A stretch of DNA of 64,000 nt, from the NCBI GenBank assembly GCA_947034885.2, contig OX344749.2, positions 54,155,682 to 54,219,681 of the forward strand. The letters are read 5' to 3'. The notes under the pieces were generated by a model, which was given only the letters and a program-made list of their open reading frames with translations, was not told the origin of the DNA and searched no databases. The translations under genes and the position numbers were made by a program. Shown piece by piece: positions 1 to 64,000 of the stretch (position 1 is the stretch's first letter; each line of letters begins with the position of its first letter). The stretch comes from Thuidium tamariscinum (lineage: Eukaryota > Streptophyta > Bryopsida > Hypnales > Thuidiaceae).

Positions 1-542
1 GACCTCCCGACTCTCCCTAGCGACCTCCCGACTCTCCCCAGCTCCCCCCGGCTCCCGTATCCGGCTGGCCCCCCATACCCGGTTAGTCCCCGTCCCCGGC
101 TGGTCCCGTACCCGGTTGGCCTCCCAACGGTGTGGCTGGTCCGCTCTGGAGTATGCTAGTCTGGGTTTTTAAACCAAATTCAAGTTGGAATCTTGGCTTA
201 TTTGGACATGCAATTCAATTGGACATTCCTTATAACTTTAGTAAGAATTTTGGAAGTTTCAATTTGGTAATAATCTAACGATGGACCCAGTGAGATTTTT
301 GGAGAAGTTCCTTTCCCAGGCCAGTATGACTTTAAAGATAAGGTTCCTCCAAATGTTGTGGGTTCAAAGCTCCGCCGTATCTTAAAGATTGTCGTATTTT
401 GAGAATTCTATTTGCAAAAGGAGGTACACATGACAATGTTTAACCGGACTTTCACACTTTAAATTCCCAAATTTCTTAATATTCCCAAATTTTGTTGCCA
501 AAGGAGGTACACATGACAATGTTTAACCGAACTTTGGTACTC
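1..542. other. GC-rich short repeats and LTR-A leader, running off the window
   Basis: Positions 1-165 are C-rich with imperfect short direct repeats (cctcccgactctccc, ccggctggtccc and similar). From about 430 to 540 two copies of a motif ending in catgacaatgtttaaccg lie in tandem. The reverse complement of this block recurs just after the right-hand LTR-A at 9,390-9,530, so it is the leader of the minus-oriented LTR-A element whose body leaves the window to the left. No gene is seen. Confidence 0.55.
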
Positions 543-2365
543 CACTTAGGAATGTCCAGTATCTAGTGTCTCAACGAATCAGTGTTCAAAAGTTGTATGA
601 TCCAACGTACAATAGTGAAAACAAGTTGAAGGGGCCCCAAGCCTTCAAGGGTTTAATAATCAAACTAGAAATCAAAAACCTTGGCCAAGATCTTTGGTCC
701 AAGGGGTGCTCCGACCAAGTCGGTAGCACAAGAGTGAAGAAACAAAGTGTCGGTGCACGAAAGAAAAGGGGTACTGGCAACCTCGAGGGGGGCCCTTATA
801 TACCCGTGGCCGGGCCCCTCTCGGTAATTGCCAGTGAAAACACTTTGTTACTTCCTACCCTAAACTACCCTAATGTAATTCCAAAATATTAGTTGTTTAA
901 TGGTGGAAATTTCTAAAAACATCCCCATTTGGCAAAAGAAATCTTGGCCAAATCAAATCCAAGATCTTAACCCAAATTATTTTGGAATTAACCCTAATTT
1001 ACGTGGATATTTTGCAAATTAACCAAAAGTTATTTCGAAAATTGTCTTTCTTTAGCCCAAAGATGGCTTTTTACGCAAGAAAGAGATCTTGACCAAATCC
1101 AATCTTTGATTTTCCAAGAGATATTTCCAAAATCACTTCTAATTAACCGCAATTAACGATTAAAAAGTCAAACTAAGAGCTGACCCTCTCTATCTTTTAG
1201 GGAACAACTCGAAACAGAAAACCGTCTGCGCCATTGTCTTCAGGAGACCCCAATTAGCCTAACAGACCCCTTACCCCTCACTCCTAGGCCATTTGCGCGC
1301 CCAAATTGGAATTACGGTAACTCCAATTAAAAGTCAAAAATCTAACTTCTAGGATTTATGCATTTTGATGAATCTGTCAAGCCGGGGTTGTTAGGAATGT
1401 CCGTGAGAGTAAGGAATGACTCCTTATTTGCGACAATCGGACATCATTCGCTCCTGATACGCCGGTCAACCTGCCGCCAACTTGTAACTTCTAATGAAAT
1501 TCGATGTCGATGCCGGTTTTGGTAGTTGGGAATGTCGGAATGTCTTCAAACTTGACCGGGCGCTTATTTAGCACACAAAAACCTATCCTAATTTTTAGTG
1601 AGATTTTACCGCATCATATGTAATTTCTATGAATTTACGAACATTTCTATGTGCGGTTGACTTCCCATGGAGTCAACGTGGAATTTCGGAAAAATCCGAA
1701 ATAAATTGGGTAACATCTAGGGCACTCCTAGATTCTTGGTGTAAGTCCCACGCAACCTTGCACCTTTCTAATTTTAGTAATTTTGGAATTACATTGCTCA
1801 ATTGGACAATTTAATTCCCGATGCCCGGGAATCTTGGACAATTGTTTGATTCTTGTTCGCTCCTGGCATGCTCCTACCCTTGGAACACCTCTCTATAGTC
1901 TTCAATCTCCAATCCTCCATCTTTTGCCTTGTGAAATTCGAACTCTCCAAATCCATTGTAGTGGTTTTACCTTTAAGTCCAATTTATTCCAAAATTGAAC
2001 TTAATCTCTGGTAACTTTCTAGGCTCGTAGTAGACTCTCCTAGCTTAGTCAGTATGTCGTGTGCATCTTTAAAAGGTTGACTTTGCACAGACAATTACTA
2101 GGACTGACTAACTCTCTATTCCTTATTTCTCTCGGAATTATTAATTCTTCACATATACTTGCTTTGGAGACTTAGAATGATTCAAATTTCTAGGATTAGG
2201 AATTTTCCACCATCTAAGTTGGTTTTCCACCATTTTGGCATAGACTGATACCAAAACTCCCTTAACACTCTTTTTATGTCTTTTTCTTGAATATTTTGAC
2301 TAATTTTCGCCATTTAATCGCGAAAAATGGACCCAGAGTCCAGAGTGCCATCTCGAGGGCTCACA
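543..2365 (-). mobile_element. LTR of family A (minus orientation)
   Basis: About 1.82 kb. Read on the minus strand it starts TGTGAGCCC at 2365 and carries a TATA box (the same one lies near 9,150 in the other copy). It ends just before a primer-binding-like motif, GGTACCAAAGTTCGG, near 540. Its reverse complement matches 7,582-9,387 over nearly its whole length, at roughly 95 percent identity in the stretches compared by eye, so both copies are young. Purine-rich DNA precedes the TG end, consistent with a polypurine tract and a 3' LTR whose body is the family G sequence to the right. Confidence 0.75.
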
Positions 2366-4413
2366 CCCTGCGGTTCCGGAACCTCCTCCTCGTCACTCTT
2401 GGACTCACACCGGATCACCATTCCGGTGAATTAAAGGCTCCACGTTCAAACTCACGATTCAAAATCCTAACTCTCGGAAGTTGGTCACTCAGTTCGGATT
2501 TCAAGTGCCTAAGAATCCGGATTCCTCCTCACCCGTCCCTCTTGCCTCTCAACACTTCAACGAACACACCAAGAAAAGACTTAAACACAAGTCAGAGTTA
2601 GAATGTCCATCCGCCGGCTCAAATTAAAGAAAGGAATGAAATACAATGGAATATGCACTAGGAGGGAATGACAGGCCAACTAACTTGCCTGTCCCTTAAA
2701 AGCCCAAATCAAAACAAAAGTCAAAGCCTAAAAACAGAAACGGAATGCCAACAAGGCAAAAGAAAATCCGAAACAACCAATCAGAGTCCAACCGGATTAT
2801 CCGGAAAGGTCCGGCCAGTTGTCCCTAAAATTCCGGAACGGGGCCCACATTCGGGAAATCCGTCCAGGAAACTTCCGTCCCAAAACCTCAAAATCCTACC
2901 TAACTACTCAACCCTATCCTACTTATGCGCCCGCTTCGATGTCGTACCTACGGGCGGAACTGAATTCCTCCACGTTGCTACCTTGGGAGGGGGAGCCTTC
3001 TTGGTGGCGGATCGGGTCTGCCTCTTCTGAATCGGAACCAGTGGCGTTCCGCTGTCTTCCGTCGAGGTCTCCTCCGAATCCGCCTCGGAGCTTTCCGAAT
3101 GCTCCACTTCCTGAAATCCGCCCTGCTCCCTAACTTCATCACGGATGGTGAGGGGCGGACTGTCTTCCCTGTCCGAGTCATCCAAGATGACTATCTTGTT
3201 GCGCGGATCCTTGCCCGGAAGTCCGGAACCCTGTTTGGCTCGTTCATGTGGGCGAACTTCTCCGGATTCTCCCTAGCTGGATTCGCTAGGGCCTTCATCC
3301 GGATCTCCAGGTCGATCCGTGGTGATGCCCTCTTCTCTTGTAGTTCCGTAGGTGTGTTGGACAGTCCGACCGCATTCGGATCCGATCCGAGCTCGTCGAG
3401 GTTCTTCACGACCGGCGAGTTTCCGAGTAGCTTCCGATCCGTTGACATCCGTCCTTGTGCTCCAGGGTTGAAGTCCGTATAAACCTGCTGGTTGAGCAAG
3501 CTCGACAGGCCTTCCCCCAACTCCGGATTGAGAGACCCAATTAAGGCCCTCATCTCTTTCAATACCCCTTCCATCTTGGCCTGGTAATCCACCAAGATGG
3601 TGATGACTTTTGATCCGGTGACGTGCCCTTCCGTCATCAGCCGGGCGGAAAACAGTTTCGCCCTCATCACTGTTTCCGCCGGCTGGGCCACCAACTCTTG
3701 CAGGTTCTGAACCAAGGAGGTGGCCTCGACGATCTTCCCGTTGGTGACACTGAGATCACTCTCCAGATAAGTCACCGTATTACGGAGCCATTCCGCTCCT
3801 CTTCCGCCTTCCGCCGTCCCTCCTCAACTACCCGGGCCAAATCTTCCGCCTGCCGGGTCCGATCCGTCTGGTTCCGGGCTTCGTCCTCCCACTTCCGGAT
3901 CTCCTCGTCCTCCTTCCGCAACACTTCTTGAGTCGGAAGACGGTTGAGGATTTCCGGAATATCCTCGATCGTCACCGCGCCTAGCTTGGTGGCGACCTGC
4001 TCGAGTATGGCCTCGTAGTGGTTGCTGTCCGCGTGTGCCATCATGGCGTGACGGATGATGGTGTCGAAGTGGTTCCGCTTCTTCTTCCCCAGGGTCGATC
4101 CGGGTGGATCCGGGTCTGGATGTCCCCTCTTATCCGACGTCGTGGATTTCTTCCGTTCTGGCTGGCTGGCCGGCTTCTGCTCTTCCGGGTCCTCGTCCAT
4201 TCGCTCGTCCTCTGGATCCTCCGGCTCCTTCTCCAACTCATCTGTCAAGCCGTACTTGAGGATCTGAACTCCCGTCTCATAGCGGAGGAGTTTCGAGCCA
4301 TTCAGTACATCATTGTGATGGTACAAGTGGAACAGATAGGCGCTGATGGTGCTGGTTTTCTCCCGTCCCACGTGATCGGCTAGCCGATTAACTATCCACT
4401 GGAGGACTAGGCT

Positions 4414-4911
4414 CTAGTTGACTATCCGCTTCTCAAAACACCCGAAGATGGTGTTTGCTACCGTCACCGTGACACGGGTAGGCTTTTCCGGGTAGAGGAT
4501 GGGAATCAGGAATTCCAACATCCGTCTGTGCCGGTTGTTCGTGCAATCCGGAACTGAATATCCGTCCTTATGGTGTGGCGGATTCTGGAACTTGTTAACA
4601 CCAAACTTGTCCATCCGGGAAGTCAGACCTAATCCAATTTTATCAAAACCGTATACATCCACCCAGGTATCCGGCGACCAGGCACTCGGTCTACCCCTCA
4701 CTGTGAGTTGGTACTGATTCGGAACTCCCGAGAGGATTTCCTGCACCATCTCATCACTCTTCACACTCCACGGGCGCTTGATCAACCCGTGACACCCTAG
4801 GAAGACTAAATCATCCTCTAACTCCTTCCGATGCTGCGGATCGGAAGGGATGAGTGGCGAAATTGCCTTGGCAGTCACTACCGCCCGTTTCGGATTGGAG
4901 GAACTCGCCAT
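4414..4911 (-). pseudogene. Gag-like N-terminal piece of family G copy 1
   Basis: The open stretch extends a little upstream of 4,911, but the ATG at 4,911 (MASSSNPKR) is preferred. The copy at 41,201 starts at the same point (MASSSHPQK) and the two share IPSD-QHRKELEDDLVFLGC. The piece continues with an aromatic-rich middle (WSPDTWVDVYGFDK) and the conserved PEKPTRVTVTVANTIFG block. Role: presumed structural or nucleic-acid-binding protein of the element. Function is inferred only from position and family resemblance. Confidence 0.5.
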
Positions 4912-5085
4912 CTCTCCGCCCGAGTCGGAACTTGTCGGTGCGATCGGCACCAACCCTGAACTAAACCCGGAACCGATCTCTACTGCTCACCACTCTTTCT
5001 CTCTCTATACGCGCTCCAGAACCTGCACACAAGCCGTACCTCGATTTGCCAAATCGAAAAGGAAAAATGAAGTGGAGTGGTGGGG

Positions 5086-5093
5086 TTTATATA
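5086..5093 (-). promoter_or_regulatory. TATA box of family G copy 1
   Basis: TATATAAA on the minus strand, about 175 bases upstream of the gag-like ATG at 4,911. The other two 5' copies also have a TATA element upstream of their gag start (17,516-17,523 minus; 41,022-41,030 plus), so it is conserved by position. Confidence 0.5.
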
Positions 5094-5390
5094 CCAGTCG
5101 GTATCCTGCGTTCCCAGTTCCACTCGGAACGGCGCGACGTTCCCCGGCCGTTACACTAGTTTCCGTAGGTCGGCGGCGTAGACCCGTAGGTGCCGACCAT
5201 CCGGAACTGGCTCGGATCCGTCCCTAAGTAGACCGGATCCGTCTTTGACAATATCAGATCCGTCCTTAGCAAGTTCTGTCTTCCGGAAAGTTCTGTTCCG
5301 GATATTGAGGAATCGGATCCGGAAACTTACACCCATAGTCCGGAAATTCTCCTTGGTCAATTCGGTTCAGACGGATCCCAAGGGAAAAAG

Positions 5391-6034
5391 ACTTTAATTG
5401 TCTTCTTCTTTCCATATCTAACCCTAAAATTTTGAAAAATTGAGCTACTCTATATACTATCTTCCTATTTTCACTTACATGATATTTCCGGACTGCGACA
5501 GTGAGTTCTAATCCCATGTTATTAATTTTTTTATTTTGAAACACATGGACAATTTCTATTGATCTAATCCCATCTTACAAATATTAGTGCATTTAGATTT
5601 GTCAATTACATTGAAGTGCTCATAACACTTCCGTACTTGCATTTTATTATACTTGTATTAAAAGACATTGTATAATTCACTTTTTTTTAGTATTGAATGT
5701 GTTTTGAAATATCGATCAAAATTTCATAAAGTTTGATCCAAGTGCCTTTTAAACTTTATTTTTTCAATTTCTATTCTGTTCACTAGAGGTATACATTTTT
5801 AGATTGTTTATTAACCTTGTTGTGGTGCAATATGTACCAGTTTCTTAATTCACAAATTGACATATCCCTATGAAACTATGGATGAAAAGATTGTCAAACT
5901 GGATTGGATGTGGGTTTCAATGTGTAAGTGATTAGAATTGTTTTAATTCTTTCTTCACATGTCAATCATAATGAATTATTAAATTTAGTATATGGGCCAT
6001 AACAAAAATTATGAATGTTAAATGACGTGTTTTG
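5391..6034. mobile_element. AT-rich DNA-transposon fragment
   Basis: No ORF of note. Scattered blocks, for example around 5,760-5,990 (tatgaaactatggatgaaaa and acatgtcaatcataatgaat), match 14,080-14,340, the segment just 3' of the decayed ORF in the larger transposon copy. This is therefore an internal part of the same DNA-transposon family. Confidence 0.4.
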
Positions 6035-6680
6035 ATAGGTTGGTAGGAATGATCATGCCATCATAAAAAATTTGATTATATTCCTAGAGTACTAATTGGA
6101 CTCCCAAAGACAAATTTCAACACTGAACGGAAATGTTTGTAGTACAATTAGTCTACCAACATCTCAATGTTTGTAGTCCAATTGATCTACAAACATCTCC
6201 ATAGTTACGGTATTCACACTCGGTTCAACTAACACCCATGGAACATGACCACAATCATGAGAGGCAAATGCCATTGGGGTTTGAACCTTGTACCTCAGGC
6301 CCCCATGGAAGTTGAAGAAGCCAAGTGATTGAATGACAACTTCCTTTCATGCCTTAACATGAATGCCCACTTGATGTCTTGAACTTTGCCTTGTAAAATG
6401 TAGTTGATTTGTGAGTTCAGCTGCGTTGACGCCATGTGGCGGATAAGTGACAGTCCGCCTTATCTTCTCTGTATGATTGTCCAATCGTCCCCCCTGTTCG
6501 CTCCTTCTCGCCCGTCCCCCCGTTCGCCCATCCGTTGCATCTAGATCGTCGACTCTCTTGTCCGCTCCATCTCGGTTGTTAAGAGGACCCTTGCTTCGCT
6601 ACAATTCGACTGTCTATCCATCTCACCCATCTCAGCCGTCACGTCTCAGTTGTCCAGATCCCGTCCAAAAGTCCATCCGA
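6035..6680 (+). repeat. DNA-transposon terminal segment, copy 1
   Basis: Direct repeat of 6,952-7,575 (for example aacatgaccacaatcatgag, shared exactly) and a more distant relative of 14,390-14,960. It ends in a GC-rich zone full of gtcc/cggac words, including the self-complementary ggcggataagtgacagtccgcc near 6,430. Such clusters of short inverted words are typical of transposon subterminal regions. No protein is encoded with confidence. Confidence 0.5.
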
Positions 6681-6881
6681 ACACGTATATGAATGTTTTG
6701 TCTGCCGAAGCGACCAGTTTCAAATTTCTCTTACATAGCATTGGATTCTTCAAATAAACTATGGGCTGTCATTTTCTCAATGACAAGCAAAAACTATTGC
6801 AAGTATCCAATGTACCATGAATGCAAAAAATGCAAAGAAAAGTTAATCCTTCACACAATGGCAGTTGCATTGTAATCCCTG

Positions 6882-6921
6882 AACCCTATACCCTCTAAAC
6901 CCTAAACCCTAAATCCTAATT
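6882..6921 (+). repeat. Interstitial telomere-like tract
   Basis: Degenerate (CCCTAAA)n, the plant telomere unit: about four to five units, with ctaaaccctaaaccctaaat the best preserved. It lies between the two transposon terminal repeats. Such short tracts also occur in plant promoters and at repaired breaks. Confidence 0.6.
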
Positions 6922-6951
6922 CTTAAAATTATAGATTCAAATGAATTGTTT

Positions 6952-7575
6952 TTGACAAGTTGGCACTTGGCAGGAATGATCATCTCATTATCAAAAATTT
7001 GATTATATTCCTAAAATGTTTGTTGGAGTCCCAAAGACAAATGCAAACAACGTGTCGAAATGTTTGCACTCAATTCTTCTATCAAAATCTCCATGTTCGT
7101 GGTTCAATTGACCTACAAACATCTCCATACGAGATTCATACTCAGCTCAACTAACACCCACGCAACATGACCACAATCATGAGAGGCAAATGCCATTGGG
7201 GCTTAAACCCTATACCTCAGGACCCAATGGAAGTTGAAAAAGCCAAGTGATTGAATGACAACTTTCTTTCATACCTTAACATCAATGCCCACTTAATGTC
7301 TTGATTTTTGCTTTGTAAAATGTAGTTGGTTTCTGAGTTCAGCCGCGTTGATGCCGTATGGTGGACTTGTGGCACTCCGCTTTATCTCATCCGTTTGATC
7401 GTCCAATCATCCAATTATCCGCCTGTCCGTTGCATCTCGGCCATCCGCCCGCATGTGCGCCCATCCGCTCCATCGCGGACGTCCGACCGTGTGCCCGCCT
7501 CATCTAGGCTATGCACTACTTCGTCCACTCCATCTGAACTATTCAAATACCACCCGAACGTCCGTCCGCGGAGTG
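6952..7575 (+). repeat. DNA-transposon terminal segment, copy 2
   Basis: Second copy of 6,035-6,680 in the same orientation, about 920 bases downstream. It ends in the same kind of gtcc-rich zone (7,390-7,575), directly against the start of the right LTR-A at 7,582. The LTR element therefore either inserted into this transposon end or marks a rearrangement point. Confidence 0.5.
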
Positions 7576-7581
7576 CCCTGT

Positions 7582-9387
7582 TGTGAGCCCTTGGGATGGC
7601 ACTCAGGACTCTGGGTCCATTTTTCGCGATTAAATAGCCAAAATTAGCCAAAATATTCAAGAAAAAGACATAAAAAGAGTGTTGAGGGAGTTTTGGTGTC
7701 AGTCTATGCCAAAATGGTGGAAAACCAACTTAGATGGTGGAAAATTCCTAATCCTAGAAATTTGAATCATTCTAAGTCTCCAAAGCAAGTTTATATGAAG
7801 ATTTAGTAATTCCGAGAGAAAGAAGGAATCGAGAGTTAGTCAGTCCTAGTAATTGTCTGTGCAAAGTCAACCTTTTAAGGATGCACACGACATACTGACT
7901 AAGCTAAAAGAGTCTACTACGAGCCTAGAAGAGTTACCAGGGCTTAAATGCAATCTTGAAACAAATTAGATTTAAAAGTAAAACCACTACAATGGATTTG
8001 GAGAATTCGAACTTCACGAGATAAAAGATGGAGGATTGGAGATTGAAGACTATAGAGAGGTGTTCCAAGGGTAGGAGCATGCCAGGAGCGAACAAGAATC
8101 AAACAATTGTCCAAGATTCCCGGACATCGGGAATTGAATTGTTCAATTGGGCAAAGTAATTCCAAAATTACTAAAATTAGAAAGGTGCAAGGTTGTGTGG
8201 GACTTACACCAAGAATCTAGGAGTGCCCTAAATGTTATCCAAATTATTTCGGATTTTCCCGAAATTCTACGTTGACTTCATGGGAAGTCAACCGCACATA
8301 GAAATGTTCGTAAATTCATAGAAATTACGTATGATGCGGTAAAATCTCACTAAAAATTAGGATAGGTTTTTGTGTGCTAAATAAGCGCCCGGTCAAGTTT
8401 GAAGACATTCCGACATTCCCAACTACCAAAACCGGCATCGACATCGAATTTCATTAGAAGTTACAAGTTGGCGGCGGGTTGACCGGCGTATTCGGAGCAA
8501 ATGATGTCCGATTGTCGCAAATAAGGAGTCATTCCTTACTCTCACGGACATTCCTAACAACCCCGGCTTGACAGATTCATCAAAATGCATAAATCCTAGA
8601 AGTTAGATTTTTGACTTTTAATTGGAGTTACCGTAATTCCAATTTGGGCGCACAAACGGCCTAGGAGTGAGGGGTAAGGGGTCTGTTAGGCTAATTGGGG
8701 TCTCCTGAAGACAATGGCGCAGATGGTTTTCTGTTTCGAATTGTTCCCTAAAAGATAGAGAGGGTCAGCTCTTAGTTTGACTTTTTAATCGTTAATTGCG
8801 GTTAATTAGAAGTGATTTTGGAAATATCTCTTGAAAAATCAAAGATTGGATTTGGTCAAGATCTCTTTCTTGCGTAAAAAGCCATCTTTGGGCTAAAGAA
8901 AGACAATTTTCAAAATGACTTTTGGTTAATTTGCAAAATATCCACGTAAATTAGGGTTAATTCCAAAATATTTTGGGTTAAGATCTTGGATTTGATTTGG
9001 CCAAGACTTCGTCAGCCAAATGGGGATGTTTCTAGAAATTTTCACCATTAAACAAATATTAATTTGGAATTATATTAGGGTAGTTTAGGATAGGAAGTAA
9101 CAAAGTGTTTTCACTGGCAATTACTGAGAGGGGCCCGGCCACGGGTATATAAGGGCCCCCCTCGAGGTTGCCAGTACCCTTTTCTCTCGCATACCGACAG
9201 TTTGTTATTCTACTTGTGCTACCGACGTGGTTGGAGCACTACTTAGACCAAAATTCTTGGCCAAGTCTTGTTGTGTTTATTTGGGACTTTGAAGGCCTGG
9301 GCCCCTTCAAAAGATTCACATTTCTCCTCTGCCATTAGGCCAACCTCAACTTCTCTTCTAAGTCTTCTTCTCGGAAATTTGAAGAAT
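7582..9387 (+). mobile_element. LTR of family A (plus orientation)
   Basis: About 1.81 kb, starting TGTGAGCCC. It is the reverse complement of 543-2,365 with only scattered differences. It contains gaccggcgtattcgg and a U3-like block around 8,620-8,710 that is recognisably shared with LTR-B (37,390-37,450). The end is set just before the primer-binding-like motif TTTGGTGCCAAAGTTCGG at 9,387-9,404. The body would lie to the right. Together with the left copy this gives outward-pointing LTRs. Confidence 0.75.
9146..9153 (+). promoter_or_regulatory. LTR-A TATA box
   Basis: TATATAAG inside cgggtatataagggcccc, about 240 bases before the LTR end, flanked by GC-rich blocks. It is conserved in the inverted copy near 793-805. 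This is the likely core promoter of the element. Confidence 0.6.
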
Positions 9388-9848
9388 TTGGTGCCAAAGT
9401 TCGGTTTAAACACTATCATGTGTACCTCCTTTGGTCCCAGATTTTAAAGTACTAAGTTGTGGACATTCTAAAATATTTTCCAGTGGAAGTTCGGTTAAAC
9501 ATTGTCATGTGTACCTCCTTCTGTGCCTAAATACTTGGAATACTAAAGTAGTTTCGTGTCAACCAAGGGTAACCCTACACGACAAACTGCACCTAATTGC
9601 ATTTTGATTCCAGGGTGCTATTCCTTACCTCTAAGGAAATTTGACAACCCACTAAACACATCCTTGACTACAAGTGTACTTGAATAGGAACAATTGGGAA
9701 AACTTAAACCTATAAAACCTACACCCAAATCCATCAAGTGTACTCTTTCTAAGTTGAACTTCACAATTGATAGTTTTTGGTTGACAAGGACCCTTGCAAG
9801 TCAAAATAGCACTTAGAGTCTTGATTACCACCTCGTCAGTTTAGATGA
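9388..9848 (+). mobile_element. LTR-A leader
   Basis: Non-coding leader after the LTR. It carries two tandem copies of a block that reads catgtgtacctcctt at 9,418 and 9,508, the same pair seen at 430-540 in the inverted copy. No ORF. Confidence 0.5.
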
Positions 9849-9935
9849 CTCCTTTAGTTTAGTATCCAAAATTTCCTTTAGTTTAGTATCTAAAATTTCC
9901 TTTAGTTTAGTATCCAAAATTTCCTTTAGTTTTCA
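9849..9935 (+). repeat. 24 bp tandem repeat
   Basis: About 3.5 units of cctttagtttagtatccaaa plus attt, with one base difference between units. It lies in the LTR-A leader. Confidence 0.8.
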
Positions 9936-9959
9936 AGATTCAGTTTAGTTAGTGTTCAA

Positions 9960-10736
9960 AATTTCAGAATTCAAATTCCAGGAGGCTAGACCGGCGGAGC
10001 CAAGCCAGAAGACAGGCAACGGCAGCCTCCCCCCCGAGACCCACTCAGGAGCCGCCATGTAGCCGGGTGACGGGGCGGGGTCCGGCCAACGAGGGAGCGC
10101 CACGTGGGCCGGGTGAGCGGAGGCCAGAGTCGGGGGAGCAGAGGCCAAGTCCAAGGACTGGTTCCAACTGAAGAAAAAAAAAAGAGACAAACCAAAAAAG
10201 AAACAAACAAACCAAAGCCAACACACACACATACAACAAAGCAAGTAAGTGCTCCTCACACCAAATTGGGTTGGAAAAGTAATATTAAAAAAATTAGGCT
10301 TTGATTAAAAATCAAAAGATGCGGAATTAAACCTCCTCTACCACTTTTGATTTTAAATTAAAAATCCAATCTTTGCAACTTTGATACTCCATCCTAGAAG
10401 CTCCATTCACTCAAAACTCCATAGCCAACTTCTTCACGAAACATTGCAAAAAACTAAGTGCAAGATTGAGAAAGAAGAAAAGAATTAAGGGAAGAAGGAT
10501 TACGGGAGAGATAACCATGTGAGGGAATTTAGCATTAAAAAATCATTTCTTAAAAGAATCTCACTATTGAATAAGGTGCTATATTCTTTGTGTTTGACCT
10601 TTGGCAATTAAAAACTAATTGTTTCAGAATCTCACTATTGAATTGGCTTTTATTCTTGGGGTATATTCTACATTCTTTGGTAGTTAGTTATTAATTAGAT
10701 TCTTAGACGGCTTGGATTTTGTTGGTTTTGTTTTAT
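9960..10736. other. GC-rich leader block and AT-rich DNA
   Basis: 9,980-10,140 is strongly GC-rich (ggccgggtgagcggaggcc and similar) inside AT-rich DNA. A comparable GC block follows each LTR-A and LTR-B at about the same distance (1-165, 38,320-38,410, 43,690-43,800), so it looks like a conserved leader feature. The short minus-strand ORFs here have the composition of the GC block and are not accepted as genes. Confidence 0.4.
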
Positions 10737-11065
10737 TAGGCCTAATAAGCCAAAAAGGAAACAAACAAATTGACAACCAATTTCTTTAGAATTAACGCAA
10801 ATTCAAAAATTAATTAGATTTGAAAAGATTTGATGATAGTTTTTGATTAAAATATTCTAATAAGCCAAAAAAGAAACAAACAAATTGACAACCAATTTCT
10901 TAGAATTAAAACAAATCCAAAATTTAATTAGATTTGAAAAGATTTGATGATAGTTTTTGATTAAAATATTCTAATAAGCCAAAAGGGAAACAAGCAAATT
11001 GACAACCAACTTCTTTAGGATTAAAATAATTTCAAAAATTAATCAGATTTGAAAAGATTTGAAGG
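10737..11065 (+). repeat. ~115 bp tandem repeat, about three units
   Basis: Units start near 10,741, 10,856 and 10,970 with ctaataagccaaaa and include caaattgacaaccaa and agatttgaaaagatttga. The third unit is incomplete. Non-coding. Confidence 0.8.
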
Positions 11066-11362
11066 AAATTTCCATCCAAATTAATTTAATTCAATTGGAA
11101 TTTGTTGGAATTTTATAATATCAATTGAGAACTAAAATAAAAGCTAAAAACAACAAACAGTTAACTATTAGATTTTTGTTGATTTCTTTAGAATAGAACA
11201 TTAACAAACTAGGTAGACTAATTTAATTGCAGTATTTTCTAATTACCGGGGATTTAGGAATTAAAAGAATTACGCAATTGAATTAACGCTACATAACCTT
11301 TAATTTCTTTTTAATCAGGACAGAATTAATTGACCAACAACGTGAGAATTATTATGAATTAG

Positions 11363-11458
11363 ATGGAGAGCTGGGATGATTTCGATGGTGAGGTTGTGGG
11401 AGAATATTTACACATGATGATGTTTGATGACGGGACTATGGAGATTTACGCAGAGGAG
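11363..11458 (+). CDS. Possible small exon, acidic peptide
   Basis: A clean 32-codon stretch opens with ATG (MESWDDFDGEVVGEYLHMMM) and ends EIYAEE directly before a splice-donor-like gtaaac. A pyrimidine-rich acceptor (tttttaatcag) lies about 45 bases upstream. It is very acidic and Met-rich. I do not recognise the protein and cannot find a following exon with confidence. It could be part of the LTR-A element or of the transposon that begins at ~11.75 kb. Confidence 0.25.
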
Positions 11459-12113
11459 GTAAACCGCTCACATTTGATTTTCATTCTCATTGTTTTACTG
11501 TGAAGTTTCTTTTTACCAAATGCTTGGAATTAGATTTAGGCAATATCATTTGGTAGAATAGAATAGAGTAGGATTGCTTGGTTGAATTTTAAAATAGAAT
11601 AGATAGAATTATAACCACGAAATTAGATTAGAAACACTTAAAGACGTGACTAAAATAGTTCATTGCTTGGAAGGCTTTCTTTTAATACCCAATTAGAAAG
11701 AAAACTCAATTAGACACAGGACTCGTGTGAAAAATTCTTAACTCGAGGGTGGAGTTAGAAGCACTCACACCCGTCCCCAGAGTGGTCGGCTTGTCCGCCC
11801 GCGTTCTGCGTCCGCGCGTTGTTCATGGCCGTATGATCTTTTGATAGACGCATTTGGTTCGCACGATTTTGCCGTTTGCCGATGTGCCGTTCGATGCGGA
11901 CATGACAGTCCGCCTTGGCAAACAACATTAAAGGCACGGCGGACGGCACATTTTCGTGCACTTGCTTTCCTCGTTGAGTAGGTTATCTAGTGCCTTCGGG
12001 AATCTATGGACCCCTTCTGCTTTGGTGAGTGAGCACATGTGGCTATTTTGAGTTGCATAAACTCGTTTTTAACTTCGTATTTCATTAATTTTTTCTTAAT
12101 CAATTTGGTCACT

Positions 12114-13243
12114 ATGCCCCGTAAAGGATTTTCATCACCGCGAGGAAAGAAAATCACAAAGGGCAAACCACAAGACGTAAACCGGAGAGATATTGAAGAC
12201 CGATGGTGTGTAACTGAACCTGGATGGGAAGAGGAGCCCAAGAAAGTTTGGGATTGCACAACATGTAGGAAGTACGTGAAAATGGTGCACCTTGCCAAAT
12301 TTTTGGAATATGATTGGGCAAAGCTGCAAATTGCCCGTTGGGAAGGACAAATGTCCTTGTGTTTGAGCCAACACTTTGGTAGGCAATATGAAGAAGTTAC
12401 TTCAGCCGCAAATATCCTAAGCACCAAAACAAATGTTATGAATTATTCCACCATGGCTATGGTTTGGGTAGAGATTGTGCTTTACAAAGAAGTGGATTGG
12501 CATACAATTACAGGGCGCAATACAAAGAACTTGAATCGTACTCGCGGCATGATTTATACAAAATAGATAGGGGTGAGTGATTGCATTCTGGAGTTGTGCA
12601 ATCGAGGACAATTTGGATATCCTCCAATTGTGTTGCCGGATGCAAAGAACGATCTTACAGATGACGATCATGTCGATGACGTTCCTGAGCCTGCACCACA
12701 TGAACACAGGCATGAATGTCATGAAGAACATGAAGAGATCGAGTTCGAGCAACAAATGCGAGAGGTAATGTGTAGAAGCATAGAGGATTGTAGTCGACAA
12801 CATCACCATGATAGGTCTGGCCACCGTGACTACAGTACATGTGGCACAGAACATGGAGGACGGAGTTCGCAGTACGATAATGCCCCCCAAAGTGGCTCTC
12901 AATACTATCCGAGTACTACACACTATGGTGGTTCTAGCCAAGGAGGCTCTCAATACTAATTGGGTACTGCAAACTATGGGTAGTATGGAGGGGCTAGCCA
13001 ATGAGGCTTCCAATATTATCCTGGATCCACAATAGGGGGGTCTTATGGGCATCAAGGAGGCTCAAATTATGATGGTTCAAGTGCAAGAGGAACTGAATAC
13101 AATGCTCTAGTTCCTCCTCCCACTTTTGGAGGTCTATACTATGGAAATTATGGACAATGCAGTACGCCAAGCGGATATGGATATGGCAGATCAAGCTCTA
13201 CATACCCAAGTCAAGATGATGACAATACTTCTGATTCGGAGTA
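12114..13243 (+). pseudogene. Decayed transposon ORF with Gly/Tyr/Ser-rich tail
   Basis: The start is set at MPRKGFSSPRGKK (12,114), a basic N-terminus; an in-frame upstream Met at 12,039 is possible. The first open part runs to a stop at 12,564-12,566 and contains a CxxC pair (WDCTTCRKYVKM). The next part (12,573-12,959, another frame) has a His/Glu-rich stretch (PHEHRHECHEEHEE) and a repeated GGSSQGGSQY tail. After a further stop and frame change the tail continues (SYGHQGGSNYDG, then SSYPSQDDD) to a stop at 13,241-13,243. At least two stops and one shift interrupt it, so it is not functional. I do not recognise a catalytic domain. Confidence 0.45.
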
Positions 13244-14389
13244 GAATAGAATTCTAATTAAAAAGTAGAATGTACAACTGTAAGATTGTAGTTATTGTAG
13301 AATATAAAGTGTTCATATAAATTTTTATAGAATGTGTGTGGCTAGGAATCAAGCATAGTAATAGGATTTTAGTAAAGAATAGTCATGCATTTTGCAATTT
13401 TTATCAAAATACATTGTATAGTATAGGAAAGTAGGAATATCGAATATGTAAGTGGCAATGTTTTGGAATAAAAATATTTCATTGCACAATTTTGTCATTT
13501 CTATATCTATGCCATTTTTGTTATATTTCCCTCTAAAAATATTGGTTTTGGTTTTGGAATGTAATCATACTTCACTTGTTTTCAAGAAGGTGAACAATAA
13601 TTTGATGAAGTTTGATTGCAATTCATTTCAAATTCTCCTCTAGTAATTCATTTAAGCAATGATGTGCAAATTACTGAGTTGTTAATTTTATCCTACACAT
13701 CTAAAAGGAAAGAAGATTTTTTGAAGTAAACTATTTAGTATTTCAATACCTACCTTTTATTTTCAATGACTTAGTATAGTAAAGGATTGATATCTTGCAA
13801 TAGTCTCAAAATTCCTAATTTCATATACAATTTTGTACTTCAAATTTGTGTACTTGTTCATAAAATAACTTTTCATTTCTTCAAATAAATATATGGTTTG
13901 TCTTTCAAAGAAAACACGTACTCAATTGCGAATAATTGAAAATCATTGCAATATTGCATGTTTCTCGTAGCATCATAATCAATACAAGTTTATGAAGACT
14001 TTGACATTCAATTATCTAACTATTGAAGAATTCAAGGAGATGTTGTATGCATATCTAAGTATTTCTCAAAATTTATAGTTTTTTTCTGTTCCCTTTATTA
14101 GAAATCCACATGTTTTAATCTTTTATAAACTTTGTTTGGGTGGAATTTGTACTAATTTTTTAATTTACATTACACATGTTCCTATAGAATTATGAAGGAA
14201 AAGATTATGAAGTTTGATTGTAGAATGTAGGAGCCCTACTTGCCTATGTGGATTAAAATATGTGAATAATTAGGATTTTTTTCTTTTTCTTTTTTACATG
14301 TCAAATATAATTAATTGTTAAATTAAATATATTGAATATACCCCTAAGCTCAAAAATTCAAAACACTAGGTCAAATGTCTTCAATAGGT
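13244..14389 (+). other. AT-rich 3' part of the DNA transposon
   Basis: No coding signal. It contains the segment (14,080-14,340) that recurs at 5,760-5,990. Confidence 0.4.
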
Positions 14390-14960
14390 GAGAATCAAGT
14401 AGGAACTATCATTTGACTTTTAAAATTTTGGTAAAATTCCAAGAATGGTTGTGGGAGACTAGTTCAAATACTAGTCTGAATTATTTGTGGTTCAACTAAT
14501 TTGATTACACCTCAAACATCTCAGACCAATATTCAAAATGGCCTCCCTCAACAAACACCCTTGAATGAAATTGACTTGATTCAACTTAAGTGATGTCATT
14601 GAGGTTTGAATCCTAAACCTTGGGAACCCAATGACATCGAAACCAACAAATTTCGTCGTCATAAAGCATTGATGTCATTGCCCATTTGATGTCCTCAGCA
14701 TTGCCTGTAAAGATGTAATTTGTTTTTAGAATCAAACCTAGTGCTTACGATCTACCGAACATTCGAATGGTCCACAATATGTTCCATCGTGGCCGTCCGC
14801 TCACCCGTCCGTCCGTCCACCTTGGTCGACTGGTGTAGCCGTCCATTAGACGGAAACATAAAAAAAGTGCAAATGTCAAATGACGTCCAGGAACTAATGA
14901 CTGCTGCTGTTGGACGTTCGGTCGTGACGCTAGACGTCCAGGCGTCTTGTCAACCCTAGT
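14390..14960 (+). repeat. DNA-transposon terminal segment, copy 3 (diverged)
   Basis: Distant relative of 6,035-6,680 and 6,952-7,575: the same order of blocks (ctcaaacatctc, attgaggtttgaatcc, cccatttgatgtcctc, gtaaagatgtaatttg) and the same gtcc-rich terminus. Confidence 0.4.
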
Positions 14961-15460
14961 TACAAGTGCACTCAACCATTCCAACATCTACTAGAATTCT
15001 TCCATTTACCAACTAAGGTGGCAAGACCTCACAGGAGATTTGACACTCAACTGGATTTTCCACCCAAGAGTTCTAGCGCGACTAAGGAATCCCTCCCTAT
15101 CCGCCTAGCCTAACAACAGCTTTCTCACCCGGAATCTCAAACTCTGGATGTGCTAAGGAACTTAATTTCCTACTTTGTTGTTAGGTTTGAGATTCACTCC
15201 CAACTCTTAAATACCCGCTCACATACACTTGAAGTCAAAAAAATAAACGCCAAGGAAAGAAATCACTCACAAACATGCTCGCGCCTGCTTAACTCCTCAC
15301 CATACAACCATGCCACGCTTGGGAGAACATACAACAAGAGAGCAAATAGAAAAAACAAGTTTGCAAAGAAAAGACTCCCAGTCCATCGCGAGGGACTAAA
15401 CTTATACATTTTAAAAAGAAAAACACACACATGATAATCCGGTGCCATCGGTGCTGACAA
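14961..15460. other. Spacer, no gene seen
   Basis: Moderately AT-rich DNA between the transposon and family G copy 2. Short ORFs are present but show no recognisable domain. Confidence 0.4.
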
Positions 15461-16426
15461 ATCTGGTCCTAACTACCACAAAATCGGATTGGATTCTACC
15501 CTGGTCCTAGTCCTAACTTCCTCAAAAAATAAACTTATCTACTCTACCACCCTAGATCCTATTGTGGAACTCCTCTCCCTCGGATCTAACTACTCAAATA
15601 CTTCACTAAGGTTCCGGTTCCGTTCTCCCTCCAAAGGATTCGAAACTGGGACTTCATTGCTTGGATTGCTAGGCAAATCCAAGTCAATTGTTGGACCGGA
15701 AAGTCTGACTGGTCTAGGTGCCCGCTCGAATTTCTTCAATTGGGGCGTCTTGTCCTTCCCTTCCCTCGAGACTGGCGCATCGGAAAATAGTTTCGGAAGC
15801 AAAAGATCAAAGAGATGGGTCGAAATTTTCGTCAACTTTCGGCTGTACTCCTCCATCCAGTCCGCGGTCTTCCTTGCCTCCACTAGCATCATCTCCACTT
15901 GCTTAGCAAAGTCGGTGAGGATCCGGACCACCCTTCCATCGAACAACTTCTTCTCTTTCTACACCTCCTCGTCGAATAGCCTTGCCTGGGTGGCGACCAA
16001 TCCGGTTTCACCAAACATGGCCTTCACCTGCTTAGCTAGCTTCTGAGTTTCTTCCACCATCTCTTTAGTGGCGGTCGCATTCTCCTTGATCGCGAAGAGT
16101 TCTGCCTTCAAAGTGTCGACTTCCTCTTGAAGTCTCCGGATCTCCGTCTCCTGTTTTCGGGTCTCGGCCAGATTGGTGATGCACTCAGCAACCTTTTCTG
16201 CTAGGGTGCTATTCGGTACCCCGTCCACCAATGTTGCGATTGCCGCCAGGATCTTCCACTTCACTTCCCAATCCACTCTGATCTTGCATAGGATGTTGAT
16301 CAGGTTATCGAACGGATCGTCCGGATCCGCTTCTTCCGAGACCGACTTCTGAACTTCCGGTGCCTTTTCCAGAAATGGCTTGTCATGCCCAGGAGGCTTT
16401 CCGCGCTCGTACGGAGGCGTCGTCTT

Positions 16427-16912
16427 CTATCGCTTCACCAGTGGCTGTATGGGCTCCTCCTCCGCTTCATTGTTATCCGGATTTGACTCGGAATCGGATT
16501 CCAATTCATCATCTATTTCCAATTCCTCATACTTCAAGAGGACCTCATGAGTCCTCCACACCTTCTCTTCTACGTTCGTGAGAAGCTGTAGGTGGCGGTG
16601 GAGGTGGAAGATGTAGGGGCACATGGAGGTGGCCCTACTCTTTTCGATCCTCCCGATTAGTTGGGTGACTAGGTCGAAAAGAATCCGAGCCCAATCTACT
16701 TTTCGGTCGCCTGCTGAAGCGTCGAAAATTGTATTGCCAAGGGTGATTGTCACCCTTGTCGGCTTCTCCGGATGAAGGACCGGAAGTAGGAACTTCAAGA
16801 GGCGGCGATGTTGGTCGTCTATGAAATCCTCCACCACGTATCCATTCTTCAAGTTGATGGCACCCCGGAACTTGCTATGGATGAATTCATCTTTCCGATT
16901 GGCCATTTCCAA
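16427..16912 (-). pseudogene. Gag-like conserved-domain piece of family G copy 2
   Basis: It contains RRLLKFLLPVLHPEKPTR, then DWARILFDLVTQLIGR and MCPYIFHLHRHLQLL, which parallels AYLFHLYHHNDVLNG in copy 1. This helical block followed by an acidic tail (DELESDSESNPDNNEAEEE) is the family signature. The acidic tail precedes the coiled-coil region. Confidence 0.5.
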
Positions 16913-17515
16913 CCCTCCCTATCGGAATCCATAAACTGCTCTCCACAGATCTTTCGTCTAGAGATGTGGAAGCCCCCTTTTGGTGTTGTCAAATTGGTTG
17001 GACAGTTTTTCCAAGAGCTCCCTCACCATCTGCTCTTCTCTGAATCTCTAGGGTTTCTCTACAAACCCTAGGCAACCCATGGAAGTCAGATCCTCCATGA
17101 GTTGGGACTTCTTTGGCTCCTTGGAAGGAATGAGTGGAATCACCTTCCGGAGCTTTACTTCGCTCGGAGGAGGGGTTGCCAATCTTGCTTTCTTCCGGCG
17201 TAGCTGCAACATGAGCATATGTTTACGCTACTTGGAATCATTTCTACGTGTACTTCACATTTTCCTAACTGCACGTCTCGTTCCTCACTTTCACTCTCAG
17301 CTCTCACCAAAAACACCACCTACAAAGAACCACACACTCGTGCTCCAACTTACACACACAACTGTTCCAACAATCACCCGCTCCAAAGCGCGAACTCCCA
17401 AACACGCTTGTAGAAAACACACTTGCAAAACGGAAAGGAAGTTAAGGCGGTGAGGGCTGAAAAGCACACGACAAGGTGCTCGAGAGCAAAATGGCTCAAC
17501 CAAAAATGTCAGCCC

Positions 17516-17523
17516 TTATATAA
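17516..17523 (-). promoter_or_regulatory. TATA box of family G copy 2
   Basis: TTATATAA (self-complementary; read as TATATAAG on the minus strand), about 300 bases upstream of the gag-like start, matching the position in the other copies. Confidence 0.4.
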
Positions 17524-17769
17524 TCTCCAAGACCCTGATCTGGGTCATCATGACTATTTCCAGTCTAGTTCTTCCATATCCGATCCATCCTATATCCGGT
17601 CACTACTTTGGTACAAATGGATTCCATTCCGGTCCTTTACTACCGTGGATCGGATTAGTTCTGTTCGGTTCATTACAGCATTTTCTGTTTCTAGTTCTAG
17701 TTTTTTTCCGTATTCTAAACAGATCCGGATACAAAGTTTCCGATTTTTGTTCCTACTAAAAGATAAATA

Positions 17770-18062
17770 GAAAATATCAAAAATATGCCTTGCCACAATA
17801 AGATGGTAGCTAGGGTTGGTGATCAAATGGAAGATGAGAATCTCCTCAAATTTCTCAATATGGGTGGCGGGATCATCATTCCGGGACCTAGAGAATTTGG
17901 GCAATTGATGAGGAACCGATATCTCCCTTAGTCCTCGAGGTACTACAATGGGGAGTCCTCGGGGCAACATCATTGGATCAATCTCTGGCATCGAGTCTTT
18001 TAGTGGAGCATCTGAGACCTTAGGGGGCTCGGGTGGAACGGAAGGGTGTTAATCCCCCATTT
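17770..18062 (-). mobile_element. Ty3/gypsy-type gag fragment
   Basis: The minus-strand reading has PHQLPKFSRSRNDDPATHIE and then KFEEILIFHL, the classic start of plant Ty3/gypsy-like gag (the '..LP.F.G...DDP..HI..FE..L' region). It is a short remnant with no nucleocapsid knuckle or pol. It is cut off near 17,770 against family G copy 2. Confidence 0.6.
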
Positions 18063-18360
18063 CTTTGGATGCTCCCAGGGTACTAATATGCTCCGAAGAC
18101 TCATGTGAGCTAACCCACTCAAAGGAACTAGGGGAACTAATTTCTTTGTATGTTGATGATGTAGGTGAACTTGGTGGAGCAGGGCGGGAGGAACTCCCCC
18201 CTATCCCTTTGGGTCACAACACCTTGCCGGATTTTGGTGTATCAAGGACCTTTGGTTGCATCTATTCATGGTATTGTTAATTGAATAGGCCGATAAAAGT
18301 GATATGCAATATAGATATAGAAAAAGTGAATATGAGAATCAGCTAGACTAATGAGACTAG
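18063..18360. other. Spacer, probably remnant of the same gag element
   Basis: No independent gene. The plus-strand ORF here is taken as a shadow of the minus-strand gag leader. Confidence 0.3.
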
Positions 18361-18795
18361 CTACCGGCCTTCTAATGGCTCTATCACTTGATCGATGCAG
18401 ATCAATGTGGTCACGATCTTCAAGGCTGTAGGGCGGAATTCAAAGAAGTACGGCAATTGTCGCCTTTCGATGCGAGCAATGGCCTTCGCGTTGTACTCCC
18501 ACGAGTTGGTGTTGTTGAAGAATGTGGCCTCCTCCAACCGGTCGGGGCAAGATCTCTGTCTCCGGTTGGGATAGAGGTAGAACAAGGGATGGTACCGTGG
18601 GTGGTGAACCCCTTGTCCACTAGGGAGAGTATGAAGTGATAGCTTGTAGTCTTTGGCGTCTTGACAAGGCTCGCAAGTTGCTCCGTACTTCGCGATGTAC
18701 TTTACCTGCAGTGCCTTGCCCAAGGTTGCAGGCATAAACCGGGTGGAAATGCCTTGGCAACTATAGTCACCCTTTTTATTTTGAAATTTTACCAA
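18361..18795 (-). CDS. Unrecognised ORF, 144 residues
   Basis: An intact minus-strand ORF starting MVKFQNKKGDYSCQG and ending IDQVIEPLEGR. It contains CEPCQDAKDYKLSLHTLP and an aromatic, Arg-rich stretch (PLFYLYPNRRQRSCPDR). No domain is recognised. Placed among element fragments on the same strand, it is more likely a piece of a mobile element than a host gene. Confidence 0.3.
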   Translation of the reverse strand: MVKFQNKKGDYSCQGISTRFMPATLGKALQVKYIAKYGATCEPCQDAKDYKLSLHTLPSGQGVHHPRYHPLFYLYPNRRQRSCPDRLEEATFFNNTNSWEYNAKAIARIERRQLPYFFEFRPTALKIVTTLICIDQVIEPLEGR

Positions 18796-19049
18796 TTGTC
18801 TTTTTCTGTAGAAAAACTACTAATAAACATATAGTTTTGCCTAGTTGAAGTGATAGGATGGACTAATAGTTACAATTTTGTTGAAATTCAGTAAAGTCAT
18901 ATTAACTAGGACTTAGTTACAACTTTAACAAATTGTTTGTACCGTTTTAGAACTGATCGGCCGACAATTCGGTCGGTTCCAGCGTCTGTCATCTCTCCCG
19001 TAGCATATAGTCTTTCAATTTGTTGTTTTCCGCCCTCACTCTCTCGGTT
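18796..19049. other. Spacer
   Basis: No gene or repeat seen apart from a pyrimidine-rich stretch near 18,985-19,060 (ctctcggttttctcggtc). Confidence 0.3.
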
Positions 19050-21760
19050 TTCTCGGTCTTCATTTCAGTTTTGAGTCAAATTGTTTTGTTGTAATGATGA
19101 ACTCCTTCAAGTTTTAATATAAGTATATCTTTTTGCAAATTGTGTTTGTGTTTGTCTAGTGATTGGACTTGTTGTTATTTGAGGTGGAGGCTTAAATAAG
19201 TTGTTTTCTTGTGTATCCAGTGATTGGGTTTTTAAGGAGTGTATTTTGTGTGATTGTATTTAATTATTGTTAAGACCAATTGTGTTATTATGTTTGATTG
19301 TTTAACCAAGTTGTTGAATTACTTGTGTATGTTTTGACTTAATGAATTGAATCTGGCTTATTGTTGTAATCGAACGAATACAAGTTCAAGTTATTTATGG
19401 AGTATGAATCAATGAATTCAATTTTAAATTATTTGTCTTGTTGTTCGGGTGTTGTACCAACCAATTGTTTTTGAGAATGTTTGTGATTGGTGATTTTGTG
19501 AGTTTGGAAAACCAGTTGTTTTTGTGTACTTAGTTTTGTAAACAAGTGGTTGATTTACTTGGTGTGTGCATAAACCAATTTGGGCTGATGTGTGATTGAA
19601 ACCAATTGTTTGTTTTCTTCATGAGTGAGAATTCAACGAGTGAATTACTGGGCCAAGCGGAATTAAAACAAATTGTGTAATAAGTTGGTTATGCCTGTGT
19701 GTCCTTGTTTTGATTGAATTAATTGTCTAAAGATCGTTGGAGTGTTCACGGAGTTGATTAACGAATTGTTGGAGATAAACAAGTTGTGTTGGGAAAGCCA
19801 AGGACTTAGTTGCTGTGAGGCAGATCAAGTCGGCATACTACTGGTCCAGTGGTGAAGACTTTGCAGACAGAACGAGTTGTTAGAGATTGCACAAATGAAA
19901 GAGGTAAGAAATTCATCATCCAATTGTTGTAATGCTATTTTGAAATAATGAGAATAACAATTGGTTGTTTTCGGAATCTATGTGTGTGATTTTCTAATTA
20001 GTTTTGAAGACTGGTAAGTACAAGTTGTCAATACTAATTCATTAACTTGATCAATTTACAATTAGTGTTGATTCAATAGTGTTGTACGTATGCATTCACA
20101 AACCAGTTGTTGAGATAATGAATTCATTTAAATGGTTGTGATTAATCTCAGGTGGAGTTTGTATTGAACTATTAATTAATTTAGAATTACTTATTGATAT
20201 ACAAATAGTCCAGTGAGGTTAGCTTTATCAGAAACACTATTGTACATCAACTTGGGACGAATTGTAGAATGTGTCAAACTTGTTTGTTATGAATGTGATT
20301 AATGAGAATATTAAAACAAATTGTAATTTGATGTGCTGATATTAATCAATTATTTCTTATGATTATGACTAATTGTTTTGGTCTAATGGATGTTGTTAAC
20401 TTCAAGATCTGAACAAATTGTGTAATATAGTGTCTACTTAGAACTATTTGTCTTGGATCTTGTTAGTTAACATGCAAAACAATTAGTGTTATAAAATGTT
20501 TATGGTTGTGGTTGTCTTGTATGTATCTAACTAATAATTGTGGTTCCTGGTGGTGTATGAGCTTGATTGGAAAATCTGCATCAACAACTGGTTCAATTTA
20601 CAATTACCTTGATTTGTTTGGTTGATTCTTGGTTTTTATTTTGTGAATTACAAGTAGACAGTTGGTGTGGAAATTGTGAGTTAATAAAGTATTAAGCATT
20701 GGAATTAATTACAGACTAATCGTTGTAATGGCTTTGAAACTAGTTGTATAGTAGGTAAGTCATTGTGAAACAATTGATTGATTATAGAGATTGTAAATTT
20801 ATAGTTATAAACAAATTGTAAAACAAATGGTTCAGTTATTCAAAGTTCATGTTAACCATTTGTTTTAGAATTTGTGACTTCAAATTAATTGTTGCAATGG
20901 GATGGAAACCAATTGTATAAGTCTATGAATTATTAAAGTATAATTAATTAACAATATAGTTTGTATTTTACAGTGACAAACAATTTGTAAAATGAGTGGT
21001 TTTATTATTTGAAATTTCTGATTAACCATTTGTTTTAGAATCTGTTTCTTAAATTAATCAACCTTGATTAGTTATATAGACTAGTTGTTTAAGTGGATAT
21101 TATCCTCATAAACAATTGGTTGAAATCAATAGTCTTAACAAATTGGTCCTTTTGAAGAATTACATGAACGAGTAGTAAAATGAAGTTGTTGGATTAGGTT
21201 TATTAGATATGGTTCTTGGGAAGGAAGATTTGGTATTGGAATGAGATTGTGATTAAAACAAGTTGTCTTTAAACTTGGTGTTTGGTTTTCGGTCTTGTCA
21301 AGGCTTAATTCCAACCACTTGTTTGAATTTGGGTATTAGCCAATTAGTAAGCTAATTGTAGGATGTTTTAACCAATGGTTGTAAAGTGCAAATAAAATAA
21401 TGAGATAGTGACAAATTGTTTTTAGATAGGACAAGGACTATTTCTTTGGGCATTCCAATTAGTAATTTGGATAGCTAAGTAGTGACAGCAGCAATTTGTT
21501 TGGTAAAGACAATTACCAGTAATTAATGAACCATGTGTTACTCAATTGTTGTTATATATAATATTATATTTAAATTGCATTTAAGTTTAGATCATGCATG
21601 ACAAATTGTGGGTCTACACGACTAATTGTTTATAGAAATTGAGCCACACACTAGTGAAGGACTGTGACTGCATTCATGTGTCCATAGCATTATTAAGGAC
21701 TGGCCAACAAATTTGTATACTTAGGAATAAGAGTGGATACGAATTGTTAGAAATTGAAGT
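19050..21760 (+). repeat. Region saturated with AATTGT / CAATTG cores
   Basis: About 2.7 kb of T/G-rich DNA in which AACCAATTGTTT-like words (caaattgt, ccaattgt, ctaattgt, acaagttgt) recur at irregular 20-100 base spacing. By eye about 25 exact AATTGT occurrences lie on this strand, plus many one-off variants, far more than base composition suggests. The spacing is not regular, so it is not a simple satellite and not a CRISPR array. No ORF of note. It may be a very old degenerate tandem repeat or a clustered binding-site field. Confidence 0.5.
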
Positions 21761-22800
21761 GTTATTAATGTGTATTTCCTATTCCATTTCTAATTACAAG
21801 TGACTTTAGCCACAATACGCTAGACTATTTGATCATTCCCCTAGATTTGAACCCCTATACTATAGTCCTGGGTTTTGTGGGATTTAGACAAAACGTAGAC
21901 TACAACAACACTGCACTGTGAGATGGCTAATACCGTTATACCACAAACGAAAGTTCTTTAGGAGCATCTATGAATTACTTATGAATTTTCAAATAATATC
22001 TGACATAGGTCCCTATTTGTGATTCGTAGGCTCTGAAAACCCACACATGCTTTGTTTAAAAAAGAAATTGGTTTTGTTCAAAAACTAGCATTGCAACATG
22101 TAGAAGTAATAGAGATGGTTTCTAAATGCGATCTTTTCTATTACTGAAATGAATGCTTGAATCAATCATTATTATAGATTTTTTAACATTTGTGAGAAGG
22201 TAGTTGGACTACCCGTTCTTATTTTGAATAAATTTAATAGACACCTATCCACTTAGTTAGGAAAGAACTTATTGTGATTCTTAAACTAGCAAAATGTTAA
22301 ATCAGTCCCACAAAGGTGCGACGGAGGGGTAAAACGTGGAGCTCTAGTAAGGTAAAACTCATTTTACTAGGGGTTGATTGAGGTTTGGGGTTTATATTTT
22401 TGTTGTTTTTATTGATTGTGTTTAACCCTCCCTACACTAATTAAGGGTCTTGAATGTGAAATATAAATTCAAAATTCGAAAAAAAAAATTTATGCAAAAA
22501 ATAAAAAATTTCAGCATTTTCCTTTGTGATAAACTCAAGGACTTCGTGGGATTGATTTAACATCATGCTTTAAACCATCCATTGAAGAGGTATAAACCAA
22601 ATTTTACCATGTTCTCATGTAATCAGAAGGCCATTTGCCCACAATCAGGTATCCATTTCACACCCTCCTACTGAACAGTTGAAAATGCCTACCCTGTTTT
22701 ATAGCCTCTCACCTATAGAAGGGGTGAGCCTGACCACTTCGTTATGTGATCAGGCTCTTGAATGAAACGAAACCCTTCAAGATGCCGCTGGAGACTGCCT
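21761..22800. other. AT-rich spacer upstream of the GPI-protein gene
   Basis: No ORF or clear repeat. GC content rises toward the right. Confidence 0.3.
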
Positions 22801-24598
22801 GTCATTACTGTACAACACTTGAATGCTGGTTCTTTTTATTTCGGCAGTAGGTGAGTGGGAAACCATTGGGAGAGGAAGGGCACTCGAGGCAGAAGCCAAC
22901 TTAGCGAACTCCTCCTACACGAATAAGCTTAGGCCGGGGAGAAGCAGCCCTTCCCTTTTGCTAAACTCACAGCTGGGGGCTAGTGAGACTTGTGCTGTGT
23001 TGTACTGTACTGTACAGTTCGGTAGTCCGTCTGACGGTCTTGTTGTTGTTGTTGCGGCTGCAGCGCTCAGCCCGGGCGCAGGTGTACGTGGTGTGCTGTG
23101 CTGTATGTTTGGCGCAGCTAAGCTACTCCCTCCCTCCGTTGTATTTGTTCTCATTCTCGCTCGGCTGCTGCATGCGCGCGCGGTCGCTCCTCCCATGGCC
23201 TTGTAAGAGCTCTGCCCTCCCTGCCGCTTCGATCCAGGTAATATCTTTTCTCCTTCTTCACTCTGTCGACCTCCACTTCTCTTCCTACTGCCTTCTTTCA
23301 ACCTTCTCGCACCTTCCTTTGATCAGCAGCCCTCCTTTCCCTCTGCTCGACCGATCTCGACCCTCCCGTTTGGCTTGTATGTGTCCTTGCCAAACATCCG
23401 TTTGTCCTGGCCTCTCTGTACGTGTTCCTTATCATTGGTCAACCTTGCGCCCACTGCATCTACAGGGTTCAACCCCGCAACTCCTTCTCTCACTCTTCCT
23501 CAACCCTCTCCGCTTGATTTTCCATTTGACCTATGCATGCTTTGCAACAAGCCAGCTCGACCAATTTCTTGTCTATCCTCTTTCGGCGTTAGCGCTACGG
23601 CAGGGTCCTGCTCGAAGGGAGTTGACTGCGTGGCTATTGAATGGGTTCAGTGCAGCCACTGGCGCGTTCTTCAGCATGCTAGCCCTTCTTTGCTTACTGG
23701 AACCTCAAAAGTCCAGTTCACAAACGAGCACATGCGTCACCCCTTCGGTTGTCATTCCGCGAGATTTCCATTTGTTGTCCTACAACAGGTAGCCCAACTC
23801 GCTAGCTATGCACACTGTAGAGGTCTGCCCGTCTTTGCTTGCTTCTACTAACTCCGCTTCTTGTTTGCCCTACCCTAGCCTAAGCGAAAGTGTATGCATT
23901 TCCCAAATTTATGTTACCGACTTATCCAAATTTTGAGCACAATGTTTACAGTGTTATGAGGTAGAGTGCGAGAAGCAGGTCGGCAAGTGAACGCTTCCGG
24001 AGGCAAGCTCATTATGGAATTGTTTTCTAACAAACGTACTAACTGCATCTCTAGACTATGAGCATCTCCGCCATAATGTGTCTTATATCGTTAATTTTCA
24101 CGTTAGTATTTCTCTTGATGTTGAAGTCGTTACTATTCCCCGATGAGTTTGAAAGCTGCAAACCTAGCGCGTTCCACTTCTTAATAATATTTGTTGTTGC
24201 CTCTGGACCGAAGGGGAGGAGGTTTTGCCTCGACAGAAGCTACATGTGAGGAAGTTTGAGTAGGACGTTACTTAAAAAGCTAGCTAATACACAAGGACAG
24301 AGGCAGAGCCCCTCGTAGATTGACTGCTTGTTAGAGTCAAGCACAGCGGGTGAGCTAGGTTTCACCAGTCAACTAATCGCTAATCAAGGCAACCCTCAAG
24401 TGTTCAATCGAATTTATGACTAATTAATTCTTTGTATCAGTCTGCTGAGGGCGCAATTCTGTTAAGACTTTTGCGTCAGTGACTTCGAGCGGACTTAGGA
24501 AACGGCCGCAGGAATTTGTGAGCATGATCCCAAGGAAACGTGGTTGCGGCAGTGGTGATTAAAAGCAGATCCGTGAATGTGGGCGGGAGATCGAGAGA
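22801..24598 (+). promoter_or_regulatory. Promoter and long 5' leader of the SPARK/GPI gene
   Basis: GC content is clearly higher than around it, with CT-rich tracts (ctccctccctccgttg near 23,125; ccttctttcaaccttctcgc near 23,290) typical of plant core promoters and 5' UTRs. Strong donor-like sites occur at 23,238 (gatccag|gtaata) and 23,789 (acaacag|gtagcc), so the leader probably contains introns. ORFs of 127-269 codons lie here in different frames. None connects in frame with the coding exons through the visible splice sites, so I treat them as leader or upstream ORFs. The transcription start is unknown. Confidence 0.45.
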
Positions 24599-27500
24599 AT
24601 GAAGGGTTGGTGCTGTGGACACTGCAGCCTGCGGTGGTCTACCCTGCTTCTCTTCTGTAAGCTTTTCTTTCTCTACATGACGCTTATTTTCAAGATTAAA
24701 TTACATTCTTGGCAAGCCCTTCACAGAAGCTATTGGTTCTTATTTTGGTACTTATTATGTTTCTTCACATCGACTGGGATATCGCACATAGTTTGTACGT
24801 CACCTTAATCCTGGAAGGACGGGCGCATGACCACTGATTTCAAGTCTCGCTGAGTGTCCATCACTATGTATGCTGCCAGGCATTTTGCAACTGACTGTCC
24901 ATCACTTTGTCTGCTGCCATTTTGCATCCAGACAGAAATGAAAATTTTTATGATTATTTTTCACAGATGAAGTCATCCGTCTACTACAATCATACATTTA
25001 AAAAAAAATTCAAATCTTTTGAGGAAATTTTTAAATTATTGTGATTTTTTAAGAGAAGAATGAAGAAAATTCATTTGAAATACATGATTTACTCTAAAAG
25101 TGTGAAATATTCTTCATAGAAGAATGTTATTGTGTATAACATCATACTGTAAACCAAACTTATTGTCACTCCCAAATTAGAAAATCAACAACCTTGGTTA
25201 AAGGCCCAAAGTTCATATTGCTATGAAATGCTGAAATTTATTGGTTTTTTTTCAAAATCTCTAACTGTAGTTGAAGCTACATTTGGTTAGCTTCATTTCT
25301 TTAGTTGGAGTCAAATTCAAAAATATATTATTCTTATGGTTAGAATTCTTATCAAGAGAAAATAGCAAGAAATTGCCAACTACACTATAACTTAAGGTGA
25401 TTTGTGGATCAAGCACCTTCTTCTTTAGAAAAGTCAATAATATCATAATGACAAAATTTGCAATACTCTACTGTGAAAATATATTCAAAACAAATATTGG
25501 ATGAAAAAACGTTTTTTGCATGCTACAATTGTAGATGAAGTCATCCAAACCGCCAGGGAGAATTATTGCCCCAGCAGAAAACTCTGAATTTTTGTGTTTG
25601 CCACCCATGATAAAATTTGCAAGTTCTGAATTCATATTTGCAATCAGGGGCCCATAATGAGTTGTGTGTGTGTGATGAAATACAAAATATATGCGGCATA
25701 GAATAGGGGGCAATTTTTATATTTACCCTCATCTGGGGCGATAAGGGGGTCAATCCTCCTTTGTTAAAGATTTGAGTCATTTTTTTTAACGAAAAAGCCG
25801 GATTGAGGTGGGAATAAGGCCCTTTTTAGGTTTCTCGATTTCAGGTTTAGACTGCGCCCCAACTTCATATGTAGCTGGATTGTGAGTTAACGGCTGCTAG
25901 ATTGATTTGTAATGTATAGCGACTTAGACATGCGGATCTGCATGTGTGCGCAGTGCTATTGTGCCCGTTGCAGGGTGCGTTCTCGACTGGTCATCGTCAA
26001 GGCCCCAGGAGCCAGGTTGGCCTGCAGCTGATTCAGGCTTACTCCCCTTCTCCCTCTCAGTTGCCTAGTTCTCCTGCTCCGAGTCTTCTCATTCCAACCG
26101 CTTCTCCAATTGTATTTTCTCCAAATTATGAACCCAGCGAGGCCCCCTCAGGGTTCATGCCCTTTGTGGCCCCTTCTCCGCTGGAGATCCCAGTCATCAC
26201 CAATCCAACTACACCAGAATTATCAGGTAGTCCCTGTTTTCTAGTTACCTTGTACTCTTACTGTGGCTGCTACCCTGAATCACAAGTAGGAACCATTCCT
26301 TCAGTTGGTCCTGCATGCGCTTAATGTCCTAGCTAGACTGCGAAGCATTATCGTCTTTCTCACAGTGCCTCTTCTGCTTGTGGATTAGGTTTGTGTCCTT
26401 TCAATTTTACAGCTTTAGAAGATACTCTCGTTCGAACTGCTGGGGATTGCCCAGCCCCTTTGGCACTCTATGTTGGAAGTGTCATCTGCTGCCCACAACT
26501 CGAAAGCCTTTTTCAGGTCTCCTTGGGTCTGTACAGCATAGATTCAGGCAATCTTGGGCTCAACCGCACAGAAGCGGCTTACTGCTTTTCAGACACGGAA
26601 AATCTTATGGCTAGTTTGGGAGCCAATACATCTGTAGGAGATCTTTGCGCTGCCCAACCTGCTAATCTTACCAGCGGCCTATGCCCAGTTACCAAAGTTA
26701 GCCAACTTCAAGATATTGTAAACACTACAATGTTATTGGACGCATGCCAATCAGTGGATCCTTTGAAGGAGTGTACCGAGGAACCGACTTGCCAATCGCA
26801 AATCACATATGTGGCGTCTCAGATGGCTGGTGAGCTTGTGGACAGTTCGGGCCATTTTAATGGAAGCATTGTGCCACCAGGTGGTAAATCCTCTCTCTAA
26901 CTCCAGAACTTGTGCCTTGTCTCAGCATGTCAAAACGCTACAGTTTGGGAAACTGACCAATCGAACATTTGGCAACTCCTAATTTTGATACTGAATGTAC
27001 AGAAGTAGACTTTATGGTCAACATCCGCTGAGAACTTAAGCAGGAAGAATCGCGAATTTGCTAGAAGAAGAAATTGTAACTCATTTATTTCACCACTGTC
27101 TTAATAATTTCTCATAAATTATATCTCCGATATGACACATTGTAACTGGCGTAAAGTCCGCTTGTCTCCCTAATATTTGTCGGCTTTGTTTGCTCTCATT
27201 AAGTGCCCTGAGTTTGTGAAATAAGCAGGTGAACAGCAGGTGGTCGTTGACTGCAAAAATATGGTCCTTGCATGGTTGGCAAGTAAGCTGGGTCCGACGG
27301 CAGCTAACAACATGTTACGCAATCTAATCAGTTGCCGTGTCAACAAAGGTACAAGAACGAATCTCTGTAGTAGTAAATGCATTCTGAACTTTGTCACAGA
27401 TGTGGTAATTTCTAGCTGAGGCGTGTATTATTTTCCAAAGTTGCTAGTACTCTGCGAAGCAATGCTACAATCTCTTAGAAGAGGGCAGGTAACTGCAGCA

Positions 27501-29611
27501 GTGAATGTCTGTATCTTGTGTAAAGGGCTTTCGTGTGCTTGCAGATCGAGATTCATTTAGATTTTGGATAGAATAGGCCAGTTGTAGTTTATTTAGATGC
27601 TCCGACTGGTTTGGACATAGGAATTCGGTATATTTGGTTTGTTCTTCTAATTTCCTCTCGTCGTGCTCATGCGTTTCTGAAACTGGGTTTCTCTCACGTC
27701 AGAGCCCCCTGTCGAGGTGAAAGTCTGGGGCTCTCCAGCTTAAACGCGTCATCTTTCACTTCATTTTCGTGAGCTAGACTGGTGATTGCCACCTGTGCTA
27801 CCAGCTCATAGCTACCTGTCTTTGTTTGCAGAATGTCCTCTGAAGTTTGGAGATCCCATGCCTGTTGCCAAATCATGTGGCTGCTCAATAAAACCGTCCA
27901 ATATCTCTTGTTGTAGAGCCCTTGAAAGTTACTTACTGGAAGTGCAGCAACAGATGCTAATAACTAATTTGCAAGCGCTGCGCTGCGTGACACTCTTGGC
28001 TTCCGTGCTTCAAAATTTGTCCGTCTCTGCAGATATCTACTCCCTCTGCGGAATTGACCTCAAGGATTTTTCTCTGCAAGGTTCGGTCTGTTCTCTGCGC
28101 CTCGTGCTTTTGGACTCTTCGAGATATGTTGTCACTTCAGGATCTATCAATTAGCTGGTTTTGCAGATTTTTGTATAAACCAAAAATTCAGCAGTCATGA
28201 TGATTGAGGCTTTGAGTTCTTTCATTTCCTTGTCCCAAGTATTAAAATCAGCGTTGAGGTTTTTCGAAGATTTTCTGCACACCGTAGCAAAGTACTTTGG
28301 ATTCCACGTCATTTTCCGGATTAGATGTTATATTCTTACCTTCACAATTATGTCTCACTGTCTGTCGTATCGTAGAACTGAAGCATCACACGTAATCAAT
28401 TCTAACGACTTGTATTGTCCTGTTTCCATATGTATTGACCGCTTGCCAAGCAGGAGTGGGGGGACAAGGTATAATTTGAACTTGGCTGTTTGTCTTTGCC
28501 CGGTTTGATTCTCTTGAAGGATCGCAGAACGCGTGCTACCATATTCATACTCTATTTATTGCATTCGACAAACATACCCTAAATTTTATTCACTTCCGGT
28601 GGCGCAGTGAAATTGGAGTACATGAACATTTAATATGTTGAAAGAAGTGCAAGTTGATGTGGAAATGATACGTGCAGGTTGTTTACTTTCAAGTTTACCT
28701 TCCGACATTGTGAGCAATGTCACAGGCATCGACTTCACCTGCGATTTGAATGACAACATTGCAGCTCCCTGGGTCCGCACTCTTGACAGTAATGCAGCGC
28801 ATTCAATCTGCGGTCAACGTAAGTACCTACTACCTTGTCCTTGGTAAGTTTATTTGATGCTTTGGCCAAGTACGACATTTAGGATAAATAGGTGTATTAT
28901 GCCGTACGACAGGTTCCTATGAATCGAGGCCCGTACAGTACATAATATATTGTGCTGATACGCCAAAATGATCCGATCAATCACTTGAGAGAATGTAAAT
29001 TAATGGAGCTACAGTAGTGCACTTACATGAGTTCGGACTCCCGATCTGTCATTCCCGCTGCCGCTGAAACAAGCTGGACTGGGCTTGTCCAATAAGTGCA
29101 CACCAAAGAACTCGGGATCTGTTCAAGTGCCTCCAAGATGCTCTTTGAAATTAGTATGGGTTCAAATTTAACCCCTTGAAAAATCTGATCTTTGGCATGT
29201 CTGCGCAGCACCAGTAGCTCTTCCAGCACTTCCAGAAACGTCAGGGGCTTCCTTGTTTTTTGGTAAGTTCAGTTCTAGTTAAAAGCAATTTTTGTGACTT
29301 ACCAGTTTGCCCTCTTTGTGTCTAACTTGTGAAACGGTACTTCCGAAGCTCAGCTCTTGCAACATCAAGAGTGAAAAACAGATGAGTATTCGAGATATAC
29401 CATCTGAACTGTTTTAAGCACAACCTGAACTGTTTAGAATTACAGAGTTCTTCATGACTCAGGGACACAAAGTTGAAATCTCTTCTATTGTTTGTGAACG
29501 TACGAGAAATTTCGAGCTGACAAATATGTTTGATCAACTGTAGGTCATATGAGAGAGAACATCCTCATCATGGCGTCATGCGTCGTGTTTATTATAGCTA
29601 TGCGGTGGTAG
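24599..29611 (+). CDS. SPARK-domain GPI-anchored protein, At1g61900-like, 8 coding exons
   Basis: Model: 24599-24656, 25954-26226, 26389-26880, 27229-27348, 27832-28080, 28678-28818, 29209-29262, 29544-29611; 1,455 nt, 484 residues, all seven introns phase 1 and GT-AG. Residues 1-30 form a signal peptide (MKGWCCGHCSLRWSTLLLF, continuing LLLCPLQ across intron 1). Then comes a Pro/Ser-rich linker (YSPSPSQLPSSPAPSLL). From about residue 111 the Cys-rich SPARK region follows: CPFNFTALEDTL, VICCPQLESL, CDxxxS-type spacing, LASKLGPTAANNMLR, ISCRVNK, MLITNLQALRC, LKDFSLQ, GCLLSSLPSDIV, DLNDNIAAPW. The tail PALPETSGAS precedes a short hydrophobic end (ENILIMASCVVFIIAMRW), a GPI signal. N-glycosylation sites are frequent. 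Residue order follows Arabidopsis At1g61900 throughout. Predicted at the outer plasma membrane; biochemical role unknown. Exon 3 could end three bases later (26,883). The start is chosen because only it gives a signal peptide in frame. Confidence 0.85.
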
Positions 29612-30150
29612 TCATTAAAAGTTAATACCTCTGAATTATTGCAACTACAGATCATTCTTTATTTCAACCAAACAAAGTTGGTTAGCACAGTTTGTTCGGT
29701 CTTTTGCGCTCGGAGAGACAGCTTCGATATCGTTTTTGTTTGATTGTGGAGCCTGTGACCTGCTCCTATGTTGTAAATCTCCAAATACAAGCAACAATAT
29801 TGATCATTTCTTGCAGTAAGTTGTATTTTCTCAAGACGTCTAGGCAATTGCCACCTATCCGTCTTGCAGACTTCATCAGGCGGCATCATTTGAAGCTCTA
29901 AAACCTGCTTATGAATGGCTTTCGTATGTTTGTGTAAGATATCTGCAGATTCATTTGCGTATTGAATCATAAAGTGTGCATTAACCTTTGATTCAATGTA
30001 CTCTTGCAAATGAAGTCTTTGGCGGAAGCAAATGAGAAACTGTCTGATTTTGTGGAATTATGGGATTTTGCCTAGGACTCAGACTAGGCATTTTCCCTCA
30101 ACTTCATGGTCCATGTCCTATGGGAATCCAATTGTAATCATGGTCGTGTG
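29612..30150 (+). other. Probable 3' UTR and flank of the GPI-protein gene
   Basis: No further coding signal in frame. The minus-strand ORF at 29,659-30,009 has no recognisable domain and lies where the 3' UTR is expected. The polyadenylation site was not fixed. Confidence 0.3.
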
Positions 30151-33100
30151 CTGAACTCATTGGAGAAAAGTAGGGAGGGTTGTTTTATGCTACTCTATTT
30201 CAATCATAAATTTGGAAAAAGGAGTGGATTTTTGGTGCACTTTGTTCTCATATAGGACTTATTATGTAAATGATGATTTTGAAGCAAGTTTTGTAATGAT
30301 TTTTATGAAACAAAGTACATATATGTTCACTAAAAACTTTGTTGTATACATGAGCTATATCTTCTTTTATTTCAATTTGAAAAAAAAAATGCATTGTAAA
30401 GATTAACCCTAGAGAGTCTGGAATCATATACAGAATTAACGATTCGGGAAAAGTCATTAAAAAGTACTATTTGGAAGAATATTTGGAGATTGTGATATAA
30501 ACAAAATTTGTAAATTTTGAGTTTTAGATTTTGGCATCCATATGGTTAGATTCCCTAATGCTTTCTCCAATATTTTTCTATAAATTTTGAAAGGAAGATT
30601 TCAAAATTTCTTCAAATTCAATTACAAGCAAAATATGGTAATTTTTTCCAGTAAAACTTGTTGGAGTAGGTTTGAAATGAGGTTATCTTCATATGGTGAT
30701 TTTTTGTTATTTTTTTGTTCTTTAAGTCTATGACTTCATTTTTACAAATTTGGTTTTGCACTATAGTAAGGTAAGTCAATGACTTGACGTACTTCCACAT
30801 TTATAATTTTAGAAAATTATATACTCTAGTAATAACAAATCCAACCCTTGGATAGAACAAAAACTTTATAAAGAATTTCTAAAAATTAGGATGACTTCCA
30901 TCCAAGTAGTAACAAGACAAAAAAGTAATTTCAAATTTGTTCATTGTCCAAAAACTAGACAATGGCGTGCTCCATGGTTAAGTGATTTGAGAACCCAATA
31001 TTAAAACTATTTCAAACTAGAAAGAAAAATGGCATTTTATAGATTTAGTGGTTGAATCTTGTTTTTCCAAATTAACTTCTGGATAGAAAGTGAGTGCAAG
31101 TTAAATTTTAAATTGAAAAGAAAAATGTAGATGAGTAATTTCTTACACACATGATCTTTACATTTTAAAATTATTTATAAATGCAATTTCTTGAAAATCA
31201 ATTATTTGAATTTTTTTTCTCATTTAAATTATATAGGAATAGCTTCAAAAGAAATTTTATACTTGGAGTTGAAAAAATATTTTCATTTTCCTTCAATTAT
31301 AGATTGTAGAAGGAATAGAAGTAATCTCAAGCCATAAATCTATTAAAACATAATCTCAATATACCTCTTAAAAAAATGTAAAAAGATGTATTGTTAGTCA
31401 CTCAACTAGGGATCATTTCAAGATCCAAATATGATACAATTCCTAATAGAGTATTGTATCAAACCACTAGAAATTAAAAAATTGGAGTTCAAAAAATATT
31501 TTCATTTTCCTTCAAATGTAAACTACAAGGCACCTTTGAAAATGCCATCTATCATTGCCTTACTCCAAACACCCCTTAAAGACTACTAAATTACTATTTT
31601 CTAAATCACTTGTACATAGAGAGTAGCTTGAAAATCAAAGTGTAGAGGATCAACAATGATTTTGATCAAATATTTATATTGCAAGCATTCAATCATAGGA
31701 TAGCCTAGCCATAGCTAGATGTGCCTTAGTCTCCAAAGAGAAAGAGAAGAAAATTTTAGTCAAGTCAAGAAAACTTGGATCGTAAGGATACACTTAGAAG
31801 ATTCAAAAAAGACAACTACCTATGCCCAATTAACCCCTAAATGCTACTAATGCCATTTTCTTTACAAACTTCTCCTTTGTTAAGATTCATCCTCAATTAT
31901 ATCTAACCACCTTGTCTGGTGTTTGGATTTAGATATCATATCTTCGTTAGTTATTCAAGGAGATTTTATAAACTTATCAAATGATGAGTTCTAGGTTCAC
32001 GAGTGAATGAATATCGGCATTCCAAAATGCAAAGGGCCTCTGCATTGACTTTGGAATACGATGTGTATTACATTGTATAACATTCAGGGCACGCTTGTTG
32101 GAGAAGGCACTTGTCTTAGTATAAACTCAAACCTTGTGTTGGGTGCCAACAACCCTCTCAGTGATACTTATGTCACAATTCACATCTCAAAAATACATTT
32201 TGAGGAGGACATCCCCCAAGATCAGATCTATTCATTGATGGCTTAGCCAATTGATTATATCCACTATCGAGGAGCTAGCCTACATGACCACAAGACCTGG
32301 AATAAATTTTAATCGCCTATAAGCAAGTATTTTGAACCCAACATTGTTGACATTTTCTCATTCAACCTTATACAAGTGTTGCTTGAAATTCACTTTGTAG
32401 GACTAGCTTGAAAGCAAAAGAACTCTTCACCAAAGAGTCCATCAATGCAGTCTTGAGCAAAATCTACTCTAATAGAAATTGCATTCAACCATTTTTTAAG
32501 GAGAAAATTTGGGCATTAAATGTTTAAAGCTTGTGAAATGCAACAATTTTTCTCTATTAATATTTAGTTTGTCCAAATGATGAATAATTTTTTTTTGTAA
32601 TTCTGTGTACCTCTCATTCAATCAAAGATGGGACATTGTAGACAATAAAGGCTTCTATGAGACTATCTTGTATTGGGTCATTATAAGAAGTAACTCGCAT
32701 TTCCAGTTCTTTTGTCTAGAAGTGAATTTGCCAATTGCTATATTTTTAAAGGAATGCATGTTTTGCCTAGAGGGTGATTGCAAGAAATACTTGTCCTATT
32801 TTTTTATACCCTTAGCCTTAGATAGGTGGTTTCTTACTCATGATTTTTGCATTATTAGTCCATTTTTCATGAAACTTTAAATGCATGTACACATAATAGT
32901 TTCGGACACCACCAAATTTTTAAAATTTTTAATAATCATTTTACTATTTTGAAATAGCCCCCAATTGGATGTCTACCTTAGACATTTAGGTTTTTTTTGC
33001 ACTATTTCTCAAAAATGAAACATTGAACTATCTATTTTCATGGTATTTTTTATCACTCTTTGAGTATGAATAACTTCTAGAAGTAAATATTTTTAGACTT

Positions 33101-33729
33101 GAATTTTTGCACAACTTAGTTTTTTGATGCTTTACAATTTATACATATCTTATTTTATTTTCAAAAAATGTGTTCTAAAAATCACAATATTCTAGTATGA
33201 AGGCCACTTTGAGCCAAAAGCCCAAAACCGGTAAGTGATTCTTTCAACGACCCTAGAAGGCTACAACAAAGAACGTAATTCAAGAGTTACAAATTGTAAT
33301 GGTATTTGGTGTTATTTAACCAAAAAATTCATTTCAGATGATGGCAAGAAAATTATTTATATTTTGAGCAACCAATTTTTGATTGAAGAAAGGAAGCTGA
33401 CGTGAATTTTAAAAGCATGGAAGAGGATATTGAAATTCATGCAATATGAAGGTACAATATAGAGGTACTTCAATAACTTAAGTACAATAAAAAGCCATAG
33501 AAGTGGAATGTCCCAAATCAACCACTAAATTATAATAGATGTAGACATAATGTAGACATAAACCTTCAAGTAGTGGTTGGAACTCCATCAACCTATGATT
33601 GTGGTGAAGGAAGTGGCTCCCAAAATGACCTGCATGTCAGGGAGTGAACTTCTAAGTTAGAACTCTTTTTGTTTACCATCATTCTCATGATGGTGAAAAA
33701 AAAGTAAGGCCTTTTGGGTTTGCCTACAT
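30151..33729. other. AT-rich intergenic DNA
   Basis: No gene, no long repeat. Many A/T runs. Short ORFs are consistent with chance. A 24 bp sequence at 33,536-33,560 (ataatagatgtagacataat and on) is inverted at 33,727-33,750, about 170 bases away. Confidence 0.4.
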
Positions 33730-35881
33730 TATGTCTACATCTATTATGGCTACCCACTTGAAGGGGCTTGTCAAAATATCCACCAAAACATTGGAAGAAA
33801 AATGTCGTCCTTCCTTTGTTTTGCAGACTTTTTTCATGAGCCTTAGACCAATATTGATAATTTCCTCAAGGTCTGTTTCCCAATTCAATTGAAAGCTAGC
33901 AAGTCCCTTTTCCAAATCATGTTGGCCTTGTCGCCAACTCCAAATCAAGTCTCGGCCCTACAATGTGACTTCTGCAGTTGTATCACTATTGTATTTCCAA
34001 GAAAGAGGCATGTATGTCATCAAGTTAAATAAGAAATATAAGCAATTGTGGAATGGCGTAGAACAAATCACGAAATGTCATCTGATCAGACATTGTATGA
34101 TGAGATACTAAGGGTAGTACACATGTGCACAAGATCCAAGAGCTCAACCTCCTTTAGGGCCAAATTGCTCAAGACATATTGGGCATTTGGTATGGTCCAA
34201 CACAAATTGTGCAGGCTTTGGCGACAATAGCTTTTGTTGCTTCACTATTGAGTGACTGGACTTTTGATTTTTGTAGTCACAACCACTTTGACTCCAATCT
34301 ATTACATCCCCTTTGAGCAAGTCAAGCATGGGCATGTTATTAGGAAACATGTTGTCCATCAATGCCCAAGATGTGAGCCCATTTTTGTGCTTGGGAAGAT
34401 TTGCAACAGAAATTTTGGAAACTTTATCCAACTCCGTTGCAACTTGTTGAGATCTATCCTTAGAGAGGATGCAAGCCAAATTACAATGATAATATGTGGC
34501 TTCCGGTTGAGCCAGTTGAGTTTTGAGTTTTTTATTTTCTTCTCCAAGTTGCACATCCTCCTTCCTTGGTACAACAAAGCTCTCCCCAGGAAAAGAAAGT
34601 GAATTTTGTGTGTCAAGCACATCAATTGGGGCTTGGGTAGTACCTTTGGTCAAGGCCAAAGGAAATACACTTGGAATAATGAATGAACGCTTATGCTTGG
34701 CAAGAGGCGAATGAGTTGACACATTGCAAGTAAAGTCCACCACAATTGGGTCCACTTTATGGAGGTCAAAGGCGTCATCCATATCCAATAAATTCAAATT
34801 GTCATGGTCTTTATCTTTGAGGCATTTTAGCTCCATAGATTGCCGGGAGATGAGAATCTCTTTTTCTATACACTACGATTGTAATTTCTTGATTTCATGT
34901 TGAAGTAAAGAAATGATGGCATATTTGGTCTCCAAGAGGTCGAGAGCCTATGCCATGGCCATATTGATGTCTTCATTTAGAATGGCCGCCGTTGGATGAA
35001 TGGAGGTATGCATTGTCTCATCCATGGGCATGTCCCCTTCTGGCCCAAAATCAAAGACATCCTTTCCTTGTTGGGGAGGCAATGGTGTCCTTGAAATTGT
35101 CATGGGATTTGATCCAGGTCCTACTCGGTTGATGGAACATCACACTCAAGATTCTTGCCTCTCTTTCGTTTAGTAGATGCTGAAGTAGGCTCCACATTGG
35201 CATTTTAAACTTCGACAGGAGCAAGTGGTGACTGTGCAACTCATATTGCTCTTGGACCCCGCGTACCATCTGAATCGTTGTCTTCTTCAGATTTCCTCAA
35301 TCTCAAGTTCTCTTATTTCTTGGCTTCTATATGCACTTCGAACAACTCCAAGTCCACCCTTTGAAAAAGGTAAAATACCTCTTGGGATGGAAACCACCCT
35401 CTAGACGTGTGATGTACGCTGTGTCTGGGGTTGTGCTCCAATCAACTTATTTATTTAATGCAACCTCAACATATACTCCTCTAGCGATGAAGAGGGGGAC
35501 TTCGTTCCTTTCCACATAGATGCTCCTGTAAAGGGTTTGCGATGATTCTATGCATCTTTGAAGGAAGTCCAGATTTTCGCAATACTTCAAATTTGCCTTG
35601 TTGGTATGTTGGTTATAATGATGGCACTACTCTGGAAATAACTTGTCAATGTGGCACCATTCGATGTAATTTTTGCAAGTTTGAATTGTCCAAGGCTCAA
35701 CTTCTTCCATCTAACCTTTGAAAGCAATGTGGTTTTTGCTACGTAGCACATGCCATGGCTTTCAATAAAAGTTCCCTCTACGCTTCTGATGTTTGTCTTT
35801 GGTAGCCTTCTCTGACTCTCCAGCTCTTCCTGTAGGAGTTGAGGTAGGTATTATTTCACCACTACTTTCTACAGTGGCCAT
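33730..35881 (-). pseudogene. RING-finger protein pseudogene
   Basis: Minus strand. The N-terminus opens MATVESSGEIIPTSTPTG at 35,881, followed by a conserved-looking domain (PWHVLRSKNHIAFKG, WTIQTCKNYIEWCHIDKLFP) interrupted by several in-frame stops. The longest open stretch (34,144-34,836) is Lys/Glu/Leu-rich with a likely coiled coil and ends in the first half of a RING finger (HTKCPICLEQFGPKGG, near 34,145-34,190). After a stop, the second half is recognisable (GSCAHVYYP, then CSTPFHNCLYFLFNL), followed by a C-terminal domain (WSWRQGQHDLEKGLASFQLN, EGRHFSSN) to about 33,740. The family appears to be a plant ubiquitin-ligase-like protein of unknown role. Many stops show that it is dead. 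Single-exon layout suggests either an intronless family or a retrocopy. Confidence 0.55.
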
Positions 35882-36449
35882 AGTTGATCTTCAAGCATAC
35901 GGCTTAAAGATTGTGTCTTAGACTTTTTGTACTACGCAAGTAGCCAAATGATGAAGGTGAATGAATGTAGTGAATGGTAAAAAAAGGCAAGGATCTCGCA
36001 TGTAGCTACCAAAGGATACAAGATGAAAAACCTTTACTAAAATAGCTTGAAAGGCAATGAAGAAGTGGATATATAGTTTGGGCAAGCTCAAGTGGGGCAA
36101 CTGCGGAGAATGGGGTGACTGTGAATTAGTGGGGGAAACTGTAGGTCTTCAAGACAATCGCAGATGTGGGCAAGTATGACTCCTCGCCCAGTCAGGCAAC
36201 CCACACTTGCCCCTCCTCAAGGATCAGAGGTCACCCCTACCCAAGGTCACCTTGACCTGCATGCATCCTATAGCCAAGGTCGCCCCCACCCGCATGCACC
36301 CTTCCTTTGCCACCTCGCATCCACTTGGCACCCAAGTGGTCAACAGGCAAGTCAAACTTTTGAGGGACAGGTCAAAAAAAAGTTTAACTTTTAGTTTGAC
36401 TAGCAACGACACTAGCATGTGAGTTTGGAGTGGCGAGCTTGTGAGTTGT
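35882..36449. other. Upstream flank of the pseudogene; C-rich stretch
   Basis: 36,170-36,350 is unusually C-rich (cacccctacccaaggtcacc, gtcgcccccacccgcatgca, with aaggtc recurring). No gene is supported. Confidence 0.35.
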
Positions 36450-37896
36450 TGTGAATCCCGTCATTGTCACTCAAGCCTCGGATTTTCCTTTTTTTTGCTT
36501 ATTGCTCATATTTAGAGTTATTATGGTTAAAAATCAACTAAAAAGAGTGTTCAAAGTAGGATTGATACAATCCCCAATAATTACGAGGAATTGGTTACAA
36601 TTAGTCCGGAGTACCTTAAAAGACTCCTTAGAGCCAATTTCTACGTCTTAGTAGATGATTAGATATGATTTTAAGCAGATACTAGGAGATTGCATTAATT
36701 CATATTCAGGAGATGAGTTAGTGCAAAAACACCAAGACGAGCCTTATCAGAATTCTTGAGAAGGGTCCTGGCAGGATTAGGGCTAATTGAAAATCATGAG
36801 ATTCCGATAGTTGCCCAAGAGCATCACGGCAAAGCTAACTAGTGGAGATTCCCTTGTACGGGAATGATTCCTCCCCAGAGGAATTAATTCCACTATAGTA
36901 CAATCTCTACTTTATTTAGACAGTGTAGGTTCTAAGTGAAACTTTGCACTTGTTATTAGGGGGATTCTTAGAAGATCCCCTAAAAGTTTCGTAATTTTCT
37001 AAATTACGGAAATGACTCCATGGAAAGTCAACCGCTTTTATCGGCTATTGGAAATTCATAGAAAATTCCACGGTGATGGTAAAATCTCACTAAAAATTAG
37101 GATAGTATATTTTAGCATAAATAAGTTCTCCAACAAATTTCAAGACATTCTAACGTCAACAAGTACCAGAACCAGCAGCGGCAACAAGTTTTAATGGATT
37201 TACCAAATTTCTTATGAGTTGACCGGCATACGGGAAGCATACAGAGTCCGATTTGGGTCAAATTAGACTCTTTTCCAACATTCTTGGACCTTCCCGACAA
37301 CCCTAGATAGTCAAAACTTTTGGGAAAAATCAATTCCAAAAGATAGATTTTCTATCGTTTTTATTGGTTCGTAATTGTTTGCTTTTGAGCGCAATTAGGC
37401 TCCAGGAGTAAGGGGTAGGGATTCTTCTAGGCTAATTTGGGTCTTCTAAAGCTATTGGCGCTTTCCGTTTGGCGATCGAACCATTTTTCCAGAAGTTAGA
37501 GTAGTCACAGTAGTAGAGTAGATTTTTAAACGTTAATTTGGTTTTCTCTTAGGTAGATTAGAACGTAACTTGAGGAGGGAGGAGGCCTTGGAAATGTATA
37601 AAAGGCCTTCCCCTCTCTTCATTCCACACCTCTTACACCTCAAAACTCTTATTTCATATACACGCATATCCCTTACATCCATTTTCCACATTCTCTATTC
37701 CAACATCTTTTCATTTTGCAAGTCCACGTTACAAGTGACTATCTTACTAAGTTTTTAGTATTCTCCAAACTCTTGTTCCTTTGATACACTTGAATCTCCA
37801 TTACATTCCTAAGTTCTTTCTTGTTATAAGCACTTACAAAGGATATTGAGGTACCTTTGGAGTGCTTAATCAATTCAATAGTATTCTTATTTTGAA
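36450..37896 (+). mobile_element. LTR of family B, left copy
   Basis: About 1.45 kb, starting TGTGAATCCCGTCATTGTC. The end is set before a primer-binding-like TTTGATACCAAAATTATTCG near 37,897, the counterpart of the LTR-A site. It shares U3 blocks with LTR-A (gtaaaatctcactaaaaatt at 37,078; aattaggctccaggag), so A and B are related families. The reverse complement is at ~44,375-45,819. The two copies differ by roughly 15 percent in compared stretches, so they are older than the A pair. Confidence 0.7.
37597..37604 (+). promoter_or_regulatory. LTR-B TATA box, left copy
   Basis: TATAAAAG in gaaatgtataaaaggcc, followed about 80 bases later by pyrimidine-rich DNA. Conserved in the inverted copy at 44,680-44,687. 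Confidence 0.6.
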
Positions 37897-40621
37897 GCTT
37901 TGATACCAAAATTATTCGATTTAAGTCTTTCGACAAGGGATTCACAGCTTAGATTGGCTTATCGAGGATCCCCCTAAGTTTAAACGTATGATTGAGGTCC
38001 TTATTGCATTGTGGAAGTTTGGGCAGGATCCACACTTCTCTTAGTCCTTAAGTGAGCAGAGCTCTAGCAAAATCATCCTAGAATTGGAGGTCAATACCTC
38101 TAATACAGCAAAGCTATTGCCAAGATTCTAGGAACTTTGTGATTTTTTCATCAAATTCATTTCAAAATTTGGGCCTAAAATCCCCGAACGGCGAAGCCTT
38201 GAACTTGCTCATAATAAATTTCCAATTTGTTTTTGTATAAAAGGGTCCCCCAAGGAGACCCCAAAATTTGGTTATAGCCGTGGCTAGCAACTGCCGGGTT
38301 TTGGTGTGAATTAAATTTCCAACATCGGACCAGCCAGGCCAGGAGAGCAGCTAGTACTGGCCTAAGGACCGGCCCAACAGCCCACTGGCCACCCGCTAGC
38401 CTGGCATGGTCCCCAATAGCCTTATACGACCAGCAAACGACTGACACCTTTAACACAGGTTGATTAAACCACCATTAGTACAAGCTAATTAGCCAACTCT
38501 GGCCATGCATAGTCTCAACTGATCATACCACATCAGACTGTGGAAAACCAAACGGGGTGATATCCCAAGGAGTCCCAATTTTGTTTTTTTCGGGAAAATC
38601 TCACCATTTGGTGTGATTTTTGAAGACAAATCTGTAGCTTAGAATTTGAGATTGAGTGTGGGAAAATAATTTGAGATTAAAATCCCGGTTAGAAGTGAGG
38701 TAGTGAGTGTGAGAAGTGAAGAGAAACTCTTGGTAGAGCCAAAACACCAAAATTCCAAATTTGCTAGAAAGCTGAGAGAGGGCCAAAAAACCAGCCGAGA
38801 GAAGGGGAGTGAGTTGAAGGCAAGTCTAGTCTGGTCAACCAAAGTTGACCAGCCAACCCACCAACCCAATTACAATCAGGGCCCTCCCAATCAGATTAGG
38901 AGGCATATAGGCTGCCTCAAAGTCAATACAGAAAGGGGTGTTGGCTTACCAGAGCCTTGACACACACGTCTAGTTGAAAACACAATTTGTTGAAGGTCCA
39001 ACACAAGCCACTCTCCAAAATTCTCCCAAAAATTGCAGTTGCAAGCTCTAAGATCAAGTGTATAAGTGTGAGTGAAGTAGTGTGAGTGAAGGTTTAAGTA
39101 TTAGCAATTGGGGAGGAAGAAGAAGGAAGTTGGATGGTGTGGAAAACAATATAGAATAAGTTGACTTCTCTAACTACGGATGTTTTAGATTAGAGACAAA
39201 TAGAAAAAAATAAATAAAAGAATAGCTTGACTTTGAGAAATTTAGAGGTTTGCCAAATTAGAGAAAAGTTGGAAAACCTTAGTTGTAGTGGAATTGACTT
39301 TTAAGACCATTTAGTGATTAATTTCAAAAATTAGATTATATTAAGATATTTTATAGGTTGACCTTGGAGGCCGTTTAAAAGAAAAGGAAGGAGCTCAAAA
39401 GATAAAGAAAAACTACAAAAGGAAGTTAAAAGAAAAGAAAAGAATGAGGCTTTGAAGGAAAATACTCCATTCAAAAGTATTCAAACGTATAACAAAACAC
39501 CATATTCAAATACAAGAACATCGAGATGGAGGTGGAGTGAACGTAATATGGAGAATTTATGGAATCACACGAAGACCTTGAAGTCATCATGATGGACATT
39601 AGTCTTTGAAAATCCCCTTTGTTTTCATTTTTTTTCACAATTTCTTTAACATAGAATTTAGCCATTAGTCACCAGTTTAGAAAGTAATACGAATTTAGAA
39701 CTACCCAAGCCTACAATGTCATTAAAAATTAAACGAAATAGAATCAATAAGGAACATAGATTTTTGAGTATTAGACTTTTGATTAGAAGTAGAAGTAGAA
39801 AGTTAAAAGCCATAAGCAATTCCAAAAAAAAGTAATTGATAGGTAAATTTTGGTGAACCGAATAACAATCAAAATTTACTTATGATAATTTTATCCAAGG
39901 AATAATTGGTGGGAATTGACTTTAACAAACTAGGGAAGGTAAAAGGATAAACCCAAAAGAATTTGACCACTTATTTAAAAAAGGGTTTAACAAGGTAAAC
40001 TTTTGATGAAGCGGTCAACAGTCAAAATTTACTATAAGAAATTATTTTATTCTAAGGTTAAATATTGAGGTTTTTATTTTGGAAAGGATAAAATTATTCC
40101 TCTTTTGACTCAAATTACCTATTCTGGTGTTTAACCAAAGTAGTCAAAATTAATCAAGTAATACATTAATAAGATTAAAAGACAACTGAGGGACAAATTA
40201 GGGTTAGAATCCAATAAAAGACATCTTAGAATAGAAAAAACCCACATCTACTTTAAATTTGATCAACCGGTGAAGAAGTTAGAATAGAACGAAATTTTAG
40301 CTAAAACTTGCTCATTTGTATGAAAGTCAAAAAGGGATTAACCAAATCAAGTGAGGCTTTAGACTCCCATAGATATTACAAAATAAAAAACAACTAAAAA
40401 TACTTATCCCAAATTCAACCAAACCTTAGAGTAAAGTTATTTCAACCTAGCAATTGCAAGCGAGCTGATTAGGAGTAGGAAATTAGAAAGATTCATTACT
40501 TGGAAGGCGTAATTGGATTACACGTAGGTTAGACATCCACTAGGAATTATCCACAAAAATAGTAAAACCTAATTGTGTACATTTTATTCCAAGGGTGGGA
40601 ATAAAGCACCCACAACTGTGA
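37897..40621 (+). mobile_element. LTR-B leader/body, left arm
   Basis: Non-coding leader of the left family B element. It has a GC-rich ggccagcc/ctggcc block at 38,320-38,410, then AT-rich DNA. The whole stretch is matched in reverse order and orientation by 41,337-44,375 (for example cacgaagaccttgaag at 39,558 against cttcgaggtcttcgtg at 42,568). No ORF with a recognisable domain. Confidence 0.65.
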
Positions 40622-41336
40622 GCCTAGAGCCTCCAATACAACTATTTTTGGATATTTTTGTCACAGTCCAAAAATATCCAAAACATAAAATAGGGATGTA
40701 TTTAGTAGACTAGTTCAAATTTTCAAAATTTTGAGGTTAAAGTGTAATAATAAAAGATGTCTAGTGTCTTTTACAGCCTAAGGGCTCACACATCCGGAAA
40801 GTCTTATGAGTTTCCGGATCGAATCCTCCAAGTTTCCAAAACAGACCTTGGTAGTGAGCAGAATGGACCCTGGGCAGATCGGTTACAATCCGGATTGAAT
40901 CCGGGTGAGTTCTGGATAGAGGCACCTACAAGTCTAAGCCGCCGACCTACGAAAACTAGCGTAACGATCGGAGAACGTTGCGACTTTCCGTTGGAGACCG
41001 GGAATGGCGGGTACGGACGGGTATTTATATCCCACTGCCCTATTCCATTTCCCACTTTTGTTTGCGAGCATTGTATGTTCTTGTGCAAATTGTGAAGCGC
41101 TCGTGTAGTTGAATGAAAGAGTGGTGAGTTAGAAATCGGTTCCGGGTTCAGTTTAGGGTCAGTGCCGACCGCATCAACAGAGAGAGGATCAGAGTGAGAA
41201 ATGGCAAGCTCTTCCCATCCGCAAAAGATGGTTGTAACCGCCAGGTTGATATTACGGATCATCCCTTCTGATTCACAACATCGAAAGGAGTTAGAGGATG
41301 ACCTGGTGTTTTTAGGTTGCGAGGGACTTTGAGGGC
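40622..41336 (+). mobile_element. Family G 5' fragment at the centre of the inverted repeat
   Basis: Plus-strand promoter region (TATA at 41,022-41,030), leader, and the first ~40 codons of the gag-like gene from ATG 41,201 (MASSSHPQKMVVTARL, then RKELEDDLVFLGC). It matches 4,780-5,300 in reverse orientation, including the leader. It is cut off at 41,336 where the right inverted arm starts. It is therefore a truncated relic, or the join between two element halves. Confidence 0.6.
41022..41030 (+). promoter_or_regulatory. TATA box of the family G fragment
   Basis: TATTTATAT, about 175 bases before the gag-like ATG at 41,201, the same distance as in copy 1. Confidence 0.4.
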
Positions 41337-44300
41337 GCTTTATTCCCACCCTTGGAGAAAAGTATACACAACCGGTTTCAACTATGTGAAATCTAATTCC
41401 TAGTGGGTGTTGTGGGCGCTTTATTCCCATCTTTGGAATAAAGTGTACACAACTGGGTTCTACCACTTTTGTGAACAATCTCTAGTGGGTGCCTAACCTA
41501 CGTGTAATCCAGTTACGCCTTCCAAGCAATGGATATGTCTAAATTCCTACTCCTAATTTGTCCACTTATAAATGCCGAGTTAAACTAACCTTGTACTTAA
41601 GGGTTAGCCCGTTTTGGCCACCACACTTTGGACTAAGCAGTGTTAAATGATGAACAAAGGCCTATCAATCGAAAATGAGTAATTTTTTATTACTTTCTAT
41701 TCTTTTAAGTTTCTATCAGGGTCTAAGTTTTTCTCTAAACCTCCTCCTACCTTGTCTTTTTTGCGATTCTATTGAATTCAAAGTGGCTTTGGGTTTTTTC
41801 GTTCTAAGATATCTTTTGGATAATTCTATTCCTAACTTGCTCGTTGATTGCTTCTTGATTTAACTAATGCTTTGTTTAACTAATGCTTTGTTTAACTAAT
41901 CTTGACTATTGTGGCTAAATATCGGAATAAAATAATTGAGTTTAATCTAAAAGGAATGATTTTATCTTCCTAAAAGTAAAACCTCAACCTTTGACCTTGA
42001 GGTAAATGTGAATTTTCTTTGGTAAATTTTGACCGTTGACCGGTTCATCAAATTTTACCTAGTCAAACCCTTTTTCACCTAAATGTGTCAATTCCTTGTT
42101 TCGGGTTACTTTTACCTTCCTTTGTTTTAATCCCAATTTCACTTTCTTAATCCTTTGGTAAAATTAATTATAAGTAGATTTTGATCGTTATCCGGTTCTC
42201 CAAAATCTACCTATTTCTCGTTTTAACCTTGGAAGTACTTTTGGGTTTTAACCTTCTACTTCTACTTCTAATCAAATGTCTTAATTTCTAAAGCTTAATT
42301 TCCTTGTTAATTCTACTTTTGGTTCAATTTGGAAATATCATTGATTTTGATTATCTTTTAAATGCTTGTTCAAATTTTTATCTTTATTTTGTATTAGGGA
42401 ACTAACTATGCTAATTGACTACATCTACTTCTAATTGGTAAATCACTTAATCGATACACGTGTCCAAACTTAAATTGGAATCTAATAACTAAATTCTACT
42501 TTAAATGAAATTTCGGAAGAAAATAGAAATGAAAAGGAAAATTCAAAGACTAACCTCCACCATGACAACTTCGAGGTCTTCGTGTACTCCCATAAATTCC
42601 CCACGTGGCGCTAACTCCACTTCCATCTTCAATGCTCTCGTTTTGAATGGGGTATTTGGTATGCATATTATGCCTTGGATGTTGTATTATCTCCTAAGTC
42701 TCCATTCTTCTTTTTCTTTCTTTTGGGGGTTTTTCCTTATCTTTTGAACAACTTCTTTATCTTTCCAATACGCCTTAAAAGTCAAAACATAAAATATCCA
42801 TATATAATCTAATCTAGAAATTAGTTGTTAAATGGTCCCTAAAGTGAAACTCTACTACAACTAAGGTTTTCTAATTTTTCTTTAATTTAGCAACCTCTAA
42901 AACTCCTCTAAAGTCAAACTATTCTTTTCTTTGTTTTTTCTACCAGTATTCCCCTAAATTAAAATATGGTTAAAAAAGTCAAACGTTCTGAATGGTTGGT
43001 TCTCTTTTGCTAACTTCTTCTTCTACACTTCCAACTCCAATCTTATAGACTCAAATGGCATTTGTATTATGCCTTGTTCGAGTTTAGTTTGGAGATTGTA
43101 TTGTATAGCCTCACACATGGAAGAGAATTCAATTTCTTCTCTCAGTCCAACAACCAAAGCTTCAAGGTGGGGAGGAGTGGTGTCCAGCACCCAAAGGAGC
43201 TTCTATATTAGCAAGTGGATGCAATCAGCCCCTCTCAAGGTCAATTGGGGTTGACCAGCCCTCTAGCTGACCCCACTATGTGCAAATCTGATTTTTGTGA
43301 ACTGACCACTTGCTAGAGGTTCAGCTTTCCAGTCTCTCACCCTCAACTTATTCTCAATATGTGCAAATCTGATTTTTGGTGTACTAGCTTTCTTTTGGAA
43401 AATTCATCCCTCAGTTTCTCACCCTCAGCTTGCTCTTAGTATATGCAAATCTGAATTTTAGTAGACTGGCTTCCCTTTGGAAAAATCAGCCCCTCAATCC
43501 CTTTTTATGTCTCTCAATATTTGGAATTCAGGCCTCACCTCAGGGTTCTCTCAATGTGTGGAAATCTAAATTATTCTATGATCTTTTACAAAAGAAAATT
43601 AAACAAAAATCAAAATGGGGCCCTAAGGCATCATCCCAAAGTTTGATTTTGTTAATTTAGATGGTGTAATCAACCAAGTTGATGGATATCAAGTAACTGT
43701 GGCCAGTTCAATCGTACCGGCCTTTGTTACTGACCTGCCAGTACCAGTCGGTTTGGCTACCTGGCTCGGTCTGACTGCTGGCCGTCGGCCTAGTTGCTAG
43801 CCTTTCCTTCTTCGGAGCTCTGGTTTGATTAACTGAACTGGATTTTTGGTAAATCCAGCCTCTTCTTGGCCGTTGCCCGCCAATTTTGGGTCTCTGTATG
43901 GGGACTCTTTAATCAAAAACAAAACACGGAAAAAATTATGAGTAAGAGCGAAGCTTCGCCGCTTGGGGGGTTTAGGCCCAAATTTGAAAATGATTTGACA
44001 GACTTTTTGGCTAAGATTCAAAAGATCGTAGAATTTTGGGGATAGCTTCGCCAAATTAGAGGGAGAACCCTCAAATTCTAGGATAATTTTGCCAAGGGTA
44101 TGCCTACTCAAAGACTAGAAAGGAACTTAGATCCTACCCAAACTCCTAAGATACAACTAGGACCTCAATTAAATGTTTAAGCTTAGGGGGATCCTTGATA
44201 AGCCAATCTAAGCTGTGAATCCCTTATCAAAAGATTTAAATCAAATAACTTTGGTATCAGAACTTTCAAACTAGACACAACCTCAATTAATTTTTTAAGC

Positions 44301-44374
44301 TTAGGGGGATCCTTGATAAGCCAATCTAGGCTGTGAATCCCTTATCAAAAGACTTAAATCAAATAACTTTGGTA
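41337..44374 (-). mobile_element. LTR-B leader/body, right arm
   Basis: Reverse complement of 37,897-40,621 with indels. Two local tandem duplications are visible: gggcgctttattccca at 41,334 and 41,411, and a ~113 base unit around 44,163-44,275 and 44,276-44,388. GC-rich block at 43,690-43,800. Non-coding. Confidence 0.65.
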
Positions 44375-45819
44375 TCAAAACTTCAAAATGAGAACACTAA
44401 TGAAATGATTAAGCGCTCCAAAGGTACCTCAAAGTCCTTTGGAAGGGCTTATAACAAGAACTTAAGAATGTGATGGAAATTGGAGTGTATCAAAGGAACA
44501 AGAGTTTGGAGAATACCAAAAACTTATCAAGGTAGTCACTTGTAATGTGGAATTGAAAAGATGTTTTGAATAGAGAATATGGAATGAAGTGTGTGTGGTA
44601 TAAGAGGTGTAAGAGGAAATAAAAAAAATTAGATGTTGAGGTAATGAAAATGAGGTGTGGAATGAGGGGAGGGGGAGGCCTTTTATACATTTCCAAGGCC
44701 TCCTCCCCCCTCAAGTTACGTTCTAATCTGCCTAAGGAAAAACCAAATTAATGTTTTAAAAATTTACCCTACTATTGTGATTACTCTAACTTTTGGAGAA
44801 ATGGCCCAATTGCCAAACGGACAATGCCAATAGCTTCAAAAGACCCAAATTAGCCTAGAAGAACCTCTACCCTTACTCTCGAAGCCTAATTGCGCTTAAA
44901 AGCTAACATTTACGAATTGATAAAAAGGGTAGAAAATCTATCTTTTGGAATTGATTTTTTCCAAAAGTTTTGACTAGCTAGGGTTGTCGGGGAGGTCCAA
45001 GAATGTTGGAAAAGAGTCTAAGTTGATTCAAATCGGACAGTGTATGCTCCCTATATGCCGGTCAACTTGCAAGAGATTTGGTATAACTATTAAAACTTGT
45101 TGCCACTACCGATTTTGGTACTTGTTGATGTCAGAATGTCTTGAAATTTGTTGTGACACTTATTTATGCTAAAATATACTATCCTAATTTTTAGTGGAAT
45201 TTTACCATCACCATGGAATTTTCTATGAATTTCCCATTGTCGTAAAAGCGATTGACTTCTCATGGAGTCATTTCCATAATTTAGAAAATTACAAAACTTT
45301 TAGGGGATCTTCTAGGAAGCCCCCTAATGACAAGTGCAAACTTTTGCTAAAAACCCACACTATCTAAATAAAGTAGAGATTGTGATATAGCGGAATTAAT
45401 CCCTTTGAGGGGGAATCATTCTGGAATCTCCACTAGTTAGCTTTGCCGTGATGCTCTTGAGTGACTACCGAAATCCCATGGTTTCCGGTTAGCACAATTT
45501 TGCCAAGATCCTTCTCGAGAATTCCGATGAGGACCATCTTGATGCTTGTGCACTAATTTGTCTCCCGAATATTAGTTAGTACAACCTTCTGGTAACTCCA
45601 TAATATCATATCTAATCACCTGATAAAACATAGAAATTGGCTCTAAGGAGTCTTTTAAGGTACTCCGGAATAATTGTGACCAATTCCTCGTAATTATTGG
45701 GAATTATATCAATCCTACTTTGAACATTCTTTTTAGTTGATTTTAAACCATAATAACCCTAAATATGAGCAATAAGTAAAAAAAAATCCGAGGCCTGAGT
45801 GACAATGACGGGACTCACA
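44375..45819 (-). mobile_element. LTR of family B, right copy
   Basis: Inverted counterpart of 36,450-37,896. Read on the minus strand it starts TGTGAGTCCCGTCATTGTC at 45,819 and has TATA at 44,680-44,687. The five bases outside the two outer ends (agttgt left, ctgcca right) do not form an obvious target duplication, which argues against a simple single insertion. Confidence 0.7.
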
Positions 45820-46384
45820 CTGCCAGAGGAAAGTTTCCGTCGACCAGAAAGTCTGCCAACCACTAGACTAATCCGCGGAACTAGGGAAGTACGTCCTTTT
45901 GGACTTAGGGGTCTGTGGATCTGTCATTGTAGTAAGGGGGAGTGAACGTAGTCTTGAGTGACCTACTATCCGGATTGGCCAAGATCCATTCGGAAAGTTG
46001 TGAGGATCCGGATCTGCCTCTACTACAACACCTAGATTATTTGAGTATCTTTGTATGTATTGGTTGTTTTGTTTGAGAGGAGAGAGTGTGAGGTTTATAA
46101 GTGGTAAGTCCCTACCCCCCTAAAGATCAAGAGAGGACCCCTTGAGGGTAAAACAAGGGTATTAAAAACCGATAATTGAGTGACTGAACCAGAATCCGAA
46201 TAGAGACAGATCTGGGAAAAAAGTGTAATCCGAAAGGAATTGAGAGACGGATCTGGAAAGAGGATCCGAAACGAAATCCAAAAACCAAGTGGTATTCCGG
46301 AAGAAAGTAGTAACTTGAGTGTTTCTGGGGTGAGGAACCTGGAAACTAGATAACGCAACTAATAGTAACGTTTGGAATCTCAGT
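45820..46384 (+). mobile_element. Family C terminal repeat, copy 1
   Basis: Direct repeat of 46,778-47,372: gaacgtagtcttgagtgacc at 45,942 recurs at 46,929, and both end actagataacgcaactaata. Its 5' edge is cut by the right LTR-B. TATA-like tttataag at 46,094-46,101. Confidence 0.6.
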
Positions 46385-46777
46385 TGCCGCGTTGGCATTT
46401 TGTTTTCCGTTTTTAGGCATTGACTTTGGTTTGGGGTTTGGGTTTTTAAAGGCAAGCAAGTTAGTTGGCCTGTCATTCCATCCTAGTGCATATTCAATTG
46501 TATTTTCATTCTTTTCTCTAATCTGAGCCATTAGGTAGACATTTTGGCTCTAACTTGGTGTCTCGAGTGTGCTGGTGTGTTTGTTTGGAGTGTTGAGAGG
46601 TGAGAAGGATGGGTGAGGAGGAATTTGGATGCTTAAGCAACTAAGATCTAAACTAAGCAACAGGTTTCCTAGAACTTGGGTTGGAATTGTGTGATTGCTC
46701 GCGGTGCCTTTAAATTGAGGGAACGGTGATCCACTATGAGCCCAGGAGTGGCATAGGAGGAGGTTTCGAAACCATAA
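46385..46777 (+). mobile_element. Family C internal segment (TRIM-like)
   Basis: Only ~390 bases between the two direct repeats. It corresponds to the reverse complement of 2,366-2,790, the tail of family G next to its LTR (ggcctgtcattcc and ggaggaggtttcgaaacc). With short body and no coding region it fits a terminal-repeat element in miniature derived from the G/A group. Confidence 0.5.
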
Positions 46778-47372
46778 GGGTGGATCCGTGCAGAGTTAAG
46801 TGGCCGCCAGAGAAAAGTTTTCATCCATCGGAAGGCCTACTAACCACTAGGTCGATCCGCGAAACTAGAGAAGTACGTCCTTTTGGGCTTAGAGGTCTAT
46901 GGATCTATTGTTGTAGTAAAGGTAAGTGAACGTAGTCTTGAGTGACCTACTATCCGGATCAGCCAAGATCATCTGGAAAGTTGTAAGGATCCAGATCTAT
47001 CTATACTACAGCATCTGATATAATTGGGTATCTTTGTGTGTTTTGATTATTCTGTTTGAGAGGAGAAAATGTGAGGTTTATGAGTGGTAAGTCCCTATCC
47101 CTCTAAAGATCAAAAGAGGACCTCTTGAGGGTAAAACAAGGGCATCTAAAATCGTTGATTGAGAGACTAAATCGAATCCGAGTTGAGATAGATTAGGATA
47201 GAAGAGTGATCCGGAATGGAATCCAAGAAGAAAGGGGATCCGGAAAGATATGGATCCAAAAGGAAATCCGGACACAAAGTTGTGTTCCGGAAGAAAGTAA
47301 TAACTTGGGGGTTTTGGAAGAAAAAAGCCTAGAAACTAGATAACGCAACTAATAGTAACGTCTGGAGTCTCC
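46778..47372 (+). mobile_element. Family C terminal repeat, copy 2
   Basis: About 595 bases, starting TGGATCCG. The copies look roughly 85-90 percent identical by eye, so the element is moderately old. Confidence 0.6.
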
Positions 47373-48964
47373 TAGGACGATATTCCGTATTATGTTATCA
47401 CGTTTGGGTGTGATAAAGGTGCTTTCTGCTAGACTACGCGCACAACAGTGTGCTGCAACAACTACATTCAAATTGTGTCCTCATTCAATGCTTTCATCCA
47501 AGTGAACAACAATTGACGATAACATTCAAAACTTCTACATTGAACGGGACAACAAAAGGGGTCTACATTGGATGATTGATGCAAAAGAACCGCCATTTTG
47601 ATAGTTCATGGATGCTATTATGACAACGTAGATGTCTAGGACCCAAAAAGAAACCAAAGACTACTCAATAAAAATTCCTCCTACTCAAATTGAAATCATT
47701 AAGTAGAATTTGGTTGAAAATATAGTCTTAAGCACAATAGTGGTTGGAAAGAAGTTTCGTATGATGTTAGATCTATATGATAGTGTATTATTTTTTTGTC
47801 ATTTATATGTCTACAATTGATATGCTTTTGCAAATATGTGAAAGATTTCATTTTGTGTTTTCATGAATGTGAACATTTGGATTTTATTTTTTTAAATAGT
47901 TAATTATTCATTTCCATCTATACAACTCATAAATTATATTGATTTCTAGTGGATAATACATGTTTGGGTAATGCATTTGTTATATTCATATTGCAATTGC
48001 AATTAAAATATCATCTTCATGTATTTGCTATTGCTTTTATGGATACTTTGTTTTTGGAATACAAAATGTCTAACATTGAACATAACAACATTTTCTAGAA
48101 GGCATTCGTTATCTACATGACTCTCATTTTAATGGAAATTGCTACTTTAGATTAATAAATGGAATCATTTTTGAGCTAAATTAGAAACCATACTATTCAC
48201 TGGTTGTGCCTTCAAATACCTAAGACTATTTTGAAAGGGCCCCCCCCTACCCTCCATTTTAATGAATATAATGTTGAAAGCATCCTCTAAGATTAATTTA
48301 GGTGGATTTTTATGTATGATTATACTTGAGATGGAATGTTGTAAAACATTCTAAATAAAATGACCTATAATTGGTACATTAATTATTTTTGGGGTACATA
48401 TAGAGAATGTCATTGGATCCTTTGAAACTAAAGAATTGATGAAAGTTTATTTCGTTGGGTACATATTACAAATTGGACTACAGATGCTCTAAGTTACTTA
48501 GTTAAAAGTACCCACCATCAATGGAAGGCCAACACTAGAGCATGACAGCAACTAACAACAAATTTGGTTGTAAACAATTTTGAAATCTTAAAGAGATATT
48601 TGAAATTTGAAACATATTGAAACAAGTATCAACCCTAAAATGTACATCACAAGCAAAATGATTCCTTACTATACAAACAATAATACAATCATTTAAATCT
48701 TCTAGAACTAAGAGTTATTTCTTAGTCAACTAGTAGATTTTCACTATAGTAGTAAGCAATGTTCCTACACATTCTTTAATGACACTCTAGTTGTTTGAAG
48801 TTTTAAGAATCTATAGATATTTTTTGTTTGGCAAATTTCAACTTTAGTAGTAATTAGTGATTTCAACCTTATCTATTGACACATTTTGTAATTGGACATT
48901 CCCAATGTATCCTAAGAATTTGACATAGTGTATATACATTTGATTTAACAAGTTCTACTAACAT
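47373..48964. other. AT-rich intergenic DNA
   Basis: No gene or long repeat seen; an 8-base C tract at 48,241. Confidence 0.4.
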
Positions 48965-49150
48965 CACTAGAAGAAAACTGTGTTAGAAATCTGCAAAACG
49001 CGTGGGCTGAAATTCGTTGAGTTCCACGAATCCAGCGCAAAAATCTGCGTTGGAATGCATTCCAACGCAGATTTTTGCGCTGGAAACGTGGAACTCAACG
49101 AATTTCAGCCCACGCGTTTCGCATATTTCTAACACAGTTTTCTTCTAGTG
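48965..49150. mobile_element. CACTA-like foldback element (MITE), 186 bp
   Basis: A zero-loop inverted repeat with two 93-base arms and about four mismatches. Ends CACTAGAAGAAAACTGTGTT ... mirrored by ttcttctagtg. Flanked by the direct 3 bp duplication cat (48,962-48,964 and 49,151-49,153), the target size made by CACTA (En/Spm) transposases. The centre is tggaatg|cattcca. It has no coding capacity, so it would be moved by an autonomous partner in trans. Near-identity of the arms suggests recent insertion or hairpin-driven correction. Confidence 0.85.
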
Positions 49151-49153
49151 CAT

Positions 49154-52100
49154 GCATTAGAAGTTGTAAATATATGCAACTTCATTTAAAAGCCCATTTT
49201 TCTTCAAAAACAATGTCATTTCAGAGGGTCAAGTGTTAATATTGTAAGCTCTAGTTTAAGCTATATCAATTTATCCAACTAGTAAATGCACAATGTTAGT
49301 CTCTTTGCAAGAATAGAATAGGTTATAGATTTTCCAATTTATTATTTAGAACTCAAATACTAAAGGTTATAAACTTGCAAAACACAACCTCAACAACGAT
49401 AAATTGTAGAGATTACAAATTTGCAAAGCACTAATTTTATTCTGTGAAAACTAATAGAATACACTAAAGATTTCAATCTACACTAATTTAAGTATATTAC
49501 AAATAGTACATCATGTGTAAATTAGTGTTACATACTAATAGGATAAATTATTGACGTAGGAAACTAATAATTATTCCTAAAGTTGATCTCTTTTCACAAT
49601 TGGAAAGCCTAAAACTCATACTAGGAGTGCTATTTTGTGAGCCTTATAGTAAGAGCTTGTGAATCTAAGAGCTTGTGAGCCTCTAATTTTTGAAGTTTTT
49701 AGTGATTTTTAGGATGTAAACCTATTATCATGCTTTAGGAATTCAGGATTTTTATATCTAGTAACCCCCTTGTAGGATTTGAAATTTGTGACTTTCAAAG
49801 TTCTTTTTTTCAGAAAGAGAAATTTTTATTTTTATTCAATTTTTATTTTCAGTTTTTCAATTTTTTTTGTAACTCCATCACCCTCCAAAAACCTCTTGAT
49901 ATTAAGAAGCCCCATGGAGGTAGAAGGGCTTGAAGCTCTCAAAACTTTTGTTTTCATTTTCACAAATTTTATTTCTTTTTTTGTGACTATATCACTAGTT
50001 TACTTTTTCCTTTTGACTTGTCACTTTTACACACTTCTCTCGGTATCAAGAGATCAATTGGGGGGTGATACAGTTGCAGAATAAATAAAAAATCTTTTTT
50101 TTTTTTGCGTGACTTTGTCACCCTAGAAAACTCTTGTCGGTATTGAAAGACCCCTTGTTAGGTTTTGGATTTTGTACCTCAAAAAAAAATTCAAAAATTC
50201 AAAATTTTCTTTGGAAGGTATTAAGAGGACCTTTGGAGATGCTAGGGTTTGAAATTTTAAAATATGTCAACCACTTTTTCACAACTTTAGGTCACAATCA
50301 TAGGGCTGAAATTTTACTATTAATAGAATTTTCTTAAAGAAACTTTGCTTTTCTCTCTTTTGGCCTAAAAAAATTCACATTTTTTTTTGTTAATGCTTTG
50401 GGCTCACAAGGTTTACACTCACAACTCTCAAGCTCATGTTTTTAGGCTTACAAACTAGCGTCGCTGAATTCATACAAAATCACTCAACAAATGTCTTCAA
50501 AACTAAAGTGTAAATGGAACACCTATGGCAATAAATTAAAGGCCATTCAAGCCAATAAACATATAGATGAATAAGAAATGGATGAAAAAATAGTACCATG
50601 TAAACAATCCTAAATTATTGTAAAAGTACATTCCTGATCAAAACTATTTATTATTCTTGAATTTATAGTGACATTGATGTACATTGCACACTTGAATCAC
50701 CTAGCTTCAATATTAACCCCTAAAGGTCCATTGTCCCTCAAAAGGACAATGGGAAGTTTAGTTTGGTATTGTAAAAGTCATTTAGAATGGATGTTCATAA
50801 AATTTTGAAACAATACGTAGACTTACATAAACTTTATCAAAATATGTATATATTTTTCTATTAGGTGCCTAAATTAAGAGTTATGTTGCTTGAAGTTTCT
50901 TCAGCAAAAAAGGAAACTTTGAGCAATTGGTGAAAAGAACTCATCTATTTCTAAAATTTGGCATATATATAAGTACTATGAAATGATAGGCAATGGTAAA
51001 AAAAACTATATGTAGTGCAATAATCTCATTCCATGAGAAATTAAAGATTTCAAACTCTATTTAATAAGGTCCAAAGAAATCCTTTTTATATATAAACTTG
51101 CAATCTACATAATCAAATGGACTAAAATTTTCCACATTCCCATAGTAGCTGTCTAGTACCCTTTCATACAAGTAAATTTCAAAAAAGAACATTTTTTCTA
51201 ATTGTATTTTCTCTCAATGCACTTAAACATCACAATTTTTGATAACTTTTGTCAAATGTACTTTGTCTTGTAAAAATTAACCCTAAAACATTAGGCTTAT
51301 GACCACTGGTTTTAGTTCTCTATGCCTGTCATTTAAATCGTTGCCATTTCTAAAGTGGATATGTATGAAATTTTTTATATTTGTTTTTTAGAGATGAAAC
51401 TACATGGCTTGTGTATTTCACCAAAAAAAATAGATTTTTTTAGAGAAAAACTGTTTTTTTTGAAATTTTTTGATGGAAAAACAAAGAAAAAATCACATCA
51501 AATAGAAAATTATTCCAAAAAATCTAGAAAATTCTCCATGTATGTACGTTATAGTGAAAAACATCATGGTGTAAACTCAATTTCTGTGTCATTCTATAAT
51601 TAAAATACAATAGACATTGAAACTACATCCGAACTTCAAATTGCAATTAAATATTTAATATTATGAATTTTTCAAAAATTCCAATTGGAATACATGGCCT
51701 CTATTTTGTTAGTTGGGCTCAAACTCAAAAAATGTCATTTTCAAAGAGAGATTTCAAATTTAGAGCAAAATACATTGAAAGGTCAACAAACAAAAATTGG
51801 ATGAAAAAACGGTTCTAATTTTCATCCAAGAACTGTTCAACTCAGCCAAACCCCACATAATGGCACCAACAACATTGAAGGGATAACTTCCAAAATTGAC
51901 ACCAAGGCATAGATCAAAAATCAAATTGCCTAATTATAAACGCAAAAGTTAGAGCAACCAAAATTAACTCACTAGCTTACATGGTCTTCTTCTAGAACAA
52001 GGAACTTCAAAATTGTCAATCTATGTTTCCATATAAATAGTCTTTTCAATAAAGAATCCTTAGATTTTGATGTTGCCAACAAAAAGATGTAAGGTGAATG

Positions 52101-52335
52101 GTAGTGCTACAATCATTTCCATAGCTAAATTTGCCAACCTTTGATTTTATACTCTTCATAAAAACAACTGGTGAAAAAAATGCAAGAGGTGACAACCATG
52201 AACTTGGAATCATTTCCAACCAATGCAATAATTTTCAATCAATGGTCAACACCATAACATATTCATAGATGATGACAAATTCTAATGAAGAGCTCCAAAC
52301 AATAACATAGGCTACAATTGGTCATAGGCCAACCT
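49154..52335. other. AT-rich intergenic DNA downstream of the PPR gene
   Basis: No gene recognised. 49,780-50,400 is T-rich with loose repeats of the type tttttgtgacttt...caccctc...ctcttg. Short ORFs are consistent with chance. Confidence 0.4.
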
Positions 52336-55300
52336 TCACCAATAATCACCACAAGAACACACACCATTTTGAAAGTGGTGAAAGCGATTAGCATCCCTCA
52401 CAATAATCTCTCGTTCAATCACCTTTGAGATAAACTTTGTTGCTGTGTGACAATCTGAACACACTCGAAGGTTCTTGAACACCCGAATTGGCTCTCCAGG
52501 GGGTGTCCGCAGGAGTCCGTAAGCAATAGCCAACTTCTCACTATGGGAGCAAAGAGCAAATTCTTTCTCCTCCTCATCAATGTTCCGCAACACTAGCCGG
52601 GTATCAGGAATGTAGCCTTGGGCCTTAATTTTCTCACTCAATCTCCTCACCTCCGCATAGATCTCCTTCGCTTCTGAGTGAGAAGTATCCCCTACGACGA
52701 AGTCATGGACCTTGTTATCAACTTCAATCCAGCTACGCCCTGGCTCCTTGCGTATACCTCTCTCCTGCATCATAGTGCGCACCCACAACACCTCCTCCCA
52801 CTTGCCAGCTGCAGCATAGATATTCGAGAGAAGCACATATGCAGAAGCATCCTTCGGTTCCAACTTGAGAAGCTCATTAGCGGCAAGTCTGCCCAACTCC
52901 ACATTACCGTACGTTCTGCAAGCACCAAGCAAGGCTCCCCAAGTTGCACCATCTGGTTCCACTAACATGTTCCCAACGAAGAGCTTTGCTTCCTCCAAGT
53001 GTCCTGCTCGGCCAAGAGCATCCACCATGCAGGTACAAAGCACCACACTAGGTTCGATGCCATAATCTTCTGTCATAGCCAAAAAATGTCTACGGCTCTC
53101 ATCCACAAGGCCTGCATGACTACAAGCCGACAACACTGCAACGAATGAGATCTCATCGGGCATCACACCCTCTGCAATCATAGTTTTAAAGACTTCCAGG
53201 GCTTCATGCCCACATCCATGCTCTGCAAGTCCACCAATCATCAGGGTCCATGTGACTGTATCACGATCCTCCATCCTCTCAAAAGCCACTCGTGCATCAT
53301 CCAAACTACCACATTTAGCATACATGTGAACCAGCGCACCGCCCACACGCAAATCCGACTCAAGTCCCGCTTCAAGGACATGCCTGTGAACCTCCTTCAC
53401 CCACTCCAAAGCCCCTGCGCTTGAACATGGATTCAAAATGCTCGCATAAGTGATTGCATTGGGTTCGAGGCCTTCCTGTTTCATTTGGAGAAGCAGCCCA
53501 TATGCCTCACTCCCATACCCATGCGCTGCAAGTCCACCAATCATCACGGTCCACGTGATCACATCACGATCGTCCATCCGATCGAAAACTAGCCGAGCAT
53601 CAACCAAACTGCCACACTTTCCATACATGTGGACAAGCGCATTGCCCACACGCAAATCCGACTCAAGTCCCGCTTCAAGGACATGCCTGTGAACCTCCTT
53701 CACCCACTCCAAAGCCCCGACGCTTGAATATGGATTCAGAATGCTCACATAAGTGAATGCATTGGGTTCGAGGCCTTCCTGTTTCATTTGGAGAAGCAGC
53801 CCATACGCTTCACTCCCATACCCATGCGCTGCAAGTCCACCAATCATCACGTTCCACGTGATCACATCACGATCCTCCATCCTGTCAAAAACTAGCCGAG
53901 CATCAACCAAACTGCCACACTCTCCATACATGTGGACAAGCGCAGTGCCCACACGCAAATTCGACTCAAGTCCCGCTTCAAGGACATGCCTGTGAACCTC
54001 CTTCACCCACTCCAAAGCCCCTACGCTTGAACATGGATTCAAAATGCTCGCATAAGTGAATGCATCGGGTTCGAGGCCTTCCTGTTTCATTTGGAGAAGC
54101 AGCCCATATGCCTCACTCCCATACCCATGCGCTGCAAGTCCACCAATCATCACGGTCCACGTGATCACATCACGATCGTCCATCCGATCGAAAACTAGCC
54201 GAGCATCAACCAAACTGCCACACTTTCCATACATGTGGACAAGCGCATTGCCCACACGCAAATCCGACTCAAGTCCCGCTTCAAGGACATGCCTGTGAAC
54301 CTCCTTCACCCACTCCAAAGCCCCTGCGCTTGAACATGGATTCAAAATGCTCGCATAAGTGATTGCATTGGGTTCGAGGCCTTCCTGTTTCATTTGGAGA
54401 AGCAGCCCATATGCCTCACTCCCATACCCATGCGCTGCAAGTCCACCAATCATCACGGTCCACGTGATCACATTACGATCGTCCATCCTGTCAAAAACTA
54501 GCCGGGCATCAACCAAACTGCCACACTCTCCATACATGTGGACAAGCGCATTGCCCACACGCAAATCCGACTCAAGTCCCGCTTCAAGGACATGCCTGTG
54601 AACCTCCTTCACCCACTCCAAAGCCCCTACGCTTGAACATGGATTCAAAATGCTCGCATAAGTGAATGCATTGGGTTCGAGGCCTTCCTGTTTCATTTGG
54701 AGAAGCAGTCCATATGCTTCGTGCCCACATCCGTGCTGTGCAAGTCCACCAATCATCAAGTTCCACGTGATCACATCACGATCCTCCATCCTGTCAAAAA
54801 CTAGCCGAGCATCAACCAAACTACCACACTTTCCAAACATGTGGACAAGCGCATTGCCCACACGCAAATCCGACTCAAGTCCCGCTTCAAGGACATGCCT
54901 GTGAACCTCCTTCACCCACTCCAAAGCCCCTGCGCTTGAACATGGATTCAAAATGCTCGCATAAGTGAATGCATCGGGTTTAAAGCCTTCCCTTTGCATT
55001 TGGATAAATAGTTCATATGCTTCTTGCCCACATCCGTGTTCAGCAAGTCCACCAATCATCACGTTCCACGTGATCACATTACGATCGTCCATCCGGTCAA
55101 AAACTAGCCGAGCATCAACCAAACTGCCACACTTTCCATACATGTGGACAAGCGCAGTGCCAACACGCACATCTGATTCAAGCCCAGCATGTCTTACATA
55201 CGCATGGACTTCTTTGCCCCACTGCAAAGCTGATGGATCGGCACATGCCTTCAGGATGCTCGAGAAAGTAAATGCAGTTGGCTGGACCCCTTTTTGGCAC

Positions 55301-55665
55301 ATTTGATTGAAAAGTTCCATTGCTTTTTCAGAATGATTGTGCTTTGCATAACCTCCAATCATAATGGTCCAACTGAACACGTTCTTCTTCACAAGTTTAT
55401 GAAACACTCCACGTGCATCCTGCAATTCTCCACACGTGATATACACGCTCACAAGGTTGTTTGCCACATATGTATTCTGCTCCATTCCACTCTGGTTGAT
55501 GTAGTCGTGAACCTGCTTCGCGACATTAACATTGAGGTTTTCCTCCTTCAAGCACCGTCTCAAAACTTCAACATACATAAACGAGTCGATGGCCATGCCT
55601 TGGTCTAGTCGATTCTTCAAAATACCAATTGCTTCAGTCGTGCTTCTTGCAGTTTTCAAGGACAT
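52336..55665 (-). CDS. PLS-class DYW pentatricopeptide-repeat protein (organelle C-to-U editing factor)
   Basis: Intronless, 1,109 residues from the first ATG (MSLKTARSTTEAIGIL). The frame stays open 18 codons further, to a GTG at 55,719, without another ATG. About eight S-P-L repeat triplets run from residue ~25, then L2 and S2 (VVLCTCMVDALGRAGHLEEA), E1 (GATWGALLGACRTYGNVE), E2 and a complete DYW deaminase: HSEKLA (HxE, catalytic), CSDCH zinc ligands and terminal CSCGDYW. Known role of the family: sequence-specific binding of mitochondrial or plastid RNA and deamination of a C four bases downstream. No convincing transit peptide is seen, so an upstream exon or a later-targeted start may be missing. 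The central six 101-residue units are nearly identical. Same strand and ~400 bases downstream of the OSB-type gene's stop. Confidence 0.9.
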   Translation of the reverse strand: MSLKTARSTTEAIGILKNRLDQGMAIDSFMYVEVLRRCLKEENLNVNVAKQVHDYINQSGMEQNTYVANNLVSVYITCGELQDARGVFHKLVKKNVFSWTIMIGGYAKHNHSEKAMELFNQMCQKGVQPTAFTFSSILKACADPSALQWGKEVHAYVRHAGLESDVRVGTALVHMYGKCGSLVDARLVFDRMDDRNVITWNVMIGGLAEHGCGQEAYELFIQMQREGFKPDAFTYASILNPCSSAGALEWVKEVHRHVLEAGLESDLRVGNALVHMFGKCGSLVDARLVFDRMEDRDVITWNLMIGGLAQHGCGHEAYGLLLQMKQEGLEPNAFTYASILNPCSSVGALEWVKEVHRHVLEAGLESDLRVGNALVHMYGECGSLVDARLVFDRMDDRNVITWTVMIGGLAAHGYGSEAYGLLLQMKQEGLEPNAITYASILNPCSSAGALEWVKEVHRHVLEAGLESDLRVGNALVHMYGKCGSLVDARLVFDRMDDRDVITWTVMIGGLAAHGYGSEAYGLLLQMKQEGLEPDAFTYASILNPCSSVGALEWVKEVHRHVLEAGLESNLRVGTALVHMYGECGSLVDARLVFDRMEDRDVITWNVMIGGLAAHGYGSEAYGLLLQMKQEGLEPNAFTYVSILNPYSSVGALEWVKEVHRHVLEAGLESDLRVGNALVHMYGKCGSLVDARLVFDRMDDRDVITWTVMIGGLAAHGYGSEAYGLLLQMKQEGLEPNAITYASILNPCSSAGALEWVKEVHRHVLEAGLESDLRVGGALVHMYAKCGSLDDARVAFERMEDRDTVTWTLMIGGLAEHGCGHEALEVFKTMIAEGVMPDEISFVAVLSACSHAGLVDESRRHFLAMTEDYGIEPSVVLCTCMVDALGRAGHLEEAKLFVGNMLVEPDGATWGALLGACRTYGNVELGRLAANELLKLEPKDASAYVLLSNIYAAAGKWEEVLWVRTMMQERGIRKEPGRSWIEVDNKVHDFVVGDTSHSEAKEIYAEVRRLSEKIKAQGYIPDTRLVLRNIDEEEKEFALCSHSEKLAIAYGLLRTPPGEPIRVFKNLRVCSDCHTATKFISKVIEREIIVRDANRFHHFQNGVCSCGDYW
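53430..55250 (-). repeat. Array of nearly identical 303 bp units inside the PPR gene
   Basis: Six successive in-frame units, each one S-P-L triplet (101 codons), for example HRHVLEAGLESDLRVGNALV and LVDARLVFDRM in every unit. Antisense ORFs recur at the same 303 base step (53,450, 53,753, 54,056, 54,359, 54,662), which confirms the period. Most differences fall at residue 5 and the last residue of the P and S motifs. Confidence 0.9.
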
Positions 55666-55719
55666 ACCACCGCCACCACCCGGTACAACATGCCTCGACT
55701 CTCCTGCAATACTAGGCAC

Positions 55720-56072
55720 AATGCATCCTCTTCCATTGTAGCCCTTACACAGCCTGATTCATCAATAGAGTCTTCAATAGAAATCCCTTCGAAAGAAGAA
55801 CACTGATACACAGTGAAAGGTGCAAGCCCACTAATGCCCAGTACCCACATATTTCAACATCCACAAATTTGCATCCAACCATTTGAATTCTTAATATCTC
55901 TCACATACACAGCAATTCATTGCAAATCGTTCCACTTTAAGTGCACCCAATAACAAAAAGGAAGAACAGAGCATATTGCACACACAAAAATCCTTAAACT
56001 CATCCAAAATCACATATTTCTAGATGCACCTACTCTAGTCACTAGACAAGGTAGCCAACTCCGTTCCTAAAG
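55720..56072 (-). promoter_or_regulatory. Spacer between the OSB-type gene and the PPR gene
   Basis: About 350-400 bases that must hold the OSB 3' UTR and the PPR promoter/5' UTR. A minus-strand ORF at 55,656-55,850 overlaps the PPR start in another frame and is not accepted. No clear TATA box. Confidence 0.35.
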
Positions 56073-58931
56073 TTACCTGTCTCCTTGTGTTGTGTCTTGA
56101 GAATCTTTGGAGCGATAATCAACAGGAGGTTGCACTCTCCCTTGAGTTGTCAACTTGAGCATTGCCTTTACCCATGGTGGAGTTGACCAGCCATATATCC
56201 AAAGTGCTTTCCTTGCCACCTTATGCCTAAAGTCAGGTGATCTAGGATTCCTCTGTAGGCGCCACAACCCATGATCAGATCCTAAAAAACTGTCTCATAT
56301 TCATTTTGCATCTAACAATCAATATTCCAGGAATATTTGTTGATGACACTGCAACGATCTGAGCAATGTTCACTCCACTTAATGACAGCAAACAACGCAA
56401 TCTCATACTTGTTGTTTTACGAAGTGCCCACAAGTGCCCATGGCCTTGTACAAGCAAGAAACGTCCCGTCACTTGTTGAGCCGAGTATTATATCAGCTTT
56501 CTTTTATCTAGTCATACCTTGTCAGCTCTGTTGTCCCACCACTGCGTTGGATCCGCAAAGTACTCTTTCCAAAGTTCTTCAACCGACTGTAGTTCACCTG
56601 AATCCACCGCAACATGCTTTGCCAATGTCAGTCACATTCTCACCAGGAGAGGCAAACTCTTTCTGCGACGATGGGCATATGGTACATACCTGAAGCATTG
56701 GAATTCGAAGGTGATCTCTTCCAAACTGATGAAAATGGTGAACACCGGATTGGTCCACTGCCTCGTATGTGAGAGGACAAGGGCAGGGATAAAGAACGGT
56801 AGATAGGCCATGGAGACCTGAAGACTGAGATTGCACAGATATCCTGGGTACACAAACGTCAACACTCTGTAAATAAGCAACTCCGTACCATTCAAAGCGC
56901 TCTTCCCATCAATACCGGGGTTTAGGGTTCGGTCAACCATGTTCATATCCGGTTACGTTTGGAAAAATGTGACAACCTCTTTATCAAACATTGCTGTAAA
57001 GGAGACCTCATACTTCAACACATTTGTTGTCAGAATGACCACAGTAGTCCAACCCATGTCACAAGTCATCCAACCGCTTAATTCACTCACCTGTGCACCA
57101 CCTTGTCCACGCACCGACAAAAAGATTCTCTGTTCTCTCCTGCACTGCAATTGTTGTCTACAATCTAAATCCCACGACACCAATTGAGGTGGCAGTCCCA
57201 TCACTATCTGCCTGCATTACAGAAATCAATTAACTCTAACTGTTACTAAGAAGAACATTACAAGGAACAACGCCGGAATGGACCTCAGAATTGAATCTGT
57301 GGACAGAAACACATCAAATTGAAAAGAAACTACATGCGCGAAAAATCTGCTACTACCTCCAATCCTGAAAACCCGAACACATCAACCCTTAAACGTCGCG
57401 CCGGGCACCGTGGGAGAAAGTGGGCTGCCACTAGTGTTGCTGACCGAAGGTGGATACACTGTTCACGATCTATGAACAGTGTTACGGAAATGATGCAATT
57501 GGGCAGCCTGCAAAAGGGGAACAATGGAAGCGGTCGTTGACCAGGTTACCAATGCCCTTCTGACACGATTTTCATCTGTGTGTCCGACACAAGTGGAATC
57601 AACGAACACGTCTGTAGCTACAGTCCCGCCCACTTGTGCCGTTTGTCCAGTCAGTGGCGTCCTTTCTTCCTTCCTAGCAGTAACGTATCAGCGATTGTGT
57701 AATTCGCCACTTTGCAAAGATTACAAATTGTGTGTGCTCGAGCATGTTAAGAACTACTGAGACAAGCACTAGTGTAACATGTGGAACCAGAACATTACTC
57801 TACTTCAATTGAAAGCTTATATTTATATGGGAAGTTCAGAGCTTGCATCCCAACTCTTTGATACAAATCACTTTCTTGCTGCAGCATTCTTTCCGCCTGA
57901 TGAACAGAAACGATCATACCTAAAGACTGGGTGAAGCACATTCACGTAGCATTCTATTCCACACGCTTCCCGGGTCATGTTCTTATTGACCTGCATATAC
58001 GGTACAGAGCACATAATGAGAAAAAGAAAGTCATGTCCACGTTTCTACAAGCTCCTTGATAGTGATCCACATGTGGAAAACAACACAAACAAATTGGGAA
58101 AACGACAGGAGGGGAACCAGAATACAAAAGATGACATGGTGAGCACCAATGACTGCTCTCACCTTTTGAAACCCCTGGAGTGCAGAACAGAACCAATTAC
58201 TACGTTCACTGAGGTACAGAATGAGACCACGGGAGCTCGTTACCCTGAAATGTACATTGCTATCTACTCGTGAACATGACAATGACCATGGACATTGCCG
58301 AACTCACATTGAGGTCTGAAATTCTCTCCCGAATGTTCCGCTTCATGAGCTGAAGTCGAATTTCAGACACAAATTTCAGCACTCACATCGCTATGAGGAG
58401 GACGGTGCTGTCATTGAAGAGACCGAAAAATTCTTCCAAGTCACGTACCTTCACAAAGAGCACATCGCACTGCAGAAGAAGAAGCGACATATCCCGCTCC
58501 ACTGACGCCTGCCGCAACCAAGTTCGTCAGTCAAAGTTCGGAATCTATGACAACAATTAAGAACTTGCGGAATTTGGAATGACGTTTCTCTAGATTCCCA
58601 AAAGCACTGAAGACAAAATGGAGAAAATGCACAACTCATTATGGAGCCACGCTGGAGTGACTCAATTGCCTCCTCTCTCAGCAACCCAAGAAGTGGCTGC
58701 CTGCACAGTAAAGGTGAAGCAAAACTGACTGATTCTGACAATCACACTGCAAACGCTAATGCAAAAAGCCCAATTGACGTACCTTTTTCATGGCTCAGTA
58801 AGTTTCCCACAGATTCACCGACTGCGTTGGCTACTTATTCTTCCCCTACATCTGAGCATCCATTGTCCCCGGTATCGAGCTGTCACGAAGCCATACCAGC
58901 GAGTTCTCCTCAGCGCAGATGGCACTAACAT
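56073..58931 (-). CDS. OSB-type organellar single-stranded DNA-binding protein (PDF motif); exon model partial
   Basis: The last two exons are firm: 56518-56597 (VEELWKEYFADPTQWWDNR, ADK) and 56073-56252 (RNPRSPDFRHKVARKALWIY, then WSTPPWVKAMLKL), joined in phase 0. Together they make a textbook PDF motif (W..yFa.P.qWWDNR..K.NPRsPDFrHK..r.aLWi...PpWvk). Known role: OSB proteins bind single-stranded organelle DNA and limit illegitimate recombination. A likely first exon is 58819-58931: MLVPSALRRTRWYGFVTARY and on, ten Arg and no acidic residue in 38, a mitochondrial-type presequence. Plausible internal exons with splice sites lie near 58,390-58,510, 58,160-58,240, 57,900-57,970, 57,370-57,510, 57,095-57,218 and 56,696-56,760. 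I could not assign frames for the expected OB-fold, so the middle is uncertain and the gene may be divergent. PDF exon incoming phase is 1 if it starts at 56,597. Confidence 0.6.
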
Positions 58932-59370
58932 TTTCACAAGGCGCTTGTCTGGAAAACACGTCCACTACTTAGCACACAGTCAGCATCTTCTGCAAGGCAT
59001 TTCCAGTCTTCTTCGAATCCTTCCTCGCTGTGTTCTCTTTCTCAATTTATGCCAACAGCGGAAGAAATGAAGGCGAAGAGCAATGGTAGTGAAGCACCTA
59101 CTTGGAAGTTTTGAACGTCGGAAATGTTGAACAAGTCTGGAGTCTTCTAGATACAATGCATTTCCTCCTGATGAAGCAGTTGCCGCAATTCGTTCGCCAG
59201 TAGGTGACTCCCTCACTAATAAGAGAAATGACCGCTAACCACCGGCTGAAATGCTATGGCGAACAGTCCTTCACCTCCCGCAACAGGGCACTGAAGGAAC
59301 GATTAGGGTTTCATGATAAACCCTACCCTTACAGGGCCGGGGTGAATCGATCGGTCACTTGAGAAGGCAC
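58932..59370 (-). promoter_or_regulatory. Probable promoter / 5' UTR of the OSB-type gene
   Basis: GC content is higher than in neighbouring DNA. A donor-like site (minus strand, cttccaa|gtaggt near 59,105) suggests a leader intron. The region near 59,300-59,330 carries gatta-gggtttcatgataaaccctaccc with telobox-like AAACCCTA, common in promoters of plant organelle-biogenesis genes. Confidence 0.35.
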
Positions 59371-59459
59371 TGATATTTTTTTTTCCACGCATGAAATGCT
59401 TTGCAAATTTTGAATGCATATTTGCAATCTAATGCCCCATGTCAATGAGCTCAAAAACT

Positions 59460-59640
59460 AAAAAAATTTAAAAATTGAATTATTTTGCGGCCCCCCCCTC
59501 TCAATCTGATTTGAACATTAAATTTTAAATATTAAAATTTTTTAACTTTTCAAACCCCCCTCCCCTCCCAATCTAACTTAATTGTTAAATTTTGAATATT
59601 AAATTTATTATTTTTGAAACCCCCTCCCTCCCACCCCTTC
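59460..59640. repeat. C-tract / AT tandem repeat
   Basis: About three ~70 base units, each a C-rich run (cccccccctctcaatctg, ccccctcccctcccaatcta, ccccctccctcccacccc) followed by attaaattttgaatattaaa-type DNA. Confidence 0.6.
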
Positions 59641-59689
59641 TTCTCACAGTGTGGGTTGGTTACAATGCATATGGGATAAATTGGGTAAT

Positions 59690-60020
59690 AACCATATCCG
59701 TATTTTGTACAAGTTTTCGTATCTGTATGAGTATATATATTCAGTATTAGTATTAGTATTCAATATCAGTATTTGTATTCTATATTCCTACTCTGTATCT
59801 GTATTTTGTATTTATACTCTATACCAGTATTTTCTATCCATATTTTGTATTTATACTCTACACCAATATTTTCTATCCATATTCTGTACTCATATACTAT
59901 ATCCGTATTCCATATCTGTATCCGTATCCAACGGCTCTTGATTTTCCTTGGAAGGGGGGTGGAATTTTTTTTAAATTCAAATCCAATGGTTCTTGATTTT
60001 TACTGGTGAGGGGGGTCAGG
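59690..60020 (+). repeat. TA-rich minisatellite and short tandem duplication
   Basis: 59,690-59,930 consists of variants of tattttgtatttatactcta and tatcc/tatctgtat words; a ~52 base unit is nearly exact around 59,797-59,900. 59,930-60,020 has two units of ccaa(c/t)ggttcttgatttt...ggggggt. The ORFs of 78-96 codons here only translate the repeat. Confidence 0.65.
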
Positions 60021-62470
60021 AAGATTAATCCAACAAGGTGTGCTGCCACTTTTCGTCACATTGTTAGTTGGAAGGCATCTAAGTTAGAACTAATCCATAC
60101 TTTCGAATACAGTAAATGAGAATTACAGTAATTTCTATATTCCAATTGCAGATCACAGTAGCTAAGACCAGTGACTAGTCCAATAGCAAGGATATTGGCA
60201 GGGGTGCATCTTGGATAAAGATGAAATTTTTTTTTGCAAATTTTGCGCAACCTCTTAGTCTTCCCTATAGACTATGATTGATGAGTTGCACTTATATGAG
60301 GGACAAAACTCAAAAAAATTGTTACTATACTTGACCATTTCAAAGTCAACTCTTTTGCCAATTTCATTTGGAATGACACATGGGTCATAGGATTCATTAG
60401 GAATTTGAAACTCAAGTCATGACAAACAATCCAAGAATTCACAATAGTCATGTCTAAAAGAAAATGAAGGAGACAATGCCATCATTTGTGACTAGCTATT
60501 AGGATGCTATAGTATACTTGAAGTTGGTCAGCATTGTCAACACCTCTCATATTTCTTTGCTATTGTGTAAGTTCATTGGACTTGTTTGGACATGCTTTTT
60601 TTCCCCTTTGCCCTTTCTCTACACAATGTCTTCCTCTTGATCTCATGAATGTGCCTCAACATGCGTAGATAATAGCAAAATAAGAATACTATCTTTCCAA
60701 ACAACACATCAAATTTGTCATGATATGTATATGCAAAAATCCATCCATCCCATGTCCTTTTTAGTAATGTTTTTTCCTACTCATAAGCTCACTTGCTAGC
60801 AACGGTACCGTGCAAATAATTGTTTTATATTTAGTTGATGAGAAGTCTCACTAGCAACAAATAAATTGACTACGAGATTGACTACTTATTGCATAATCAA
60901 CAAACTAAACTAAATAGTATGAAAGTAAGATATTTCATTCATAAAGTGAACTATTTAGAGTTGAAACTAGGAGAAATCATGTCCTAATCAATAGAAAATC
61001 AATTGATTTTAATTGGTTTTTTGATATTTGGAGCATTGTAATGATTGTTCATAAAAATCAATAGAATTGCTACTTGATTTTTGTTATTATAATTGGAGTA
61101 GTGTATGACCAAATCAACAAAATTTTATTTTTTCAAAAAAAATTGGATTTTTTTAGAATGCAATGGAATCTACTAGAATGTGATAAAATCTTGTGAAAGC
61201 TTATAACATCTTTTGTAATCTTTTAGAATTTTTTGAAACCTTCAAATTCTACTTTACACATACACAAGCATACAATTTTAACTTACAAGCATTTGAACTG
61301 AAATTCCCTCATTTGAGCAATGTTGAAAACCAAAAAATTGAAATTCTAATACAATAAATTATTTTTTTCCAACTTAATCATTTACAATTTAATAGTGTTT
61401 TTTTTTTTAACTTAGTAGACTTTGGTGTCCATTTAGGCAAAGCGAAATGCCATTTTTTGAGAAAACTTTGAACTATAAAAAGTTGGTAAATCAAGATAAC
61501 TTTCATTTCTAAAAACTAAATTGAGATTTTAATTTTCCAATCAAAAATCATCAACAAAGTTTAAAGAGAGGTTGGAAGTGAACTTTTTTGACATTTTCTA
61601 ACATTCAAAAATAAAAGTGACAAGTAATTCATGATTAGTAGGAGCCTTGAAGAATAGTCAATAATAAATAGAGAATTTCTTATATAAATGTGCATTTTTT
61701 TGTTTTATTTTTTTTGATAAAAGTAAAAAATCATTCCTAATTAGGAGAAGTCTCAAAGAATTGCAAAAATTAAATAGTGAAGTTTTTACTAAAATCTCCA
61801 TTCTTTATTTTGTATTTATATTTTTAATACAACAAATAATTAATGACTATGAAGGCTTTTAGAAAATAGTTAAAAATGAAAATGAAAATTTCATACATAA
61901 ATTAACATCATTCATTTCTTAATTTTCAATCAATGAGAGAATCTATATATGAATCATGATTATGAAGATTGTTTGAAAACAACAAATAGTCAATAAAAGA
62001 AGGTCTTACTTAAATCTTTGTGGACTTTCTATTTTATTTTAGATCTATTTGAGAAATGATTCATTAGTAGAATGAATTTTTTATGATTGCGAAACTAAAA
62101 CAGAGAAATTCTTATTGAAATATCTATTCTAAATTCTAAAAAATTTAAGTGAAAATGATAAATGATTCATAAACTTTAGACAAATGATTTATGATTCCAA
62201 TTAATGGTCATGAATTATCTGCAAACTACATTTAGTTTAGATGTTTAGGAACGTATGTGTGAGTGTTTAGAAATTCTTAGCTTTTTGTTGAGCTATGTAA
62301 TAAAAACATTTAGGAATCAAAATCTAAAAATCTTTGTATTCATTGCATTTATGAAAAATCATCTTCACTCTACTTCAAAGAATTTTCTTGGGGGGTTCAC
62401 TTCCTTATATATTTTGTATACACCTGCAACAATGACCTATTTAATGGGGGGCTATTCATAAAATGACCTA
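60021..62470. other. AT-rich intergenic DNA
   Basis: No gene or conserved motif recognised. Many A/T homopolymer runs. Confidence 0.4.
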
Positions 62471-62479
62471 CTTATAACA

Positions 62480-62585
62480 TAGAGGTATTTTAGGGCACCC
62501 TATTTTATATATAATCTTATTTCTTACTTTTTACATAACCCTATTTTACATATAATCCTATTTCTCACTTTTTAAATACCCTTTA
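62480..62585 (+). repeat. ~50 bp tandem duplication
   Basis: Two units of accctattttayatataatc, ytatttcttactttttaca. Confidence 0.6.
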
Positions 62586-62589
62586 GTAG

Positions 62590-63168
62590 ATGTTATATTT
62601 TATGAATTTTACTTGGAGTGAATATATTGTACCCTTATTTTTATTGCATGTGGTTTCTACAGTTTTTGTTAGTGAACCCTCTGAGAGAATTTTTAAAAAT
62701 GTATTCCACATTCCAACTAGGAGATTAATTAGTGAAACAAGTGAATGTGAAAAAAATGGCACAATGATTGCACAAACAAAAAAAAGCAATAGATTGTAAT
62801 GTCATTCAATCGCTTACCATTGCAACTAATATAGTAACGTGCATTCATATTCTTTCTGCTTAGGTGGAGGATGCACCAACTGCAAAACAAAAGGTACTAT
62901 CATGGATGATGAAGTCTACGCTTGCCAACACCTTCAACCCTTGTCAAGAGAATTTGCTATCATCATGTCCAACATGAACTACAAAAAAGAAGGAGATGAC
63001 CAAAACTACAGCAAAAAGATTGTTAGATTTGTAGTGTTGATGTCTCCAAGAGCAACAATCTTTCAACATAGCTATTTTAGTATGAGTCACCCAAATGTGG
63101 CTATCACTGCTAAGAATAATATTTCTACTTTGCAATCCCTAATAAAATTAGACTACAAAGTACTCTAA
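62590..63168 (+). pseudogene. Possible remnant of a hAT-type transposase C-terminus
   Basis: The ORF at 62,590-62,799 contains VSEPSERIFKNVFHIPTRRL, which resembles the hAT dimerisation motif (..SP.SER.FS..g.i.t..R..L..). A second ORF (62,839-63,168; GGGCTNCKTKGTIMDDEVYA) follows in another frame with no recognised domain. Both are short, and the similarity is weak. Confidence 0.25.
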
Positions 63169-64000
63169 ATTCATATGTAGTGCTTTATAAATTAGTTTGT
63201 GAATTACTACAAAGTATGCAAGAGTGTCATAAACCCTTCAACTAATATTCTATTTTTGTTGCTTCCTTCTGTTTTTAATATTTCTAATAGGATCATTGCA
63301 AGAAAGGGTGGTACTATTTGCTGTCACAATTGGATATACTCTCTCATTGTTTGCAATAACTTTTGAAGCACAAGTCGAATAAACATGAAATTTTTATTGA
63401 AGATGTCTAACTTTATATTTATCACATTTTTTTTAGAAATTAATAAAAATCATTTTATATTTAAAAGCTATTTTTGTTAATTTGTCACAAGTTGAGGTTT
63501 GGGATTTTTCACTATGTTATGAGCTACTAAATTTAAATATTTGGAGTTGAAACTTTCATGGTCTACTTTCATAATAAAAAAACTTGTATCTACCAAAAGA
63601 AATTCAAAAATACATTATTTTAAGTCCTCCACTTGAATATAAACAGGACTTTTGTTGCACTCAATTTTTGAACATTGAAGATGGTTCTTGGATCTTTTTT
63701 TTTGTGAAATGTCATCAATATCAAATATTCCTAAATGGAAAAAATTTAGTTTAAAAAAAATTCATTTCTCTATTTTCTATAAATCAAAATGTGAAATTCT
63801 AGTAACAAAACTAATTTCATGAGATTTTGCTCTTCTCTAGTTCACCTACTTAGAAAAAATTTCTACACTTTTCCTTCTTAGGATACCTTCTTCTTAAAGA
63901 TATATATAAGAGTTACATATATAAATTATTTTTCTAATTTTAAAGTATTCTTGAAGAAAATAGGAGTACTATAAAAAACGCTATGCTTTTTGAACGCCCT
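63169..64000. other. AT-rich DNA, no feature seen
   Basis: No gene, repeat or regulatory site could be supported to the window end. Confidence 0.4.

Follow-up and report, generated by a model that had tools for sequence, protein, structure and literature searches.

DYW-type PLS pentatricopeptide-repeat (PPR) proteins are C-to-U RNA-editing factors of plant organelles, and Restorer-of-fertility-like (RFL) genes encode P-class PPR proteins without E or DYW domains. PMC3441922 attributes purifying selection to editing PPR genes with stable targets and contrasts them with Rf-type genes. According to PMC7380019, the RFL genes of barley lie in clusters and change in copy number; diversifying selection falls chiefly on residue 5, but also on residues 35, 2, 7, 8 and 29, and clustered genes are the most affected. 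Fast change of address residues combined with gain and loss of whole units has been described before for fertility-restorer genes and is not known from RNA-editing genes, and no description of a DYW family of this kind in a moss was found in the literature searched (titles and beginnings of abstracts). Here, a DYW-type PLS gene of the moss Thuidium tamariscinum was analyzed, and it probably belongs to a family of recently multiplied nuclear editing-factor genes with differing predicted addresses that evolve in the manner of RFL genes.

The stretch of DNA under study (the window) comprises 64,000 nucleotides, and the coordinates of its features are collected in Table 1. The reading frame of the gene stays open up to position 55758. 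In a Pfam profile search, PPR_2, PPR, E_motif and DYW_deaminase all exceeded their cut-offs in the window protein, with 80.3 bits for PF20431 and 149.5 bits for PF14432, and an E+ motif scored 21.8 bits, under the cut-off of 24. A diverged unit is followed by six full S-P-L units, by S1-P2-L2-S2, and by the E and DYW domains, with which the protein ends. The motifs of the array are 31 (S), 35 (P) and 35 (L) residues long, giving the 101-residue, 303-bp unit of a PLS array, and a comparably long array is listed for Physcomitrium patens PpPPR_77 in PMC9459714. A sequence search matched residues 668-1127 to 9kfx_A (E=9.7e-260) and residues 111-423 to 5iww_D (E=9.5e-89) in the PDB. The first ATG lies 18 codons inside the listed GTG start and is replaced by another codon in 5 of 31 paralogues (L010, L022, L024, L027 and L035), so the listed start of the protein is provisional; translation may begin elsewhere, or within an upstream exon.

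Table 1. Features of the DYW-type PLS gene in the window (pairs are residue 5 and the last residue of a motif).
Feature	Position	Strand	Remarks
DYW-type PLS PPR gene, open frame	52336-55719	-	1,127 codons from GTG
DYW deaminase domain (PF14432)	52339-52617	-	residues 1035-1127; HSE, CxxCH, terminal CSCGDYW
E motif (PF20431)	52723-52911	-	residues 937-999; coordinates converted from residues
Terminal S1, P2, L2, S2 motifs	52951-53352	-	
S2	52951-53046	-	
L2	53047-53154	-	
P2	53155-53259	-	pair TD
S1	53260-53352	-	pair GD
S-P-L unit 6	53353-53655	-	S pair ND, P pair TN
S-P-L unit 5	53656-53958	-	S pair TD, P pair NN
S-P-L unit 4	53959-54261	-	S pair ND, P pair TD; 4 bases from unit 6
S-P-L unit 3	54262-54564	-	S pair NN, P pair TN; 6 bases from unit 6, 10 from unit 4
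S-P-L unit 2	54565-54867	-	S pair ND, P pair NN; nearest is L021 unit 2 (9/303 bases differ)
S-P-L unit 1	54868-55170	-	S pair TN, P pair ND; nearest is L021 unit 1 (6/303 bases differ)
Upstream DNA common to paralogues, ~3.7 kb	55720-59439	-	about 89-96% identity

The preliminary description had reported six nearly alike S-P-L units of 303 bp, and these were found on the minus strand at 53353-55170; any two of them differ at 4 to 33 of their 303 bases. The motif read-out returned the P pairs as they had been given (ND, NN, TN, TD, NN, TN), and also the five S pairs (ND, NN, ND, TD, ND), which belong to units 2-6; the S motif of unit 1 (TN) had been omitted. The differences had been said to cluster at residue 5 and the last residue of the S and P motifs, the code positions. 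An excess above chance was indeed present there: all 4 code positions were among the 24 of 101 residues that vary between the six units (hypergeometric p=0.0026), and all 4 again fell within the 11 variable residues when units 3-6 were taken by themselves (p=8e-5). Of 157 nonsynonymous codon differences between pairs of units, these 4 of 101 positions carried 33 (21%, against 4% by position count), although within the units of the window alone the excess comes from few changes. The clustering was not exclusive. Since 20 residues outside the code positions also vary (18 once residue 5 and the last residue of the L motif are likewise excluded), the phrase "homogenised except" at the recognition residues overstates the pattern. 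This other variation forms mostly one block, P13-P33, which separates units 1 and 2 from the remaining units, and silent-only variation was seen at 13 further codons.

Recent tandem change of the array, which had been proposed for the gene, was supported by comparison with the closest paralogue read (L021). The two genes differ at 13 of 588 bases before the array and 23 of 1,017 after it, about 2.2% on either side, yet L021 has 4 units and the window gene 6. Units 1 and 2 correspond in the two genes. For window units 3-6 the distance to L021 unit 3 is 14-16 bases and that to one another, unit 5 excepted, only 4-10 bases. This indicates that units were gained or lost since, or around, the split from L021. 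In the 194 full units of 31 genes, the mean distance was 26.6 bases within a gene vs 34.8 between genes, and the nearest unit lay in the same gene for 124 units. The predicted addresses differed in all 31 genes read.

The assembly comprises 363 Mb in 19 contigs, of which C18 is mitochondrial (103,123 bp) and C19 plastid. A profile search placed PF14432 (DYW) matches at 86 sites in the genome, and when the last 296 residues of the window protein served as query, 47 loci at 86-100% identity were obtained, taken here as the family, together with 21 full-length loci at 68-76%, 8 at 53-60% and further partial or weaker ones; the 21 were set aside from the family analyses. In 44 of the 47 family loci the open frame fits 2 to 10 whole S-P-L units; the three exceptions are of 342, 790 and 962 codons. 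Short frames were seen at C8:17811378 (342 codons) and C1:19363923 (280 codons), copies that seem cut short or disrupted where the other loci are open. The 31 genes read were drawn from the best matches among the 47, members with 2 or 3 units being left out. The catalytic and zinc-ligand motifs CxxCH, C.C.DYW, PG.SW and HxE were present in each of them, and the exact string HSEKLA in 29.

The distance between the gene in the window and the end of C1 is about 26 kb. Among the 44 placeable loci (three on C6 were left out), 15 lie at most 0.75 Mb from a contig end, vs 4.3% expected (p=2e-10), and 15 of all 47 are clustered at C4 20.3-23.0 Mb. In the upstream comparison, for which 33 of 6,747 first-look candidates were scored, the shared DNA of many copies ended near 59439, and a weaker common stretch at about 60096-60774 ended near 60774. 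As about 3.7 kb of upstream DNA was copied along with the genes, the copies arose from DNA segments, and retroposition of a processed gene was ruled out. The shared stretch at 55720-60774 could represent a promoter, 5' exons or the edge of the copied segment; in view of the boundaries common to many copies near 59439 and 60774, a mobile element that might carry the gene was also considered. On the other flank, an abundant dispersed repeat at 42336-45819, probably a transposable element, had more than 30 partial copies among the matches listed (79-88% identity) and swamped the downstream-flank search.

Selection was analyzed in 52 non-overlapping nearest pairs of units with at most 12 differences, 44 of them within one gene, a choice by which the same change is not counted repeatedly. 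With a common silent rate, the code positions carried 32 nonsynonymous and 3 synonymous differences (dN/dS 1.54) vs 209 and 158 at the other positions (0.48), so that the selection at specificity residues suggested in the preliminary description was upheld across the 31 paralogues. At residue 5 of the S motif (S5), 18 nonsynonymous and 0 synonymous differences were counted (ratio 3.58, Poisson p=5.9e-6), a result that survives correction for 101 positions. Within genes, code positions were variable in 92 of 124 cases, vs a null mean of 35.2 and a maximum of 58 in 20,000 draws. In parsimony tree counts over all units, which unit-to-unit recombination makes unsafe, S5 was again at the top of the 101 positions (48 nonsynonymous, 5 synonymous, ratio 2.05), followed by L29 (1.84), L5 (1.72) and L2 (1.70), all with dN above the mean silent rate; P35 and P5 stood at about 1.1 and S31 at 0.53, and the pooled values were 1.07 for code and 0.41 for other positions. 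According to PMC7190159, the L motifs in two moss factors do not read bases, and the variation at L5 and L2 therefore need not be a change of address. At residues 5 and last, S5 thus gave a clear diversifying signal and P35 and P5 a weaker one, and it was absent at S31; a single residue shows the signal most strongly, but not exclusively. The initial observation holds in moderated form and is stronger at the scale of the family.

Variation strictly confined to the code was also considered, and position entropy over the 194 units speaks against it: P18, L29 and P13 rank highest and P5 comes in 24th place, the code positions not leading because linked blocks of P-motif subtype inflate other positions. 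The mean r2 with variants within 40 nt was 0.023 for S5, 0.007 for P5 and 0.21 for P35, against a background of 0.45 below 10 nt, 0.34 at 10-20 nt and 0.16 at 20-40 nt, several silent sites being weakly linked to their neighbours as well. S5 and P5 are thus nearly independent of neighbouring variants, and inherited blocks are not their explanation. Retained ancestral variation moved in blocks, the alternative offered in the earlier account being retained ancestral variation, accordingly does not fit S5 and P5 but applies in part to P35, which is partly linked to the P-motif subtype.

The predicted addresses were then compared with mitochondrial editing sites. C-to-U sites were predicted by comparing 4,175 mitochondrial codons with flowering-plant proteins, and 29 credible sites were obtained, which by estimate may be about half of the mitochondrial total. 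Addresses were placed four bases upstream of the edited C and scored with a simple code table of our own, made after the published code. Against the 29 sites, which cover part of the mitochondrial coding sequence and no plastid sequence, the 31 addresses did no better than against random cytidines in the compared mitochondrial genes: 3 of 31 had their best site within the top 10, with 3.8 expected (combined p=0.37). The best rank of the window gene was 54 of 2,204 cytidines. To single the gene out as one in the course of acquiring a new RNA address, as the preliminary description did, is too narrow for one of 47 similar loci, and the scoring against the 29 sites yielded no target for it.

Four diverged DYW genes (L065-L068), picked by convenience from the 8 loci at 53-60% identity, with motifs split by hand before scoring and S2 left out, were scored in the same way. 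Their best ranks were 35, 3, 9 and 1 of 2,206 (combined p=0.006, Fisher), and the difference between these few controls (four) and the family had p=0.0085; L065 ranked 35 at offset 4 and 1 at offset 5, and offset 4 alone was counted. When the family was scored without S2 or with shortened arrays, the outcome was unchanged (p=0.005 to 0.011 vs controls). The candidate factor-site pairs at offset 4 were L068 with nad5 R241W (1 of 2,206), L066 with nad2 S427L (3) and L067 with nad5 R200C (9), in the C18 exons L044 and L064. For the family, offsets 1 to 7 were scored with three statistics. At offset 6 the mean z had p=0.015, the best z per site 0.034 and the ranks 0.064; at offset 1 the best z per site had p=0.015. 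No offset remained significant once the numbers of offsets and statistics were allowed for. An initial run with 17 sites had given p=0.05 and 0.09, which faded with 29 sites. Were a target ranked 10 or less present in the set for 20% of the 31 genes, three or fewer such ranks would occur with a probability of 0.007. These rank data speak against the family serving these 29 predicted sites.

This bears on an ordinary expansion of editing factors, by which several dozen organelle sites are served by genes for one or a few sites each and residue changes represent the fitting of each gene to its own stable site. This reading is plausible, though rated somewhat short of an even chance. The 29 predicted sites in 4,175 codons suggest several dozen overall, and the 86 DYW matches are of the same order. 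The number of C-to-U sites predicted in moss mitochondria lies between about 9 and 124, with up to 124 in one plagiotropic moss (PMC6627324), and an ordinary need for many factors is therefore a live rival. One member, L023 (C2:31181000-31190500, 10 units), had a predicted site, cox1 P198L (exon in L040), as the best of 2,204 cytidines (13.2 bits); about 0.4 such top matches are expected by chance (31 x 29 / 2,204), and the pairing is a lead that may be due to chance. The reading is opposed by the chance-level ranks of the 31 addresses, while four diverged DYW genes departed from chance, and by the purifying selection attributed to editing PPR genes with stable targets in PMC3441922.

A restorer-like conflict is possible but rather doubtful. 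The family would then track changing organelle transcripts, such as selfish mitochondrial reading frames, and silence or edit them, the turnover of addresses being its purpose. Against this, RFL genes are of the P class and without a DYW domain, and to our knowledge no cytoplasmic conflict is known for this plant. An exact-pattern search of the whole genome with the window address gave 94 matches vs 85 for a reversed-pattern control, with none listed on the mitochondrial or plastid contigs. The missing match to the 29 conventional mitochondrial sites is in its favour, as is the agreement with the signature of barley RFL genes (PMC7380019), since S5 came first and L2 and L29 were among the top four in the tree counts. 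A fuller version is speculative and we consider it unlikely: this moss DYW family would be a conflict-driven, RFL-like reservoir of addresses whose members edit or silence fast-changing organelle RNAs and not conserved sites, S-P-L units would pass between subtelomeric and clustered copies, and selection would switch S5.

Neutral decay or mutation bias, in which redundant copies drift and frequent N/T and N/D switches are spread by gene conversion, is improbable. High redundancy, some broken copies (C8:17811378, 342 aa, and fragments) and the many variable positions would agree with it. However, all 31 genes read are open through to the DYW end, albeit in a sample chosen by match score, and in the C-terminal 205 codons a mean dN of 0.029 vs a dS of 0.109 (ratio of means 0.27) indicates that the catalytic part is kept. 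Changes at S5 and P5 stay within the residues of the code, with fewer silent changes than expected; the code alphabet was kept in 194 of 194 units at P5 (N/T/S) and at P35 (N/D/S), in 191 at S5 and in 189 at S31. In addition, S5 took 44 tree steps vs at most 31 at 17 silent sites of similar frequency (at least 15% minor frequency). An assembly artefact, with a wrong number or order of units, is very improbable: near-identical 303-bp units are hard to assemble and the assembly alone was analyzed, but whole units and the reading frame are kept in 31 of 31 arrays, and the units carry many private differences, with 191 distinct DNA sequences among 194.

The preferred reading is thus of recently multiplied editing-factor genes that evolve like RFL genes. 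Gene segments with their upstream DNA were copied to chromosome ends, into one cluster and elsewhere, and inside each gene the 101-residue S-P-L unit was gained, lost and homogenised as a whole. The base-specifying residues, chiefly S5, outpace silent sites and switch almost only among residues of the PPR code, the remaining protein being under purifying selection. Each array would then read a different RNA, and by analogy with RFL genes the family may be a reservoir in which a cytidine deaminase is fused to RNA addresses that keep changing.

If confirmed, a DYW family of near-identical members with S5 outpacing silent sites would offer natural address variants that differ by one residue, on which the PPR code could be tested for S motifs. 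The family bears on how new editing specificities arise and on whether seedless plants have restorer-type conflicts between nucleus and organelle. Address-changing PPR evolution has been described for P-class restorer-like genes, and the editing factors examined in PMC3441922 are reported there to be under purifying selection.

Like the DYW-type PLS editing factors PpPPR_56, 77, 78 and 79 of P. patens, the window protein has PLS motifs, P2-L2-S2, an E motif, a PG box and a DYW deaminase with metal-ligand motifs; unlike them, it belongs to a family with near-identical units in each gene, 47 near-identical loci and dN/dS above 1 at S5. DYW factors of P. patens are reported to be active as editors when placed in E. 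coli (PMC6397227). It resembles synthetic PLS/DYW PPR proteins (PDB 9kfx, 5iww) by sequence match, but those are designed and the near-consensus arrays described here are natural. With RFL genes, as portrayed in the barley study (PMC7380019), the family shares recent multiplication, partial clustering, unequal exchange and rapid change at residue 5 and the last residue, as well as near positions 2 and 29. It differs from them in that the window protein is not of the P class: it combines a PLS array with an E motif and a DYW deaminase, and the gene is therefore not an RFL gene.
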